Assembly (NCBI GenBank): GCA_902766435.1 | Contig: CACXDM010000110.1 | Span: 1-44,867 of the forward strand | Direction of reading: 5' to 3' | Source: an uncultured Erysipelotrichaceae bacterium | Lineage (GTDB): Bacteria > Bacillota_I > Bacilli_A > Erysipelotrichales > Erysipelotrichaceae | Length of the DNA stretch: 44,867 nucleotides | In this document: in pieces, positions 1 through 44,867 of the stretch | How positions within the stretch are numbered: position 1 is the stretch's first letter | Layout: each line of letters starts with the position of its first letter | The notes under the pieces: generated by a model | Told to the model about the DNA's origin: nothing | The model's input: the letters and a program-made list of their open reading frames with translations, nothing else | Databases searched by the model: none | Position numbers and translations under genes: made by a program

Positions 1-2
1 AA

Positions 3-410
3 CTCGATCCGGGCGAAACACTGAAGAATACCGTAACGGCACCTCTTTATCCGTCCGTAGAACAGTCGTATGATCCGCCCGTTTACGAATATACATATCT
101 GCTGTCTCCGGCTTCTTCCTGGAAGGAATTCGGATCACTGGATATCAGAATCATCACACCTTACTTCATGACGGATCAGAGAGACTCTGCATTCGTTAAA
201 ACGGATGACGGATACGAAATGTCATCAGAAACGCTGCCGGAAGGGGAACTGCAGTTCACGATGTGTACGGTTCCTGATCCGAAAAAGGACAGCAGCGGGA
301 ATCTTTATCTTCTTGTATTCCTGCTTCCGTTTCTTGCGGCAGGCACCGCAGTCATTCTTCTGATTATTCTGCTGGCAAAGCTTCTGAAGAAAATGATGAA
401 TCGAAAATGA
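3..410 (+). CDS. C-terminal part of a membrane-anchored surface protein (partial)
   Basis: The frame is open from position 3, so the gene starts before the window and only its last 135 residues are present. The visible part is a soluble region rich in Pro, Ser and Tyr, followed by a single hydrophobic segment (about residues 103-123 of the fragment) and a short basic tail ending LLKKMMNRK. This is the layout of a type I membrane protein with most of its mass outside the cell. I do not recognise the family. It ends 34 bases before the next gene, so the two may share a transcript. Confidence 0.6.
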   Translation, partial: LDPGETLKNTVTAPLYPSVEQSYDPPVYEYTYLLSPASSWKEFGSLDIRIITPYFMTDQRDSAFVKTDDGYEMSSETLPEGELQFTMCTVPDPKKDSSGNLYLLVFLLPFLAAGTAVILLIILLAKLLKKMMNRK

Positions 411-444
411 TCTGTTCTTCTGAACAGACAAAGATGGGGAACTT

Positions 445-1461
445 ATGGCAAACAAACACAATGAACTTCGTCTGGGATATGTGACACAGCTGTATTATGA
501 CTGCTGTGATCAGGCAGTCCCGAAGCAGCTGGATCTTCTGGCGGAATGGTTTCCGGACCTGCTGATCAAAGAAGAGGAGAATCCTGACAACCGGAAAACA
601 GAAGCGGAATATATCGATACGGAATATATGATCCATGCGGTCAGATACAACGGCAGTCTTTATGCCGGAGGCAGTAAGAGAATCTCACAGATTACCGGCC
701 GACTGACCGGAACAGCCAAAGGAAACCAGGAAAAGGAAAGAAAGACAGCTGTATTAATACAGAAACATCTTGCAAGGCTCATGGTGGATGACATGGATGT
801 TCTTCTTGATCTCAGAGACAATGTCACAGGTCATCTGGACAGACTGACAGAAGAACAGCTCAGTAGTTTTGACGAAAGCGTATTTGACTTCATCATGGAA
901 CTCGCTGAAGGCAGAGCTGCAAAGTCGGCATATGAAATTGACAGTGAGCCATTCCCGATGGATGACGAGGCATTTGATATGATTGTTTACAATGCCGGCT
1001 ATCAGCTCTCTCTCGGTGACCGTCTTGGTCTGATCAATGCGTATTTGTGGCTGCTTCTGGGAGGTTTGTTAAGGAATGAAGCCGCAAGACCTGCCAGGAT
1101 CTTTGACAGTTCCTTTGCGCCGGCTTACCGCCAGGTATCGGAAACACCCGATCTTCGCAGCAAACTCCATTTTCTCTTTTTCCCGGAACAATATGAAAGT
1201 GTATATTACGGGGATGATTTTGAATCCCGTTTTCCGGATATCATCTGGAAATGTGATTCTTGCGGTGACGAGCTGAACCGCCAGGAAGGGTTTGATGACC
1301 ACCTTCCTGTATGGCAGTGCCGCAAGTGCGGATATCTGAATGAGATCTCAGCTGATCAGATTTATGACAGCGATGAAGACTACGGGAACGGAATACATAC
1401 CACAGACGAAAAAGAACTGAAAAAGGCAGTGGAAAGAAGGAAAAAAGAACTAGGGAAATAA
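445..1461 (+). CDS. Hypothetical cytoplasmic protein with C-terminal zinc ribbon
   Basis: This 338-residue soluble protein has no signal peptide or membrane segment. Near its C-terminus are two CxxC knuckles (C270/C273 and C292/C295, about 18 residues apart), the pattern of a zinc ribbon. The N-terminal 260 residues look alpha-helical and acidic and match no family I recognise. The last 15 residues are highly charged (KKAVERRKKELGK). The start ATG follows a GGGGA element by six bases. A role in nucleic acid or protein binding through the ribbon is possible but is inference only. Confidence 0.6.
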   Translation: MANKHNELRLGYVTQLYYDCCDQAVPKQLDLLAEWFPDLLIKEEENPDNRKTEAEYIDTEYMIHAVRYNGSLYAGGSKRISQITGRLTGTAKGNQEKERKTAVLIQKHLARLMVDDMDVLLDLRDNVTGHLDRLTEEQLSSFDESVFDFIMELAEGRAAKSAYEIDSEPFPMDDEAFDMIVYNAGYQLSLGDRLGLINAYLWLLLGGLLRNEAARPARIFDSSFAPAYRQVSETPDLRSKLHFLFFPEQYESVYYGDDFESRFPDIIWKCDSCGDELNRQEGFDDHLPVWQCRKCGYLNEISADQIYDSDEDYGNGIHTTDEKELKKAVERRKKELGK

Positions 1462-1542
1462 TCTCATTTATTGCCGGGATGCTTGAAAACAATTTGAAAC
1501 TCATCAGGAAAAAGAGATATTCCGAAATTAAAAGGGACGTGC

Positions 1543-1634
1543 TATTCTAATTGTGTAAAGGATCACCGATGACGGTTGTCCAGAATATTTCACGAAAAAG
1601 ATCGCTGCATCTTGCTGGACGGGCGATCGTTTTT
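1543..1634 (+). ncRNA. Putative antitoxin RNA, copy 1 (with promoter)
   Basis: An extended -10 element (TGCTATTCT, hexamer at 1543-1548) precedes a short non-coding unit. The RNA would begin near 1556 with a hairpin whose arms GGATCACCG and CGGTTGTCC flank an ATGA loop, and would end at a terminator with stem GATCGC/GCGATC (1600-1605/1623-1628) and a T run at 1630-1634. It lies opposite the 3' end of a small hydrophobic reading frame on the minus strand, and the terminator also has a T run in that direction. This is the arrangement of type I antitoxin RNAs such as RatA or SR4. The start and end are inferred from sequence. Confidence 0.5.
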
Positions 1635-1724
1635 CGTATTCATATATGATGCAAGCTGAAGGCCAAAGCCGACAGATGTAATAACAAGAGTTATTACTGC
1701 AATCACTGTATCAATACTAATCAT
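1590..1724 (-). CDS. Type I toxin-like small membrane peptide, copy 1
   Basis: The frame encodes 44 residues starting MISIDTVIAVITLVIT: one hydrophobic helix followed by a polar, basic tail. That is the usual form of holin-like type I toxins of Bacillota. A perfect AAAGGAGG lies about 8 bases before the ATG at 1724. A longer in-frame extension upstream (to 1835) exists, but the ribosome binding site favours 1724. Unlike copy 2, this frame runs through the terminator hairpin (1628-1600) and stops at 1592-1590, just beyond the T run, so a terminated mRNA might lack a stop codon. The family assignment rests on size, hydrophobicity and the antisense RNA arrangement. Confidence 0.6.
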   Translation of the reverse strand: MISIDTVIAVITLVITSVGFGLQLASYMNTKNDRPSSKMQRSFS

Positions 1725-1842
1725 AGTGACCACCTCCTTTGGCGAAAGAAGTGCTTTTGGAGGGAGCCGCCACCTCCCCTGATGAGGAGGGCAACCGCCA
1801 CCGTTATGGTGATCCTGCAGGTATCCCTGCACCAATACTATT
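1725..1842 (-). promoter_or_regulatory. Structured leader of toxin-like mRNA, copy 1
   Basis: This is the 5' leader of the minus-strand peptide gene. A TAGTAT element near the far end (about 1835-1840) is a possible -10. The leader contains several G/C-rich inverted repeats: CACC/GGTG around ATAA, and CCTCC runs facing GGAGG runs. The upstream CCCTCC and CCTCCTC stretches could pair with the AAAGGAGG ribosome binding site and hide it. Between copies the leader has one substitution in about 107 bases, fewer than the peptide-coding part. Confidence 0.5.
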
Positions 1843-1896
1843 CTCTGGAAAATGAAGATTCCTCAAAATCCGCATCAACTTACGTGGAACGGGGAA

Positions 1897-2008
1897 TTGT
1901 AAACAAAAGGAATGATGCTAAAATAAAAAAGAAGGATCACCGATGACGGTTGTCCAATAAACTTAACGAAAACAATCGCTAATCTTCGTGGGACCGGCGA
2001 TTGTTTTT
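1897..2008 (+). ncRNA. Putative antitoxin RNA, copy 2 (with promoter)
   Basis: This copy has a clearer promoter: TTGTAA at 1897-1902, a 16-base spacer, and the extended -10 TGCTAAAAT (hexamer 1919-1924). The RNA would start near 1931 with the same GGATCACCG/CGGTTGTCC hairpin as copy 1. It would end at a 9-bp terminator stem AACAATCGC/GCGATTGTT (1971-1979/1997-2005) followed by Ts. It overlaps the 3' end of the copy 2 peptide mRNA, as expected for a cis-antisense antitoxin. Confidence 0.55.
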
Positions 2009-2098
2009 CGTATTTATATATGATGCAAACTGAAGGCCTAAGCCGACAGCAGTAATAACCAGAGTTATTATTGCAATCACTGTATCAATACTGATCAT
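1979..2098 (-). CDS. Type I toxin-like small membrane peptide, copy 2
   Basis: This 39-residue peptide begins MISIDTVIAIITLVIT and ends in a basic, charged tail. It has one transmembrane helix and the same AAAGGAGG ribosome binding site as copy 1. Its TAG stop (1981-1979) lies at the 3' arm of the shared bidirectional terminator, so unlike copy 1 the stop would be inside the terminated mRNA. It lies exactly 374 bases from copy 1, in the same orientation. The toxin function is inferred. Confidence 0.6.
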   Translation of the reverse strand: MISIDTVIAIITLVITAVGLGLQFASYINTKNNRRSHED

Positions 2099-2216
2099 AG
2101 TGACCACCTCCTTTGGCGAAAGAAATGCTTTTGGAGGGAGCCGCCACCTCCCCTGATGAGGAGGGCAACCGCCACCGTTATGGTGATCCTGCAGGTATCC
2201 CTGCACAGATACTATT
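2099..2216 (-). promoter_or_regulatory. Structured leader of toxin-like mRNA, copy 2
   Basis: This leader is nearly identical to that of copy 1, with one substitution over about 107 bases between the ATG and the CCTGCAC end. It carries the same inverted repeats, the same anti-ribosome-binding-site CCTCC runs and the same distal TAGTAT element. The sequences diverge sharply beyond 2216, which marks the repeat edge. Confidence 0.5.
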
Positions 2217-2286
2217 GTCAGAAAAAATGAGATTCCTAAAAAACAGTGAAGATTAATATTTTCAGCCGTCATTTTGGAAAAATCTT

Positions 2287-2315
2287 GGGCATTCATTTAA
2301 TGGATGTCCTTTTTT
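2287..2315 (+). terminator. Rho-independent terminator-like hairpin before merR-type gene
   Basis: A 10-bp stem (GGGCATTCAT with ATGGATGTCC, loop TTA) is followed directly by six Ts (2310-2315). The ATG at 2304 lies inside the stem, so it is a poor start for the regulator downstream. The hairpin may end readthrough from the antisense RNA promoters or act as a leader attenuator. Confidence 0.6.
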
Positions 2316-2318
2316 AGT

Positions 2319-2693
2319 ATGAAAACGGATATGAATCATGGCGATGGGGAAAAACATGAATATTCGGTAGGAGAGATCTGCTCCTTGACAGGTGTAACCA
2401 GAAAAACACTGTTCTATTATGACAGGACCGGACTGCTGAAACCGGCATACAGACACGGATCCCAGGAACATAAACGGTATGGAAATACTGAGTTTCAGAG
2501 GCTGATCAGGATTCTGGATTACCGTGAAGCTGGACTTTCAATCGGTGAAATCAGAAAGATTCTCGATGATCCGGATTGCAGCCGGAAGGATCTGTTTGCG
2601 AAGGTGCTGGACAGACTGATCAAAGAAAAAGCTGAAAAAGAGAAGCAGATCCAGAAAGTGAAGGAATATATTCGTTCTTTTGATATGCCGTGA
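2319..2693 (+). CDS. MerR-family transcriptional regulator
   Basis: The protein of about 120 residues has the MerR winged helix-turn-helix at its N-terminus (EYSVGEICSLTGVTRKTLFYY, then DRTGLLKP), followed by the arm region typical of the family and a C-terminal coiled coil rich in Lys and Glu. There is no Cys-rich metal site or large ligand domain, so the effector cannot be named. The start is uncertain. The ATG at 2304 sits in a terminator hairpin, and ATGs at 2319 and 2331 both keep the whole DNA-binding domain but lack a strong ribosome binding site. It may control the adjacent lipoprotein gene. Confidence 0.8.
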   Translation: MKTDMNHGDGEKHEYSVGEICSLTGVTRKTLFYYDRTGLLKPAYRHGSQEHKRYGNTEFQRLIRILDYREAGLSIGEIRKILDDPDCSRKDLFAKVLDRLIKEKAEKEKQIQKVKEYIRSFDMP

Positions 2694-2708
2694 TATCTAT
2701 CGTCTTGA

Positions 2709-2735
2709 CCGTTCCGCAGGGAACGGAATTATTTT
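2709..2735 (+). terminator. Possible terminator after merR-type gene
   Basis: An 8-bp stem CCGTTCC(C)/GGGAACGG with a tight GCA loop starts 16 bases after the regulator's stop codon. The following AATTATTTT is only a weak T tract, so termination may be partial. It ends about 30 bases before the lipoprotein start. Confidence 0.4.
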
Positions 2736-2767
2736 CAAAGTATAGTGATTACAATTTGGAGGATCAG

Positions 2768-3655
2768 ATGAAAACAATCAGAAAGATCATTCTGTCGGCA
2801 GTTCTTTTAATGTCAGTCAGCAGCTGCAGCTCCGGAAAAAAGGTTACTGAAGAGTCCTCGGCTTCATCCGAAGTCAGCGAAGAAAAAGTGAAAATGGAAG
2901 AAATGGAAATCTACGGTATAAAGATCAATGTTCCGGAAAACAGTACTGTTGGCGAAAAAGACGGGTGGACAATCATTAAAAGCAGGCAGTCGGATACCGG
3001 CGTTAAAATCAAAACAATCTCAGCTGCGGAAACCGGTAAAATCGGTGCTTTCTGTGATGCTGCTGAAAAGGAAATTGATAATGACCCGGAAAGAACAGAT
3101 TTCATGGGCGGATGCAGGTTTGCGTATATGACGGAGACTTTAAACGGAACAATGACGAATCCGACATCTTTGTATATTTACCCCGTAAAAAACAATGAGA
3201 TTTACGTTCTGGCAATCGTGTATAACATGGATTTTGAAGAAAGCATCAAAAATGCAGATTATAAAAATGCGGTTGTGGCAGATACACCGAGTCAGCCGGA
3301 GGAAACGAAAGAGCCTGAACCGACACCGGAGCCGGAAGTGACGGAAGAACCGCAGGCAGAGGAAGAAGAACAGACAACAGAAGATAATTCAATCGAGTTT
3401 GAAGAGTTTAAGAAGAAGATCGATGATATTGAGGCATTCTTCGATTCATACGTTGAATTCATGAAATCCTATGATATGACGGATGTTTCGATGATGTCGC
3501 AGTACCTTGACATGCTTTCCAAATACGAAGACGCAATGAATGCTTTGGATGCAATCGATGAATCCCAGCTGACACCCGAGGAAGATGCTTATTACACACA
3601 GGCAATGCTGAGAATTGACAAGAAACTGATCGAAGCAGCGGAAGCGATGAACTGA
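2768..3655 (+). CDS. Lipoprotein with Pro/Glu-rich linker and helical C-terminal domain
   Basis: The 295-residue protein starts with a lipoprotein signal peptide (MKTIRKIILSAVLLMSVSSC, lipid Cys at 20). Start 2768 is chosen because TTTGGAGG lies five bases upstream. An N-terminal globular part (about residues 40-170) is followed by a Pro/Glu/Thr linker (about 172-205, PEPTPEPEV) and a predicted helical C-terminal domain of about 85 residues (EFEEFKKKIDDIEAFFDSY onward) of a type common in Bacillota lipoproteins. It would be anchored to the outer face of the membrane. The function is unknown. Confidence 0.75.
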   Translation: MKTIRKIILSAVLLMSVSSCSSGKKVTEESSASSEVSEEKVKMEEMEIYGIKINVPENSTVGEKDGWTIIKSRQSDTGVKIKTISAAETGKIGAFCDAAEKEIDNDPERTDFMGGCRFAYMTETLNGTMTNPTSLYIYPVKNNEIYVLAIVYNMDFEESIKNADYKNAVVADTPSQPEETKEPEPTPEPEVTEEPQAEEEEQTTEDNSIEFEEFKKKIDDIEAFFDSYVEFMKSYDMTDVSMMSQYLDMLSKYEDAMNALDAIDESQLTPEEDAYYTQAMLRIDKKLIEAAEAMN

Positions 3656-3811
3656 TTATCTGATCAAGGCAGAAATAAGCTTGTTCCTGTAAAAGAACGG
3701 TCTTCCGTATTGGATCAGAGTGAGAAAAACGGGGCGGATTAACAGTCCGCCTCTGTATTGAGGCAGACCGTTCCTTGCGGAACAACCTGCCGGAATCTTT
3801 GGAGGTGTGAA

Positions 3812-4735
3812 ATGAATTACGATCAGAAGGATCTGGCGGAAACACTGGATCAGTCAGACAGAAGGAAAGTACTCCTGTTTACGGGTATTCCGTATTATGC
3901 GCAGGGTGTTCTTGCGCTTGTTATGGGGGTGATCTGTTTTCTGAACAACAACGTCTATTTCGGGCTGTTGTTTATCGCTTTTGTATTTATATTTGCGGTG
4001 CTTGGCTCAGAAGGGTTTTTCGTTTCGGAAAAAAGACAGACAGAGTTGGTCACTTCGGGTCTCGTGTCGATGAAACTGCTGGATTTAAGAAAAACCGGTA
4101 CCAAAGTCAGCCGGGAGGATGCTGATTCCATACGTTTCAGATACGATCCCATTTTCCGGGAAAAGATCATTGATAAAGTTCATGAAGCACAGGACAAGGA
4201 TTACGAAAACAGAGTTCATACCGCAGAAGCAGAACTGAAGAGACTGAAAAAGGCAAGAGTGGACAAACTGAATGAAATCATGCTGAAGAGGTGGATTAAA
4301 GTAGATGAATATCTGTCCTACAGTCCGGAAGAGGGCAGGTTCAATCTGCAGGGACAGACTTATCCGTTTAATGCTGTTCGGAGCGCTGAAATCAATGAAC
4401 GGACCAAACGCCATTTTCTGACGGTTTACTGCACACACCTCGGCGTGATTGTGAATATCAGCGGTTTTTCAAGAGAAGTGGTGATTCTTGATTCCGAAAT
4501 TGAGAAAAGTGATGAGGAATACAGCGAAGCCTTTACAAAAGCTGCCCGGATGACAGAAGCGTTTCAGACAATATCAACAATGCCCGTGCCTTCCTATGTG
4601 ATTCCGCCGGATGAAAATCCGGAAGTGCTTGCACTGGATGAAAAGATCGATGAAGCGGAAATCCGTCTGAATGAAGAAATATCACATGTGCCGGATTATG
4701 CTGTTCCGGCGCGTTATCTCAAAGAGGTTGACTGA
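3812..4735 (+). CDS. Hypothetical membrane protein with two TM segments and coiled coil
   Basis: The 307-residue protein has two hydrophobic segments (about residues 20-42 and 47-67, with LNNN between them) and then a large cytoplasmic region. That region has a charged coiled coil (about 120-160, ENRVHTAEAELKRLKKAR) and a mixed alpha/beta part. Start 3812 has GGAGG six bases upstream. The next gene follows after 4 bases, so the pair is almost certainly one operon. I do not recognise the family. Confidence 0.7.
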   Translation: MNYDQKDLAETLDQSDRRKVLLFTGIPYYAQGVLALVMGVICFLNNNVYFGLLFIAFVFIFAVLGSEGFFVSEKRQTELVTSGLVSMKLLDLRKTGTKVSREDADSIRFRYDPIFREKIIDKVHEAQDKDYENRVHTAEAELKRLKKARVDKLNEIMLKRWIKVDEYLSYSPEEGRFNLQGQTYPFNAVRSAEINERTKRHFLTVYCTHLGVIVNISGFSREVVILDSEIEKSDEEYSEAFTKAARMTEAFQTISTMPVPSYVIPPDENPEVLALDEKIDEAEIRLNEEISHVPDYAVPARYLKEVD

Positions 4736-4739
4736 AATT

Positions 4740-6428
4740 ATGTTTGATTTGGAAAAAATACTGACCAGACAAGTCAGAAAATATATTGAAATGGCTTTTG
4801 CGGTCTGTCTGGTTCTTGGAACACTCAGTCTTCTCCATACGGGAAAGACGAACGGCAAAACTGAGGAAACCGTAAAAACGGCAGAAAACACAGCGGAATA
4901 CAATGTATATTTTGTCGTCGAAAACGGTGTGAATCTGATGATGGCCAAATATGATATTGATCTTTATGTGGATGATCAGAAAATCGGCACAGTTCCAAAC
5001 GGAAGTGTATTTGAAAATACAGTTTCATTCAAAGCCGGAGACCATGTATTCACCGTCAGGAAAAACACTGACTCATCCGTAAAGGCATCATACTCATTTT
5101 CACTTAAGGAAGACGCAACGCTTGAATGTGATCTGAAAGCACACACTTCTTCCATTGATATTGAGAACTTCACATTTACTTCAGGTATTGAAAAACAGAT
5201 TGAAATGGAAAATGTCACCGGTATGGTTTACGGTGATGCACTGAAGCTTCTGAATGACAAAGGATTTTCGAATGTGACACACGATGAAGCGAGTGATATT
5301 CAGAATGACGGAAACTGGATTGTTACAGGTCAGAATATCGAACCGGGCGTAATGACTAAGGAAAAGACGGAAATCATTCTGATATGTATAAGAATCAATG
5401 ATTATGTTACGGGTATTTTCAAGGACATGAACCTGACGGAAGTGCCTGCAGCGGCGGAAGAAAACGGTTATACATCCGTCATATATAAAGACAGAGACAG
5501 CGGAGAAGTCATCAATGACATGATTGCCGGAGCGGATGAAGAATATCTGAAAAACAGTTATGTTGATTCCGCAGAGGCAGAAGGTTTGAATGATGGTGAA
5601 GTGGAACTTTCGGTATACTATTCTGAACCGGAGAAAGAAGTCAGTTTCTCAGAAGAATATGGCTTCCGGGCTGCCGTAACAGCGCTGACAAACTATTATG
5701 CTCTGGATGTGTTTGAAGACGGTGTTGAAGTTCCGGAGAAATTCCACAGTTTCGCGGATACGTCAGGGAATACTGAAGAATACTATATGTCAGTCGTTTC
5801 AAAGGGAAAATGGAGCGGTAAGTCTGAGGACACCTGGCATTGCGAAGGGCTGAAACTTGAAAAAAAGGCATATGGTCTTGAAGTCCGTGTCTCTCTTGAT
5901 GTTTCTTTTGACGGTGAAAACTATATCATTACAAACATTGAAGATATGAACGGCACAAGTGATCAGGATACTGTTGTTTATGATGAGGAGGCTGTATATT
6001 TCACTGTTCCGCATTCCCTGGTTGAAGAAGACAGAAGCGGTGAACCGGAAGTGAAGACAGCCGAATTACCGGAAGGTGAAACGGCAATGTCTGCGGAGGA
6101 CTATATATGGTTTCTTGAACAGGCACTTCAGTTTGAAGATTATGATATCGAACTGGTTGATGATGTGATTTATATCCGCATTTATATGGAAGGCAGTTCG
6201 GAAGCGGCATATTATGCGAAGAATGATGTGTCAAATATGCGTGATACATGGAATTCCACAGTGGAAGGGCTGAAAAACCTGACAGCACAGTTTAAGGAAT
6301 CAATGGAGATGCTCGGTCTGAAAGATTACCATGTGGCAATTTTGTTAATGAATGATCAGAATCGGGAGAATACACTGTTTGCGGCAGTTGACGGAAAAGT
6401 TGCTGCAGATGTTGTGAATGATGATTAA
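4740..6428 (+). CDS. Membrane-anchored extracytoplasmic protein with PASTA-like domain
   Basis: The 562-residue protein has one N-terminal membrane segment (about residues 18-36) and an extracytoplasmic remainder. Residues about 45-130 resemble a beta-sandwich (VYFVVENGVNLMMAKYDIDL). Residues about 155-220 look like a PASTA repeat (NVTGMVYGDALKLLNDKGF, later TGQNIEPG), a fold that binds peptidoglycan fragments in Stk/PBP proteins. A second, weaker PASTA-like unit may follow (DYVTGIFKDMNLTEVPAAAEE). The rest is acidic. No kinase or transpeptidase domain is present. It lies 4 bases after the two-TM gene, which suggests a joint envelope role. The PASTA call is by eye. Confidence 0.65.
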   Translation: MFDLEKILTRQVRKYIEMAFAVCLVLGTLSLLHTGKTNGKTEETVKTAENTAEYNVYFVVENGVNLMMAKYDIDLYVDDQKIGTVPNGSVFENTVSFKAGDHVFTVRKNTDSSVKASYSFSLKEDATLECDLKAHTSSIDIENFTFTSGIEKQIEMENVTGMVYGDALKLLNDKGFSNVTHDEASDIQNDGNWIVTGQNIEPGVMTKEKTEIILICIRINDYVTGIFKDMNLTEVPAAAEENGYTSVIYKDRDSGEVINDMIAGADEEYLKNSYVDSAEAEGLNDGEVELSVYYSEPEKEVSFSEEYGFRAAVTALTNYYALDVFEDGVEVPEKFHSFADTSGNTEEYYMSVVSKGKWSGKSEDTWHCEGLKLEKKAYGLEVRVSLDVSFDGENYIITNIEDMNGTSDQDTVVYDEEAVYFTVPHSLVEEDRSGEPEVKTAELPEGETAMSAEDYIWFLEQALQFEDYDIELVDDVIYIRIYMEGSSEAAYYAKNDVSNMRDTWNSTVEGLKNLTAQFKESMEMLGLKDYHVAILLMNDQNRENTLFAAVDGKVAADVVNDD

Positions 6429-6433
6429 CGGAG

Positions 6434-6467
6434 ATCCGGTCCTTTCGGCCGGATTTTTTCTTTTTTT
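6434..6467 (+). terminator. Rho-independent terminator
   Basis: The stem ATCCGG/CCGGAT (6434-6439/6449-6454) is followed by TTTTTTC and seven more Ts. It closes the 3.8-6.4 kb envelope operon. Confidence 0.85.
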
Positions 6468-6509
6468 GCCGGTTAGTCTGATATAATTCGGGTGAAGGAG
6501 GATGAGAGT

Positions 6510-7436
6510 ATGAGAGTGATCTGTCTTGCTGAGAATACCGCCGGTTCGTCTGCGTGCGGCACGGAACACGGATTATCATTCTATATTGAGACAAAACATC
6601 ATAAAGTGCTGATGGATACCGGGGCTTCCGGTCTGTTTGCGGAAAATGCCGTAATAAAAGGGGTTGATCTCTCTGCTGTGGATACAGTCGTCATCTCACA
6701 CGGGCATTATGACCATGGCGGGGGACTTCCTGATTTTCTGAAGCTGAATCAGAAAGCCGTGATCTATTTACAGGAATCCGCCTTCAGAGAGTTCTGTTCC
6801 GTTCACGAAGAAGGACCGGTATATATCGGTCTGCCTGAGGAGCTGAAGGATGAGGAAAGAATCACGAAGATCAGTGGAAATCTGAAGATCGATGATGAAT
6901 TATCTCTGTTTGCTGGGATGAATACCGTCCGGGATATTCCTTCAGCCAACAGCAGTCTGAAGGTGAAAAGCGGAGAAACACTGGAAGCGGACGACTTCAG
7001 TCATGAACAGTGCCTTGCCGTAAAGGAAAACGGGAAGTATTATCTGTTCTCCGGCTGTGCCCATCACGGTATTCTGAATATTCTGGACCGTTTTGAGGAA
7101 CTGTACGGCAGAGAGCCGGACGGGGTATTCAGCGGCTTCCATATGAAGAAGAAAACCGGGTATACGGATGAAGACATCAATATGATCATCGATACCGCTC
7201 TGCAGCTGAAAAAGCATAAAACATGGTTCAGAACATGTCACTGTACGGGAACTGCTCCGTATGAGGCGATGAAGAAAATCATGGGAGATCAGCTGTCATA
7301 TATACACAGCGGTGATGAAATGATCATCAGTTTGGAAAAGAAGAAGAGGGAATATATGAAGATGCATAAACTGTTTGCCTGGGGGACTGTCTTCTGCTTT
7401 GCGATGACAATGATTACAGGCTATAAGAGAAAATGA
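6510..7436 (+). CDS. MBL-fold metallo-hydrolase with C-terminal hydrophobic tail
   Basis: The 308-residue protein carries the metallo-beta-lactamase metal motif ISHGHYDHGGG (HxHxDH) and a later CAHHGILNIL segment, the pattern of the branch related to archaeal dihydropterin/RFA-P synthase-like enzymes (MJ0301 type). The substrate cannot be deduced. Start 6510 has GGAGG about 8 bases upstream; a TATAAT at 6482-6487 is a likely -10. The extreme C-terminus has an added basic stretch (KKKREYMKMHK) and a hydrophobic segment (LFAWGTVFCFAMTMITGY), which may anchor it in the membrane. Confidence 0.8.
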   Translation: MRVICLAENTAGSSACGTEHGLSFYIETKHHKVLMDTGASGLFAENAVIKGVDLSAVDTVVISHGHYDHGGGLPDFLKLNQKAVIYLQESAFREFCSVHEEGPVYIGLPEELKDEERITKISGNLKIDDELSLFAGMNTVRDIPSANSSLKVKSGETLEADDFSHEQCLAVKENGKYYLFSGCAHHGILNILDRFEELYGREPDGVFSGFHMKKKTGYTDEDINMIIDTALQLKKHKTWFRTCHCTGTAPYEAMKKIMGDQLSYIHSGDEMIISLEKKKREYMKMHKLFAWGTVFCFAMTMITGYKRK

Positions 7437-7516
7437 AAATCCACTGCAGTTCCACCGGCCGGCTGTGATCCGTATTGTATAATCATCAGGAAGATGATGA
7501 TCTTCGGGAGGATAAA

Positions 7517-7948
7517 ATGAGCCTTGACCGGTTTATTGAAGCACAGAAATATGATTATGCCCGTGCTTTAAGAGAGATAAAAAACGGAAAGAAGACATCG
7601 CACTGGATGTGGTATATATTTCCTCAGATTGAAGGGCTGGGCGGATCCCCGACAGCACGGAAATATGCCATCCGTTCGGCAGAAGAGGCTGAAGAGTATA
7701 TCCGTCATCCGCTGCTCGGAAACAGACTGAGAGAGATCTCGGAAGAACTGCTGAAGCTGCCCGGAAACGATCCGGTGAAGGTCTTCGGCTTTACAGATGC
7801 ACTGAAACTGAAGTCCTGCATGACATTGTTTTCCATGACGGCGGATGATCCTTCCGTTTTTCTTCAGGTACTGCGGAAATATTACGGCGGAGAAAAATGC
7901 ATCAGAACTGCAGAATTTCTGAGCGGGCTGCCGGAAATCGGCGGATGA
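7517..7948 (+). CDS. DUF1810 family protein
   Basis: The 143-residue protein matches the DUF1810 pattern: an N-terminal FIEAQKYDYARALREIKNGK segment, the signature SHWMWYIFPQ, then SAEEAEEYIRHPLLG and a late FGFTDALKLKSCMTLF. Family members are small soluble proteins of unknown function, often next to stress or DNA-related genes. Start 7517 has GGGAGG upstream, and a TATAAT at 7478-7483 suggests its own promoter. Confidence 0.88.
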   Translation: MSLDRFIEAQKYDYARALREIKNGKKTSHWMWYIFPQIEGLGGSPTARKYAIRSAEEAEEYIRHPLLGNRLREISEELLKLPGNDPVKVFGFTDALKLKSCMTLFSMTADDPSVFLQVLRKYYGGEKCIRTAEFLSGLPEIGG

Positions 7949-8004
7949 GAGTGAAAACAACCGCTTTCATCGAAAAAAACTATATTTATTCGGCGGGTTT
8001 CCAT

Positions 8005-8033
8005 TAGACATTGACAGGTGAAATCATTACAAT
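8005..8033 (+). promoter_or_regulatory. Promoter of the alpha-amylase gene
   Basis: TAGACA (8005-8010) and TACAAT (8028-8033) are 17 bases apart. The leader would be very short, since AGGAGG begins at 8041 and the ATG at 8054. No clear catabolite-response element was recognised. Confidence 0.5.
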
Positions 8034-8053
8034 GTTCGGCAGGAGGTACGAAA

Positions 8054-9502
8054 ATGGCTAAATCAAATGGTGTAATGATGCAGTATTTCGAATGGTATCT
8101 TCCGGAAAACTCAGGATTATGGAAACAACTGAAAGAAAAAGCACCGGAGCTCGCGGCGAACGGAATCAATGCGGTCTGGATGCCGCCGGCGTATAAAGGA
8201 CAGGCTGGAAACAAGGATGTCGGCTACGGTGTATATGATATATATGATCTCGGAGAATTTGATCAGAAGGGAAGTGTGGCTACCAAGTACGGCACACGTC
8301 AGGAATACCTGGATGCGATCGAAGCTCTCCATGAGAACGGTATTCAGGCTTATGCGGATATCGTTCTGGACCATATGATCGGCGCGGACGAAGAGGAAAC
8401 GGTCAGCGCGGTACAGAGCGCTGAAGATGACCGCAACCGTCCCGTATCCGATAAACATCAGATCAGCGCATGGACAAAGTTTACATTCCCGGGAAGAAAC
8501 GGGAAATACTCGGATTTTGTCTGGGACCATACATGCTTCAGCGGCGTTGACTATGACGCAAATACGGAACAGAAGGCGATCTACAACTTCAAAGGCGAAG
8601 AATGGAGTCAGAAGACCGACCATGAAAACGGCAATGCGGACTATCTGATGGGAGCCAATATCAACTTCAGCAACCCGAAGGTTGTCCATCATCTCAGAGA
8701 ATGGGGTCTCTGGTATCTGGATACAACAAACGTGGACGGTTTCCGTCTTGATGCCGTAAAGCATATCGACAGTGACTTCTATCCGATCTGGCTGAAAACG
8801 ATGCGTGAGATCAAGGGAGAGGAATTCTTCTCTGTCGGTGAATACTGGAACGGTGACAGAAACATACTTGAAAACTATCTGGATGCGGTAGGCAGATGCA
8901 TGTCTCTGTTTGATGTGCCGCTGCACTTCAACTTCCATCATGCGTCACTGTCCAACGGTCAGTTTGATATGTCAAAGCTGCTGGAAGGCAGTCTTGTGGA
9001 AACAGATCCGGAGATCGCGGTAACGTTTGTCGACAACCATGACACGCAGGCCGGTCAGTCTCTGGAAAGTTCTGTGGCAGAGTGGTTTCTGCCTCATGCA
9101 TATTCCGTTATCCTGCTGAGGGCGCAGGGATATCCCTGCATCTTCTACGGAGATTACTATGGACTGGCTTCCCGTGAAGGAAGAAATTATCAGGATATGA
9201 TCAACCTGATGATCAAACTGAGAAAAGAACGTCTCTATGGTGAACAGCACGATTATTTCGATGATCCAGATGTTGTCGGCTGGACACTTGAAGGTGATCC
9301 GGAACATAAGAAGAGCGGTTATGCCGTAATCATGACAAACCGTGAAGCCGGTGTGAAACAGATGTATGTCGGTAAGCATCATGCCGGTGAAACATGGAAA
9401 AACGTACTGACGAATGATGAAAACACGGTAAAGATCGACGAAGATGGAAACGGTGTCTTCTATTGTGAAGCAGGTTCAGTCAGTATCTGGTCAGTCAAAT
9501 AA
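8054..9502 (+). CDS. Cytoplasmic alpha-amylase, GH13 family
   Basis: The 482-residue protein lacks a signal peptide, so it should act on alpha-glucans or maltodextrins inside the cell. The four GH13 regions are visible: ADIVLDH (D102-H107), GFRLDAVKH with nucleophile D233, SVGEYW with acid/base E263, and VDNHDT with D330. The length and opening (GVMMQYFEWYLP) fit subfamily GH13_5, which includes E. coli AmyA and Bacillus liquefying amylases. Start 8054 has AGGAGG at 8041. It is a single gene between its own promoter and terminator. Confidence 0.95.
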   Translation: MAKSNGVMMQYFEWYLPENSGLWKQLKEKAPELAANGINAVWMPPAYKGQAGNKDVGYGVYDIYDLGEFDQKGSVATKYGTRQEYLDAIEALHENGIQAYADIVLDHMIGADEEETVSAVQSAEDDRNRPVSDKHQISAWTKFTFPGRNGKYSDFVWDHTCFSGVDYDANTEQKAIYNFKGEEWSQKTDHENGNADYLMGANINFSNPKVVHHLREWGLWYLDTTNVDGFRLDAVKHIDSDFYPIWLKTMREIKGEEFFSVGEYWNGDRNILENYLDAVGRCMSLFDVPLHFNFHHASLSNGQFDMSKLLEGSLVETDPEIAVTFVDNHDTQAGQSLESSVAEWFLPHAYSVILLRAQGYPCIFYGDYYGLASREGRNYQDMINLMIKLRKERLYGEQHDYFDDPDVVGWTLEGDPEHKKSGYAVIMTNREAGVKQMYVGKHHAGETWKNVLTNDENTVKIDEDGNGVFYCEAGSVSIWSVK

Positions 9503-9510
9503 ACATCAGG

Positions 9511-9531
9511 CCGGTGGAAACACCGGTTTTT
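9511..9531 (+). terminator. Terminator of alpha-amylase gene
   Basis: The stem CCGGTG/CACCGG has a GAAA tetraloop and is followed by five Ts. It lies just before the oppositely oriented terminator of the HAD gene. Confidence 0.85.
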
Positions 9532-9537
9532 CAATAC

Positions 9538-9560
9538 AAAAAAGAATGCCTCAGGCATTC
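9538..9560 (-). terminator. Terminator of HAD phosphatase gene
   Basis: On the minus strand the stem GAATGCC/GGCATTC with a TGA loop is followed by six Ts. It lies 4 bases after the stop codon of the minus-strand gene. Confidence 0.85.
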
Positions 9561-9564
9561 AGTT

Positions 9565-10401
9565 TCACTTGTTCAGATAATGGTCAAACAGATAATGTCC
9601 CACGCCGCCTTCGGCACAGGAATACTCCGTGATGTCATCTGAGATCTTTTTCGTCATTTCACTGCCGTTGGCAAGACATACACCCCAGCCGCTTTCCGCC
9701 AGAAGAGGATTGTCATTTTCATTGTCGCCGAAAGAGATGACGTTGTTCAGGGAAATACTGTGCTTCTCTGCATACCGCTTCATGCCGGTGCCTTTGTCAA
9801 AGCCCTTATGCATGATCTCCACGGTTCCCGGGAATGTACCGACAATCTGCCAGTCATCACTGTACCTTGCCAGGAATGTGTCACGGATCTCCTGTTCATA
9901 TGCCGGATCTGTCCGGAAGAGGAACTTGAATGCCGGCTTTTCACAGAACCCGTCAATATCACCGGTCTTATCCTCAAAGATAAAGCCGTGTCTTCTGGCC
10001 GAGGCAAGAAGCTCTTCATTCATGTTCAGGGCATTGTGATTACCGCCGCCTTCCGCGTTAACGGCAATATTGTATTTATTGATCAGCGGCAGCATGTACT
10101 CCAGTATTTCCTTCATCTCTTTTCTTGACATCAGGTCGACCTGCCAGAGGGAATCATCCTCACGGTCATAGAGCTGGCCGCCGTTCATGCCGATGACAAA
10201 GTCGAATTCGAAACCGAGACCCCATTTCTTTCCCATATTCTTCAGCTCATCCGTAAGCTCTCTTCCGGTCGCAAGGCCGATTTTCACACCATCCTGATGG
10301 AGCTGTTCAAATGCATCTTTCACCACTTCGGGCAGGCTTCCTCCTTTGGCTGTCAGTGTCATATCGATATCCGCAGCCAGTACTTTTATTTCATCAATCA
10401 T
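9565..10401 (-). CDS. Cof-type HAD-superfamily phosphatase
   Basis: The 278-residue protein has HAD motif I near the N-terminus (ADIDMTLT, D11 nucleophile, D13 acid/base), motif II in GLATGRE, and motif IV FGDNENDNPLL near the C-terminus. The large insertion between motifs II and III is a C2-type cap, placing it in the Cof/YidA group. These enzymes dephosphorylate sugar phosphates or related metabolites; the substrate cannot be named. A GAGGAAAG ribosome binding site precedes the ATG. The gene is divergent from the ula-like operon. Confidence 0.9.
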   Translation of the reverse strand: MIDEIKVLAADIDMTLTAKGGSLPEVVKDAFEQLHQDGVKIGLATGRELTDELKNMGKKWGLGFEFDFVIGMNGGQLYDREDDSLWQVDLMSRKEMKEILEYMLPLINKYNIAVNAEGGGNHNALNMNEELLASARRHGFIFEDKTGDIDGFCEKPAFKFLFRTDPAYEQEIRDTFLARYSDDWQIVGTFPGTVEIMHKGFDKGTGMKRYAEKHSISLNNVISFGDNENDNPLLAESGWGVCLANGSEMTKKISDDITEYSCAEGGVGHYLFDHYLNK

Positions 10402-10423
10402 ATTCTGCTCACTTTCCTCAGGT

Positions 10424-10429
10424 ATTATA
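10424..10429 (-). promoter_or_regulatory. -10 element for the HAD gene
   Basis: A perfect TATAAT on the minus strand lies about 23 bases before the HAD start, with a weak TTTCCA 16 bases further upstream as a possible -35. It lies in the 121-base divergent space shared with the ula-like operon. Confidence 0.5.
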
Positions 10430-10461
10430 CCCGGATTCTCTTTTTTGGAAACAGGATAACG

Positions 10462-10490
10462 TCCAAATCATCTGCTGATTCTGCTAGAAT
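10462..10490 (+). promoter_or_regulatory. Promoter of the ula-like operon
   Basis: An extended -10 element (TGCTAGAAT, hexamer 10485-10490) lies 17 bases after a weak -35 TCCAAA (10462-10467). A weak -35 with an extended -10 would fit a regulated promoter. No regulator gene for this operon lies next to it. Confidence 0.5.
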
Positions 10491-10522
10491 GAAAAAAGAA
10501 AAACAACAGAATGGAGAATCAT

Positions 10523-11626
10523 ATGAGCAAAGTATCCGAAACAACAAGAGAAAGCTGGATTATGAGTACGTTCCCGGAATGGGGAACATGGCTGAACGAA
10601 GAAATCGAAAGAACGGAGGTCAGACCCGGATCGGTAGCGATGTGGTGGCTCGGCTGTACGGGAATCTGGTTCAAGACGCCCGGCGGAGCGAACATCACGA
10701 TTGACCTTTGGGCAGGCAACGGCAAGAGAACACACGGTGACGGAAAGATCAAGGTCGGCCATCAGATGGCAAACATGGCAGGTGTCAGAAAGATGCAGCC
10801 GAATCTCAGAGCAGTACCGTTTGTGATTGATCCCTTTGCGGTAAAGCACGTGGATGCCGTATTGGCTACACATTATCATCAGGACCATATGAGCGCCGAG
10901 TTTGCGGCCCATGTCATTCAGTCCGGCATGACGACCACAAACGAAAAGGGAGAAGAGATCCCCGTACCGTTTATCGGACCGGCAAAATCCGTTGAGACAT
11001 GGGTGAAGTGGGGCGTTCCGGAAGACAGATGCATTACCGTCAAACCCGGCGATGTCATTAAGATCAAGGATCTTGAGATCCTCGCTCTGGATTCCTTTGA
11101 CCGCACCTGCATTGTTACGACAGATTCCCAGGGACCCGACAGAGAAGAACTTTACGGCAAGTGTCCGACCGACATGGATGAAAAGGCGGTTAACTACCTG
11201 GTGAAGACACCCGGCGGAAATATCTATCACAGCGGAGATTCCCACTATTCCATCTATTTCGCAAAGCACGGCAAGGACCACGATATTGATGTCGCATTCG
11301 GTTCCTTCGGGCTGAATCCTGTCGGCATTCAGGACAAGATGGAATCCACCGATATTCTGCGTATGGCAGAGGCGCTGAAGTGCAAAGTTGTGATTCCCAT
11401 TCACTATGATGTCTGGACGAATTTCATGGCTGATGTCAATGAGATCAAGGTCCTTTACGATATGAGAAAGGACAGACTTGATTATCAGTTCCATCCGTTC
11501 TTCTGGGAAGTCGGCGGCAGATATATCTATCCCCAGGACAAGGACAGACTTGCATATCATCACGACAGAGGATTTGACGACTGCTTCGACTATGAGCCGA
11601 ATGTTCCGTTCCGCTCTGTACTCTAG
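10523..11626 (+). CDS. ulaG: L-ascorbate-6-phosphate lactonase-like MBL-fold protein (UlaG)
   Basis: The 367-residue protein closely follows E. coli UlaG from end to end as I remember it: [20 protein letters not shown] at the start, [16 protein letters not shown], then [19 protein letters not shown], and [14 protein letters not shown] at the end. The metal motif is HYHQDH (H117, H119, D121, H122). UlaG opens the lactone ring of L-ascorbate-6-phosphate to 3-keto-L-gulonate-6-phosphate. Start 10523 is preferred over 10511 because GGAGA lies 5 bases before it and homologues start MSKV. Here it leads an operon with a kinase instead of a PTS, so its real substrate may be another phosphorylated lactone. 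Confidence 0.92.
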
Positions 11627-11637
11627 GGGGTCATATT

Positions 11638-13104
11638 ATGAGCATACTCGTGCTGGACATCGGCACGACCAGTATGCGGGGAATCCTCTATGAAAAAGAC
11701 GGCAGGAAGCTGGCTGTCAGCCGGAAGAAGAATCATCTGATCTTCCTCGGTGACAGTCTGATCGAAGAAGATCCCGATGAATTTACCGGCAACGCGGCTG
11801 ATATCATCTGTGATCTTCTGGCAGACGGAGAAGCGGATGTTGAAGCGGTGGCAGTCACCTCCCAGCGCTCCAGCATCATTCCCGTTGACCGTAACGGAAA
11901 GCCGCTTCTTTCCGCGATCATGTGGCAGGATACCCGCAACAGGGAAATCTGTGACGAACTGTCCGCATATAATCATGAACTGTTTCAAATGACCGGCGCT
12001 GAAGTCAGCACGGTCTTTTCCGGCAGTAAGATGACATGGGTCAGAAGAAATCAGAAAGAGATCTATGAGAAGGTATACAAGTTCCTGAATATACCCGAAT
12101 ATGTGTGTTTCTTTATGACCGGTGAATTTGTTTCAGATCTTACATACGGCAGCCGCACCGGTTTAATGAATCTGCGTACCGGGAAATGGGATCCGGATAT
12201 TCTGAAACTTTATGAAGTGGAGGAAAGACATCTGTGCCGGCTGATTGAACCCGGTCAGACTGCCGGTTATGTAACGGAGAACTTCGCTGCTCTTACCGGT
12301 CTGAAGAAGGGAATACCCGTAATTCACTGCGGCGGTGATCAGCAGTGCGCGGCTGTCGGCCACGGAATCCTTTTCGCCGGAGATCTTTCCATCACGGTCG
12401 GCACCGGCGCGTTCATCGCTGCCGATGTGGATGAACTGCCCGATCCGCTTCCTTCCGGCATGATCTTCAACTGTTCCTCCGTCAGAGGAAAGTATACTGC
12501 CGAAACAAACGTACTGAGCTGCGGCGCCGCCCTTGACTGGTGCGCCCGGGAACTCTACGGCATGGATCATACCGACTATGGCATTCTGGAAGCGGAGCTG
12601 AACAAGGAAAACTTTGTCAGCAGCTGTCTTGTTGTGCCGTATTTCAGCGGCAGGGGAGCGCCTGACTGGGACCATGACGCAAGAGCGGTGTTTTCCGGTA
12701 TTACAACCGCCACAAGAAGAAGCGAGATCTTCAAAAGCATTATGGAAAGCATCTTCATGGAAATTGCCGGTCAGATCGAACGGATATCGGAGACGGTTCC
12801 GGTGAAGGATATACGGATCGGAGGCGGAATGACGGCTTCCGGGGTGCTGAATCAGCTGCAGGCGGATATTTACGGCAGACCCGTACATGTCACAAAAGAT
12901 CCTGAGGCGACTGCTTTCGGCTGTCTGATTACGGCGCTGTGCGGGATGGGAAGATACGCTTCCGCAAAAGAGGCGTATGACGATCTTGCCGTAAAGGATG
13001 AGGAGATCTTTGAACCGGATCTTCAGAAAACAGAACAATACAGAGAGAAAAGAAAAGAGATGAATCATCTCTATGAAACGATCCGGAAAGGAAGGAAATC
13101 ATGA
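11638..13104 (+). CDS. FGGY-family carbohydrate kinase
   Basis: The 488-residue protein has the two-domain FGGY layout. It opens with a phosphate-1 loop (VLDIGTTSMRGILY); middle motifs include SAIMWQDTRN and GGDQQCAAVGHG, and the C-terminal half has ITVGTGAF and IRIGGGMTASGVLNQLQADI. FGGY kinases phosphorylate sugars such as xylulose, ribulose, glycerol or gluconate. Between UlaG and UlaE homologues the likely substrate is an L-pentulose or a sugar acid or lactone entering this pathway, but that is inference. It starts 11 bases after ulaG with AGGGGG upstream. Confidence 0.88.
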   Translation: MSILVLDIGTTSMRGILYEKDGRKLAVSRKKNHLIFLGDSLIEEDPDEFTGNAADIICDLLADGEADVEAVAVTSQRSSIIPVDRNGKPLLSAIMWQDTRNREICDELSAYNHELFQMTGAEVSTVFSGSKMTWVRRNQKEIYEKVYKFLNIPEYVCFFMTGEFVSDLTYGSRTGLMNLRTGKWDPDILKLYEVEERHLCRLIEPGQTAGYVTENFAALTGLKKGIPVIHCGGDQQCAAVGHGILFAGDLSITVGTGAFIAADVDELPDPLPSGMIFNCSSVRGKYTAETNVLSCGAALDWCARELYGMDHTDYGILEAELNKENFVSSCLVVPYFSGRGAPDWDHDARAVFSGITTATRRSEIFKSIMESIFMEIAGQIERISETVPVKDIRIGGGMTASGVLNQLQADIYGRPVHVTKDPEATAFGCLITALCGMGRYASAKEAYDDLAVKDEEIFEPDLQKTEQYREKRKEMNHLYETIRKGRKS

Positions 13105-14144
13105 AGGTAACGAAAAAGAAAATCGGTGAACTGAATAAATGCTATGCCGTATCGACATTCTTCTATGACGGTGCGCCGCATCTGATCTGCGCGGCGGAAA
13201 AACAGGATCCCTGTTTTGCCTTTGATCCGGAAGGAAATTATACGGAAACACTCTGGGAGGGACCGGGCGGTGTCATGACGCTGCTGCAGGCGCCGGATGA
13301 GGAGCCGGTGCTGCTCGCAACCCAGAAATTCTATTCGCCCAACGATTCGGCTGAAGCGAAGATCGTATACTATACAAAGGAAAAAGAAGGATGGAAATGC
13401 AGTGTTCTCTGTGATCTGCCGTTTGTCCACCGCTTCGGCATTGTCAAAGGAAAAGACCGCAGTTATCTGATTGCCTGCACGCTTAAGTCAGCGCATGCAT
13501 TCAAAAATGACTGGACGTGTCCGGGAAGAATCTGGACGGCTGAACTGCCGGCGGATCTGAAAGAATATTCAACGGAACATCAGCTGGTCATGGAACCGCT
13601 TGAAAGCGGTCTGTACAAGAATCACGGCTTTGCCGTACATGAAAAGGAGGACGGCACTTCCTTTGCGGTTGTCGGTACGGAAAACGGTGTATTCATTGCC
13701 GAACCTCCGGCAGCAGCAGGAGGAGAATGGCATTGTGAGAATATTCTTCCGGTTCCCGCAAGTGATGTCCTTTATCTTGACTTTGACGGTGACGGGGAAA
13801 GAGAACTTCTGGTTCTTTCACCGTTCCACGGGGATACGCTTTCCGTATATAAAGACAGCGGGGAAGGCTTTGTCAAAGTATGGCAGAGAGAAAAGAAGAT
13901 GCCCTTCATCCATGCCATATGCGCCGGAGAAATCAACGGTAAGACAGCTGCCTTTGTCGGAAACCGGCAGGAGGACATGGAACTGATCATGATTACATAT
14001 GAAGACGGATATAAAGAAACTGTAATCGATCAGGGGGCCGGACCTGCCAACTGCATGTTCTTCTCATATGAGGGGAAAAAGAAACTTCTCGCGGCCAACC
14101 GTGAGACCAATGAGATCGCGCTTTATACCCTGCAGGAGGAATGA
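13101..14144 (+). CDS. FG-GAP/VCBS-like beta-propeller protein of unknown function
   Basis: The 347-residue protein has no signal peptide. Its repeating beta-strand pattern includes one clear calcium-type FG-GAP/VCBS motif (LYLDFDGDGERELLVLS, about residues 219-235) and weaker related strands (HAICAGEINGKTAAFVGN). The fold suggests a beta-propeller. Such repeats are mostly found in secreted proteins, so a cytoplasmic copy translationally coupled to sugar enzymes is unusual. Its ATG overlaps the kinase stop by 4 bases, and the epimerase start overlaps or abuts its own stop. It could be an isomerase, lactonase or sensor for the same substrate; this is not known. Confidence 0.7.
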   Translation: MKVTKKKIGELNKCYAVSTFFYDGAPHLICAAEKQDPCFAFDPEGNYTETLWEGPGGVMTLLQAPDEEPVLLATQKFYSPNDSAEAKIVYYTKEKEGWKCSVLCDLPFVHRFGIVKGKDRSYLIACTLKSAHAFKNDWTCPGRIWTAELPADLKEYSTEHQLVMEPLESGLYKNHGFAVHEKEDGTSFAVVGTENGVFIAEPPAAAGGEWHCENILPVPASDVLYLDFDGDGERELLVLSPFHGDTLSVYKDSGEGFVKVWQREKKMPFIHAICAGEINGKTAAFVGNRQEDMELIMITYEDGYKETVIDQGAGPANCMFFSYEGKKKLLAANRETNEIALYTLQEE

Positions 14145-14992
14145 TGGAATATACACTCGGACTTTATGAAAAGGCAATACCTGCCGGATATACCTTTGAG
14201 CAGATGTTTGAAATCACAAAGGAAGGCGGCTTCGACCGGCTGGAGATCAGTATCGATGAGACAGACGCAAGACTTTCCAGACTGGATCTTTCCGATGACG
14301 AACAGAGAAGAATCGGGGAGCTTTCAAGAAAGGCCGGCACGCCGATCCGTACGATGTGTCTGAGCGGACACCGGAAGTATCCCATGGGCTCAAAGGACCC
14401 GGATATCCGTAAGCGCAGTATGGAGATCATGCGTAAGGCGGTTGATTTCTCATTGAATGCGGGCATCTCACTGATTCAGCTTGCCGGCTATGATGTCTAT
14501 TACGAAAAGGGGGATGAAGAAACGGAAAAGTACTTCCGGGAAAACCTCTTTCTGGCGGCGGAATACGCAGCTTCCCGCGGTGTTCTTCTCGGCTTTGAAA
14601 CGATGGAAACACCGTTTATGGATACGGCGGAAAAAGCAATGAAGTACGTTGATCTGATTCGTTCTCCGTATCTTGGCATCTATCCCGATATCGGCAATAT
14701 GAAGAACGCTGCCGTTCTCTACGGTCTTGATGTCACGGAGGATCTGGCCAAGGGAAGAGATAAGATCTTTGCCGTTCATCTAAAGGAGACTAAACCCGGC
14801 GTATACCGGGACATGAATTACGGCACGGGCGGTCACACCGAATATGTCCCCTGCATAAAGACGGCGCTGGAACACGGCTGCCGCATGTTTACCGGAGAAT
14901 TCTGGTATCAGAAGGGACAGGACTACAAGACAATTATCCGGGAATCCAATACATTCCTGAGAGAGAAGATCAGGGAGGCGCAGAATGCTTGA
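14144..14992 (+). CDS. ulaE: L-ribulose-5-phosphate 3-epimerase (UlaE family)
   Basis: The 282-residue TIM-barrel protein follows E. coli UlaE closely: [11 protein letters not shown] at the start, then [37 protein letters not shown] and [12 protein letters not shown]. UlaE interconverts L-xylulose-5-phosphate and L-ribulose-5-phosphate using a divalent metal. Two in-frame ATGs (14141 and 14144) overlap the stop of the previous gene; 14144 has better spacing from AGGAGG. It overlaps the next gene by 8 bases. Confidence 0.93.
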
Positions 14993-15680
14993 AGAACTGA
15001 AGAAGGAAGTATGTGAGGCCAATCTTGAACTGGTCAGAAAAGGCATCGTCATCTACACATGGGGAAACGTCTCGGGTATCTCCGAAGACGGAAAGTACAT
15101 GGTGATCAAACCGTCCGGTGTGGATTATGACGGCATGTCGGCGGAAGACATGGTCGTTGTGGATATCGAAACAGGCGAAAGGGCGGAAGGAAAGTGGAAG
15201 CCTTCCTCCGATACCGATACCCATCTGGAGCTGTACAGAAGATATCCGGATATCAAAGGAATCGTGCATACCCATTCCGTCAATGCCGTCGCGTTTGCCC
15301 AGGCAGGTATGGCAATACCGGCTCTCGGCACAACACATGCGGATTATTTCTACGGGGATATTCCGTGTACGAGAGAACTGACAAAGCAGGAAGTGGAGGA
15401 AGCCTACGAGAAGAATACCGGTAAGGTGATCATCGAAACGATTGAATCCCTCGGGTATGATCCGATGGCGGTTCCCGGCATTGTCGTCAAGAATCACGGA
15501 CCGTTTGCCTGGGGGAAGAGTCCCGCCAACGCGGTATACAACGCAGTAGTCATGGAAACCGTGGCGGAAATGGATCTGAAGACACTGACGCTGAACAGGG
15601 ATGCCTCATTGGCACAGTATGTTCTTGATAAGCATTACATGCGCAAACACGGACCCAACGCGTATTACGGACAGAAATAA
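14985..15680 (+). CDS. ulaF: L-ribulose-5-phosphate 4-epimerase (UlaF/AraD family)
   Basis: The 231-residue class II aldolase-fold protein has the zinc ligands HTH (H95, H97) in [17 protein letters not shown], a GNVSGI motif near the N-terminus and a late KNHGPFAWG. The length equals E. coli AraD/UlaF/SgbE (231). It converts L-ribulose-5-phosphate to D-xylulose-5-phosphate, which enters the pentose phosphate pathway. The context with UlaG and UlaE favours the name ulaF over araD, though sequence alone does not separate the two. It is the last gene of the operon. Confidence 0.93.
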
Positions 15681-15687
15681 CTGATCG

Positions 15688-15712
15688 GAGACGGGAATAT
15701 CCTGTCTCTTTT
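15688..15712 (+). terminator. Terminator of the ula-like operon
   Basis: The stem GAGACGGG/CCTGTCTC (one G-T pair, loop AATAT) is followed by TTTTCT. It lies 8 bases after the epimerase stop. Confidence 0.75.
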
Positions 15713-15747
15713 CTGTGTTCGGTACATCAGAAAACAACATGAGGTGA

Positions 15748-15753
15748 TATAAT
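15748..15753 (+). promoter_or_regulatory. -10 element of the galactose operon
   Basis: A perfect TATAAT lies 34 bases before the membrane protein start and directly downstream of the previous operon's terminator. The -35 is weak, with only ACATCA-like sequence at the right distance. Confidence 0.45.
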
Positions 15754-15786
15754 TGAGACAGCATTAAATTCTGAAAGGATCTGAAA

Positions 15787-16611
15787 ATGGAAATCAGCTG
15801 GACGACACTGCTGCTGGCGGCCGGAGGAGGACTGATCGGTACTCTGACCGGCGGTACAGAAGCCTTTATTATTTACGGTTTTGTTTTAATCGTGCAGACC
15901 ATTCTGACATCTGCCGGTCATGACATGACATTCTTCAACCAGTATCTTGCCAATCTGCTCTTTCTGCCCTGTGTGATGTTCAGCGCTGCTGTTCCAGCCA
16001 CAGGATACGCTGCCCGCAGGCATGATATCCGTTCGTGGGAAATTGACAGAAGCCTGGCTTTTACAAATGACGCAGGTGTTCTTCTTGTCGGTGCTCTGAC
16101 GGGAGTCATCGGTTATCTGATTATTGCCCTGGCTTCAAATGCCGGCTTTCCGGGAGATGCGGGTGCTCTTTCCGTTGTGACGGTTGCCGTAATCACCAGG
16201 ATCATCTTTCCGAAGGACAGGATCGTTAATAAAGATGCCGGCAGAATCTTCCGTGATGTGAACAGATGGTGTTTTGAACTGACTACAGCTGCGGCTGTAT
16301 CCGCTCTTACCGCTTTCTTTGTCATGAAGACGGGGATTGTGACAGTCGGCTTCATGATGAGCGCATCGCTGATGATCCTTCAGCTGTTTCAGAGAACACA
16401 GTTCTTCCCGACAACACATCAGATTACGATGGTGGCCGCTCTTGCGGCGGCAGCTTCGGGCAGTATTCTGCCTGCTGTGCTGTTCGGCTGTCTTGCCCAC
16501 ATTATCTTCACCCTGTTCGGCGGCTGGCTGAATATGGGGTGCGGCACACATATTGATCCCCCGGCAGTTGCGATACTGACCTGCAGTCTATTGATCAGTC
16601 TGATTTTCTGA
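15787..16611 (+). CDS. Conserved-type multi-pass membrane protein, function unknown
   Basis: The 274-residue protein has about seven or eight hydrophobic segments separated by short loops. It has Gly-rich turns near the N-terminus (LLLAAGGGLIGTLTGGTEAF), a central FTNDAGVLL loop and a C-terminal GTHIDPPAVAI motif. The polar HID and DPP residues near a membrane edge are transporter- or channel-like, but I do not recognise the family. It is the first gene of the galactose operon (three bases before the HD gene), so a role in sugar or metabolite transport is possible. Confidence 0.7.
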   Translation: MEISWTTLLLAAGGGLIGTLTGGTEAFIIYGFVLIVQTILTSAGHDMTFFNQYLANLLFLPCVMFSAAVPATGYAARRHDIRSWEIDRSLAFTNDAGVLLVGALTGVIGYLIIALASNAGFPGDAGALSVVTVAVITRIIFPKDRIVNKDAGRIFRDVNRWCFELTTAAAVSALTAFFVMKTGIVTVGFMMSASLMILQLFQRTQFFPTTHQITMVAALAAAASGSILPAVLFGCLAHIIFTLFGGWLNMGCGTHIDPPAVAILTCSLLISLIF

Positions 16612-16614
16612 GTT

Positions 16615-17277
16615 ATGGGAAACGATATTATACATAAGGCGGAGGAGTATGTCCGCTCCTTCTTTGCCTCAGATTTCAGCGGGCATGACAATGACCATAC
16701 AATGCGGGTATACCGTACGGCATGCCGTCTGGCCGAAGAGGAAGGCGCCGATATGGAAATCACGGCGCTGGCTGCTTTACTGCATGACGTTGATGACCGG
16801 AAGATTTCACCGGAGACAAGTGAATCCAAACTGAATGCGGAGAATTTTCTGAAGAAGAACGGCGTACCTTCAGAACGGTGTGAACGTATACTGCAGGCGG
16901 TAAAAGAGGTTTCCTTTGAGGGAACGGATTCGGTGGTTCCTTCCACGATTGAAGGAAAATGCGTACAGGACGCGGACAGACTCGACGCTCTGGGAGCAGT
17001 CGGTATCGGCCGGGCATTTGCCTACGGTGGCAGTCATCACCGCCGGATGCATGATCCGGATGAAGCGCCTGTGCTGAATATGAACAAAGAGGAATACCGC
17101 TCCCACGTTTCGACAACGGTCAATCACTTTTATGAAAAACTGTTCCTGCTGAAGGACAGGATGAATACACGCAGCGGCAGACGAACCGCAGAGGAACGGG
17201 ACAGATTCATGCATGTGTTCATTGAACGCTTTCTGCGGGAATGGGAAGGTACGGATGAAGAACGGGAGGATCAATGA
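16615..17277 (+). CDS. HD-domain phosphohydrolase
   Basis: The 220-residue protein has the HD motif set: H near residue 24-28 (GHDNDHTMRVYRTA), the HD pair in LAALLHDVDDRK, and a later Asp in CVQDADRLDALGAVGIGR. The layout matches the E. coli YedJ group of HD hydrolases, which act on nucleotides or phosphate esters. It has no visible ribosome binding site and starts 3 bases after the membrane protein, so its translation is probably coupled. Its stop overlaps the next start by 4 bases. Confidence 0.87.
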   Translation: MGNDIIHKAEEYVRSFFASDFSGHDNDHTMRVYRTACRLAEEEGADMEITALAALLHDVDDRKISPETSESKLNAENFLKKNGVPSERCERILQAVKEVSFEGTDSVVPSTIEGKCVQDADRLDALGAVGIGRAFAYGGSHHRRMHDPDEAPVLNMNKEEYRSHVSTTVNHFYEKLFLLKDRMNTRSGRRTAEERDRFMHVFIERFLREWEGTDEEREDQ

Positions 17278-19427
17278 AGGATTACAGAGGAGTAATATTC
17301 GATTTTAACGGCACACTGTTTTTCGATCACGAAAAACATATTCTTGCCTGGAACAGGATTTCCCGTGAGATCCGCGGCAGGGACATCACGAGGGAGGAAC
17401 TCTTCGGAAAATTCAACGGTGTACCGAATGCCATGACGGTCAGACTGATGTTTGACGGTGACTGTACGGATGAAACGGCAGAGAAGTATTCTGCTCTGAA
17501 GGAATCATATTACCGGCAGTACTGTCTTGAAGATCAGCCCGGCTTCCATCTGGTGAAAGGGGCTGTGGAATTCTTTGACAGGCTGAAGGGAAAAGGCATA
17601 CCGATGACGATTGCCAGTGCTTCGATATGGGACAATATTGATTTCTTTATCCGCTCCTTCGGACTGGATCAGTGGGTCAGACCGGAAGACATCGTCTATG
17701 ATGACGGAACGTATGAAGATAAAGTGGCGATGTACCGGAAAGCATCTGAGATCATCGGCGTACCTCTCTCTGAGTGTCTGATTATCGAGGACTCTTTGTC
17801 GGGGATACGGTGCGCCTATGAAGCGGGCTGCCGTAATATCATTGTTGTGAATTCCGCCGGAGACGACGGCGCATATGCGTCCATGCCCGGCGTAACCGGT
17901 GTCATTTCCGACTTTACCGGTTTGACAGACAGGAGAATGAATATGAATGAGAGAATCAATCAGCTGATCAGCTATGCCTTAAAGAACGGCATGATCACGG
18001 AAGAGGAACGGGATTACTCCGTCAACCTGCTGCTGGACCTGTTCGGTCTGGACAGCTTTGAAAAAGTCAATGTGCCTGAAGAATCGGTCTACACGATTCT
18101 TGACGGGATGCTTGACTACGCGGTTAAAAACGGTCTTTGTGAAGACAATACAACCGCAAAGGACCTGTTTGACACCCGGATCATGAACTGCATCATGCCG
18201 CGTCCTTCTGAAGTGATCCGGCGCTTCAATGAACTGTATGAGGATTCACCGGAGAGGGCAACGGACTATTTCTATCATCTTTCCGTGAATTCCAATTACA
18301 TCCGCAAGTCAAGAACGGATAAGAACATCAAGTTCAATCATTTCTGCAAATACGCTGAAATGCAGATCACAATCAATCTCTCCAAGCCCGAAAAGGATCC
18401 CAAGGAGATTGCGGCAGCCAAGCTGATTAAGAGCTCCGGCTATCCCAAGTGTCTTCTCTGTAAGGAAAATGTCGGTTTTGCCGGACATATGAACCATCCT
18501 GCCAGACAGACACACAGGATCATTCCGCTTGATCTTGAAGGAAGACAGTATTACATGCAGTATTCCCCGTATGTTTACTACAACGAGCACTGCATCATCT
18601 TCAACCGCGATCATATTCCGATGACGGTAACGAGAAAGACATTTGAGAATCTGCTTGCATTCATCACAAAGTTCCCGCATTACATGCTGGGATCCAATGC
18701 CGATCTGCCGATTGTCGGCGGCTCGATTCTCACGCATGATCACTATCAGGGAGGCAGACATCACTTCCCGATGGAAGACGCGGAAACACTCGGTGAATTC
18801 GTGATTGACGGCTTTGAGGATGTGAAGGTTGAGATGCTGAAATGGCCGCTGAGCGCGATACGTCTGACGGCTTCCGACAAAAAGCAGATTGTCGATCTTT
18901 CCGATCTGATTCTGAACAAGTGGATCGGCTGGTCCGATGAGAAGTGCGGCATCATCGCCTATACTGGAGATACCCGGCATAATACGATCACGCCTATTGC
19001 CAGAATGAAGGACGGGCAGTATCAGATGGATCTTGTGCTGAGAAACAACCGTACAAGCGAAGAATATCCTCTCGGTATCTTCCATCCCCATCAGGAACAC
19101 CATCACATCAAGAAGGAAAACATCGGCCTGATTGAAGTCATGGGTCTTGCGGTTCTGCCGGCCAGACTGAAGACGGAACTCGAGGATCTGAAGGAATGTC
19201 TGCTGGATAGACAGGTCTTTGAAGAAAATGAGGCACTCATCAAACACAAAGACTGGTATGATTATCTGAGAACACTGGAATATGACGAAAGCACCATTGA
19301 TGAACTGATCGAAAAAGAAGTCACCCGGAAATTCACAATGGTTCTTGAGAATGCCGGTGTATATAAAATGGATGAAAATGGCATCGCCGGTTTTGTCCGC
19401 TTCATTGAAGCGCTCAACGGAAACTGA
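17274..19427 (+). CDS. galT: Fusion: HAD-superfamily phosphatase + UDP-glucose--hexose-1-phosphate uridylyltransferase (GalT type II)
   Basis: One continuous 717-residue frame encodes two enzymes. Residues 1 to about 221 are a HAD protein of the beta-phosphoglucomutase/phosphatase type: motif I DFNGT (D10, with Asn12 where Asp is usual), motif II in TIASAS, motif IV IIEDSLSG. Residues 224-717 are a full type II GalT starting MNERINQL, with the signature DLPIVGGSILTHDHYQGG (D477; H488 and H490). GalT transfers UMP between UDP-glucose and galactose-1-phosphate. There is no linker. An AGGAGA at 17931-17936 sits 6 bases before the in-frame ATG at 17943, so a separate GalT could also be made. galE follows. 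Confidence 0.93.
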   Translation: MKDYRGVIFDFNGTLFFDHEKHILAWNRISREIRGRDITREELFGKFNGVPNAMTVRLMFDGDCTDETAEKYSALKESYYRQYCLEDQPGFHLVKGAVEFFDRLKGKGIPMTIASASIWDNIDFFIRSFGLDQWVRPEDIVYDDGTYEDKVAMYRKASEIIGVPLSECLIIEDSLSGIRCAYEAGCRNIIVVNSAGDDGAYASMPGVTGVISDFTGLTDRRMNMNERINQLISYALKNGMITEEERDYSVNLLLDLFGLDSFEKVNVPEESVYTILDGMLDYAVKNGLCEDNTTAKDLFDTRIMNCIMPRPSEVIRRFNELYEDSPERATDYFYHLSVNSNYIRKSRTDKNIKFNHFCKYAEMQITINLSKPEKDPKEIAAAKLIKSSGYPKCLLCKENVGFAGHMNHPARQTHRIIPLDLEGRQYYMQYSPYVYYNEHCIIFNRDHIPMTVTRKTFENLLAFITKFPHYMLGSNADLPIVGGSILTHDHYQGGRHHFPMEDAETLGEFVIDGFEDVKVEMLKWPLSAIRLTASDKKQIVDLSDLILNKWIGWSDEKCGIIAYTGDTRHNTITPIARMKDGQYQMDLVLRNNRTSEEYPLGIFHPHQEHHHIKKENIGLIEVMGLAVLPARLKTELEDLKECLLDRQVFEENEALIKHKDWYDYLRTLEYDESTIDELIEKEVTRKFTMVLENAGVYKMDENGIAGFVRFIEALNGN
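17931..17945 (+). promoter_or_regulatory. Internal ribosome binding site and start for separate GalT
   Basis: AGGAGA (17931-17936) stands before two in-frame ATGs (17937 and 17943) at the junction of the HAD and GalT parts. The second ATG has 6-base spacing and matches the usual GalT N-terminus. It could allow internal initiation, giving both a fusion and a free GalT, or be a relic of two separate genes. Confidence 0.55.
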
Positions 19428-19447
19428 TGCCGCAGGAGGAGAAAACA

Positions 19448-20458
19448 ATGAATGTACTGGTAACGGGCGGCGCCGGATATATCGGCAGCCACATCTGCGT
19501 GGAACTGATCGAAGCAGGACATAATGTTGTCGTCATCGATGACTTCTCGAATTCCAAGCCTGAAGTTCTTGACAACATTAAGAAGATTACGGGCAAAGAA
19601 GTGAAATTCTATGAATTCAACGTTCTTGATGAAGCAAAGACAGAACAGGTGTTCATCGAAAACAAGCTGGATTCCGTCATTCACTGCGCCGCGTTCAAGG
19701 CAGTCGGTGAATCCGTACAGAAGCCGATTGAATACTATACAAACAATCTGATGTCCACTCTCGTTGTCGCAAAGATGATGAAGAAGTACGGTGTGAACAA
19801 TATCGTCTTCAGCTCCAGCGCAACGGTATACGGTGATCCGGAAGTCGTACCTCTGACAGAGGACTGCAAACTCGGTGAGACAACCAATCCGTACGGTTCC
19901 ACCAAGGCGATGATGGAACGCATCCTGACGGATGTTCAGCATGCATGCCCGCAGATGTCGGTTACGCTGCTGCGTTACTTCAATCCGATCGGCGCCCATG
20001 AGTCCGGTCTGCTCGGTGAGGATCCCAAGGGAATTCCGAACAACCTTATGCCTTACATCATGAAGGTTGCGACCGGTGAACTCGAATGCCTCGGCATCTT
20101 CGGTGATGATTACGATACACCGGACGGAACAGGTGTCAGAGACTATATCCACGTTGTCGATCTGGCAAAAGGACATGTATTGGCAATCGAGAAATACGCT
20201 GATCCGGGCGTGCATATCTGCAACCTGGGCACAGGCAAGGGATACAGTGTTCTTGAGATCGTTCATTCGTTCGAAAGAGTCAACGGCATCAAGATCAACT
20301 ATGTCATCAAGCCGAGAAGACCCGGTGACATCGCCATTTGCTACGCCGATCCTTCCCGGGCAAAGAGAGAACTCGGATGGGTTGCCGAAAAGAACATCGA
20401 TGACATGTGCCGCGACACATGGAACTTCGCCAAAAAGCAGATGGAGAAGAAAGCCTGA
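19448..20458 (+). CDS. galE: UDP-glucose 4-epimerase
   Basis: The 336-residue short-chain dehydrogenase-fold protein has the NAD-binding loop TGGAGYIGSH at the N-terminus and the catalytic pair Y149 and K153 (NPYGSTK), numbered as in E. coli GalE, with Ser in FSSSATVYG. It interconverts UDP-galactose and UDP-glucose and so completes the Leloir step begun by GalT. Start 19448 has AGGAGGAG about 8 bases upstream. It is the last gene of the operon. Confidence 0.97.
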   Translation: MNVLVTGGAGYIGSHICVELIEAGHNVVVIDDFSNSKPEVLDNIKKITGKEVKFYEFNVLDEAKTEQVFIENKLDSVIHCAAFKAVGESVQKPIEYYTNNLMSTLVVAKMMKKYGVNNIVFSSSATVYGDPEVVPLTEDCKLGETTNPYGSTKAMMERILTDVQHACPQMSVTLLRYFNPIGAHESGLLGEDPKGIPNNLMPYIMKVATGELECLGIFGDDYDTPDGTGVRDYIHVVDLAKGHVLAIEKYADPGVHICNLGTGKGYSVLEIVHSFERVNGIKINYVIKPRRPGDIAICYADPSRAKRELGWVAEKNIDDMCRDTWNFAKKQMEKKA

Positions 20459-20472
20459 ATTTACTGCCACTG

Positions 20473-20499
20473 AGCCGGCTGTTTTCAGTCGGCTTTTTC
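20473..20499 (+). terminator. Terminator of the galactose operon
   Basis: The stem AGCCGGCT/AGTCGGCT (one G-T pair) with a 6-base loop is followed by five Ts. Confidence 0.8.
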
Positions 20500-20558
20500 T
20501 GTAATGAGAAACACTGCCTTCGCTTTCGGTATGATGAAGGCAGCGTACAGGAGGATTT

Positions 20559-21734
20559 ATGAAGTACCGCAGAGACAAATACGGCAGCCCTGTATCCGTA
20601 CTCGGTTACGGATGCATGCGTTTTTCCAAACGGGCAGGGTCAATTGATACCGCCAAAACGGAAAAGGAGATCCTGAAAGCGGTGGAAAACGGCGTCAACT
20701 ATTTCGATACCGCTTATATCTATACCGGCAGTGAAGCAGCTCTCGGTGAGATCCTTGAACGCAATAATCTGCGTTCCAAAGTGAATATCGCCACGAAGCT
20801 TCCCCAGTATCTGGTCCGCAGTCCCGCATCCCTGGATCAGTATTTCAACGAAGAACTCAAACGTCTGAGAACCGATCACGTTGACTATTATCTGATGCAT
20901 ATGTTAACGGATCTGAAGGCATGGGAAAACCTGAAGGAAAACGGGGCAGAGGAATGGATTGCCAAACAGAAGCAGAGCGGCAGAATCCGCAATATCGGTT
21001 TCTCCTATCACGGCAATACGGAGATGTTCCTGAAGATTCTGGATGCCTATGACTGGGATTTCTGTCAGATTCAGTACAACTATATGGATGAACATACCCA
21101 GGCCGGAAGAGCCGGACTCAAGGCTGCCAGGGAAAAGGGTATACCGGTTGTGATCATGGAGCCTCTGCGCGGGGGAAAGCTTGTCTCAATGCTGCCGAAG
21201 AAGGCACAGGATCTGATTGCTTCAACCCCATATTCACCGGCTGAACTTGCCTTCCGCTGGCTGTATGATCAGGAGGGGATCATGTGTGTTCTTTCCGGCA
21301 TGAATTCCATTGAGATGGTGGAGGAAAACTGCCGGATTGCTTCAAGCCATGAACCCGGTTCCATGAAGCCGGAGGAGTTCGCCCTGATCGAAGAAGTCAA
21401 GAAGCTGATCAATGAAAAGATCAAGGTTCCCTGTACGGCATGCGGTTATTGTCAGCCCTGTCCGAGAGGGGTGGATATTCCGCTTGCCTTCCGCTGCTAC
21501 AACGAGATGTATATGGAAAACAAATGGTCGGGCAGATTTGAATACGCCCAGACTGTCGGTCTGCGCGAGGATCCGTCCTTTCCTTCCCAGTGCGTTGCCT
21601 GCGGCAAATGTGAGAGTCACTGTCCCCAGCATATTCATATTATTGAAGAGCTGAAGAATGCAGACAAGGCACTCAGACCTTTCCCTTACGGTTTCATCAC
21701 CGATCTGGCGCGCAAATTCATTCTCAAACAGTAG
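20559..21734 (+). CDS. Aldo/keto reductase with C-terminal 4Fe-4S ferredoxin domain
   Basis: The 391-residue protein has an aldo/keto reductase barrel with catalytic D50, Y55, K80 and H114 all present (NYFDTAYIY, ATK, YLMH). The C-terminal part has two Cys clusters, C292-x2-C295-x2-C298-x2-C301-P and C345-x2-C348-x2-C351-x3-C355-P, typical of two 4Fe-4S centres. This form is common in strict anaerobes and probably uses ferredoxin-linked electrons. The substrate is unknown. AGGAGG stands 7 bases before the ATG. The GH42 gene follows 19 bases later. Confidence 0.93.
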   Translation: MKYRRDKYGSPVSVLGYGCMRFSKRAGSIDTAKTEKEILKAVENGVNYFDTAYIYTGSEAALGEILERNNLRSKVNIATKLPQYLVRSPASLDQYFNEELKRLRTDHVDYYLMHMLTDLKAWENLKENGAEEWIAKQKQSGRIRNIGFSYHGNTEMFLKILDAYDWDFCQIQYNYMDEHTQAGRAGLKAAREKGIPVVIMEPLRGGKLVSMLPKKAQDLIASTPYSPAELAFRWLYDQEGIMCVLSGMNSIEMVEENCRIASSHEPGSMKPEEFALIEEVKKLINEKIKVPCTACGYCQPCPRGVDIPLAFRCYNEMYMENKWSGRFEYAQTVGLREDPSFPSQCVACGKCESHCPQHIHIIEELKNADKALRPFPYGFITDLARKFILKQ

Positions 21735-21753
21735 AAAGGGTAAACAGACTGCA

Positions 21754-23754
21754 ATGAAAAAAATCATCTACGGCTGCGCGTACTATGACGAGTACATGCC
21801 TTTTGACAGAATTGACGAAGATATCCGCATGATGAACAAGGCGGGTATCAATACCGTAAGGATTGCCGAAAGCACATGGAGCACTGAACAGCCGAAGGAA
21901 GACGTATTTGACTTTTCATCCGTGATCAAAGTCATGGACAAGATGGAGGAAGCAGGTATTGATGTGATCATCGGTACGCCGACTTATGCCGTTCCCTACT
22001 GGCTTGCCCATAAGTATCCGGACATCATGGCGGATACATCACGGGGTAAGGCGCTGTACGGTGCCAGACAGCTGATGGATATTTCCAATCCCGATTACCG
22101 CCGGGCAGCGGAAACAATCATCCGCCGTCTGATGGAAGTCACCTGTAAAAGAAAATGTGTAATCGGCTATCAGATTGACAATGAAACCAAGTACTATGAT
22201 GCCGCCAATCCCGGCGTGCAGAACGCATTTGTCAGGTATCTGAGGGACAGATTTCATGATGACCTTGATGCCATGAATCATACGTTCGGACTGTCCTACT
22301 GGTCCAACCGGATCACGGACTGGGATATCTTTCCCGATGTGAGAGGTTCCGTCAACGGCAGTCTGAAAGGGGAGTTTGACAAGTTCAGAAGATCTCTTGT
22401 GGATGAATTTCTGGCATGGCAGGCTGCCATTGTCAGGGAGTACAAAAGAGATGATCAGTTCATCACCCACAATTTCGATTTCGAATGGCGGGGATATTCA
22501 TACGGCATACAGCCGATGGTCAATCATTTCCATGCCTCCAAAGCGCTGACAATTGCCGGCTGTGATATCTATCATCCCACACAGGACCTTCTGAGCGGCG
22601 CAGAGATCGCTTTCGGCGGCGATGTGACACGGTCACTGAAACAGGACAATTACTTCGTTCTGGAAACAGAAGCGCACGGCTTTCCGAACTGGCTTCCCTA
22701 TGACGGACAGCTGCGTCTGCAGGCATACAGTCATCTTGCCTCAGGGGCGGATGCGGTCTGTTACTGGCACTGGCATTCCATTCATAACAGCGCAGAAACA
22801 TACTGGATGGGAATTCTGACCCATGACTTTGCGGAAAGCTCCATATATCAGGCAGTATGCGAAACCGGGCAGGAGCTGAAAAAGACCGGTCATCTGCTGG
22901 CCGGACTGAAGAAACACAATCAGACAGCAGTTCTTGTCAGTAATGAATCCCTTACCGCGCTGAACAATTTTCCCATTGATATGGATTCTTCATTCACGGG
23001 ACACACCTTCTACAATGACATTGTCCGCTGGATCTATGACGCGCTGTATCAGATGAATATCGAATGTGACTTCATCACACCGGAAACGGAGGATCTCAGC
23101 CGCTACAGTATGATTGCCGTGCCGGCGCTGTATGATGCGGATGAGGCTGTTCTTAACCGGCTGGATACATTTGTGAAGGAAGGCGGAACACTGATCGCAA
23201 CCTTCAAGACCGCTTATGCGGATACCGATACAAAGGTATATCCGTATACCAAGCCCCACATCCTTCACCGGACATTCGGTCTTTCCTACAATGAATTCAC
23301 GTTCCCGCGGAATGTCATACTGAAGGACAAGGATGGTATCTGCGGACAGGCAGAGGTATTCATGGAACTGCTGAAACCGGAGACAGCGGAAACAATTCTT
23401 TCGTATGAACATCCTTCATGGGGCAGATATACTGCCGCTGCCGTAAACCGTTACGGTAAAGGAAACGCATACTATCTCGGTACAATGTTCAGTCAGGATC
23501 TGCTGAAGAAGATCATCTGTAAAGCGGCAGCCGGTGCCGGAATCAAAACAGAAGGCGGCTTTCCGCTTATCATCCGCAGAGGTACCACTTCGGAAGCCGG
23601 AGAACTCAGCTATTATTTCAACTATTCACAGGATGAACTGACATTTAAGGCACCTGATGAAAAGACAGCTGACCTTTTAAGCGGCAGGGAATTCTCAGCC
23701 GGAGAGACTCTGACACTGAAGCCATGGTCACTGTATATTCTGCAGAAGAAGTGA
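21754..23754 (+). CDS. Beta-galactosidase, GH42 family
   Basis: The 666-residue protein has the three-domain GH42 layout: a catalytic barrel (about residues 1-370) opening YGCAYYDEYMPFDRIDEDI, a trimerisation domain, and a small C-terminal beta domain ending LKPWSLYIL. The acid/base is E144 in YQIDNET, and the nucleophile is in LETEAHG (E304 or E306; E306 fits the family alignment better). There is no signal peptide, so it would cleave imported galactosides or galacto-oligosaccharides. The start at 21754 is preferred; a longer frame overlaps the reductase gene. It fits with the GalT-GalE pair just upstream. Confidence 0.93.
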   Translation: MKKIIYGCAYYDEYMPFDRIDEDIRMMNKAGINTVRIAESTWSTEQPKEDVFDFSSVIKVMDKMEEAGIDVIIGTPTYAVPYWLAHKYPDIMADTSRGKALYGARQLMDISNPDYRRAAETIIRRLMEVTCKRKCVIGYQIDNETKYYDAANPGVQNAFVRYLRDRFHDDLDAMNHTFGLSYWSNRITDWDIFPDVRGSVNGSLKGEFDKFRRSLVDEFLAWQAAIVREYKRDDQFITHNFDFEWRGYSYGIQPMVNHFHASKALTIAGCDIYHPTQDLLSGAEIAFGGDVTRSLKQDNYFVLETEAHGFPNWLPYDGQLRLQAYSHLASGADAVCYWHWHSIHNSAETYWMGILTHDFAESSIYQAVCETGQELKKTGHLLAGLKKHNQTAVLVSNESLTALNNFPIDMDSSFTGHTFYNDIVRWIYDALYQMNIECDFITPETEDLSRYSMIAVPALYDADEAVLNRLDTFVKEGGTLIATFKTAYADTDTKVYPYTKPHILHRTFGLSYNEFTFPRNVILKDKDGICGQAEVFMELLKPETAETILSYEHPSWGRYTAAAVNRYGKGNAYYLGTMFSQDLLKKIICKAAAGAGIKTEGGFPLIIRRGTTSEAGELSYYFNYSQDELTFKAPDEKTADLLSGREFSAGETLTLKPWSLYILQKK

Positions 23755-23774
23755 TGATGACTCTGCAGTATCTG

Positions 23775-23780
23775 TATAAT
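23775..23780 (+). promoter_or_regulatory. Possible internal promoter before the esterase gene
   Basis: A perfect TATAAT lies 20 bases before the esterase start, between two genes of the same cluster. No good -35 was found, with only TGATGA at the right distance. Confidence 0.35.
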
Positions 23781-23799
23781 TAGAGAAAGGAGCTCAATC

Positions 23800-24597
23800 A
23801 TGGCAAAACTCGTATGTAATTTCTATTCCTATGTGCTGAACCGGGCGGTGGACATTACCGTCATTCTGCCTTCGGTCACGTGTCCCGAATCACTTGGTCT
23901 CACCGGTGAGCCGGCTTCGCATGAACTGCCCGCAGAATTCCCCGTGCTCTATCTTCTGCACGGTTTCGGCAATAACCATGCCCAGTGGACCGGGTATACG
24001 AATGTCGAAATGTATGCCGAGGAAAGACGGATTGCTGTCGTGAATATCTCAGCGGAAAACAAGGCCTATGCCAAAGTCGGCGGTGATGACTTCATGCGTT
24101 TTCTGGCTGAGGAACTGCCCGCATTCCTGAAAAACTATTTCCCGGTCTCGGACAAACCCGAAGAGACATATATCGCAGGACTTTCAATGGGCGGCTACGG
24201 CAGCTATATCCACGCTCTGACATACCCGGAGCGCTTCCGGGCAGTCGGGACATTCTCAGCTGGTGTATCAATCAATCCGAAGACATTCGCGGAGAATCCG
24301 CTCGGTGCTTCACCGGAGGCCGATCCCGAATACAATCCGTACAAACTTGCCGAAAAGCTGAAAAAAGAGGGAAAGACATTCCCGAAGATCTATGCCTCAT
24401 GCGGCACAAAGGATCCTCTGTATGAAGCGGATAAACAGTATGCGGATTATCTGAAGGAACTCGGGGCAGACGTCACATGGGATGAAATGGAAGGCTATGG
24501 CCATGAATGGCGTTTCTGGGATGCCCAGGTCGAGAAATTCCTCGACTGGATCCCGCGCGATGATGAGTATGCAAAACGCGGAAAGCGTTCTGTATAA
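23800..24597 (+). CDS. Esterase of the EstA/esterase D type (alpha/beta hydrolase)
   Basis: The 265-residue protein has an oxyanion segment LLHGFGNNHAQW, nucleophile S129 in AGLSMGGYGS, and probable D205 (CGTKDPLY) and H235 (GYGHEWRFWD). This is the pattern of tributyrin esterases and S-formylglutathione hydrolase-like enzymes, which act on short acyl esters. In a GH42 cluster it may remove acetyl groups from oligosaccharides, which is inference. There is no signal peptide. AAAGGAG precedes the start. Confidence 0.88.
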   Translation: MAKLVCNFYSYVLNRAVDITVILPSVTCPESLGLTGEPASHELPAEFPVLYLLHGFGNNHAQWTGYTNVEMYAEERRIAVVNISAENKAYAKVGGDDFMRFLAEELPAFLKNYFPVSDKPEETYIAGLSMGGYGSYIHALTYPERFRAVGTFSAGVSINPKTFAENPLGASPEADPEYNPYKLAEKLKKEGKTFPKIYASCGTKDPLYEADKQYADYLKELGADVTWDEMEGYGHEWRFWDAQVEKFLDWIPRDDEYAKRGKRSV

Positions 24598-24611
24598 AAA
24601 GGAGTGTAAAA

Positions 24612-24962
24612 ATGATCAGAAGAAAAGATGAATGCAGTATTGAATACCGCGAACACATGAGAGACGGTGACGGGACAGTCAGACTGACCCACCTGATCAG
24701 CGAACCGGCAGAGCTGAATGACAAGGGGAGACTCTTTGCGAAGCTTACTCTCGAACCGGGATGCAGTATCGGTTATCACATCCACGAACATGATTCCGAA
24801 CTGTTCTACATCCTCAAAGGCACAGCCGAATACAGTGACAATGGTGAGATTTACGAAGTCAGTGCCGGTGATGTCACAATCTGCCCGGTCGGTAAAGGAC
24901 ATTCGATTGCCAACAAGACAGACGAAGTTGTTGAATTCGCAGCTTTGATTCTTTACGAATAG
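24612..24962 (+). CDS. Cupin-domain protein
   Basis: The 116-residue single-domain cupin contains the two conserved motifs: GYHIHEHDSELFYILKG (metal ligands His, His, Glu) and a second motif ending GDVTICPVGKGHSI. Small cupins of this type bind a metal and a small ligand, and include sugar isomerases and sensors; which applies here is unclear. It sits 14 bases after the esterase and 11 bases before the dehydrogenase, so all three are probably cotranscribed. Confidence 0.9.
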   Translation: MIRRKDECSIEYREHMRDGDGTVRLTHLISEPAELNDKGRLFAKLTLEPGCSIGYHIHEHDSELFYILKGTAEYSDNGEIYEVSAGDVTICPVGKGHSIANKTDEVVEFAALILYE

Positions 24963-24973
24963 GAGAAACAGGT

Positions 24974-26053
24974 ATGACTTACTACATGCCCGTCAAAGTC
25001 TATGATGAAGCGGAAGCGGTGAAGAATCACGGGGCGGAGATTGCGTCATTCGGAAAGAAGGCGCTGATTATTACCGGCCGCGCTTCGGCAGCGAAAAGCG
25101 GTGCTCTGCAGGATGTGACGGATGTTCTGGAAAAGAAGGGCAGAGCGTACTGTATTTTCAATGAAGTCGAAGAGAATCCCTCTGTCGAGACAATCATGAA
25201 GGCTGTCAGAAAGGGTAAAGATGAATATGTCGATTTTGTGATCGGAATCGGCGGCGGTTCTCCCCTTGATGCTGCTAAGGCAGCCGCATTCCTGCTGAAA
25301 CTTGAGGATCCCAAAGCAGCGGATCTGTATGATAATCTGCTTCCGTCTGACGCGCTTCCGGTAATTGCCGTTCCGACGACCTGCGGAACAGGATCGGAAG
25401 TGACGGGAGTCTCGGTGCTCACCGTTCATACAAAGCGGACAAAAATCTCCATCCCGCACAGAATCTTTCCGAAGATCGCTCTGATTGACGGGAAATATCT
25501 GAAGAGCGCTTCCCACCGGATGATCGTCAACACGGCGGCAGACGCGCTTGCCCATATGATCGAAAGCTATGAAAGCAAAAAAGCGGATGACTACAGCAGA
25601 GCGGTTGTTCTTGAAGGACTGAAGATCTGGTCACGTTCAAAGGATATTCTGGCCGGTGAAAAGGAACCTTCGGATGAAGACTATGCAAATCTGATGCGGG
25701 CTTCCACGTTTGCCGGAATCGCCATTGCACAGACAGGAACTTCACTTCCCCATGCCCTCAGCTATATCCTTACCTATGATCTGAAAATGCCGCACGGCAT
25801 GGCATGCGGAATCTTCCTTCCTTCTTACCTGAAGGAAGCATCAGAGGAAGACAGAAAGACCATTCTGAACGCTGCCGGATTCAAAAATATCCGTGAATTT
25901 GAAAAGTACATCAAGATCCTGTTCCCGGATGTCAATGTGCCGGCCGAAACAATGCAGAGAGCCTATGATATTGTTTCCGCTAACAAGGTCAGACTGAAGG
26001 GATGCCGCTTTGCGGTGGACAAGGAAGTGCTGAAACGCATTGCAGGGTTATAA
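24974..26053 (+). CDS. Iron-containing alcohol dehydrogenase
   Basis: The 359-residue protein has the type III (Fe-ADH) layout: an N-terminal NAD(P)-binding domain with GIGGGSPLDAAKA, and a C-terminal helical metal domain with NTAADALAHMIESY (Asp and His ligands) and SLPHALSYILTYDLKMPHG (two His ligands). It would reduce an aldehyde or oxidise an alcohol or polyol. Its partners (cupin, esterase, AKR) suggest a pathway for a sugar side group or fermentation product. GGAG precedes the start. Confidence 0.92.
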   Translation: MTYYMPVKVYDEAEAVKNHGAEIASFGKKALIITGRASAAKSGALQDVTDVLEKKGRAYCIFNEVEENPSVETIMKAVRKGKDEYVDFVIGIGGGSPLDAAKAAAFLLKLEDPKAADLYDNLLPSDALPVIAVPTTCGTGSEVTGVSVLTVHTKRTKISIPHRIFPKIALIDGKYLKSASHRMIVNTAADALAHMIESYESKKADDYSRAVVLEGLKIWSRSKDILAGEKEPSDEDYANLMRASTFAGIAIAQTGTSLPHALSYILTYDLKMPHGMACGIFLPSYLKEASEEDRKTILNAAGFKNIREFEKYIKILFPDVNVPAETMQRAYDIVSANKVRLKGCRFAVDKEVLKRIAGL

Positions 26054-26077
26054 AAAGCAGCCGTCCGGGCTGCTTTT
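26053..26077. terminator. Bidirectional terminator between Fe-ADH and MATE genes
   Basis: The stem AGCAGCC/GGCTGCT is flanked by an A run on the left and a T run on the right, so it can end transcripts from both sides. It touches the stop codons of both converging genes. Confidence 0.8.
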
Positions 26078-27438
26078 CACATGGTGTCGAATTGTAATGT
26101 TTCCAGATTCCGTCTGGCAATGAAATATGCGCCGTTCATCAGAATACAGGTGATGATCCATGTAACGGGATAGACCAGAATCAGTGACTCGATTGTCCCG
26201 AACTGCGGGAAGACAAACCAGACATACAGCAGACGTACGGCACATGTTCCGAGTACGGATATGACGGCAGGAACCATTGAGCGGTTCATGCCTCTGAGTG
26301 CGCCGGCGGTAATTTCATACGTTCCGCACAGGAAATGGACGGAAAGCGCATAATTCATTCTGACCATCGCATAGGAGATGACTTCCGGATCTGTCGTAAA
26401 GATCTGAATCAATGTTCCCTTAAACATCATGATCAGTCCGATCAGCAGGATATCAAGACCGATACCCATTCCCATCGCAATCTTCCAGACCTTATGACAC
26501 CGCTCATACTGTCTGGCACCGAAGTTCTGTGATACAAAGGTTACGGTTGTCTGGGCAAACGCATTCAGCAGACAATAAGATACAAAGTCGAAATTCTGCG
26601 CTGCCGTATTGCCGGCAATCGCATTGGCGCCGAAGCTGTTGACAGCCGACTGAATCACTACATTGGAAAGGGAGAATACCATTCCCTGCAGACCGGCCGG
26701 CAGTCCGATCTTCATGATGCGTTCCAGATATTCCTTTCTGATCCGCAGCTTTTTCAGATCCACTCTGAATTCATCGGGCTCCTTCATCAGATAGTACAGG
26801 ACAAGACCGCCGCTCAGACAGTTTGACAGAACTGTGGCTAAAGCAACACCGATGACATGCATATGCAGGACAACAACAAAGAAGAGATTCAGAATGACAT
26901 TGACGATACCGGCCAGTGTCAGTGAGATAAAGGGTCTTCTGCTGTCACCGCGGCTGCGGAGTATGGCAGAACCGAAGTTGTACATCATGACAGCCGGCAT
27001 ACCGGTGAAGTATATCCGCAGATAAATGACGGCGAGCCCGATCACATCAGCCGGTGCACCCATCAGTGTCAGGATCGGTCTGGCAATCAGGATACCCGCT
27101 GTTAACAGCAGTATGCCTGAGACAAGGGCCACGGTGATGACCGTATGAACCGCATCAGGTATTTTTTCCCGCTTACCCGAACCGAGCAGATTCGCCACCG
27201 CCACATTTGCGCCGACCGAAAGACCGGTAAACAGGCTGACAAGAAGACCTATTACCGAACTGTTGGAACCGACTGCCGCCATTGCCTGGGCATTCGTGAA
27301 TCTTCCCACTACCGCCAGATCCGCCGCATTGAACAGCTGCTGCAGCATACTGCTTGCGGCAAGGGGAAGGGCAAACATCAGTATTTTCTTCGCCAGAGGG
27401 CCGTGGATCATATCCACTTCATTTCGTTTTACACTCAT
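26077..27438 (-). CDS. MATE-family multidrug/cation exporter
   Basis: The 453-residue protein has about twelve membrane segments and MATE features: MIHGPLAKKILMFALPLAAS at the start, LQQLFNAADLAVVGRF (helix 2 of NorM/DinF-type MATE), and a repeat-like second half beginning IMKIGLPAGLQGMVFSLSN. It would export toxic organic compounds in exchange for H+ or Na+. The start at 27438 has GGAGG on the minus strand 5 bases upstream; the longer frame to 27675 lacks support. It is divergent from the MFS gene, with a 163-base space holding both promoters. Confidence 0.93.
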   Translation of the reverse strand: MSVKRNEVDMIHGPLAKKILMFALPLAASSMLQQLFNAADLAVVGRFTNAQAMAAVGSNSSVIGLLVSLFTGLSVGANVAVANLLGSGKREKIPDAVHTVITVALVSGILLLTAGILIARPILTLMGAPADVIGLAVIYLRIYFTGMPAVMMYNFGSAILRSRGDSRRPFISLTLAGIVNVILNLFFVVVLHMHVIGVALATVLSNCLSGGLVLYYLMKEPDEFRVDLKKLRIRKEYLERIMKIGLPAGLQGMVFSLSNVVIQSAVNSFGANAIAGNTAAQNFDFVSYCLLNAFAQTTVTFVSQNFGARQYERCHKVWKIAMGMGIGLDILLIGLIMMFKGTLIQIFTTDPEVISYAMVRMNYALSVHFLCGTYEITAGALRGMNRSMVPAVISVLGTCAVRLLYVWFVFPQFGTIESLILVYPVTWIITCILMNGAYFIARRNLETLQFDTM

Positions 27439-27572
27439 TTGTTCCTCCATTCCGTTCACTTTACTGCATCGGTAATGATAATCCAATTCCCGTTCGGGAT
27501 ACAAACCATAAGTTATACTGATTTGAAAAAAGGAAAAACGGAATTCGTGATGAATGTCGGGCTCTTTCAGAA

Positions 27573-27578
27573 TATAAT
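27573..27578 (+). promoter_or_regulatory. -10 element for the MFS gene
   Basis: A perfect TATAAT lies 23 bases before the MFS start, with no strong -35. A T-rich/A-rich stretch upstream probably also serves the divergent MATE gene. Confidence 0.4.
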
Positions 27579-27601
27579 GGAGAAAAGGCAGGAATATAGT
27601 T

Positions 27602-28846
27602 ATGAAACCGAGACATATATTCGTACTGATCGCGATGTGCGGTCTGGCGGCGGCTTCGATCGGTGTGACGATCAATACCGCCGGTGTTTTCTATGCCCCG
27701 ATTGCGGAAGACCTGGCAGTCGGCAGAGGAAGCGTCGCAATGATGATTACAATTACGGCAATAGTTGCGGCACTGATTGCCATGTTTGTGCCGAAAATGC
27801 TGAAGGAATCCACACTTAAAATCATTATTATTACGGCTACTGTGCTTCTGGCTGGATCCACGTTTCTGATTTCCATGTCAAAGTCACTGTATCTGATGTA
27901 TGCCCTCAGTGTAATCAGGGGTATCGGTGACGGACTGATCAACTTTGTCATGATTACGATGATCATCAATTACTGGTTCTTTGCGAAGCGGGGACTGTTC
28001 ACCAGTATTGTTATGGCATTCTCCGGTGTTCCGGGTGTTCTGCTTTCACCCGTTTACACAAGTGTGATCAACAGTTCGGGATGGCGATCCGGTTTTGTCT
28101 GGGTGGCGGCTTCCACACTGCTGTTCTGTCTGCCGGCGGTTCTGCTTCCGTTTACGATCAGACCTGAGACAACTCAGCTTGAGCCTTACGGATATCAGGA
28201 ATACCTGAAGGCGAAGGAAGACGGAAAGGTCATGGCGATTTCCGGCAGTTCCGCCCGCTTCAATTACCTCAATCCGAAATTCCTGCTTGCGGTCATTATT
28301 GTCATTGCCACAAGTATTGTGGCGGCTGTGCCTCAGCATCTGCCCGGATATGCCGTTTCCATCGGCAGGGCGGCCTCAGTCGGTGCGATGATGCTTTCGG
28401 TGTCCATGGCATGCAATATCCTTTCAAAACTGCTGTTCGGTGTGATGAATGACCGGATCGGTTCGTATAAGACAATACTTGTCATGGCAGTACTGAATAT
28501 CTGCGGTATTCTTCTGCTTCTGTTCATTGCGCAGGACTGGGCAATGTATGCCGGTTCGGGATTATTTGCCTTCACGTTTGCGATCTCCGCCGTCGGTATG
28601 GCAATGTTCTCCGGCTATCTTTTCGGAATGGAATACTATGCGTCGGCTTATCCGGTGCTCAGCTTCATCGGCGGCATTGCCAATGCGGTTGCGGCTTCCC
28701 TTGTCGGCAGTCTGTATGACATTACGGGAACCTATACCGTCAACTTCTGGCTCGCTCTTGCCTGTCAGATCATTCTGATTCTGGCGATGCTGGCGGCTGT
28801 ATCGATCCGCCGCAATGAGAGGCATACCGGAATCGAGGAAAACTGA
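27602..28846 (+). CDS. Major facilitator superfamily transporter
   Basis: The 414-residue protein has about twelve membrane helices with the MFS domain-repeat structure. Its N-terminal half resembles oxalate/formate- and monocarboxylate-type antiporters (GVFYAPIAEDLAVGRGSVAMM, VIRGIGDGLINFVMITMIIN). The GVMNDRIGSYK loop between helices 8 and 9 corresponds to the MFS D-R/K-x-G motif. The substrate is not clear, perhaps an organic acid. It is a single gene with its own terminator. Confidence 0.9.
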   Translation: MKPRHIFVLIAMCGLAAASIGVTINTAGVFYAPIAEDLAVGRGSVAMMITITAIVAALIAMFVPKMLKESTLKIIIITATVLLAGSTFLISMSKSLYLMYALSVIRGIGDGLINFVMITMIINYWFFAKRGLFTSIVMAFSGVPGVLLSPVYTSVINSSGWRSGFVWVAASTLLFCLPAVLLPFTIRPETTQLEPYGYQEYLKAKEDGKVMAISGSSARFNYLNPKFLLAVIIVIATSIVAAVPQHLPGYAVSIGRAASVGAMMLSVSMACNILSKLLFGVMNDRIGSYKTILVMAVLNICGILLLLFIAQDWAMYAGSGLFAFTFAISAVGMAMFSGYLFGMEYYASAYPVLSFIGGIANAVAASLVGSLYDITGTYTVNFWLALACQIILILAMLAAVSIRRNERHTGIEEN

Positions 28847-28852
28847 TCAGAT

Positions 28853-28878
28853 AAGGAGATGAGAGAATCTCCTTTTTT
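28853..28878 (+). terminator. Terminator of the MFS gene
   Basis: The stem AAGGAGAT/ATCTCCTT with a 6-base loop has its T run forming part of the outer stem and continuing to 28878. It starts 7 bases after the stop codon. Confidence 0.75.
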
Positions 28879-28922
28879 CAGACAATATAGAAAGTACTGC
28901 AGTACTGTTAAGAGGAATCACT

Positions 28923-29834
28923 ATGTCAGAAATAACCGATAACACCGCTTATATGACTGAATTAAGCGAAAAGGAAAAAGCATATGCCGTTTCATTTGCG
29001 GATGAAATCGATGTCACGGACCGGACGAAAATACTTCACTATGGCGATGAAGCCAGAAAGAAGGTCGTTCAGTTTTCCGAATCCTCTCTCGTGAAAATTC
29101 CCGCCAATGATCTCAATGAAGTGGATCAGGATATCCGGAAACTGATGAAGAAGCTGCGTGAGTTTCAGAAGGAGTTTGACCGGACAGATGACATCTCCGC
29201 CAATGATGAAAAGGCAGTCCGGAAATTCAAGTCAATCTATGATGTCTTTTCAGCGGCGATGAGTGAATGCGGCAGAAGACTGGAAATACACCGCAGCTCT
29301 CTGATCCGGCACATGAATAAGATGGATCAGTGCACGGAAACACTGTTCCGGATTATCCGGGAATACGACATGTATATCTATGCCGGAAAACACTGCCTCG
29401 CGGTAAACGCAAAACAGATTCAGGATGAACTGAACCGTCAGGCAGCGGAAAAGCAGATTGCCGAATATACAATGAAGGCAGAGGATTTCCGTGAATCATG
29501 CGCCGCATTTGACAGAAGACTGGGGGATCTTTCCTTCAGCCGTTCCATCCCGCTTCAGATGACAGCCCAGCTGAAGATGATGCGGAATACCGACGCAGCG
29601 ATGGCAGACAGCCTGCTGACACTGTATTCGGATACATTCCCGCTTTACCGCAGCCGGATTCTTCTTTCCCTTGGTCTGCAGGAATCCTCGGATGAAAAGG
29701 GGAAGATCATTGACGCTGATCTGTTCCATGAGGCAAACAGCGATCTGATGAAGACACTTTCCGCCATCCTGAAGATACAGACGGAAGGCGTTGAGAAGCA
29801 GAAGAGCGGACTGCATCTGTTTGAAAGGAAGTAG
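28923..29834 (+). CDS. TelA-like toxic anion resistance family protein
   Basis: The 303-residue, mostly helical, charged protein resembles the TelA/KlaA family: FADEIDVTDRTKILHYGDEA and VQFSESSL near the N-terminus, and IPLQMTAQLKMMRNTDAAMA in the second half. TelA proteins are linked to tellurite and cell-envelope stress, but their biochemical role is not known. The C-terminal part is shorter than in typical members (about 350-400). AGAGGA precedes the start, and the next gene begins 4 bases after its stop. Confidence 0.8.
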   Translation: MSEITDNTAYMTELSEKEKAYAVSFADEIDVTDRTKILHYGDEARKKVVQFSESSLVKIPANDLNEVDQDIRKLMKKLREFQKEFDRTDDISANDEKAVRKFKSIYDVFSAAMSECGRRLEIHRSSLIRHMNKMDQCTETLFRIIREYDMYIYAGKHCLAVNAKQIQDELNRQAAEKQIAEYTMKAEDFRESCAAFDRRLGDLSFSRSIPLQMTAQLKMMRNTDAAMADSLLTLYSDTFPLYRSRILLSLGLQESSDEKGKIIDADLFHEANSDLMKTLSAILKIQTEGVEKQKSGLHLFERK

Positions 29835-29838
29835 ACAT

Positions 29839-30435
29839 ATGGAAAACAGTTTTTTCGCGATTGTATCAAGAATGAAATATATCGAAAGATGGGCTCTGAT
29901 GCATTCCTCAAGAAGAGAGAATCTTTCCGAGCACTGCATGGATGTCGCCGTCATCGCCCACGCACTGTGTCTGATCGGCAATGTCCGTTTCGGGAAAAAC
30001 CTGAATGCGGAAAGCGCAGCCCTCAAGGCACTTTACCATGATGCTTCGGAGATCATTACCGGCGATATGCCGACACCCGTAAAATACGGCAGTGAGGGAA
30101 TCCGGAAAAGCTATAAGGCAGTCGAGGCACAGGCTGCCGAACAGCTTCTTTCACGTCTGCCTGAGGATCTGCGTCCTTACTATGCGGAAATCTTCCGGGA
30201 AGATGACATTTCTCCTTCCTATGAACAGAAACTGGTGAAAGCAGCCGACAAGCTGTCCGCTTTAATTAAATGTATTGAAGAGAAAAACGCCGGCAATCAT
30301 GAATTTGATACGGCAGAGATTACAACCAGACAGAAGATTGACGAACTGTGTGAGGAACTGCCCGAAGTCAGGGTATTCTGTGATGAATTTCTGCCCGGAT
30401 ACGGTCATACACTGGACACTCTGCTGGCAGGATGA
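29839..30435 (+). CDS. yfbR: 5'-deoxynucleotidase, YfbR-like HD hydrolase
   Basis: The 198-residue protein tracks E. coli YfbR throughout: NSFFAIVSRMKYIERWALM, ENLSEHCMDVAVIAHAL, ALYHDASEIITGDMPTPVKY (the HD pair), and later LVKAADKLSALIKC. YfbR removes phosphate from deoxynucleoside 5'-monophosphates using a divalent metal. Start 29839 has AAAGGAAG upstream and overlaps nothing. It is cotranscribed with the TelA-like gene. Confidence 0.93.
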   Translation: MENSFFAIVSRMKYIERWALMHSSRRENLSEHCMDVAVIAHALCLIGNVRFGKNLNAESAALKALYHDASEIITGDMPTPVKYGSEGIRKSYKAVEAQAAEQLLSRLPEDLRPYYAEIFREDDISPSYEQKLVKAADKLSALIKCIEEKNAGNHEFDTAEITTRQKIDELCEELPEVRVFCDEFLPGYGHTLDTLLAG

Positions 30436-30455
30436 AGATGCTTATGCATCTTTAT
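30435..30455 (+). terminator. Possible terminator after yfbR-like gene
   Basis: The stem AAGATGC/GCATCTT with a TTAT loop overlaps the stop codon region and is followed by TTATT, a weak T tract. Confidence 0.45.
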
Positions 30456-30495
30456 TGATACATATTTCGTTTTTTTGTATCAAAACCGGACGCAG

Positions 30496-30526
30496 ATAGT
30501 GTTTTTCACATGACACTATGCTAATA
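30496..30526 (+). promoter_or_regulatory. Promoter with inverted repeat (possible operator)
   Basis: The inverted repeat ATAGTGT (30496-30502) and ACACTAT (30513-30519) lies immediately before an extended -10 TGCTAATAT (hexamer about 30521-30526). The repeat therefore overlaps the -35/-10 spacer, a common operator position. The leader to the next ATG is about 70 bases. Confidence 0.45.
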
Positions 30527-30603
30527 TTTGGGTAGGAATACAAACCCGATGATTCCCGGGGGTCAGAGGGCTTTTGTTCAAATCTTTAGAAAGAGAGAAA
30601 AAT

Positions 30604-32061
30604 ATGAATAAAAAATATCTTGCATTCCTGGCTGCAGGTGTTTTAACTGTGGCAGGATGTTCTTCCGCAGCGCCCGCTGCTTCTTCCGCTGCATCCTCAG
30701 CAGGCAGTGCAGAAGGTTCCGCAGCACCTGAAGACACATCATCCTATGCAGTTCAGATGTACGCGACGGTAACCGATGCCGGTCAGTATATTGACAAGAT
30801 GGTCATTGACTTCGGCGATGAGAAGATCTCCGGACTGGAAAATGACACATTCGAAGTTCACATGACATCAACGGTCGACTATGGTGAGGAAAAAGGGAAT
30901 CCCTATGCTTACTATGATGCATCTGCTCCTCTGCAGGTCGTAAAGACGGAAACAGACGGCGGAAAGGCAATTGTCTATTTCAACCAGTCACAGGCGCCGA
31001 CACTGACCTGGCTTGGTGAAGGCAGAAACTATCCTGCAGTTCTCGCATTTACGGTCGAACAGAAAAAGGAACTGACAAAGACAACAAAAGACGGCAGAGA
31101 TCTGGCATTTACAGGCACCTATACATGTGATGCCGCATCCTGGAAGGATCTGATTGACGAAGAGGTCGCCAAATTCGAAGATGTTCAGGATGAAATCAAC
31201 TATCAGTTCCATAAGGGCACAAACGACAAGCTGATCGTTTTCTTCCACGGCAATGGTGAAGGAGACTTCCCGGTAAAGGATACAAACAACAATATCACTC
31301 AGATTCTTGCCAACAGAGGCGGCGCTGCGTGGGTATCCGAAGATGCACAGGCAGTATTCGGTGATGCGAGTGTCATGTGCTTCCAGGCACCGAACATGTG
31401 GTATTTTGCCGTAAAGGACAATCTGCTTGAGCCTTGTTATAACGAAATTAATAAAGTAATCGAAGCAAACGGAATCAATCCGGAAGAAGTATATCTGTCC
31501 GGTGCTTCAGCAGGCGGCTTCATGTCCGTCAGAATGATCATTGCCTATCCCGATCTCTTCAAGGCTGCGATGATCAACTGCCCGGCGCTTGATGCGGCAA
31601 ACGCGAGAAGTGAATCCGAAGACGCAATCCCGACTGATGAGGAACTGGCAAAACTGAAGGATGCCAAGACAAGAATCTGGCTCGTTCAGGGTGAGACAGA
31701 CAGCTCGGTTGATCCGGAAGAATGCTCAAAGAGAATCTGGAAGATCATCACAGACGGACAGGAAGTATCCGAAAAGCATATTGACGGTGACAAGGGTATC
31801 GCATCTGCTTACACAACATATGAAACATCTGACAACAAGTACAAGCTCTCTCTGTATGAAACAACCGACCTTGAGGAAGTAACCGGTATCTCCGGCGCAA
31901 AGAGACAGGGCGGCAAGCTTGTCTTTGCGGAAGATTATGATCAGGACGGAGAATACACAGAAGTGAAGTACAATGACCACTGGTCATGGATCTTCACCCT
32001 GAGAAACAATCCGGAAGCTGCTGACGGAACACACATCTGGCAGTGGGCAGTCGGTGAGTAA
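30604..32061 (+). CDS. Lipoprotein with alpha/beta serine hydrolase domain
   Basis: The 485-residue protein has a lipoprotein signal (LTVAGC, lipid Cys 19), an Ala/Ser linker (about residues 20-45) and an N-terminal beta-rich domain. From about residue 200 it has a polyhydroxybutyrate-depolymerase/feruloyl-esterase-like hydrolase: IVFFHGNGEGDF (oxyanion loop), GASAGGFMS with nucleophile S302, then WLVQGETDSSVDPEE (possible catalytic Asp). The late NDHWSWIF could carry the catalytic His. It would act on an ester outside the cell. Start 30604 is chosen for its signal peptide and AGAGAG upstream. A strong terminator follows. Confidence 0.85.
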   Translation: MNKKYLAFLAAGVLTVAGCSSAAPAASSAASSAGSAEGSAAPEDTSSYAVQMYATVTDAGQYIDKMVIDFGDEKISGLENDTFEVHMTSTVDYGEEKGNPYAYYDASAPLQVVKTETDGGKAIVYFNQSQAPTLTWLGEGRNYPAVLAFTVEQKKELTKTTKDGRDLAFTGTYTCDAASWKDLIDEEVAKFEDVQDEINYQFHKGTNDKLIVFFHGNGEGDFPVKDTNNNITQILANRGGAAWVSEDAQAVFGDASVMCFQAPNMWYFAVKDNLLEPCYNEINKVIEANGINPEEVYLSGASAGGFMSVRMIIAYPDLFKAAMINCPALDAANARSESEDAIPTDEELAKLKDAKTRIWLVQGETDSSVDPEECSKRIWKIITDGQEVSEKHIDGDKGIASAYTTYETSDNKYKLSLYETTDLEEVTGISGAKRQGGKLVFAEDYDQDGEYTEVKYNDHWSWIFTLRNNPEAADGTHIWQWAVGE

Positions 32062-32075
32062 CCGTTCATCACACC

Positions 32076-32106
32076 AAAGCGTGCGGGTAAAACCGCATGC
32101 TTTTTC
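32076..32106 (+). terminator. Terminator of lipoprotein hydrolase gene
   Basis: An 8-10 bp stem (AAGCGTGCGG/CCGCATGCTT, one G-T pair) has a short A-rich loop and is followed by five Ts. Confidence 0.85.
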
Positions 32107-32164
32107 TGTTTTGACAAATCGCCGGATTGTAAACACTTACAGAGAAAAAACAAGGCGGAAAGGG

Positions 32165-32192
32165 TTGAATTATTATTTCAGTAGGATATAAT
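32165..32192 (+). promoter_or_regulatory. Promoter of the BMP transporter operon
   Basis: TTGAAT (32165-32170) and a perfect TATAAT (32187-32192) lie 16 bases apart. Transcription would start near 32199, leaving a leader of about 205 bases. Confidence 0.65.
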
Positions 32193-32196
32193 CGAA

Positions 32197-32356
32197 ACAT
32201 CTTCGATGAGGAGGGCAGATGTATGGTTAATTTTCGGATTCGGAAAACATGCATGAATAACTGTCTTTTTCATGCGGGTTCTGTCTGCGGACAGAATCCG
32301 GGGAAGAGTGTTTTCAGAGAAGGATGAGACGGTGTATTTCACGTACCCGTCTTTTT
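32197..32356 (+). promoter_or_regulatory. Structured leader RNA with terminator (candidate riboswitch or attenuator)
   Basis: The leader contains four visible stems: ACATCT/AGATGT (about 32197-32222); GCATG/CATGC (about 32250-32276); a strong GGTTCTGTC/GACAGAATCC hairpin with a TGCG loop (about 32278-32297); and, at its end, an intrinsic terminator with stem GACGG/CCGTC plus inner pairs (32328-32351) and five Ts (32352-32356). The operon genes start only after the terminator, so transcription must read through it. I could not match it to purine, 2'-dG, PreQ1, guanidine or ZTP consensus sequences. The rest of this 343-base gap holds no gene. Confidence 0.55.
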
Positions 32357-32404
32357 GTTCGTCTGAAACAGGGAAAGAAAAACAGGTGAGAAACGGAGGG
32401 AAAA

Positions 32405-33697
32405 ATGAAAAAAATTCTTACCAAGGTACTGTCACTGGCAGCAGTTACCGCTATGGTCGGCTGTTCTTCCGGAACAGCTGCTTCTTCCGCTGCAGCTACT
32501 TCTTCCGCTGCGGCCGCAACGACAGGTGACGGCAAGATCGGCGTCATTCTCGTCGGTGATGAAAACGAAGGCTACACAGCAGCCCACATGGACGGTATCC
32601 GTGAAGCGGCTTCTCAGCTCGGCATCGCTGATGATCAGATTATCTGGAAGTACAGCATCGGTGAAACACAGGACTGCTATGACGCAGCTGTTGACCTTGT
32701 AGACCAGGGCGCAACACTCATTGTCTCCAACAGTTACGGTCACCAGGGATTCATGGAACAGGCTGCAAGTGAGAACCCCGATGTCACATTCGTCGCCATG
32801 ACGGGTGATACGGCAGCTCTTTCCGGACTGCCCAACTTCAAGAACGCTTTCAACCACACATATGAGTCACGTTATGTTTCCGGTGTTGTTGCAGGCATGA
32901 AGCTGCAGGAACTCATTGACAACGGAACACTCACAAAGGAAAACCTGCCTGATGCATTCGCAGGCGATGACATCAAGATCGGTTATGTCGGTGCTTATCC
33001 GTATGCGGAAGTCGTTTCCGGCTACACTGCATTCTATCTCGGTGTCAAATCCGTTGTTCCCAATGTTCATATGTATGTTGAATATACAAACTCATGGTTT
33101 GATCAGTCTGCCGAAAAGGCAACTGCAGAGTCTCTGATGGCTAAGGGATGTGTCATCATCTCCCAGCACGCTGACTCCACAGGCGCTCCTTCAGCAGTAC
33201 AGTCCGCTCTTGAAAACGGTACGGTTGCTTACTCTGTAGGCTACAACATCTCCATGCTGGAAGTTGCTCCGGATGCAGCTCTGACATCTGCTTCCAACAA
33301 CTGGTCCGTATATTATACATATGCATTCCAGAACTGGCTTGAAGGCAAGGCAATGGATATTGCAACCGACTGGGCAGAAGGCTACAACACAGGTGCCGTA
33401 TGCGTTACAGAGCTCGGCAAGTCCTGCGCTCCGGGCACTCAGGAAAAGGTCCTCGAAGTTGAAAAGGCAATCAAAGACGGAACACTGAATGTATTTGACA
33501 TCACAACATTCACAACCGGCGGCGCTTCTCTGACAGAAGACACAGAGATTGATCTGAGTTTTGATCCGGCAAATCCGAATCTGATCAAGCCTGTCAAGGA
33601 CGGCGCGTTCAGAGAGTCTGATACAGCAAACGGTTTCCGTAGTGCTCCTTACTTCTCAATCCGTATTGACGGTATTGAAGAGTCCGGCGCGGAATAA
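32405..33697 (+). CDS. BMP-family ABC transporter substrate-binding lipoprotein
   Basis: The 430-residue protein starts with a lipoprotein signal (TAMVGC, lipid Cys 20) and an Ala/Ser linker, then the basic membrane protein (Med/PnrA) fold: KIGVILVGDENEGYTAAHMDG, LIVSNSYGHQGFMEQAA, FNHTYESRYVSGVVAG, IGYVGAYPYAEVVSGYTAF, and VIISQHADSTGAPSAVQ. PnrA-type proteins bind purine or other nucleosides. It delivers the ligand to the ATPase and two permeases encoded downstream. GGAGG lies 6 bases before the start. Confidence 0.93.
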   Translation: MKKILTKVLSLAAVTAMVGCSSGTAASSAAATSSAAAATTGDGKIGVILVGDENEGYTAAHMDGIREAASQLGIADDQIIWKYSIGETQDCYDAAVDLVDQGATLIVSNSYGHQGFMEQAASENPDVTFVAMTGDTAALSGLPNFKNAFNHTYESRYVSGVVAGMKLQELIDNGTLTKENLPDAFAGDDIKIGYVGAYPYAEVVSGYTAFYLGVKSVVPNVHMYVEYTNSWFDQSAEKATAESLMAKGCVIISQHADSTGAPSAVQSALENGTVAYSVGYNISMLEVAPDAALTSASNNWSVYYTYAFQNWLEGKAMDIATDWAEGYNTGAVCVTELGKSCAPGTQEKVLEVEKAIKDGTLNVFDITTFTTGGASLTEDTEIDLSFDPANPNLIKPVKDGAFRESDTANGFRSAPYFSIRIDGIEESGAE

Positions 33698-33722
33698 TTC
33701 AGTTTCAGTTTATAGATTCACC

Positions 33723-33757
33723 GATAAGGGAGGCCGCAGAATGCGGGTTCCCTTATC
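33723..33757 (+). terminator. Intercistronic stem-loop between binding-protein and ATPase genes
   Basis: A long hairpin (GATAAGGGA...TCCCTTATC with GCCGC/GCGG inside, loop AGAAT) is followed by CTCATTT rather than a real T run. It probably acts as a partial terminator or a 3' mRNA stabiliser, letting the binding protein be made in excess over the membrane subunits. The ATPase start follows 27 bases later. Confidence 0.6.
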
Positions 33758-33784
33758 TCATTTACAATAAGCAGGAGGTTGCCC

Positions 33785-35317
33785 ATGAAAGACAGTACGG
33801 CTGTACGTATGGACCGTGTGACAAAACGCTTCGGAAGTGTTGTGGCAAATGACGCCGTCAGTATGAATATCCATTACGGAGAAATCCTTTCCATCCTCGG
33901 AGAGAACGGATCGGGAAAGACGACACTGATGAATATGCTTGCCGGCATCTACTATCCCGATGAAGGAGATATCTACGTTAACGGCAGACAGGTGACAATC
34001 ACCAGTCCCCATGACGCATATGAACTCGGCATCGGAATGATCCATCAGCACTATAAACTCGTGGATGTTTTTACAGCTGCGGAAAACATCATTCTCGGAC
34101 TGGATTCCGACAAGATCACCTACAGCCTTGATGAAGTTAACAAAAAGGTGGAGGAGATCTGCCGGCAGTACGGCTTTGATATTGACCCCAAGGCAAAGGT
34201 CTATGAAATGAGTGTTGCCCAGAAACAGACACTTGAGATCGTCAAGATTCTGTACCGCGGCGCGGATATTCTGATTCTTGATGAACCGACGGCTGTGCTG
34301 ACACCGCAGGAAACGGAAAAGCTGTTTGATATACTGAGGGCAATGCGTTCCGACGGCAAGGCAATCGTTCTGATCACCCATAAGCTGAATGAGGTGCTTG
34401 AGCTCTCTGACCGTGTCACGATACTCAGAAAGGGAAAATACATCACAACGATTCCCACTCCCGTGGCGACGGAACAGATTCTGACCGAAGCGATGGTCGG
34501 TGAAAAGGTCACACTCGATATCGACAGACCGATGCCGGAGAACACCGTAAAGAGACTGTCCGTAAAGAATCTGACTGTCTACAGTGAAGACGGCATCAAG
34601 GCGCTTGATGATGTATCGTTCGATGCATACGGCGGGGAGATTCTCGGTATTGCGGGAATTTCTGGCTGCGGCCAGAAGGAGCTGCTTGAGGCAATTGCCG
34701 GTCTGCAGGTGACGGATAAGAATACATCCATCATCTATTACGACAAGGACGGCAGTGAAAAGCAGCTGATCGGCGTTTCACCCCGTGAGATCCGCAACTA
34801 CGGCGTTCATCTCTCCTTCGTTCCGGAAGACCGTCTCGGCATGGGACTGGTCGCTTCTCTCGGCATGACGGAGAACATGATGCTGAAGGATTACGACAAA
34901 GGCGCTTCTCCGTTTCTGAACAAGTCGGATTCAGCCAAACTGGCGGAGGATGTCAAGAAGGAACTGGATATTGCGACACCGAGTCTTGAAACACCGGTAC
35001 GCAGACTTTCCGGCGGCAACGTACAGAAGGTGCTTGTCGGCCGTGAGATCGCTGCCGAACCGACGATTCTGATGACTGCCTATGCGGTAAGAGGTCTTGA
35101 TATCAATAAGTCGTATACGATTTACAATCTGCTGACAGAGCAGAAGATGAAGGGCGTAGCTGTCATCTATGTCGGTGAAGATCTCGATGTTCTGCTTGCA
35201 TTGGCAGACCGGATCATGGTCCTGTGCAGCGGACATGAAAACGGGATTCTCGATGCCCGTACCGTGACGAAGGAAGAAGTCGGCAGACGCATGACTAACC
35301 TGACGGAGGAGAAATGA
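33785..35317 (+). CDS. Nucleoside ABC transporter ATP-binding protein (two NBDs)
   Basis: The 510-residue protein has two nucleotide-binding domains. The first is complete: Walker A GENGSGKTT, Q-loop IHQHYK, signature-like MSVAQKQ, and Walker B ILILDEPTA. The second has a normal signature (LSGGNVQK) but a changed Walker A (GISGCGQKE) and Walker B region (MTAYAVRGLD), with no Glu after it. That asymmetry is usual for the BMP/NupA and sugar (RbsA) ATPases. Start 33785 is preferred over a TTG at 33779; AGGAGG lies 8 bases upstream. Confidence 0.94.
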   Translation: MKDSTAVRMDRVTKRFGSVVANDAVSMNIHYGEILSILGENGSGKTTLMNMLAGIYYPDEGDIYVNGRQVTITSPHDAYELGIGMIHQHYKLVDVFTAAENIILGLDSDKITYSLDEVNKKVEEICRQYGFDIDPKAKVYEMSVAQKQTLEIVKILYRGADILILDEPTAVLTPQETEKLFDILRAMRSDGKAIVLITHKLNEVLELSDRVTILRKGKYITTIPTPVATEQILTEAMVGEKVTLDIDRPMPENTVKRLSVKNLTVYSEDGIKALDDVSFDAYGGEILGIAGISGCGQKELLEAIAGLQVTDKNTSIIYYDKDGSEKQLIGVSPREIRNYGVHLSFVPEDRLGMGLVASLGMTENMMLKDYDKGASPFLNKSDSAKLAEDVKKELDIATPSLETPVRRLSGGNVQKVLVGREIAAEPTILMTAYAVRGLDINKSYTIYNLLTEQKMKGVAVIYVGEDLDVLLALADRIMVLCSGHENGILDARTVTKEEVGRRMTNLTEEK

Positions 35318-36438
35318 TGAAAGACAGTAAATATGAAGCACCAAAGTCCTCTGTGAAGGAACCGCTTGTACATATTGTCAAGCGCTCGGATATCGAACCG
35401 TGGAAGGCATGGGGAATCCGGATTGCGGCAGTGCTTCTCGGCATGCTTGTCAGCGCGCTGTTTATCAACGGCATTACGAATCTGAATCCTGCAGCTGTAT
35501 TCAAATCCATGTTTGCCGGCGCTTTCGGTACAGACAAGAGAATCTGGCAGACACTGAAGGATATGTCGCTTCTGCTTTGTATCGGTATCGGACTTGCGCC
35601 TGCGTTCAAGCTCCGCTTCTGGAATGTCGGTGCGGAAGGGCAGGTACTGATCGGCGGTCTTGTTTCGGCAGCGCTGATGATCAATCTCGGCGGGAAGATC
35701 CCCAATGGCGTGCTGCTGATTCTGATGGCGTTATGCGCTGTTGTCTGCGGCGCGGTATGGGGCCTTATTCCGGCTTACTTCAAATCAAAATACAGGACGA
35801 ACGAAACACTGTTCACCCTGATGATGAATTATATTGCTTTACAGCTGGTTGAGTTCTACGTCGATGTCTGGGACAAGAAACAGTCTCATTCCGTCGGTGT
35901 CATCAACGCTTCTTCAAAAGCAGGCTGGATGCCTTATATCGGCGGCAACCAGTTTATCCTGATGATTATCATCGTCGCATTGATTACGGTAGGCATGTAT
36001 TTCTATCTGCAGAATTCCAAACAGGGATTCGAAATCACCGTCGTCGGCGAAAGTGAGAATACAGCCCGTTATGCCGGTATTTCCGTTTCAAAAGTCATCA
36101 GAAGAACGATGCTTGTATCGGCAGGTATCTGCGGTCTGGCAGGATTCCTGGAAGTCTCCGCTGTTTCCCATACGATTTCAAGTCTGACTGCCGGCGGCAG
36201 AGGCTTTACGGCAATCATCGTTGCCTGGCTCGGCAAGTTCAATCCGTTTGCGATGACGCTGATTACGGCCATTCTGGCATTTATGTCCAGAGGTGCCAAC
36301 CAGATCGCTTCGGATTTCAACTTCAACAAGTTCGCGTCAAATATTCTGACCGGAATCATTCTGTTCTTTATTCTCGGAAGCGAGTTCTTCATCAACTACA
36401 GACTTGTCTTCCGTCACCGTCCGAAGGAGGTGAAATAA
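35317..36438 (+). CDS. Nucleoside ABC transporter permease, subunit 1
   Basis: The 373-residue protein has about ten membrane segments and features of the BPD_transp_2 (BMP/nucleoside, branched-chain) permease family, such as FWNVGAEGQVLIGG, TNETLFTLMMNYIALQL, VGESENTARYAGI (the loop that contacts the ATPase) and GRGFTAIIVAWLGKFNP. Of two ATGs (35314 and 35317) the second has better spacing from GGAGG. The ATPase stop overlaps it. Confidence 0.93.
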   Translation: MKDSKYEAPKSSVKEPLVHIVKRSDIEPWKAWGIRIAAVLLGMLVSALFINGITNLNPAAVFKSMFAGAFGTDKRIWQTLKDMSLLLCIGIGLAPAFKLRFWNVGAEGQVLIGGLVSAALMINLGGKIPNGVLLILMALCAVVCGAVWGLIPAYFKSKYRTNETLFTLMMNYIALQLVEFYVDVWDKKQSHSVGVINASSKAGWMPYIGGNQFILMIIIVALITVGMYFYLQNSKQGFEITVVGESENTARYAGISVSKVIRRTMLVSAGICGLAGFLEVSAVSHTISSLTAGGRGFTAIIVAWLGKFNPFAMTLITAILAFMSRGANQIASDFNFNKFASNILTGIILFFILGSEFFINYRLVFRHRPKEVK

Positions 36439-36439
36439 C

Positions 36440-37471
36440 ATGACACTGACATCACTTGTAGCCTGGATCGCTGCAGCCATTACATTCGGCACTGTCATCA
36501 TGTACGGCTCCGTCGGTGAGATTCTGACGGAAAAGAGCGGAAACCTGAACCTCGGTGTTCCCGGCATCATGTATCTCGGCGCGATCGGATCACTGGCAGG
36601 ATGTTTCTTCTATGAGAACGGCAATCCCGCACCGAATCCCTGGATCAGTGCCTGCATTGCGGTTGTCTGCGCGTTAACTGCCGCACTGCTCGGCGGACTG
36701 CTGTATTCCTTCATGACGGTAACCCTCAGGGCAAACCAGAATGTCACAGGTCTTACACTGACAATCTTCGGCGGCGGTGTGGCCAACTTCTTCGGGGGTT
36801 CCCTCGTCAAGCTCTCAGGCGGTGTCGGACAGATCTCCGTTGCGGCTGCAAGTTCGGCAATCCGTACAAGGATTCCGTTTCTCTCAGATCACTTCGGCAT
36901 TGTCAGCGATCTGCTGTTCTCCTACGGTTTCTTCACGTATCTTGCGGTTGTGATCGCTCTTGCGGCGAACTACTTCCTGACACGCACCAGATACGGTCTG
37001 AATCTCAGAGCTGTGGGTGAAAATCCCGCTACGGCCGATGCGGCGGGAATCAGTGTAACGAAATACAAGTATCTCGCAACATGCACCGGCGCCATGATTG
37101 AAGGTCTTGGCGGAATGTACTTCGTTATGGACTACATCAAGGGAACATGGGATTCCGGCGGCGCTCTTGAAGCACTCGGATGGCTTGCGGTTGCGCTTGT
37201 CATCTTCACCAGCTGGAAGCCGAAAAACGCGGTCTGGGGTGCTTACCTGTTCGGTTTCTGTTATTGGATCTATCTGTATATTCCTTCAGGTATTTCCGCA
37301 GTGCTGGCAAAATTCTTCGGTGCTGCGAATGTCACGCATATGCAGAATCTTTACCGGATGATTCCGTATCTTGTAACAATCATTGTCCTGATTATCGTCT
37401 CGAAGAAGAAACGAAAAGAAAATCAGAACCCGGCAAGTCTGGGTATATCATATTTCCGTGAGGAAAGATAA
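36440..37471 (+). CDS. Nucleoside ABC transporter permease, subunit 2
   Basis: The 343-residue protein is the second permease of the same family, with about eight to nine membrane segments, GEILTEKSGNLNLGVPGIM (typical start of the NupQ-type subunit), TVTLRANQNVTGLTLTIFG and RAVGENPATADAAGISV (coupling loop). With the preceding permease it forms a heterodimeric channel. It starts 1 base after the previous stop, with AAGGAGG upstream, and its last residues are basic. Confidence 0.93.
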   Translation: MTLTSLVAWIAAAITFGTVIMYGSVGEILTEKSGNLNLGVPGIMYLGAIGSLAGCFFYENGNPAPNPWISACIAVVCALTAALLGGLLYSFMTVTLRANQNVTGLTLTIFGGGVANFFGGSLVKLSGGVGQISVAAASSAIRTRIPFLSDHFGIVSDLLFSYGFFTYLAVVIALAANYFLTRTRYGLNLRAVGENPATADAAGISVTKYKYLATCTGAMIEGLGGMYFVMDYIKGTWDSGGALEALGWLAVALVIFTSWKPKNAVWGAYLFGFCYWIYLYIPSGISAVLAKFFGAANVTHMQNLYRMIPYLVTIIVLIIVSKKKRKENQNPASLGISYFREER

Positions 37472-37490
37472 AGAAAGGCTGGATAAGAAT

Positions 37491-38474
37491 ATGAGTTCAA
37501 ATGTACGTCCCGAAAACATGGAAAGAATCACAACTCCCGAACTGGCAGAAGCATTTATCGAAGAACAGATCAATGAGATCCGTGAACAGGTTAAAGACGG
37601 AAAAGTGCTGCTGGCGCTTTCCGGCGGTGTTGACAGTTCTGTTGTCGCTGCTCTTTTGATCAAGGCAATCGGACAGAATCTCGTCTGTGTTCATGTCAAC
37701 CACGGTTTCCTGCGTAAAGGTGAACCGGAACAGGTTATCGAAGTATTCCGCAACCAGATGAACGCGAATCTGATCTATGTCGACGCAGCTGACAGATTCA
37801 TTGACAAGGTTGCCGGCGTTACCGACCCGGAAGAAAAGAGACACATCATCGGCGAAGAATTCATCAAGGTATTTGACGAAGAAGCTGCCAAGCTTTCCGG
37901 CATCGGCTATTTGGCGCAGGGAACGATCTATCCTGATATTCTCGAGAGTGAAAAGGGAATCAAGGCACACCACAATGTCGGCGGTCTGCCGGAAGAGATG
38001 GAAATGGAACTCGTTGAGCCGGTCAAGCTCCTCTTCAAGGATGAAGTCAGAGTTGTCGGCAAGGCACTCGGTCTGCCTGACAACATGGTTTACCGTCAGC
38101 CGTTCCCCGGTCCCGGTCTCGCTGTCAGATGCCCCGGCGCAATCACACGTGAAAGACTGGAATGCGTCCGTGAATCCGATGCGATCCTGCGTGAGGAATT
38201 CGCAAAGAACGGTCTGCAGGGAAAGGTATGGCAGTACTTCACTGTCGTTCCCGATTTCAAGTCCACAGGAATCAAGAACGGGGAAAGATCATTCGAGTAT
38301 CCTGTTATTATCCGCGCGGTCAATACGACAGATGCCATGACGGCAACAGTTGAAGATGTACCGTTTGAACTTCTTCAGCATATTACCGCCCGTATCACAA
38401 AAGAAGTTCCGGGAGTCAACAGATGTCTCTATGACCTGACACCGAAACCCAGCGCAACAATCGAGTACGAATAA
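37491..38474 (+). CDS. guaA: GMP synthase, ATP-pyrophosphatase subunit/domain only (no glutaminase domain)
   Basis: The 327-residue protein contains only the C-terminal two-thirds of GuaA: the ATP-pyrophosphatase P-loop LALSGGVDSSVV (about residues 41-52), the conserved GTIYPDILES, RQPFPGPGLAVR, and the dimerisation domain ending KPSATIEYE. The N-terminal class I glutamine amidotransferase domain (about 190 residues in usual GuaA, with its catalytic Cys) is absent, and no such gene is next to it. It would amidate XMP to GMP using free ammonia or a separate GATase subunit. Start 37491 follows AAGG; a GTG at 37458 overlaps the permease and is less likely. It is last in the nucleoside transport operon. 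Confidence 0.92.
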   Translation: MSSNVRPENMERITTPELAEAFIEEQINEIREQVKDGKVLLALSGGVDSSVVAALLIKAIGQNLVCVHVNHGFLRKGEPEQVIEVFRNQMNANLIYVDAADRFIDKVAGVTDPEEKRHIIGEEFIKVFDEEAAKLSGIGYLAQGTIYPDILESEKGIKAHHNVGGLPEEMEMELVEPVKLLFKDEVRVVGKALGLPDNMVYRQPFPGPGLAVRCPGAITRERLECVRESDAILREEFAKNGLQGKVWQYFTVVPDFKSTGIKNGERSFEYPVIIRAVNTTDAMTATVEDVPFELLQHITARITKEVPGVNRCLYDLTPKPSATIEYE

Positions 38475-38570
38475 TCAGGTGTCCCGATGGAACCCGGATT
38501 ATTCTGAAATATGTAAACTGAATTATCCTGGGTATTTATCGAACAAATCAAATTAATGGATTAATGAATA

Positions 38571-38603
38571 AGACCTTGCATACATATGTAGGGTCTTTTC
38601 TTT
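38571..38603 (+). terminator. Terminator of the nucleoside/guaA operon
   Basis: An 11-bp stem (AGACCTTGCAT/ATGTAGGGTCT with two G-T pairs, loop ACAT) is followed by TTTTCTTT. It begins about 97 bases after the guaA stop; that stretch holds no gene. Confidence 0.8.
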
Positions 38604-38816
38604 ATGAATAGGCAGCGTATGAATATCGGAAAAATGTACCGGATGAGGTACTGGATGGGATACCGGATTATGGTTCATGCTTCTGACAGCATCGCTTCTG
38701 ATTGCGGTGTTTACTGTATCAGTAAGACGGATCAGCAGAGACTGAATGAAGTCATGATGAATCCCGGTCAGTATTTTGCGGCAGACTGTCATGTGATATT
38801 GACAGCCTGCCGTTAG
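38604..38816 (+). other. Uncertain 70-residue reading frame or non-coding transcript
   Basis: The frame starts directly at the end of the previous terminator and has no ribosome binding site. It ends inside another terminator hairpin. The protein is Met/Arg-rich at the start (MNRQRMNIGKMYRMRYW) and has no recognised domain. The segment could be a decayed gene, a small RNA or a real small protein; I cannot decide. Confidence 0.25.
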
Positions 38817-38822
38817 TTTTTT
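38779..38822 (+). terminator. Rho-independent terminator
   Basis: A stem of CGGCAG and CTGTC paired with GACAG and CTGCCG (one unpaired base on each side) is followed by TTAG and six Ts. Its presence shows that the stretch before it is, or was, a transcription unit. Confidence 0.75.
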
Positions 38823-38938
38823 GGTGTATTCCGCAGGGACAGAATCATTTGGGACCGGCGGATATCCTGACATTCAGAAGGAAGATTGCATGTATCTCAG
38901 CGTATTTCAATAATGAAAATCAGAAGAGGAGAAGAACT

Positions 38939-39201
38939 ATGTATTTTTATTTCACTTATCTGCCTTTTCTGATCAACATCATTCTGCTGTTTGTCAATAA
39001 AAGCAAAGCGGTTATTCCGGTTATACTGATCAGCACCATTCTCGGATCGCTTTCCCTGGTTTCGGACTTCTGCTCTCACTCAGCGGAAAAGGAATCGGTT
39101 TTGGCAATCCGGATATCGGAATTGACTGGGGATTCGTACTCTTCTTTCTTGCTGAACTGTTATTTCTTCGGGAAACGCTGATCTTCAGAATCGTTAAGTA
39201 A
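38939..39201 (+). pseudogene. Small membrane protein gene with apparent frameshift
   Basis: GAGGAGAAG precedes an ATG at 38939. The frame starts with a membrane segment (MYFYFTYLPFLINIILLFV) and a second hydrophobic stretch (VIPVILISTILGSLSLV). After about 39060 the initial frame turns polar and atypical and stops at 39181. The frame one base back continues smoothly with membrane-like sequence (FGLLLSLSGKGIGFG, then WGFVLFFLAELLFLRE) to a stop at 39199-39201. Joined, they would give about 87 residues with three to four membrane segments. A single-base change near 39055-39062 is the simplest explanation; a sequencing error is possible. Confidence 0.6.
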
Positions 39202-39291
39202 GAAGATCCTATGGAAACTGTTCCTGAAATACATAAGAAACATTACGGCCGCAGGGGATAAAACCACGTCTGAAGGAGGAATTCACACAGA

Positions 39292-39774
39292 ATGGAAATA
39301 CTGAAAAGGATATTCGGCAGGGGAAATGAGGAAGAAGAGCCAATGAAGGAACTGACCTTCTCTTTTCCTTTTTACATCAGGGTGTATGATCCATCCTCCC
39401 ATGAGGAAGATGCATATACCGAACTGAGCGGAAAAGCTGCTTATGAATACACTGATGAAGAGACCCGCGGTGATGTTATCTGGGATTTCAATGAATCGCA
39501 TCTTGCTTATTACTTCAAAGAAGGCAGTGTGATGCGTTCTGCTGTCATGGACTTCAAAGAGGACGGAACGATACAGATTACCGTAACGCTTCCGGATAAA
39601 TATGTATCTTCATATCAGCAGGAGATACAGTTCTGGCTGAAGGGACAGCTGAGTGACGGATGGGGTGAACATTATGAAGGTCTGCTCTATGGTCATCCGG
39701 CGGAAATTTACGACAGCGGCGAACAGGAATCCTATGAATTCTGTTTCGGCATACCGGAGAAGACGGAGGTATAA
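39292..39774 (+). CDS. Hypothetical small acidic protein
   Basis: The 160-residue soluble, acidic protein is rich in aromatic residues (FSFPFYIRVYD, WDFNESHLAYYF, EIQFWLKGQLSDGWGE). It has a mainly beta-strand pattern and no recognised motif. A GGAGG lies about 11 bases before the ATG, longer than usual. The next small gene starts 3 bases after its stop, so they are probably cotranscribed. Confidence 0.65.
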   Translation: MEILKRIFGRGNEEEEPMKELTFSFPFYIRVYDPSSHEEDAYTELSGKAAYEYTDEETRGDVIWDFNESHLAYYFKEGSVMRSAVMDFKEDGTIQITVTLPDKYVSSYQQEIQFWLKGQLSDGWGEHYEGLLYGHPAEIYDSGEQESYEFCFGIPEKTEV

Positions 39775-39777
39775 AGC

Positions 39778-39891
39778 ATGATTCTGATCATAATGGTGAT
39801 AATGTGTATGATGTTTTCCGCCTTACTGATCAGGGGAATCAAGTGGGCTTCGGTCATTCTGTTTCTTTTGTTCTGTCTGTTTTTCCTGTGA
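39778..39891 (+). CDS. 37-residue small membrane peptide
   Basis: The frame begins MILIIMVIMCMMFSALLIRG and continues to a second hydrophobic stretch ending LFLLFCLFFL, with only a short polar RGIKW turn between. This is a helical hairpin almost entirely in the membrane. GGAGG lies 7 bases before the ATG and partly overlaps the end of the previous gene, which supports translation. Toxin, regulator and structural peptide are all possible. Confidence 0.6.
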   Translation: MILIIMVIMCMMFSALLIRGIKWASVILFLLFCLFFL

Positions 39892-39963
39892 GGAATATGT
39901 CAGAAAAAGATTGTATCCCGGATAAAAAGGTATATGATGGGGTGGCTTTGAAAGGAGACTGAA

Positions 39964-40773
39964 ATGAAGAAAACAACTTCTGTTTATATGGCTGCAGTCA
40001 TGGCAGCGCTTGTTCTGACCGGCTGCGGCAAACATGAATTCGGTCTGAGCATGACTGATGGAAAACACGGTGAGATTACGGCACTCAATGCGACAGAGGG
40101 AGATACGGTTTCCGCCGGCAGTCTTGAGGTCGGTGAGAATGACTTTATTACTGTTGAGGCTGAATTCACGGATGGTAAAGTGAAGCTTGCCCTGACACCC
40201 GAAGGAAGTGAAAATGCCGAGCCGATCGTGGAAACGGAAATCAGCGGCACACAGAATGTGACGCTGAATGCCGATACCGGAAATTATACGGTGACGGTAA
40301 CGGCTGTGGGCAATCTTACAGGCAAAGCGGAAATCACTGTGGAAGAATCCGAGGCTGAGGCTTCCTGGGCTTCTGCGGCAAGTGCCGATGAGGCAGGCAA
40401 AGGAGCCGGACTTAACTGGTTTACCGTTATGGATGAATACATTCTGGAAATCGGTGATGCGAAAGATCCCGTATTCAGTTACTATCCCGGTATCGCTCAG
40501 GCATACTTCAAAATGGAAAACGGAGATCTCTATATCTGGAAGGGAATCGGCACGTCAGGTGATGTTCTGTATGACGCAAATGAATATGCCCATACATGGC
40601 AGCAGAATATCAAGGGACTTGTCGTGAACTGCTATGGTGCAGAAGAGGGAAAGGCAACCAAGGTGACATGGGTTGTGGATGACACCTCCTATGAACTGCT
40701 TGCCGGCACCGGCAGCCCTGATTTCGCACTGAGCCCGGATGATATCAATTCTCTGGTTAACGGTATTCAGTAA
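39964..40773 (+). CDS. Hypothetical lipoprotein
   Basis: The 269-residue protein has a lipoprotein signal (MAALVLTGC, lipid Cys 21). The middle part (about residues 50-130) is a beta-sandwich-like Thr/Val-rich region, followed by an Ala/Ser/Glu linker (EAEASWASAASADEAG). The C-terminal part (about 145-269) begins GLNWFTVMDEYILEIGDAKD, and similar aromatic segments follow (YFKMENGDLYIWKGIG). No known domain is recognised. AAAGGAG precedes the start and a terminator follows. Confidence 0.75.
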   Translation: MKKTTSVYMAAVMAALVLTGCGKHEFGLSMTDGKHGEITALNATEGDTVSAGSLEVGENDFITVEAEFTDGKVKLALTPEGSENAEPIVETEISGTQNVTLNADTGNYTVTVTAVGNLTGKAEITVEESEAEASWASAASADEAGKGAGLNWFTVMDEYILEIGDAKDPVFSYYPGIAQAYFKMENGDLYIWKGIGTSGDVLYDANEYAHTWQQNIKGLVVNCYGAEEGKATKVTWVVDDTSYELLAGTGSPDFALSPDDINSLVNGIQ

Positions 40774-40779
40774 TGCATT

Positions 40780-40802
40780 CCCCGCGGACTGCGGGGTTTT
40801 CT
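40780..40802 (+). terminator. Terminator of lipoprotein gene
   Basis: The stem CCCCGC/GCGGGG with a GGACT loop is followed by TTTTCTT. Confidence 0.85.
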
Positions 40803-40902
40803 TATGCCTGAATATACACTGATCTGTTATATGGGGTATAGTTAAGACATGGATTTAAGAATCATATGCGGAAGATATCATCTCCGCTGAGGAGTCGGCG
40901 TG

Positions 40903-41814
40903 ATGAAAACAGAAAGACTGATCGGTATTTTATCGGTGCTTCTTCAGAAAGAACAGGTGACGGCGCCGGAACTGGCGGAGATGTTTGAAGTGTCCAGACG
41001 GACGATCAGCCGGGATATTGATGCATTGTCTGCAGCCGGTATACCGCTGTATACACTGCAGGGAACCGGCGGAGGCATCCGGATCATGCCCGGATACAGG
41101 TTTGACCGTACGGTACTGACAAACAAGGATATGCAGGAACTGCTGACGGGACTGAGAAGCCTTGACAGCATCAGCGGCACGAACCGCTATGTTCAGCTGA
41201 TGGAAAAACTTTCGGCAGGTTCTTCCGTTGTCAGAGCGGATTCGCATATTCTGATTAATCTTGCGGCGTGGAATAAAACCGCTGTATCGCAGAAGATCGA
41301 ACTGATCCGCATGGCAGCGGAACAGGGAAAGAAGCTTCACTTTCATTACAGTTCGCCGAAAGGAGAGAGTGAAAGAGTGATTGAACCGTATGATCTTGTG
41401 TTCGAATGGTCACGCTGGTATGTCTGGGGCTGGTGTGAAACCAGACAGGACTACCGGCTTTTCAAGCTGAACCGGATGACGGAGATCCGTACCGGTGATC
41501 CGTTTGTGAAAAGAGACGCGCCGCTTCCGGATCTTTCCAATGAGAAGGTCTTTCCCGAACAATACCGGGTAAAAGCGGTTGTGCAGCCGGCATACCGCTG
41601 GCGCGTTCTGGAAGAATACGGACCGGAGTCAATGACAGAGATGCCTGACGGGACATTTCTGTTCTCGTTCGGCTTTACCGACCGGCAGAGCATTCTTTCC
41701 TGGATTCTTTCATTCGGAGAGGGAATCGAACTTCTGGAACCGGCGGATCTCAGAGGAAAACTGAAACAGTTCGGAGAACATCTGACGGAAAAATACAGAG
41801 ACATGACAGACTGA
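40903..41814 (+). CDS. YafY-type transcriptional regulator (HTH + WYL domain)
   Basis: The 303-residue protein has an N-terminal HTH_11/DeoR-like helix-turn-helix (VTAPELAEMFEVSRRTISRD, about residues 20-40) and a C-terminal WYL domain with the core WYVWGWCETRQDYRLFKLNR (about 168-187). WYL domains bind small ligands or nucleic acids. GGAG lies 8 bases before the ATG at 40903; a GTG at 40900 is the alternative. It probably controls the genes that follow in the same direction. Confidence 0.92.
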   Translation: MKTERLIGILSVLLQKEQVTAPELAEMFEVSRRTISRDIDALSAAGIPLYTLQGTGGGIRIMPGYRFDRTVLTNKDMQELLTGLRSLDSISGTNRYVQLMEKLSAGSSVVRADSHILINLAAWNKTAVSQKIELIRMAAEQGKKLHFHYSSPKGESERVIEPYDLVFEWSRWYVWGWCETRQDYRLFKLNRMTEIRTGDPFVKRDAPLPDLSNEKVFPEQYRVKAVVQPAYRWRVLEEYGPESMTEMPDGTFLFSFGFTDRQSILSWILSFGEGIELLEPADLRGKLKQFGEHLTEKYRDMTD

Positions 41815-41863
41815 TGTCATGTTTCTTTTGTTAGGATGGTACTGAAGACGAGGAGGAATATGT

Positions 41864-42271
41864 ATGCGTCTGGACGGATTCGGAATATTTGTAAAGGACA
41901 TGGGTGTTATGATCCGGTTTTACCGGGATGTGCTCGGTTTTGAAATCACGGAGGATGAGAATACCTCAAATGTATTTCTGGAAAAGGACGGGACTCTGTT
42001 TCTGTTCTACCGCCGCAGTGACTTTGAAACGATGACTTCCCGCACCTATAACTACGCTCCGGGTATTAACGGACATTATGAAATCGCCCTTTCCGTTGAA
42101 AACTATGCGGAAGTGGACAGGACATTCCGCGAGGTTACGGATCAAGGCGCGGTGCCGGTTATGGCGCCGGTAACGGAGCCATGGGGACAGCGGACATGCT
42201 ATGTTGCCGATCCGGAAGGAAACCTGATCGAGATCGGTTCTTTTAACAAAGGAGATACAGATGCCGTTTGA
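41864..42271 (+). CDS. VOC-family (glyoxalase/bleomycin resistance-like) protein
   Basis: The 135-residue protein has the paired beta-alpha-beta-beta-beta VOC modules: FVKDMGVMIRFYRDVLGFE at the start and CYVADPEGNLIEIGSF at the end, with a central HYEIALSV. The family includes lyases, dioxygenases and drug-binding resistance proteins; the role here is unknown. GAGGAGG precedes the start. It overlaps the next gene by 11 bases. Confidence 0.9.
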   Translation: MRLDGFGIFVKDMGVMIRFYRDVLGFEITEDENTSNVFLEKDGTLFLFYRRSDFETMTSRTYNYAPGINGHYEIALSVENYAEVDRTFREVTDQGAVPVMAPVTEPWGQRTCYVADPEGNLIEIGSFNKGDTDAV

Positions 42272-42899
42272 CTATAAGAAAGAGTATTCGGAATACTATC
42301 TGCCGCCGAAAACACCGCAGATTATTGAGATACCGGAAATGAAATACATCTCCGTCAACGGCAAAGGTGATCCCAATGAAGAGGACGGGGAATATAAACG
42401 CGCTCTGGAACTTCTTTACGGTATTGCCTTTACTCTCAAAATGAGTAAGAAGACGGATTATGTCATTGACGGTTACTTTGATTATGTTGTGCCGCCTCTG
42501 GAAGGATTCTGGCTTCAGGAGGGCATTGATGGGATTGATTATTCCCGCAAATGTGATTTCCGCTTTACTTCTGTCATCAGGGTGCCTGATTTTGTCAAAG
42601 AAGATGACTTCCGCTGGGCGGTAAGTGACGCTTCCCGGAAAAAGAAAAAGGATTTTTCGGAAGTGGAATTCATCACCCTGAAGGAAGGACTCTCTGTGCA
42701 GTGCATGCATACCGGCCCTTATGATACGGAACCGGAAACCGTACGGCTGATGGATGCGTATATCCGGGAACTCGGTTATGTGAATGACTTCAGTGAAGAA
42801 AGAAGACACCACGAGATCTATCTTTCCGATCCCCGCCGTACGGTACCGGAAAAACTGCGTACCGTAATCCGGCATCCGATCAGAAAGAGGGAAGACTGA
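42261..42899 (+). CDS. GyrI-like small-molecule binding domain protein
   Basis: The 212-residue protein fits the stand-alone GyrI-like group: DYKKEYSEYYLPPKTPQIIE, then YISVNGKGDPNEEDGEYKRA and, late, MHTGPYDTEPETVRLMDAYI and EIYLSDPRRT. This fold is found in BmrR/SbmC-type ligand-binding proteins, and related enzymes hydrolyse cyclopropanoid toxins. AAAGGAG lies before the start inside the VOC gene, so translation of the two is coupled. Confidence 0.88.
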   Translation: MPFDYKKEYSEYYLPPKTPQIIEIPEMKYISVNGKGDPNEEDGEYKRALELLYGIAFTLKMSKKTDYVIDGYFDYVVPPLEGFWLQEGIDGIDYSRKCDFRFTSVIRVPDFVKEDDFRWAVSDASRKKKKDFSEVEFITLKEGLSVQCMHTGPYDTEPETVRLMDAYIRELGYVNDFSEERRHHEIYLSDPRRTVPEKLRTVIRHPIRKRED

Positions 42900-42957
42900 A
42901 ATACATGGCATCCGTCAGACAAAAACGGTAGAATGTTGCTGAAGGTGAGGTTTTGCA

Positions 42958-43434
42958 ATGTTCAGAGAGCTGACCAGAAAAAAACAGAAGCTGACGGATG
43001 AAGAATGCATCAGACTGCTGAAAGAGGAAAAAAGAGGAGTGCTTTCCGTCCTCGGAGATGATGACTATCCTTACGGCATACCGCTGAATCATTACTACAA
43101 TGAGGAAGACGGAAAACTGTATTTCCACAGCGGAAAGACCGGTCACAAGGTGGATGCTTTTCTGCGTCATGACAAAGCCTCTTACTGTGTGTTTGATCAG
43201 GGATACCGCAGAGAAGGCGAATGGGCGCTGAATATCAGAAGCGTGATTGTTTTCGGCCGGGTTGAAGTTGTTGAAGACAGGCAGAAAGTCTATGAGATCT
43301 GCCGCAGACTCAGCCATAAGTTCACCGATGATGATTCTTATATCAAATATGAAATTGTTCATTCCGGTCCCGGAACACTGATGTTCTGTCTTACACCGGA
43401 ACAGATCTGCGGCAAACTGGTCAATGAAGCCTGA
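42958..43434 (+). CDS. Pyridoxamine 5'-phosphate oxidase-like flavoprotein (NimA-like)
   Basis: The 158-residue protein has the split-barrel flavin-binding pattern of small PNPOx-like proteins: RGVLSVLGDDDYPYGIPLNH, YFHSGKTGHKVDAFLRHD and an RSVIVFGRVE strand. Relatives include NimA-type nitroimidazole reductases and general flavin or haem binders. Nitroimidazole resistance cannot be claimed from this. GTGAGG precedes the start. Confidence 0.88.
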   Translation: MFRELTRKKQKLTDEECIRLLKEEKRGVLSVLGDDDYPYGIPLNHYYNEEDGKLYFHSGKTGHKVDAFLRHDKASYCVFDQGYRREGEWALNIRSVIVFGRVEVVEDRQKVYEICRRLSHKFTDDDSYIKYEIVHSGPGTLMFCLTPEQICGKLVNEA

Positions 43435-43453
43435 ACAGGCTGGGAGTATGGGA

Positions 43454-44053
43454 ATGAACACGACAATTGATTACTTTAATGAAAAAGCGGAAAAACAGTT
43501 TCATGATGCGTTTACGATAACCGCCCGGGATAACCAGGACCGGTTTCTTTCGTATCTTGAACCGGGATCACTGATCCTTGATTTCGGCTGCGGATCAGGC
43601 AGGGATTCCGCTTATTTTATGGAAAAGGGATACAGAGTGGTTCCTTCAGACGGCTCAGAAGGCATGTGCCGCCTGGCATCGGAATACCTGAAAATGCCGG
43701 TGAAATGCATGGAGTTCAATGAACTGGATGAGGAAAATGCATATGACGGTATCTTTGCCTCGGCATCCGTAATGCATCTGGAATATGAAAAACTTCTTGA
43801 AGTGTTTCCGAAGATGATCCGGGCACTGAAGGATAACGGCATACTCTATGTATCGTTCAAATACGGAACACAGGACGGTTATCTCGGGAAAAGATACTAT
43901 ACATACATGACGGAAGAGCGCTTTGCGGATATGATCTCTCTTTTTCCGCAGCTGAAGGCGGAAGAAAGCGGCATCTTCGGCAACGAACATCCCGGTCAGA
44001 TGGATTTCCGCTGGCTGTATGCAGTTCTGAGAAAAGAGGGAAATGTTAAATGA
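43454..44053 (+). CDS. SAM-dependent methyltransferase (class I)
   Basis: The 199-residue protein has methyltransferase motif I LILDFGCGSGRDSAYFMEKG (about residues 37-56), an acidic residue after the next strand (VVPSDGSEGM), and a later DGIFASASVMHL. It fits the Methyltransf_11/25 type and the target is unknown. Start 43454 has GGGAG 7 bases before it; ATGs at 43424 and 43448 are alternatives. The next gene starts within its stop codon. Confidence 0.88.
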   Translation: MNTTIDYFNEKAEKQFHDAFTITARDNQDRFLSYLEPGSLILDFGCGSGRDSAYFMEKGYRVVPSDGSEGMCRLASEYLKMPVKCMEFNELDEENAYDGIFASASVMHLEYEKLLEVFPKMIRALKDNGILYVSFKYGTQDGYLGKRYYTYMTEERFADMISLFPQLKAEESGIFGNEHPGQMDFRWLYAVLRKEGNVK

Positions 44054-44867
44054 AGCGGTTTATGTCCGTGTCTTTGAGTCTGTCGTTATTGATGACAGGC
44101 ATTTCATTAAGCGCGTGCGCGGAGCAGACAGTATCTGAGTCACAGGTGCAGCAGGAATCGGATTTTACCTTTGAAGAAAAAAACGGCGGCCTGATTCTGA
44201 CCGGCTGGAAGGGGACGGAGGCAGAACTGCAGATTCCTTCAGAGATCAACGGAAAAGCCGTGACGGAAGTCGGTGAAAGCTGTTTTGCGGGCAATATCGG
44301 TCTGAAGATCATACGTCTTCCCGAAGGGATTACTGCCATCGGGGATTATGCGTTTGAATGCTGCAGCGGACTGGAAAAGATCTATTTTCCTTCCACGCTC
44401 ACTTCCATTGGTGAAGGAGCTTTTTCAGGGTGCGCTTCTTTGACCGTTGCCGATATGCAGGAAGGGATCGAAAAGATCGGCAGAGGCGCGTTTCTTTACT
44501 GTACGTCCCTTGTCTATGCCGAACTGCCGTCTTCCCTCAAAGAGATCGGCAGATTTGCCTTTGCCGGCTGTCATGACCTCGCGGCGGTGAAATTCCGCGG
44601 CAGTCTTGTCGATACGCTTCCGGACAGGGTATTTCTGGGCTGCACGAATCTGAAGCGGATCAATATTCCCGAAAGCGTTGTTTCCATCGGCAGAAGGGCA
44701 TTCTCACATTGTGAGAGTCTTACCGCGCTGTATTTTCCTTCAAAACTGGAAAATCTGAGCGGGTATGCATTTGAAGGATGCAGTTCATTGACATCATTGG
44801 ATTTTTCCGCCGCACGGATTGAGGATCATACGTTTGCGGGATGCGGAAACCTTCAGAATCTGACGGT
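44050..44867 (+). CDS. BspA-like leucine-rich-repeat lipoprotein (partial, runs off the end)
   Basis: The frame opens at 44050, overlapping the methyltransferase stop by 4 bases, and has no stop before the window ends, so only the first 272 residues are seen. A lipoprotein signal ends in SLSAC (lipid Cys 23). The rest consists of LRR_5-type repeats of about 23 residues, each with a core like IGDYAFECCSGLEKIYFPS or IGRRAFSHCESLTALYFPS. Such proteins are surface-anchored and are often involved in adhesion in gut bacteria. Confidence 0.9.
   Translation, partial: MKRFMSVSLSLSLLMTGISLSACAEQTVSESQVQQESDFTFEEKNGGLILTGWKGTEAELQIPSEINGKAVTEVGESCFAGNIGLKIIRLPEGITAIGDYAFECCSGLEKIYFPSTLTSIGEGAFSGCASLTVADMQEGIEKIGRGAFLYCTSLVYAELPSSLKEIGRFAFAGCHDLAAVKFRGSLVDTLPDRVFLGCTNLKRINIPESVVSIGRRAFSHCESLTALYFPSKLENLSGYAFEGCSSLTSLDFSAARIEDHTFAGCGNLQNLT

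Follow-up and report, generated by a model that had tools for sequence, protein, structure and literature searches.

Organization of the locus

The window analyzed here is a stretch of 44,867 nucleotides from a fragmented draft genome of an uncultured Erysipelotrichaceae bacterium (genome G000; 223 contigs, 88% complete). It contains a single frame of 717 codons, from ATG to TGA, in which a HAD domain and a type II GalT are joined (Table 1). An earlier note on this DNA had described two enzymes in one 717-residue frame, and this was confirmed by Pfam and by the NCBIfam model NF003629. On the 717 amino acid product the Pfam HAD_2 match spans residues 7-191, and those to the two GalT domains, N- and C-terminal, together span residues 241-644. 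A HAD domain, a join of six codons and a complete GalT follow one another. The locus reads, in order, HD-domain protein, fusion, galE, aldo/keto reductase and GH42 beta-galactosidase, and the order HAD-GalT-GalE is also that of genomes G294-296. Foreign composition was considered and rejected, since the GC content of the fusion (~0.49) resembles that of the flanking DNA. Elsewhere in the window, a 347 amino acid protein without a family match is encoded at 13101-14144, flanked by an FGGY kinase on one side and L-ribulose-5-phosphate epimerases on the other.

Table 1. Features of the HAD-GalT locus, in coordinates of the window
Feature	Position	Strand	Basis or remark
Unnamed membrane protein, 274 aa	15787..16611	+	First gene of likely transcription unit; no Pfam/NCBIfam match
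HD-domain phosphohydrolase	16615..17277	+	End overlaps the ATG of the fusion by 4 nt
HAD-GalT fusion	17274-19427	+	Pfam, NF003629
HAD-IA domain, residues 1-217, beta-phosphoglucomutase-like, helical cap	17274..17924	+	Pfam, alignment, model, motifs
HAD motif D10-F-N12-G-T	17301-17315	+	
HAD motif TIASAS	17607-17624	+	
HAD motif YEDK	17712-17723	+	
HAD motif IIEDS	17781-17795	+	
TGA in the +1 frame	17923..17925	+	HAD would end DFTV if one base fewer upstream
Join TDRRMN, residues 218-223	17925..17942	+	Junction comparison; low pLDDT
AGGAG, Shine-Dalgarno-like, 7 nt before ATG 17943	17931..17935	+	Sequence; may allow internal initiation of free GalT
Type II GalT domain, residues 224-717 plus stop	17943..19427	+	Pfam, NCBIfam, motif; sole GalT match in genome
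GalT motif THDHYQGG, residues 487-494	18732-18755	+	HxH-type active-site motif
galE, UDP-glucose 4-epimerase	19451..20458	+	
Terminator-like hairpin 3' of galE	20472..20495	+	
GH42 beta-galactosidase (non-phospho)	21757..23754	+	Downstream neighbor

The two halves of the fusion

The GalT half is full-length, carries the active-site motif and scores 747 bits against NF003629 (cut-off 628; residues 222-715), which establishes its membership in the type II family. It differs from other type II GalTs in its N-terminal HAD domain and in a TIGR01239 score of 648.2, marginally under the cut-off of 650.15. No second GalT match was found in genome G000, and in our tree the protein clusters weakly with the GalTs of G293-296.

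The HAD half adjoins PDB entry 6w04 and the beta-phosphoglucomutases in Foldseek searches, and it shares with the beta-phosphoglucomutase-like HAD-IA hydrolases (TIGR02009; PDB 6w04, 1lvh) the fold, cap type, nucleophile and motifs II-IV. The catalytic set is kept (nucleophile D10, the motif II Ser of TIASAS, K150 and E172-D173), with one exception: the second Asp of the DxD motif, the general acid/base, is replaced by Asn12 in the window protein and by Asn in every aligned member of this DFN clade. The D10N variant of beta-phosphoglucomutase cannot protonate the leaving group (PMC11283535). If the protein is active, a natural Asp-to-Asn exchange at the general-acid position would make for an unusual mechanism. 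The DxD characteristic of beta-phosphoglucomutases is therefore absent, and the scores against their curated models lie far below the cut-offs (49 of 189 bits for TIGR01990 and 60 of 153 bits for TIGR02009). The invariant Asn and the kinship to beta-phosphoglucomutase could suggest that the HAD has lost hydrolysis, its role being that of a sugar-phosphate sensor, a phosphotransferase or a mutase-like enzyme. We consider this quite improbable, given that the Asp10 nucleophile, the motif II Ser, the motif III Lys and the motif IV Glu-Asp are all retained and that the mutase models are not matched at their cut-offs. The closest solved structure, PDB 6w04, shares the DFNGT motif and is that of an Entamoeba histolytica protein, a hint of gene transfer between bacteria and a eukaryote. 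No HAD relatives were found on viral contigs.

The arrangement recalls the bifunctional mannitol-1-phosphate dehydrogenase/phosphatase MtlD (NF046057, 7ocn), in which a HAD phosphatase likewise precedes a sugar-metabolizing enzyme from its own pathway, but the partner enzyme and substrate of MtlD are unrelated to those of HAD-GalT.

The junction and the origin of the fusion

At the junction the HAD domain ends in DFTGL, comparable to DFTEL, DFTEI, DFTDL, DFSEVL and similar ends in its relatives, and GalT begins with its native start, MNERINQ (MNTYINQ, for example, in a relative). The earlier note had described the two enzymes as joined without a linker at the exact GalT N-terminus; the GalT start is indeed the native one, with about six residues between it and the native HAD end. 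In the AlphaFold model of the fusion (28 sequences, mean pLDDT 77, pTM 0.57) the HAD domain is confident, the chain breaks at residues 219-221, where confidence in the junction region is lowest, and the GalT helix begins at residue 224. A frameshift artefact is not our leading view, since the fused frame fits the relatives on both sides and the DFTV end given by the +1-frame TGA fits them less well.

In four species (G293-296) the HAD and GalT genes abut without a spacer and in one frame (HAD-TAA-ATG-GalT), and therefore altering one base of the TAA would be enough to join them. This arrangement fits an origin in which the stop codon separating adjacent HAD and galT genes was lost; the earlier note had likewise proposed a lost HAD stop.

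Among the 316 genomes of the order that were searched, we found a second full HAD-GalT fusion, on contig C147 of G312, which belongs to another family. The domain pair sought in other genomes thus recurs. The G312 protein has 714 amino acids, is 59-60% identical to that of the window, and is the only GalT match in its genome at E<=1e-40. It has ATC where the GalT start ATG is expected, with no ATG nearby, and from its sequence reads as an obligate fusion whose GalT lacks a normal start. Placing the two fused GalT domains in one clade was rejected by the AU test (p-AU 9.5e-5) at a cost of 95 log-likelihood units. Because of this rejection, the fusion arose at least twice or its GalT half was exchanged; a single origin of both fusions is rejected on the GalT tree, the HAD tree being poorly resolved.

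Two other kinds of long frame were set aside. An open frame of 785 amino acids in G047 (L007 646-3000) is a scaffold artefact, in which a stretch of N connects a phosphoesterase-like frame with GalT. Frames of 871-873 amino acids in G465 and G501 of the class (L122:8136-10751 (-) and L121:856-3477 (-)) look like galactokinase-GalT fusions, and we treated them as a different event.

Alternatively, the stop might have been lost neutrally or recently in this one genome, or the contig misassembled; GalT would then be produced from its internal ribosome site, and the fused product would have no special role. The AGGAG and ATG, 7 nt apart, are retained at the GalT start, so that free GalT may also be made from its own ribosome site; no HAD-GalT fusion was found elsewhere in the genus (70 genomes searched) or the family (273 searched), and the draft assembly that includes the contig is fragmented. 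We nevertheless regard this explanation as unlikely: the G312 fusion has no internal start, the motifs of both domains are intact, and the native frame is preserved on either side of the join. The earlier note had considered that a sequencing error might have removed the stop, or that relatives might have separate genes only. Most relatives do have separate genes, yet a second fusion exists; an error on the single window contig is made less likely by the second genome having its own fusion. Since that fusion lies in another family, lacks a start codon at the GalT junction and has a GalT half whose common origin with that of the window is rejected, the window fusion is probably a real two-domain protein.

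Linkage of the HAD gene to lactose-PTS operons

We gathered 38 HAD-carrying loci. The commonest neighbors of the HAD gene are EIIA, EIIBC and a GH1 enzyme, the latter two occurring about 25 times each, and Leloir genes often lie 3' in these operons. In G312 and G294 the operon has LacG, the 6-phospho-beta-galactosidase (663-677 bits; cut-off 561), as its GH1 enzyme, and in G312 this is combined with lactose-type EIIA and EIIBC. The window HAD is up to 61-62% identical to such LacG-linked HADs, which establishes close homology. LacG and lactose PTS genes do not adjoin the HAD in the window, and G000 (88% complete) had no LacG match at E<=1e-100.

LacG exceeded its cut-off in 39 of the 316 genomes of the order, 27 of which also contain a close HAD, defined by E<=1e-60. 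In these 27 the close HAD lies directly behind LacG in 21 (8-28 bases between the matched stretches), is divergent beside a DeoR-type gene in 4 and is on another contig in 2. Linkage of HAD to LacG and the lactose PTS is thus seen in 25 of these 27 genomes, and galT often lies at another site. In several genomes (G034, G220, G166, G182, G071, G072 and G074) HAD lies apart from lac and gal genes. The remaining 12 LacG genomes, 11 of the window's genus plus G297, all have LacB and none has a close HAD at E<=1e-60; LacD exceeds its cut-off in 10 of the 12, and in G047 it is divided between two contigs. LacD was found in none of the 27 genomes with LacG and a close HAD, where LacB scored at the level of RpiB in 23, LacB-like genes occurring somewhere in 4. 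A galactokinase-domain match was present in all 41 genomes tested.

With thresholds chosen after the scores were seen, and with species that are not independent and kinship only roughly handled, LacAB lies beside LacG in 0 of 25 HAD-linked and 13 of 14 unlinked genomes (Fisher p = 2e-9, G047 being counted across a contig break), or, at genus level, in 0 of 15 and 3 of 3 (Fisher p = 0.001). In G166 and G220, where HAD and LacG are unlinked, LacA-LacB are directly behind LacG, in the slot occupied by HAD elsewhere. A sensor role for the HAD protein would leave this exclusion unexplained. Compared with the lac operon of the tagatose-6-phosphate pathway (lacABCD, EIIA, EIIBC, lacG), the relatives also have the lactose PTS and LacG, but LacABCD is replaced by HAD together with galK, galT and galE; the window locus itself differs in having neither LacG nor the PTS.

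A candidate galactose-6-phosphate phosphatase

The product of LacG, galactose-6-phosphate (Gal-6-P), is not directly usable by the Leloir pathway. Our preferred reading, to which we give a probability of roughly 0.58, is that loss of a stop codon fused HAD to GalT, and that HAD is a Gal-6-P phosphatase which feeds the Leloir pathway and replaces the LacABCD route. Lactose would be imported by the PTS as lactose-6'-phosphate and split by LacG into glucose and Gal-6-P; the HAD enzyme would remove the 6-phosphate, galactokinase would re-phosphorylate galactose at C1, and GalT and GalE would complete the pathway, so that the HAD route would substitute for the tagatose-6-phosphate route. Both the substrate and the direction of flux are what we infer. 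Against this reading stand the Asn at the position of the catalytic acid/base, the lack of a LacG match in G000, the LacB-like genes in four of the 27 genomes and the HADs placed apart from lac and gal genes. The benefit of fusion may be a modest one, in that HAD and GalT would be set at equal amounts; since galactokinase acts between the two steps, we would not expect HAD to channel directly to GalT. In the window organism the HAD-GalT-GalE block has no LacG nearby to supply Gal-6-P.

Reports that lactic acid bacteria dephosphorylate Gal-6-P when using lactose and galactose go back to 1994 (Benthin 1994 and Neves 2010, as cited in PMC6085457). The Lactococcus lactis route described in those citations has in common with ours the sequence Gal-6-P, galactose, Leloir pathway, but the phosphatase feeding it in Lactococcus is called 'unidentified' or 'not known' (PMC6085457, PMC6339885), whereas a candidate gene is proposed here. 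Among open-licence papers we found none that names a bacterial Gal-6-P phosphatase gene.

The earlier note had tied HAD to galactose-1-phosphate (Gal-1-P), as a phosphatase guarding against toxic build-up of this intermediate. GalT does use Gal-1-P, and several genomes have HAD close to galT or fused with it; the functional link to galactose metabolism holds. However, HAD tracks LacG more faithfully than GalT, as in G303, G304, G309, G291 and others, where the lac operon contains HAD and galT is found at another site. Next to galactokinase, a Gal-1-P phosphatase would moreover undo the work of that enzyme in a futile cycle, and the Gal-1-P phosphatase already described was used to drive the Leloir pathway in reverse (PMC12324327). 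We thus consider a role in Gal-1-P removal very unlikely and favor Gal-6-P as the substrate.

A search of plasmids returned two distant HADs, the informative one being from Bacillus velezensis, a member of another bacterial order (L127/L128, NZ_CP083716.1 59093-69140). This HAD is 35% identical and has DFNGT, and it forms a divergent DeoR-HAD pair alongside GH53-galT-galE-galK-lac EIIBC-EIIA-lacG, a gene set matching that of the LacG-linked loci above. We rate as about even the chances that the DxN HAD clade is the missing Gal-6-P phosphatase, that it functions despite lacking the customary general-acid Asp and connects the lactose PTS and LacG with the Leloir pathway, and that it swaps with LacAB behind lacG in two families, recurs in Bacillus and became fused to GalT at least twice. 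The candidate gene sits at the position expected for the enzyme and trades places with the LacAB isomerase; it also occurs in a cultivable Bacillus, and the question is therefore open to direct test. The second distant HAD, from L. paracasei, lies among IS elements.

Follow-up and report, generated by a model that had tools for sequence, protein, structure and literature searches.

Introduction

The pyrBI operon of E. coli is regulated by the relative progress of RNA polymerase and a translating ribosome, such that at high UTP the polymerase moves ahead and the terminator forms, whereas with UTP low the polymerase is held at a pause and hairpin formation is prevented by the ribosome (PMC10135430, PMC5021804). 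The ATP-responsive mgtM leader of Salmonella conserves nucleotides rather than amino acids (PMC3641672). The position of the ribosome relative to the hairpin matters, as ribosomes of E. coli suppress a terminator when the stop codon lies a few nt ahead of it (PMC4824070). As for pausing, the extended elemental pause consensus is G-11G-10T-3G-2Y-1G+1 (PMC6062546), and the T-tract of NusG-dependent pauses reads -11TTNTTT-6 (PMC12288461). Escape from a consensus C|G pause requires GTP in vitro, with bypass falling from about 22% to about 7% when GTP is lowered from 100 to 10 uM (PMC6336406).

Here we analyse a leader upstream of a nucleoside transporter operon in an Erysipelotrichaceae genome, within a DNA stretch of 44,867 nucleotides, referred to as the window. 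It is a real regulatory leader and, on present evidence, not a riboswitch. Taken as a whole, it is probably explained as a transcription attenuator coupled to translation, of the kind known from pyrBI and mgtM. With the UTP-responsive pyrBI/PyrL system of E. coli and Salmonella it shares a leader open reading frame (ORF) running to the terminator, a proposed pause that would let the ribosome block the hairpin, a peptide whose sequence is not the signal, and a nucleotide-pathway operon proposed to be on when the nucleotide is low. It differs in that no homology is seen, in having one candidate TTTTNNTGC|GG pause where the pyrL leader has a U-rich tract, and in its presumed GTP signal, purine-uptake function and Gram-positive host, pyrBI being an operon of pyrimidine synthesis. 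The mgtM leader of mgtCBR likewise combines a short ORF, a conserved nucleotide run and a proposed coupling of pausing to translation (PMC3641672), but there high ATP turns expression on through alternative stem-loops and an A-run, whereas here the ORF abuts an intrinsic terminator and the conserved run is GCGG. The tlrB leader of B. subtilis is similar in that a T-rich, NusG-dependent pause gives time for leader-peptide translation before the terminator (PMC12288461), and differs in its signal, antibiotic-induced ribosome stalling.

The leader and its operon

An esterase-like gene upstream of the leader ends in an intrinsic terminator of its own (32076-32103), and the leader promoter thus begins a separate transcription unit. 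Transcription is predicted to start near 32199, and both the TATAAT element and the first transcribed bases (CATC) are kept in homologous leaders. The features of the leader are the following:

32165 to 32192, + strand: sigma-70 type promoter TTGAAT-16-TATAAT (TTGAAT 32165-32170, TATAAT 32187-32192; 10 of 12 matches in a pattern scan)
32199 to 32222, + strand: predicted 5' UTR of the leader ORF, read from the sequence, with the Shine-Dalgarno AGGAGG at 32209-32214
32223 to 32327, + strand: leader ORF of 34 codons, MVNFRIRKTCMNNCLFHAGSVCGQNPGKSVFREG, preceded by the AGGAGG Shine-Dalgarno; its stop codon TGA (32325-32327) overlaps the beginning of the terminator hairpin
32206 to 32273, + strand: predicted long hairpin sequestering the Shine-Dalgarno and start codon of the leader ORF (32206-32225 with 32248-32254 and 32261-32273)
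32267 to 32277, + strand: conserved motif TTTTCATGCGG, identified by alignment; candidate RNA polymerase pause with C-1 at 32275 and G+1 at 32276 (consensus from PMC6062546)
32275 to 32300, + strand: strong hairpin of 11 pairs between the motif and the terminator, from RNA folding
32326 to 32356, + strand: intrinsic terminator (attenuator), from RNA folding; the sole structure conserved across homologues

The RNA from 32199 to 32360 has a folding energy of -61.2 kcal/mol, while dinucleotide shuffles give -41.25 +/- 3.83 (z = -5.2) and none of 200 folds as well; the leader remains strongly folded when the terminator is left out (32199-32325, z = -4.65). The terminator hairpin, GAGACGGTGTATTTCACGTACCCGTCTT, occupies 32326-32353 and is followed by a T-run to 32356; it was seen by RNA folding and is absent from the pattern-scan list, probably owing to a bulge. 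A first-pass annotation of this DNA had described a strong promoter followed by a structured leader of about 150 bases with an intrinsic terminator, a description that the promoter match, the folding score and the hairpin at 32326-32356 bear out, and had overlooked the leader ORF and the way it meets the terminator.

Downstream lie five genes:

32405 to 33697, + strand: Bmp/PnrA-like substrate-binding lipoprotein, presumed first regulated gene (PF02608, E 9.4e-32)
33779 to 35317, + strand: ATPase of a sugar/nucleoside-type ABC transporter (domain and family matches)
35314 to 36438, + strand: first ABC permease (family match)
36440 to 37471, + strand: second ABC permease (family match)
37458 to 38474, + strand: GuaA-like GMP synthetase, last gene of the operon, lacking the glutamine amidotransferase domain (TIGR00884, 443 bits)

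The nucleoside ABC transporter and guaA announced by the first-pass annotation are therefore present as the lipoprotein, the ATPase, the two permeases and a GuaA synthetase domain, and its purine-related setting is upheld by orthologous operons that have a purine riboswitch (RF00167) or xpt directly upstream. The GuaA-like gene is accessory, none of the 24 other checked loci having one after the transporter. A second, full-length guaA (514-aa frame) is found at G000:C27, and its product is 58% identical to that of 37458-38474. Two genes upstream of the leader, 29839-30435 encodes a 5'-deoxynucleotidase (YfbR family, NF003009), another nucleotide-salvage gene.

Homologous leaders and the transporter tree

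A nucleotide search of 195 family genomes returned only the window leader, all other matches being short and due to chance, and a model built from nine leaders recovered only its training members among 70 genus genomes, where the next-best matches inspected (L174-L177, L180) were chance hits in unrelated genes or intergenic stretches. Since nucleotide search does not reach leaders of such divergence, homologues were sought through the Bmp protein, a relative of which is encoded in 55 of 272 family genomes. A scan of named genomes led, inside the family, mostly back to the same species, Erysipelotrichaceae of rumen and gut, among them strain NK3D112, whose record carries no metagenome-assembly mark and whose leader (L046/L093) is of the same type as that of the window.

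The region upstream of bmp is of three types: a purine riboswitch, an adjoining xpt gene, or a leader like that of the window, defined by a Shine-Dalgarno site, a short ORF and a terminator and found in 14 genomes. Matches to RF00167 scored 73-84 bits in all six of the riboswitch-type bmp leaders tested against Rfam. The clostridial relatives inspected have no evident leader, nor do the xpt genes of the same genomes carry one of this kind. In a tree of 46 Bmp proteins, all leader-ORF copies fall into one clade with support 100/100, which also takes in the xpt-type copy L037 and the uncertain copy L039, while the riboswitch-type copies, together with the unclassified L052, form another fully supported group. 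Since the two kinds of copy belong to separate supported groups, these are two transporter lineages with two devices and not a swap observed at one branch point. Within the genus, the 14 genomes with a leader ORF yielded no purine riboswitch, while 44 of the remaining 56 have at least one, a difference with a hypergeometric probability of 5e-8 when counted irrespective of common descent and with several of the genomes incomplete.

A leader ORF that ends at the terminator

All 14 homologous leaders contain a short leader ORF of 22-59 codons that stops at or within the terminator hairpin: measured at the last base of the stop codon, the ORF ends between 32 nt inside the hairpin (-32) and 5 nt ahead of it (+5). 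A leader ORF that abuts or reaches into the terminator is a feature expected of a pyrBI-type attenuator. Dinucleotide shuffles place a stop at the hairpin with a probability of about 0.04-0.2 per leader, which, multiplied over about 8 lineages, gives about 1e-7, an indicative value, the ORFs having been selected by us. Two leaders (L040 and L041) have no obvious Shine-Dalgarno, and their ORF seems to begin at the first ATG of the transcript. The uncertain copy L039 has a leader ORF of 49 codons with a GTG start that reads across an entire terminator hairpin and stops shortly ahead of bmp; it is without the TGCGG motif described below, and its genome retains one purine riboswitch elsewhere.

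A conserved motif and a candidate pause

Beyond the promoter and the terminator, the nine alignable leaders have a single block without variation, TTTTNNTGCGG, whose invariant columns amount essentially to TTTT..TGCGG; in the predicted fold of the window its T-rich tract is the 3' arm of the long hairpin. TGCGG stands in frame at the same place in 12 of the 14 leaders, the remaining two (L034 and L038) having only U|G. The motif by itself is not rare, with one occurrence in the window against 0.6 expected. Read as peptide, it gives F-x-A-[A/G] in these nine. The variable residue x (Y, H, N or I) is encoded directly after TTT by TAT, CAT, AAT or ATT, with the wobble T fixed and the first two bases free. 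Even in the two most divergent leaders, where x is C or F, the third base is still T. The next codon is the Ala codon GCG in 12 of the 14 leaders, a rare Ala codon in most leader-ORF species that accounts for 2-26% of the Ala codons used by the downstream genes. The fixed wobble bases and the retention of rare GCG point to selection on the motif as nucleic acid rather than as peptide, and conservation of nucleotides without conservation of the peptide, a further feature looked for in a pyrBI-type attenuator, holds for these leaders with the exception of L040 and L041. An idea based on queuosine codons (NAU before GCG) was dropped, as ATT, TGT and TTT occur too and the pause consensus explains the wobble U.

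A pyrBI-type attenuator also calls for a nucleotide-sensitive polymerase pause within the ORF. By sequence match, TGC|G fits the T-3G-2Y-1G+1 part of the pause consensus and stands behind a T-tract, while the NusG consensus TTNTTT at -11 to -6 is matched only in part. The NusG of this organism has N81/T82, the asparagine-threonine pair known to read the T-tract in pausing-type NusG. We give about even chances that RNA polymerase pauses at the motif. Over the 12 leaders tabulated, 45-83 nt separate the start codon from the candidate pause and a further 16-59 nt the pause from the end of the ORF, a spacing that could permit one ribosome to load and catch up. In 8 of 12 leaders, however, folding predictions already bury the Shine-Dalgarno when the polymerase stands at the pause, and pausing by itself would not account for how ribosomes load on these leaders.

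Alternative explanations

The first-pass annotation could fit the leader to no known purine riboswitch and suggested a new or divergent class, to be checked by an Rfam covariance-model scan and by covariation among homologues. The scan agrees with it on the former point: nothing in the window reaches a gathering threshold, a scan of the leader with permissive filters gives chance matches only (best E 1.7-3.1), and the genome itself has no RF00167 match. A known riboswitch, or any other Rfam family, is thus ruled out by covariance-model scores below the gathering threshold. The proposal of a new class fared worse, for the homologous leaders share no fold save the terminator and show no covariation outside it, an outcome that the annotation had itself named as refuting its proposal. 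RNAalifold on nine leaders returns as consensus only the 6-pair terminator, with both-sided changes in three of the six pairs, and the apparent helices of the six closest leaders have no covariation beyond that of shuffles or slid controls. A small or fast-evolving riboswitch, in which the 5' end and the ORF bind a ligand and sequester or free the Shine-Dalgarno of the leader ORF, and so control leader translation and the terminator, would account for the strong folding (z -5.2), for a Shine-Dalgarno that the predictions show largely base-paired in almost every leader, and for the invariance of CATCACA..CGAA and GTGATTTT..TGCGGC in the six close relatives. Yet of the helices in these relatives, the first, AUCACA/UGUGAU, is invariant but for one broken pair, and the second, which hides the Shine-Dalgarno, pairs in only 67% of cells. 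Taken singly, the leaders are for the most part well folded, but across species the predicted partner of the Shine-Dalgarno lies before, at or after the motif, and such shifts in modelled folds are not how an aptamer evolves; even within one genus the sequence is too divergent for one. We regard a riboswitch of this kind as improbable.

Two further readings retain the ORF. Peptide-sensing attenuators, such as those of the TnaC and SpeFL type, are a known kind, and a nascent F-x-A-[A/G] peptide together with a purine might stall the ribosome within the ORF, where it could not protect against the terminator, or hold it at the stop codon, where it would block the hairpin. Nine of the 14 peptides do have F-x-A-A/G, at comparable relative positions, and L040 and L041 have in common the segment ITG[FI]H[AT]LWNTRIS[HF]ADG with mostly silent changes (6 silent against 4 replacement changes over 20 core codons), which hints at a peptide-level function in this branch. 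Against this reading, the residue x is free while the wobble base is fixed and rare GCG is kept, the N- and C-terminal parts of the peptide are unconserved, and L045 and L046 differ by two replacement changes and no silent one, so that an arrest peptide appears rather unlikely as the general explanation. The other reading takes the terminator as a passive relic of an xpt-bmp junction, with the ORF holding readthrough constant or tied to translation capacity. In L037, L062, L065 and L067, the last xpt codons, which encode E/K-N-G-I-E-F, supply the 5' arm of a comparable hairpin that has a T-rich tail and holds the xpt stop codon in its loop, and a terminator of similar sequence, ACGGAATC...GATTCCG, is frequent among ORF leaders. 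An ORF running into a terminator may hence be ancestral and passive, and we would guess that the ORF leaders descend from such a junction. Against passivity, a terminator without function would be expected to vanish, whereas ORF and terminator are found in about 8 lineages, most of them with the motif, despite turnover of nearly all other leader sequence; we hold a passive relic to be quite improbable. Other candidates were rejected: a trp-type amino-acid attenuator (no codon run in any peptide and, by hand, no convincing antiterminator alternative), a T-box (none found) and an antiterminator pairing of GCGG with CCGU of the terminator, which is too weak with 6 pairs in the window and about 4 in most others.

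Proposed mechanism and signal

The layout of the leader is well supported, and attenuation by translation of its ORF is the likely mode of control. We infer that the ORF is translated, that the polymerase pauses at the motif and that the length of this pause carries the signal. The polymerase would transcribe the leader ORF and pause within it at UUUUCAUGC|GG; a ribosome following closely would reach the stop codon at the 5' edge of the hairpin and block the terminator, allowing the transporter operon to be transcribed, while with a late or absent ribosome the hairpin would form and transcription end. When GTP is scarce, the pause would last longer, the ribosome would gain on the polymerase and the uptake operon would be turned on.

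A guanine compound is probably what is sensed, given that the operons of relatives carry guanine riboswitches and the 14 leader-ORF genomes have no detectable ones. Established guanine riboswitches turn expression off when guanine is present, which gives the sign expected for the relatives' operons, and activation at low GTP would agree with it in both sign and metabolite. GTP itself is the natural candidate, as the bases needed to leave the pause are G and G and, in vitro, polymerase at a consensus C|G pause needs GTP to move on. The leaders are not G-rich overall (20-31% G), and GTP sensing would thus depend on the single pause. We propose only tentatively that GTP is the sensed quantity, read as the duration of the UGC|GG pause. 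Equally speculative is the wider proposal that the leader is a GTP-sensing member of the translation-coupled NTP attenuators that replaces the guanine riboswitch in one lineage for guanosine-type uptake. Our search of the open literature met with no GTP-responsive attenuator of this type.

If the proposal is correct, two unrelated RNA devices, a ligand-binding riboswitch and a race between ribosome and polymerase, govern different copies of one purine-uptake operon among neighbouring gut Erysipelotrichaceae, making the evolution of each kind of device comparable, and nucleotide sensing through polymerase pausing gains GTP as a signal and Gram-positive bacteria as hosts. It would then also be a warning that a strongly folded 'orphan' leader may conceal a leader ORF instead of representing a new riboswitch class.

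The purine riboswitch RF00167 is the counterpart of the window leader in the sister operon, which has the same order bmp-ATPase-permease-permease, presumably the same metabolite family and the expected response of guanine as off. It differs in being a ligand-binding aptamer, missing from the window leader and undetected in leader-ORF genomes. Most purine riboswitches of the L048-L074 set (16 of 19) have GTCTCTACC in the P2-P3 junction in place of the usual GTTTCTACC.
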